Assembly (NCBI GenBank): GCA_017615405.1
Contig: JAGAAE010000155.1
Span: 1-5,677 of the forward strand
Length of the DNA: 5,677 nucleotides
Source of the DNA: Clostridia bacterium
Lineage (GTDB): Bacteria > Bacillota > Clostridia > Oscillospirales > Acutalibacteraceae
Direction: 5' to 3'
Below, piece by piece: positions 1 through 5,677 of this stretch. The notes below the pieces were generated by a model, which saw only the letters and a list, made by a program, of their open reading frames with translations, was not told where the DNA came from and made no database searches. The translations under genes were made by a program, and so were the position numbers. Each line of letters starts with the position of its first letter. The stretch's first letter is position 1.

Positions 1-1450
1 CGACGTCGTGGGTCACCATAATAACCGTTATCCCCTCGCCTTTCAAGGTGCCGAGAATACTGCCGAGTGTCCTTTTAAACGCAGCGTCAAGTCCCTTTGT
101 CGGTTCATCGAGCAAAATTATACGAGGTTCACGAAGCATAAGTTTTACAAGAGCGCATTTTTGCTGTTCACCGCCGCTTAAATCGTAAGGGTGGCGGGAA
201 AGCAACGGCTCAATACCGAAAAGATTTATCCATTTTTCGGCTTTTTTTGAAAAATACACATCGGAACCGCCCGCCAGTTTCCATGCGGATCTCAGATCAT
301 CAATAACTGTATTCCCTGCAAAAAGCAGGGTCGGATCCTGAGGAAGCAGGGCGACCGTTTTCCTGTAAAGTGAATTACCTTTATAATCTTTTATCTTCTT
401 TCCGAAGATACGGCAGGTGCCGGCGTATGGGATCCGAAGACCGGCGATAATGTCAAGCGCGGTAGTCTTCCCGCTTCCGTTTTCGCCGAGGATCGCAAAT
501 ATCTCGCCCTTGCCGACTTTAAGTGTCATTTCGTTTATTACGTCAGGCGATGTTCTTTCATACCGGAACGTCACCTTATCAAGTTCAACGGCAGCTTCGG
601 TTTCTTTAAGCGGCAATTTTTCAGTTTTTCCTTTTGCGTCGGGGTAATTATTCGTCAAAAAAGTTCTGCCTTCCTTTACGGTCAAGGGGCAAACACCTGT
701 CGCGCCAAGCCCGGACCAGAGGCGAGCAGGGGTCGGAAAGCCGGAAAAAATCGGGTTTCCCCGCAAAGAGTTACAGACTTCATTCGGGCTTCCTTTTGCC
801 GCAAGTTTTCCGTTTTCAAGCACTAAAACGTTATCGCTGAGCGGAAAGACCTCTTCTAATCGATGTTCGCTTATAATCACCGTAACGCCTGATTCACGGT
901 TGATTCTTTTCAGAGTATTGAGAAAATCGGATGCCGCTATCGGGTCAAGCTGTGCGGTCGGCTCGTCAAGGAGCAGAATATCCGGGCGCATAACCATAAC
1001 CGAGGCGAGATTGAGAAGCTGTTTTTGCCCGCCTGATAGAGTGTCGGTGCTTTGATGATACCATCCTCCGATACCGAAATAACTTGCCGTTTCCCCTACT
1101 CTAAGACGTATTTCTTCGGGGTCAAGTCCCATATTTTCAAGCCCGAACGCCATCTCGTGCCAGACCTTATCGGTGACGATACCGTCGTCGGGGAACTGCG
1201 AAACAAAGCCTATCCTGTCGAATGAGATACTATCGGCGGAACGACCGAAAAATTCAATATTGCCGATTATTTCACCCACCGGAGCGATCTCGTTTTTCAG
1301 AAGTTTCAAAAGCGTCGTTTTTCCGCTTCCCGACTCACCTATTATCAGATTAAAACTACCTTCAGGCAGAGTAAATGATATGTCATCAAGAGCTTTTCCC
1401 ACGCCGGATGGATAAGAGAAGGTCAGATTTTTGATTTTAATCGTTTCCAC
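1..1450 (-). CDS. ecfA: Fused double ABC ATPase of an ECF-type vitamin transporter (3' end beyond window)
   Basis: Energises an ECF transporter by hydrolysing ATP at the cytoplasmic face of EcfT. Two complete ABC domains lie in one chain, as in YkoD-type ATPases. Domain 1 shows Walker A GESGSGKTT (38-46), Q-loop Gln85, signature LSGGQ (138-142), Walker B LLLDEPT (Asp162, Glu163) and H-loop His196 in SEHR. A linker of about 80 residues follows. Domain 2 shows Walker A GENGSGKTT (322-330), Q-loop Gln371, signature LSGGEQQ (from 424), Walker B ILLDEPTKGLD (Asp448, Glu449) and H-loop His481 in THD. All catalytic motifs look intact in both halves. The frame is open for 483 codons to the window edge, so only the last part is missing. 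The start is GTG at 1450, chosen because AAAGGAG lies 8 bases upstream. It overlaps the end of ecfT by 28 bases, implying coupled translation. The family call is firm; the substrate is inferred from the operon. Confidence 0.93.
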   Translation of the reverse strand, partial: METIKIKNLTFSYPSGVGKALDDISFTLPEGSFNLIIGESGSGKTTLLKLLKNEIAPVGEIIGNIEFFGRSADSISFDRIGFVSQFPDDGIVTDKVWHEMAFGLENMGLDPEEIRLRVGETASYFGIGGWYHQSTDTLSGGQKQLLNLASVMVMRPDILLLDEPTAQLDPIAASDFLNTLKRINRESGVTVIISEHRLEEVFPLSDNVLVLENGKLAAKGSPNEVCNSLRGNPIFSGFPTPARLWSGLGATGVCPLTVKEGRTFLTNNYPDAKGKTEKLPLKETEAAVELDKVTFRYERTSPDVINEMTLKVGKGEIFAILGENGSGKTTALDIIAGLRIPYAGTCRIFGKKIKDYKGNSLYRKTVALLPQDPTLLFAGNTVIDDLRSAWKLAGGSDVYFSKKAEKWINLFGIEPLLSRHPYDLSGGEQQKCALVKLMLREPRIILLDEPTKGLDAAFKRTLGSILGTLKGEGITVIMVTHDV

Positions 1451-2301
1451 TTAATACGCTCCTTTACTTCAAGAATTGACGGCAAAAACGAGAGTACCGA
1501 AAACATTATGACCGCCGCCGAGCTTTCAAACGAAAGCCATTGTACGGTAACTGCCGGATAGTATGAAAAATCAAGACCGTGACGAAATGAAACGATCATA
1601 ACACCCGAAACAAGGCACACGCAAAGTACAATCAATATAAGATCGCGAAGACGAAAAGTAATGTCCGAGTAGGTTGTTCGACGGTTTTTCCCGTAGCCTC
1701 TCGCACGCATTGAATCAGCTGTTTCGACCGCTCTTTCCAGCGACCAACCGACCAGGGCATTAAAGGTGTGAAGTACCGCTTTTACTCTGTCAAAATAGCC
1801 GTCGGATGAGGTTTGACCGAGTGTTTTTTGCGCCCTGGCAAGCCGCTTAGACTGTTTTTTAAGCATTGGGATGTACCTTAGTGCTGTTGAGAGAACAATC
1901 GCGGTCTTAGGGGTCATCCTTCCAAATAGGTAGACGGTTTTATCAGCGGTTAAAACAAGGCTAAGCGCCTTACACCAGATAAACACCGAACTGACCATAA
2001 GCCCTATCCCTGCGCCATAAAGGTAGGCTTCAAGCGTGACCGGATTATCGTTAAAATAGTATAGCACCGTAACGCCGTTATGTGAAAAGAAGGGATTGAT
2101 TGCGGTTATAAAGCAAGAGAGGAAAAGACATAAAAGCAGACTGCGACGAAGGTCATTCCACGAGGCAAGAAAGGTGCAAAAGAGGACCGCGCCCGCAAAC
2201 GAAACACATAAAAGTATCGGGTTAGGTATGAACATCGAAACAAGCAAAATTTCCAAAAAGCACAGTGCGGCGGCGACCGGGTTGCAGTTTTTAAGTGTCA
2301 T
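1423..2301 (-). CDS. ecfT: ECF transporter transmembrane component, EcfT/CbiQ family
   Basis: This is the membrane scaffold that couples the ATPase to a substrate-binding S component. The 292 residues are in the family's usual range. Hydrophobic segments lie at about 10-45 (probably two), 52-72, 92-118, 218-238 and 260-278. The cytoplasmic coupling-helix motif ADSMRARGYG is at 195-204, matching the A-R-G signature by which EcfT proteins grip the ATPases. A second family-like stretch, NPFFSHNGVTVL, is at 69-80. The ATG overlaps the stop of the upstream gene in an ATGA (2298-2301), and a full AAGGAGG lies 6 bases upstream. The 3' end overlaps the ATPase start. Family membership is strongly supported. 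Because it sits behind a cobalamin riboswitch and transcobalamin-like proteins, corrinoid is the inferred substrate, but EcfT itself does not set specificity. Confidence 0.92.
   Translation of the reverse strand: MTLKNCNPVAAALCFLEILLVSMFIPNPILLCVSFAGAVLFCTFLASWNDLRRSLLLCLFLSCFITAINPFFSHNGVTVLYYFNDNPVTLEAYLYGAGIGLMVSSVFIWCKALSLVLTADKTVYLFGRMTPKTAIVLSTALRYIPMLKKQSKRLARAQKTLGQTSSDGYFDRVKAVLHTFNALVGWSLERAVETADSMRARGYGKNRRTTYSDITFRLRDLILIVLCVCLVSGVMIVSFRHGLDFSYYPAVTVQWLSFESSAAVIMFSVLSFLPSILEVKERIKWKRLKSKI
1459..1465 (-). promoter_or_regulatory. Ribosome binding site of the ABC ATPase gene
   Basis: AAAGGAG on the minus strand, 8 bases before a GTG codon and inside the ecfT coding region. It decides the GTG start at 1450, since no ATG lies nearby in that frame. 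Confidence 0.75.
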
Positions 2302-4085
2302 GAGCCGCCTCCTTCCGAAGAGAAGGTGTTACCGGTATCGACGCCTAAATCAAGGGTATACATCCACTCTATGACGTCACCGGGTTTCACCTTGTAACCC
2401 GCGCATCCGATAAAAGGAGATTCACCGTTGACGTGATAGACCCAGCCCGACATATCGCCGAAATCAAATTCATATAGATACCGGATACCGGCGATATAGG
2501 TCATGCTCCCCGACCCTTTTTTCTCCATCTGGATGCCGTTTTGTTTTACGGCACAGGACAGGACGTCATATACCGTGTCGCCTTTTTCAATATCTATTTT
2601 TGTCGGCGGTAGGATGCACCCGTCCTTCGGAACAAATTTTGAATCGGTTTTTCCGGCAACGGTATCGCACCTGATCGAGATCGTGACTGTGCCGACGGCA
2701 TTATTCTTGGCGGGGACTTTATTATGCTGAGAAACGGATTCAAAATTCGTAAAAACGACAAACGAAACACACACCGCAAAAATGCAGATAACAAGCAAAA
2801 TATTCTTTCGGTTTGCTTTCTTTATTATGAATAAAATCAGCGCAAAAACACCTGCCAAAACAAACAGAACAATAACGACGACGAGTTTATAGCTTGTGGA
2901 TTTAGATTGCCGCTTTGTGGAAACGGTTGATTTATCATTGCCCGGTTCGTTATTATTCGATTTGCTTTCGCCGATCGTTTGAGTTTCGGGATCTGCGGAT
3001 TTTTCCTGTGTCGATTCTGATTTTTCAGAAACTTTTGAAGCACTTTTCGGGGAATCAGTATCACCGGATGAAGGATTTATATCTCCCTTTTCCGGGGAGG
3101 AAACACTACCGCCTTCTTCTTTATTTGTTTCGACTGAAGCAAGGTGTGAAAAACCGCCGCTTTTTAAACGGAACATTTTCAATCCATCAAACGGAGTATT
3201 GCCGTTTTTTTGAAAGCGCTGATCAGTTCGACAATCAATTTTAAGGTCTGAAAGCGCCGTTATGACCTGCGCCGTGCTCTCACAGTTTTCTTTACCTAAT
3301 GTAGAGAAGCTTCCGTCGGCATTTTGTTTGTTCGCTAAAAATGCGATCGCGCGGTCAACCGCCGCCTTGATATTCGGCTCGTTATAGTGAGGCGCCAACG
3401 CCTGCAAGACCATTGAAGTCACGTCGACGTCTCCCGAATCGCCCCTGACCGACCAACCTCCGCCGGGCTTTTCCATATTAAGAATTCGGGTTTTGATCTG
3501 ACCGACGGTATACGATTTGCTTTCAATACCGTTATTTAAAAGATGAAGACCGAACACCTGAGCCATTAAGCCCGCCTTATCAATCGGAATATCGGCAATA
3601 TCTTGAACAACGCCGTCCCGTTTTCCCGTTGCAATGAGGGTAAGCGCAAACTTCTGCGCCGTTTCCGTAACCCTCGGCATATTGCCGGCAAGATAGTCGA
3701 TAAGCGCTGCCTGATACGATTTAAAGTCATAATTTCCGTTTTGCGAGAGTGCGATAACATACCACTCCGATCCGGAAGCGACGTTATTTGTCAGGGTCGT
3801 ATCGATCCAGTTTTGAACCGACAAATTCCCTTTTTTAGACGCAAGGATGCCGTCGGCAAGATCTTTCACCTCACCGACGGTATCAGTTAAGTTATTCACG
3901 TTCCCGCTGTTATTAAAGACGTAAAGCGAAGAACTTCCGTTTTTCATTCTCGCATATGCGACCAATGAATAGTAGGACTGTGACGTTGCGCCGTCGTTGA
4001 ACGGTTCCTCTGACGCCGCCGTGAAAGACAGCGAACAGAAAAGCAACAGCAACGCCAAAGCAAGTGAGAATAACTTATTTCTCAT
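2298..4085 (-). CDS. Membrane-anchored intrinsic-factor-like protein: alpha/alpha-barrel plus DUF4430 domain
   Basis: Predicted extracytoplasmic corrinoid-capture protein of 595 residues. It begins with a signal peptide (about 1-25, MRNKLF then a Leu-rich core ending TAAS). Residues 35-316 look like a prenyltransferase/terpene-cyclase-type alpha/alpha-barrel, with repeats marked by GGGWSV (208-213), DVTSMVLQAL, QNADGSF (254-260) and STAQVITALS. A Ser/Lys/Glu/Asp-rich linker (317-398) follows. Two hydrophobic segments (about 399-422 and 428-446) flank a short basic loop, KKANRKN. A DUF4430 (transcobalamin C-terminal-like) domain spans about 464-595, with GDTVYDVL, SGWVYHVNG (546-554) and GDVIEWMYT. 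This topology would put both folded domains outside the cell. ATG 4085 is chosen over an in-frame TTG at 4103 because it starts the signal peptide directly and overlaps the upstream stop by 11 bases. No strong SD is visible, so translation is probably coupled. Domain calls are good; cobalamin binding is inferred. Confidence 0.88.
   Translation of the reverse strand: MRNKLFSLALALLLLFCSLSFTAASEEPFNDGATSQSYYSLVAYARMKNGSSSLYVFNNSGNVNNLTDTVGEVKDLADGILASKKGNLSVQNWIDTTLTNNVASGSEWYVIALSQNGNYDFKSYQAALIDYLAGNMPRVTETAQKFALTLIATGKRDGVVQDIADIPIDKAGLMAQVFGLHLLNNGIESKSYTVGQIKTRILNMEKPGGGWSVRGDSGDVDVTSMVLQALAPHYNEPNIKAAVDRAIAFLANKQNADGSFSTLGKENCESTAQVITALSDLKIDCRTDQRFQKNGNTPFDGLKMFRLKSGGFSHLASVETNKEEGGSVSSPEKGDINPSSGDTDSPKSASKVSEKSESTQEKSADPETQTIGESKSNNNEPGNDKSTVSTKRQSKSTSYKLVVVIVLFVLAGVFALILFIIKKANRKNILLVICIFAVCVSFVVFTNFESVSQHNKVPAKNNAVGTVTISIRCDTVAGKTDSKFVPKDGCILPPTKIDIEKGDTVYDVLSCAVKQNGIQMEKKGSGSMTYIAGIRYLYEFDFGDMSGWVYHVNGESPFIGCAGYKVKPGDVIEWMYTLDLGVDTGNTFSSEGGGS
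2308..2314 (-). promoter_or_regulatory. Strong ribosome binding site of ecfT
   Basis: Perfect AAGGAGG on the minus strand, 6 bases before the ATG at 2301. It is embedded in the last codons (Glu-Gly-Gly-Gly-Ser) of the upstream gene, so ecfT can initiate strongly even though its start overlaps that gene's stop. Confidence 0.8.
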
Positions 4086-4914
4086 AAACTTTTTTAGCCG
4101 CAAACGCCGCTAATGCGCCGGACAAAGCAACCATAAAAACAAGGATGCTCAAATCGTCGCCGGTCTTGGGCGATTTGTTCTCTGTGGTTGCCTGAGGCTT
4201 GGCGTTGACCGTTACCTTAAGTACAGGCGGAACAAGAATGTCGTCAACCTTTTTTGCGCTGATAAGGTATTCTCCCACTTTATCCATTGGGATAGTCACC
4301 TTGCCGTTTTCATCGGTTTTAAGGGTTGTTTCAACTCCATCAATAGTGATGATCGCCTCAGCAACGTTGACGTTTATCGGGGCGTAATCGGCGTCAAACA
4401 CAACGGCTTTCAGCGTAACGGTAAGCTTGTCCCCTTCTGTTACAGTCGCATTGAATTTATCAAAGAAACTGTAACTGTCGGACGTCGTTTCATAGGTCTC
4501 GGGGTTAAACTCATAGACCTGAAAAATAAAGGCATTGAGATAATCACCCGCTTTTATTTCATCTGTAAGACCCATAGCCATTTTGTTGTTGACGTAGTAG
4601 CTGAAGTTACCGCTTGTATCACCCCAAAGCTTGGTGATGTAAAGTCCGTATTGACTGGTACCGGTAGCATACCCGGCAGCGGCGCCGCCTTCATACTTTG
4701 CCTCGTGCATGGCGAAAAACGCCTCGTCAAGGTCAAATTTTCCGTCGCCGTTTTTATCGGTAACGGTTATTTTTTCCTGTGATAAAATGATTTTTCCAGA
4801 ATTGTCGCTGAAGGTGACAAAAACGTCAGTAGTTGCAGCCTCCGCAACCGCGCAGATTGAAAAGCATCCTGCGACGATCATTATTGCCAATAATAAACCG
4901 ATTATTTTCTTCAT
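4075..4914 (-). CDS. Sortase-anchored surface protein with DUF4430-like module and EF-hand-type loop
   Basis: First gene of the operon, 279 residues, predicted to be displayed on the cell wall. The signal peptide is 1-26 (Lys-Lys, hydrophobic core, AEA before Ala27). A lipobox-like VAGC at 14-17 is also present. Residues 29-135 form a DUF4430-like module: an EF-hand-type loop at 53-64 (Asp53, Asn55, Asp57, Gly58, Asp61, Glu64), then YGLYITKLWGD, YYVNNK and KAGDYLNAF, which recall the end of DUF4430. Residues about 160-237 look like a small beta-sandwich (TDENGKVTIP, GEYLISAKK). The C-terminus has SPKTGDD (248-254), a hydrophobic stretch and a Lys-containing tail, the layout of a sortase signal; SPKTG is a known sortase B target form in Clostridioides difficile. 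The ATG has AAAGGAG 8 bases upstream. Its role as a corrinoid-binding or relay protein is inferred from the riboswitch and neighbours. The anchor is better supported than the ligand. Confidence 0.82.
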   Translation of the reverse strand: MKKIIGLLLAIMIVAGCFSICAVAEAATTDVFVTFSDNSGKIILSQEKITVTDKNGDGKFDLDEAFFAMHEAKYEGGAAAGYATGTSQYGLYITKLWGDTSGNFSYYVNNKMAMGLTDEIKAGDYLNAFIFQVYEFNPETYETTSDSYSFFDKFNATVTEGDKLTVTLKAVVFDADYAPINVNVAEAIITIDGVETTLKTDENGKVTIPMDKVGEYLISAKKVDDILVPPVLKVTVNAKPQATTENKSPKTGDDLSILVFMVALSGALAAFAAKKVYEK

Positions 4915-4922
4915 AATTCATT

Positions 4923-4929
4923 CTCCTTT
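4923..4929 (-). promoter_or_regulatory. Ribosome binding site of the first operon gene
   Basis: AAAGGAG on the minus strand, 8 bases before the ATG at 4914. It lies over 70 bases downstream of the leader terminator, so the regulation looks mainly transcriptional rather than by hiding this site. Confidence 0.75.
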
Positions 4930-5000
4930 GATTTTAAACATTTTTTGCCTTTAATATCCGAAAAATCGGGACCTTTCTTCAAAACTGCTATCCCCCTTAC

Positions 5001-5040
5001 CAAAACAAAACACTCCATTGAGCCAAAGGTCAAAAGAGTG
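5001..5040 (-). terminator. Intrinsic terminator in the riboswitch leader (attenuator)
   Basis: On the minus strand CACTC...GAGTG closes a hairpin (5011-5040) of about 12 pairs. It has one T-T mismatch, one bulged C and a TTT loop, and is followed at once by TTTTGTTTT. It sits between the cobalamin riboswitch and the first start codon, the usual place for an expression-platform terminator. The inferred action is premature termination when cobalamin is bound. Confidence 0.8.
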
Positions 5041-5142
5041 CAGATGATATTTCCGTTATCGAGATTCTAAGCGCAAAATGGCACAAAACCCGCAAAAACG
5101 GTAAAATCGATCGCACCCTTCACGCCCAAGTCGTGTAAACCT

Positions 5143-5306
5143 TGAAGAAACGGCAGGTATCTGGCTTATGACAAATAAACCAAGAAAAATCAATGATAGA
5201 ATAACAATGATATATTTCGTCAAACACAGTAATGGCGGTTGCTCCGGATTCGAACCGGATATCCTTTTGATCTACTCAGCTAACAACTTTTCAAACCGTA
5301 TCTTCC
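5143..5306 (-). promoter_or_regulatory. Cobalamin (B12) riboswitch aptamer
   Basis: Read on the minus strand. The B12 box AGCCAGATACCTGCC (5152-5166) matches the conserved AGCCAGGAGACCTGCC element. Upstream, AAAAGGATATCCGG, a loop, CCGG and then CCGCCATTACTG (about 5226-5268) match the conserved AAAGGGAA / P3 / CCGCCACTGT core. A closing P1 stem pairs GAAGATACGG (5296-5305) with CCGTTTCTTC (5144-5153), with one mismatch. The middle arm between core and B12 box is short and A/T-rich. The downstream genes (DUF4430, intrinsic-factor-like and ECF components) fit cobalamin control. The class, and whether it prefers adenosyl- or another cobalamin, cannot be read from the sequence. Confidence 0.85.
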
Positions 5307-5327
5307 AAAACTATTAAGTTTGAACAC

Positions 5328-5356
5328 ATTATACCATATATTGTGGTTATAATCAA
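5328..5356 (-). promoter_or_regulatory. Promoter of the riboswitch-controlled operon
   Basis: On the minus strand, TATAAT (5328-5333) is preceded by TGG, an extended -10 element. A -35-like TTGATT (5351-5356) lies exactly 17 bases upstream. Transcription should start near 5321, about 15 bases before the riboswitch P1 stem. Confidence 0.75.
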
Positions 5357-5404
5357 GTCTTAATCACAATCCGTTTAAAGTTCGAGAAAAAATAAAAATA
5401 TTAG

Positions 5405-5433
5405 TTGACTTTTCGGTACGTTTAGCATATAAT
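5405..5433 (+). promoter_or_regulatory. Promoter of the initiator tRNA gene
   Basis: TTGACT (5405-5410) and TATAAT (5428-5433) are separated by 17 bases, a near-consensus sigma-A-type promoter. It points right, with a start expected near 5440, about 17 bases before the tRNA. It is divergent from the operon promoter 50 bases away. Confidence 0.85.
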
Positions 5434-5456
5434 ATTAAGGTACTAACAATAAATAT

Positions 5457-5532
<76 letters not shown>

Positions 5533-5533
5533 C

Positions 5534-5572
5534 AAAAAGTGCCTCTTTTGTCTACCAAAAGAGGCGCTTTTT
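5534..5572 (+). terminator. Terminator of the tRNA gene
   Basis: AAAAAGTGCCTCTTTTG pairs with CAAAAGAGGCGCTTTTT across a TCTAC loop, giving about 17 pairs with one T-G wobble. It begins two bases after the tRNA CCA. A and T runs at both ends would let it stop transcription from either side. Confidence 0.9.
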
Positions 5573-5576
5573 GAAC

Positions 5577-5677
5577 GATGTGTTCCGCTTACACGGAACG
5601 TGATGTGTCCTTCGGACGTGATGTGCACTTCGTGCGTGATGTTTTCCTTCGGCAAGTGAATAGGAACGCATCACATC
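5577..5677. repeat. Array of small hairpins with 18-base period and variable stems
   Basis: The spacer GTGATGT occurs exactly at 5600, 5618 and 5636, each followed or preceded by a small hairpin. Stems are GTTCCG/CGGAAC (5582-5599), GTCC/GGAC (5607-5617), GCAC/GTGC (5625-5635) and an imperfect TTTCC/GGCAA (5643-5655). The last three share the loop TTC. Stem sequences differ but stay self-complementary. The ends GATGTG (5577) and CACATC (5672), with GTTCC and GGAAC just inside, could close the whole array. It is cut by the window edge. No mobile-element gene is visible, and I do not recognise a named family. Confidence 0.7.

Follow-up and report, generated by a model that had tools for sequence, protein, structure and literature searches.

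The stretch of DNA analysed here (the window) makes up an entire contig of 5,677 bases, from a 64.5% complete assembly of what is probably a gut-type member of the Clostridia. The minus strand carries, in this order, an RF00174 riboswitch, the gene for a protein called U, a receptor gene, EcfT/CbiQ and a double ECF ATPase (Table 1). The riboswitch from which the initial annotation inferred cobalamin binding was recovered as a complete-model RF00174 match above the gathering score (47.9 vs 31.5 bits), which ends 220 nt ahead of the first gene of the operon. The receptor ATG sits 11 bases within the 3' end of U, and the receptor stop and the EcfT start overlap as ATGA. An alternative receptor start, TTG at 4103, gives 601 aa and is the basis of all receptor residue numbers. 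The core of an ECF transporter is present in the window, with EcfT (PF02361) and paired ECF-type ABC domains; the ATPase scored 303.1 bits against TIGR04520, under the cut-off of 315. No gene for an S component was found in the window, where the contig ends early, or elsewhere in the 64.5% complete genome. In the same genome, the B12-binding domain gave only a weak match (21.2 bits, cut-off 32.1) and CbiD was not found; because of the completeness of 64.5%, these results do not settle whether the host depends on B12. On the plus strand, positions 5596-5667 gave a sub-threshold match to the Gut-1 RNA (27.9 vs 50 bits, E 0.025); the match lies among short GATGTG-type repeats downstream of a tRNA-Met (5457-5532).

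Table 1. Features of the window, with residue numbers of the encoded proteins where they apply.
Feature	Coordinates	Strand	Basis
Cobalamin riboswitch, operon head	5135..5315	-	RF00174, Infernal 47.9 bits vs cut-off 31.5, full model 1-189
U protein, 279 aa: signal peptide, SLBB/DUF4430-like domain, Ig-like domain, SPKTGD, C-terminal membrane helix	4075..4914	-	
U beta-grasp domain, residues 22-134, predicted transcobalamin-beta-like	4513..4851	-	Fold comparison
U EF-hand-type loop DKNGDGKFDLDE, residues 53-64, predicted calcium site, inside beta-grasp domain	4723..4758	-	
U SPKTGD sorting-type motif, before C-terminal membrane helix	4156..4173	-	
Receptor (toroid / membrane hairpin / DUF4430), 595 aa from ATG 4085, stop 2298	2298..4085	-	
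Predicted signal peptide, residues 7-33	4005..4085	-	Sequence, end set by eye; model helix 8-25
Last toroid hairpin, residues 34-67, now N-terminal (read as permuted)	3903..4004	-	Hairpin HMM 49.1 bits
Remaining alpha/alpha toroid, residues 76-323	3135..3878	-	Model helices, pLDDT mostly >90; fold matches
Charged low-complexity linker, residues 326-403, predicted disordered	2895..3128	-	pLDDT ~34-41 at 331-400
Membrane helix 1, residues 405-426	2826..2891	-	Model and hydropathy
Short basic loop, predicted cytoplasmic, residues 427-431	2811..2825	-	Conserved KKxxxKN round loop (alignment A1)
Membrane helix 2, residues 432-451	2751..2810	-	Model and hydropathy
DUF4430 / transcobalamin-type SLBB domain, residues 471-590	2334..2693	-	PF14478; 5no0 by Foldseek, E 2.0e-4
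EcfT/CbiQ membrane subunit	1423..2301	-	PF02361, 54.4 bits
ECF ATPase, two fused ABC domains, cut at contig end	2..1450	-	ABC_tran, two stretches

Relatives of the receptor were taken from a profile scan of genome contigs (the best 80 of 583 loci) and from homologous proteins (the best 120 of 476 and the best 120 of 469); a scan of genome contigs with the single sequence found nothing. They come mostly from uncultured Clostridia; for one relative of the same genus (G002), the contig is identical to a contig of Ruminococcaceae bacterium UBA3220. For the two-domain family, 221 sequences were examined, including four near-identical pairs (over a common 200-residue core), and alignment A1 holds 50 of 121 sequences.

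The initial annotation had described both domain types of the animal B12 carriers in one chain, and this was supported for DUF4430 by PF14478 (60.3 bits over residues 508-583, cut-off 23.8) and for the toroid by the predicted model and its fold matches. About 12 helices make up the toroid in the model, where the pLDDT block means exceed 90 over residues 81-320. Within the DUF4430 domain, a beta-hairpin insert (strands 526-529 and 536-540) is modelled between helix 511-521 and strand 553-558, and its residue Y536 is present in 221/221 family sequences. Such an insert after the helix, with a conserved aromatic or hydrophobic residue, marks the SLBB domains of the transcobalamin clade (PMC1796856, PMC1949818). 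The receptor model gave 16 Foldseek matches to PDB chains at E<=0.001, and every one of these is an intrinsic factor, a haptocorrin or a transcobalamin. The proposed resemblance to the animal B12 carriers was therefore seen in the best fold matches, but the model places the two domains otherwise than in transcobalamin (two-domain rmsd about 10-20 A by Foldseek, pTM 0.60). The terpene-cyclase-like barrel was recovered as a predicted fold but not as a profile match, since SQHop_cyclase_C stayed under its threshold (23.3 vs 26.1 bits, residues 222-294). Other sequence matches of the toroid were also weak (PDB terpene cyclases, E 1e-4), and the family profile found no transcobalamin among the PDB sequences.

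The toroid might also be an enzyme, with a class II terpene-cyclase-like or glycoside hydrolase-like barrel for which DUF4430 serves only as an anchor or cap. This is extremely improbable: Foldseek puts the B12 carriers first, the operon encodes an importer with a B12 riboswitch, and D.DD occurs in 0/221 sequences at the aligned site, which we take to be the position of the terpene-cyclase DXDD motif. A terpene cyclase was rejected on this last count.

The charged linker and the two membrane segments round a basic loop, also described in the initial annotation, are seen in the model, where the membrane helices flank the sequence KKANRKN. A simple hydropathy script found two hydrophobic segments in 221/221 two-domain sequences, and the least-hydrophobic stretch between them has a net charge of at least +2 in every one (mean +4.0). 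The predicted topology supports the placement of both domains on the outside.

The last element of the toroid in most relatives is a hairpin with the consensus ATVQVFYSLVAYLRMKEGKSPLYILDN, soon after GSFxH. The window protein has the same hairpin ahead of the first toroid helix. An HMM of this hairpin was built exclusively from C-terminal copies, taken from 101 of the 111 non-permuted relatives (the other 10 lack the anchor regex and were still scored). It matched the window protein and P0001-P0009 at the N-terminus with 49.1-58.8 bits, with no significant C-terminal copy, whereas the hairpin is C-terminal in 111/111 other relatives and N-terminal in none. Another 20 relatives retrieved later all have a C-terminal hairpin, which brings the non-permuted total to 131. 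None of 200 shuffles reached E<0.1 in this test. A separate search tool gave the same division: the family profile matches the window gene in two parts whose order is exchanged, with bases 4028-3903 at profile positions 279-320 (E 2.3e-6) and bases 3902-2334 at positions 26-584. Alpha/alpha hairpins look alike, and in four of the ten sequences with an N-terminal hairpin the HMM also matches at chance level within the toroid (E 0.54-16); this might suggest an extra helix pair gained independently instead of a permutation. In view of the N-terminal scores in 10/10 rows, the shuffles and the swapped profile order, this explanation is scarcely credible, and it was rejected on the hairpin HMM result.

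A tree was reconstructed from the cores of the toroid and DUF4430, with the hairpin excluded, for 70 of the 221 rows by a quick method without bootstrap. The permuted rows form one clade (SH-aLRT 96), and the permutation maps as one change, with 0/500 shuffles as low. Of the 10 rows in this clade, L003 and P0003 represent a single protein; P0001 matches 88% of the window protein with 100% identity and is not counted among the relatives. These comparisons indicate that the last toroid hairpin is circularly permuted to the N-terminus in the window protein and eight relatives, through one event, and the chain order of the receptor is unusual for this reason. The order given in the initial annotation thus holds for the toroid before DUF4430, but not for the displaced last hairpin. 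According to the model (helix 37-54, pLDDT block means 82-95), the moved hairpin would close the toroid ring. The permutation is defined against the 131 bacterial relatives; the animal chain order was compared via sequential fold alignments only. No intermediate with two hairpin copies was seen in 140 proteins or 79 loci, and when a profile of the permuted clade was used as query, the best 120 of 469 matches contained no permuted protein other than P0001-P0009. In three of the 79 named loci, and in L021 and L022 from the same genus, the hairpin is sub-threshold and the best weak match is C-terminal. For the permuted clade, flanking DNA came from the window and a single contig of 3,170 bases (L003, identical to L032); for this reason the S component of this clade was not seen.

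The U protein was modelled with AF2 (pLDDT 92.2), and its top VIA-align match is 5no0, the beta domain of human transcobalamin. The N-terminal domain is predicted to be SLBB/DUF4430-like from its fold and one bridging protein; by sequence, U has no Pfam match to DUF4430, and the hhalign probability is 0.7%. The EF-hand-type loop is highly conserved in the alignment of 47 of the 71 U proteins (D53 47/47, D/N55 47/47, D57 47/47, G58 45/47, and D/E64 47/47). The pattern xPxTGx occurs within the last 70 aa of 41/71 U proteins. U lies directly upstream of the toroid gene in 65/79 loci. At the place of U, L023:6672-8348 (+) encodes a protein with two DUF4430-profile matches and C-terminal dockerin-like DxDGxxxxxDA repeats.

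The S component of the relatives belongs to PF07155, the riboflavin S family (44.9 bits). A profile built from 11 of these sequences matched 6fnp_A in the PDB with 56.3 bits (E 3.2e-14), and the next S components with 21.2 and 16.2 bits; 6fnp_A was taken as CbrT by its chain length and entry. The entry 6FNP is the structure of ECF-CbrT, in which CbrT carries cobalamin and cobinamide (PMC5997447). By ORF calls the receptor gene is present in 79/80 named loci. The next five same-strand genes include EcfT in 57, the ATPase in 66 and the S component in 58 of these 79 loci, and U, the receptor, EcfT, the ATPase and S are all present in 39/79; these counts are lowered by contig ends and simple ORF picking. 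In L033, L041, L058 and L059, the ATPase and S are upstream of U. CbiN has two helices and an extracytoplasmic loop, and the S gene is absent from the window and was not found in its 64.5% complete genome. The membrane hairpin could accordingly be a CbiN-like substrate-specific subunit of an importer without an S component. This is very unlikely, because a CbrT-like S is among the next five downstream genes in 58/79 loci and follows the ATPase in the same-genus genome G023, and the window contig stops before that place. The hairpin as a substitute for the S component was rejected, since the S gene is present in relatives. In the same-genus locus L022 the receptor is divided between two genes. 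One encodes a lipoprotein-like DUF4430 protein (6261-6773, -) and lies with EcfT-ATPase-S; the other encodes a toroid that carries a membrane helix at its C-terminus (12045-13409, +), and is paired with U behind a riboswitch.

Of 45 loci scanned (35 of the 80 named loci and 10 further ones), 25 have a B12-class riboswitch that exceeds the gathering score. The 22 tabulated riboswitches lie 12-529 nt ahead of the first operon gene. In L073, L046, L036, L047, L051 and L044 the riboswitch ahead of the operon is of the AdoCbl-II class (RF01689) and not RF00174; as one replaces the other in these six loci, the classes seem to be swapped before the same genes. L072 has, besides the riboswitch before U, a second cobalamin riboswitch between the receptor and EcfT (9581-9713, +). 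In the genome G032, the toroid and DUF4430 are separate genes about 1.6 Mb apart with a cobalamin riboswitch at each (125.4 and 114.9 bits); the separated halves of the receptor are kept under like riboswitch control. In G022, a riboswitch match is found only at the toroid-U pair. The B12 context, for which the initial annotation relied on the riboswitch of the window, is thus extended by the CbrT-like S of the relatives and the two riboswitches of G032.

The receptor is likely a membrane-anchored, transcobalamin-type receptor for corrinoids (B12), which would feed the ECF importer of the same operon. The ligand might instead be another corrinoid or tetrapyrrole, such as cobinamide, a cobamide precursor or heme, with the importer serving in corrinoid salvage. 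For example, CbrT takes cobinamide as well as cobalamin (PMC5997447), Burroughs et al. and their reviewer admit other ligands (PMC1796856), and S also matches PF07155. This alternative is rather unlikely, as the B12-class riboswitches in 25/45 loci point to cobalamin-type corrinoids and 16/16 top fold matches are cobalamin carriers.

Under the cobalamin reading, the riboswitch would permit expression of the operon when B12 is scarce. U, held at the wall, would capture the corrinoid by its beta-grasp domain. Outside the cell, the toroid and DUF4430 domain, tied to the membrane by the hairpin, would sandwich the corrinoid as in transcobalamin, and the hairpin would hold the receptor next to the CbrT-like S component. 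This component would accept the ligand and topple into EcfT-AA' for ATP-driven uptake. The most likely reading of the two surface proteins is that U is the wall-side catcher and the receptor the membrane-side clamp, with a hand-off to the ECF importer; we infer corrinoid binding, docking via the hairpin and the hand-off. The domains of human transcobalamin, when made apart, can assemble on cobalamin (PMC5599065), which fits a clamp on a flexible linker and hairpin as well as the natural splits. The permutation would leave the ring closed and move only the entry and exit point of the chain.

ECF importers are usually described without an extracytoplasmic binding protein. Here the evidence leaves evenly balanced a broader proposal, in which the importer has its own receptors (a wall-held beta-grasp catcher and a hairpin-docked clamp that pass the ligand to a CbrT-like S component). 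In this proposal one clade has permuted the clamp and kept the system, so that the B12 site would need ring closure and not chain order.

The bacterial combination of toroid and DUF4430, which heads the initial annotation, is not new, because Burroughs et al. described such fusions in 2007 (PMC1796856). Their toroid-SLBB fusions, some secreted and some anchored, occur in CbiO/CbiQ operons that often encode another SLBB protein as well; scavenging of B12 and transfer to animals were proposed (PMC1796856). The window system shares with them the fusion, the signal peptide, the CbiO/CbiQ operon and a second extracellular SLBB protein. In contrast to that account, as far as its available text goes, the window system has a permuted toroid, a hairpin between the domains, a link to a CbrT-like S and B12 riboswitches. 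The terms 'permut', 'riboswitch' and 'S component' are absent from the text of PMC1796856, figures aside. In the open-licence literature of PubMed Central, no paper was found on the permutation, the membrane hairpin or the CbrT link, and the opening parts of abstracts on DUF4430 gave nothing on bacterial B12 uptake.

Like transcobalamin, intrinsic factor and haptocorrin, which are its best PDB folds, the receptor has a toroid and a beta-grasp domain with a hairpin insert before strand 3. However, the animal carriers are soluble and are internalised by receptors (CD320, cubilin), whereas the window protein is predicted to be membrane-anchored, is permuted and is encoded beside an importer. The relatives share with ECF-CbrT (6FNP) the EcfT, the ECF ATPases and a homologous S component; in ECF-CbrT the S component itself binds the ligand (PMC5997447), whereas here two added extracytoplasmic receptors would precede S. 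The protein 3u7z (RUMGNA_00854 of Ruminococcus gnavus) is a solved bacterial DUF4430-type domain with a fold match to both receptors, but it is a chain of 96-97 residues without a toroid and is titled a putative metal-binding protein. BtuG and BtuH of Bacteroides have other folds. They capture B12 at the surface before the transporter in gut bacteria (PMC6143338, PMC10404256), as is proposed for U and the receptor, but are lipoproteins at the Gram-negative outer membrane with BtuB.

Gut microbes and hosts compete for B12. In the literature searched, few accounts seem to deal with its capture ahead of an importer by Gram-positive Clostridia of the gut. The family would link the bacterial relatives of intrinsic factor to a defined importer. 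With it one can also test if an extracytoplasmic receptor of its own can serve an ECF transporter, and if bacterial surface proteins of this kind gave rise to the animal B12 carriers, as suggested by Burroughs et al. The permuted and split forms that occur in nature are ready constructs for studying which parts of the toroid form the B12 site.

Among 117 sampled genomes of the order of the window, the family profile matches 55, many via one domain only, and some of these matches (E 1e-6 to 1e-3) are confined to the region of the linker and membrane segments. A single frame with both domains at E<1e-100 is present in at least 12 genomes, including that of the window. Family-profile matches were also found inside long open frames of G106:C20, G075:C1 and G125:C1 (2195, 2534 and 1464 aa), and the length of these frames suggests large multi-domain surface relatives.
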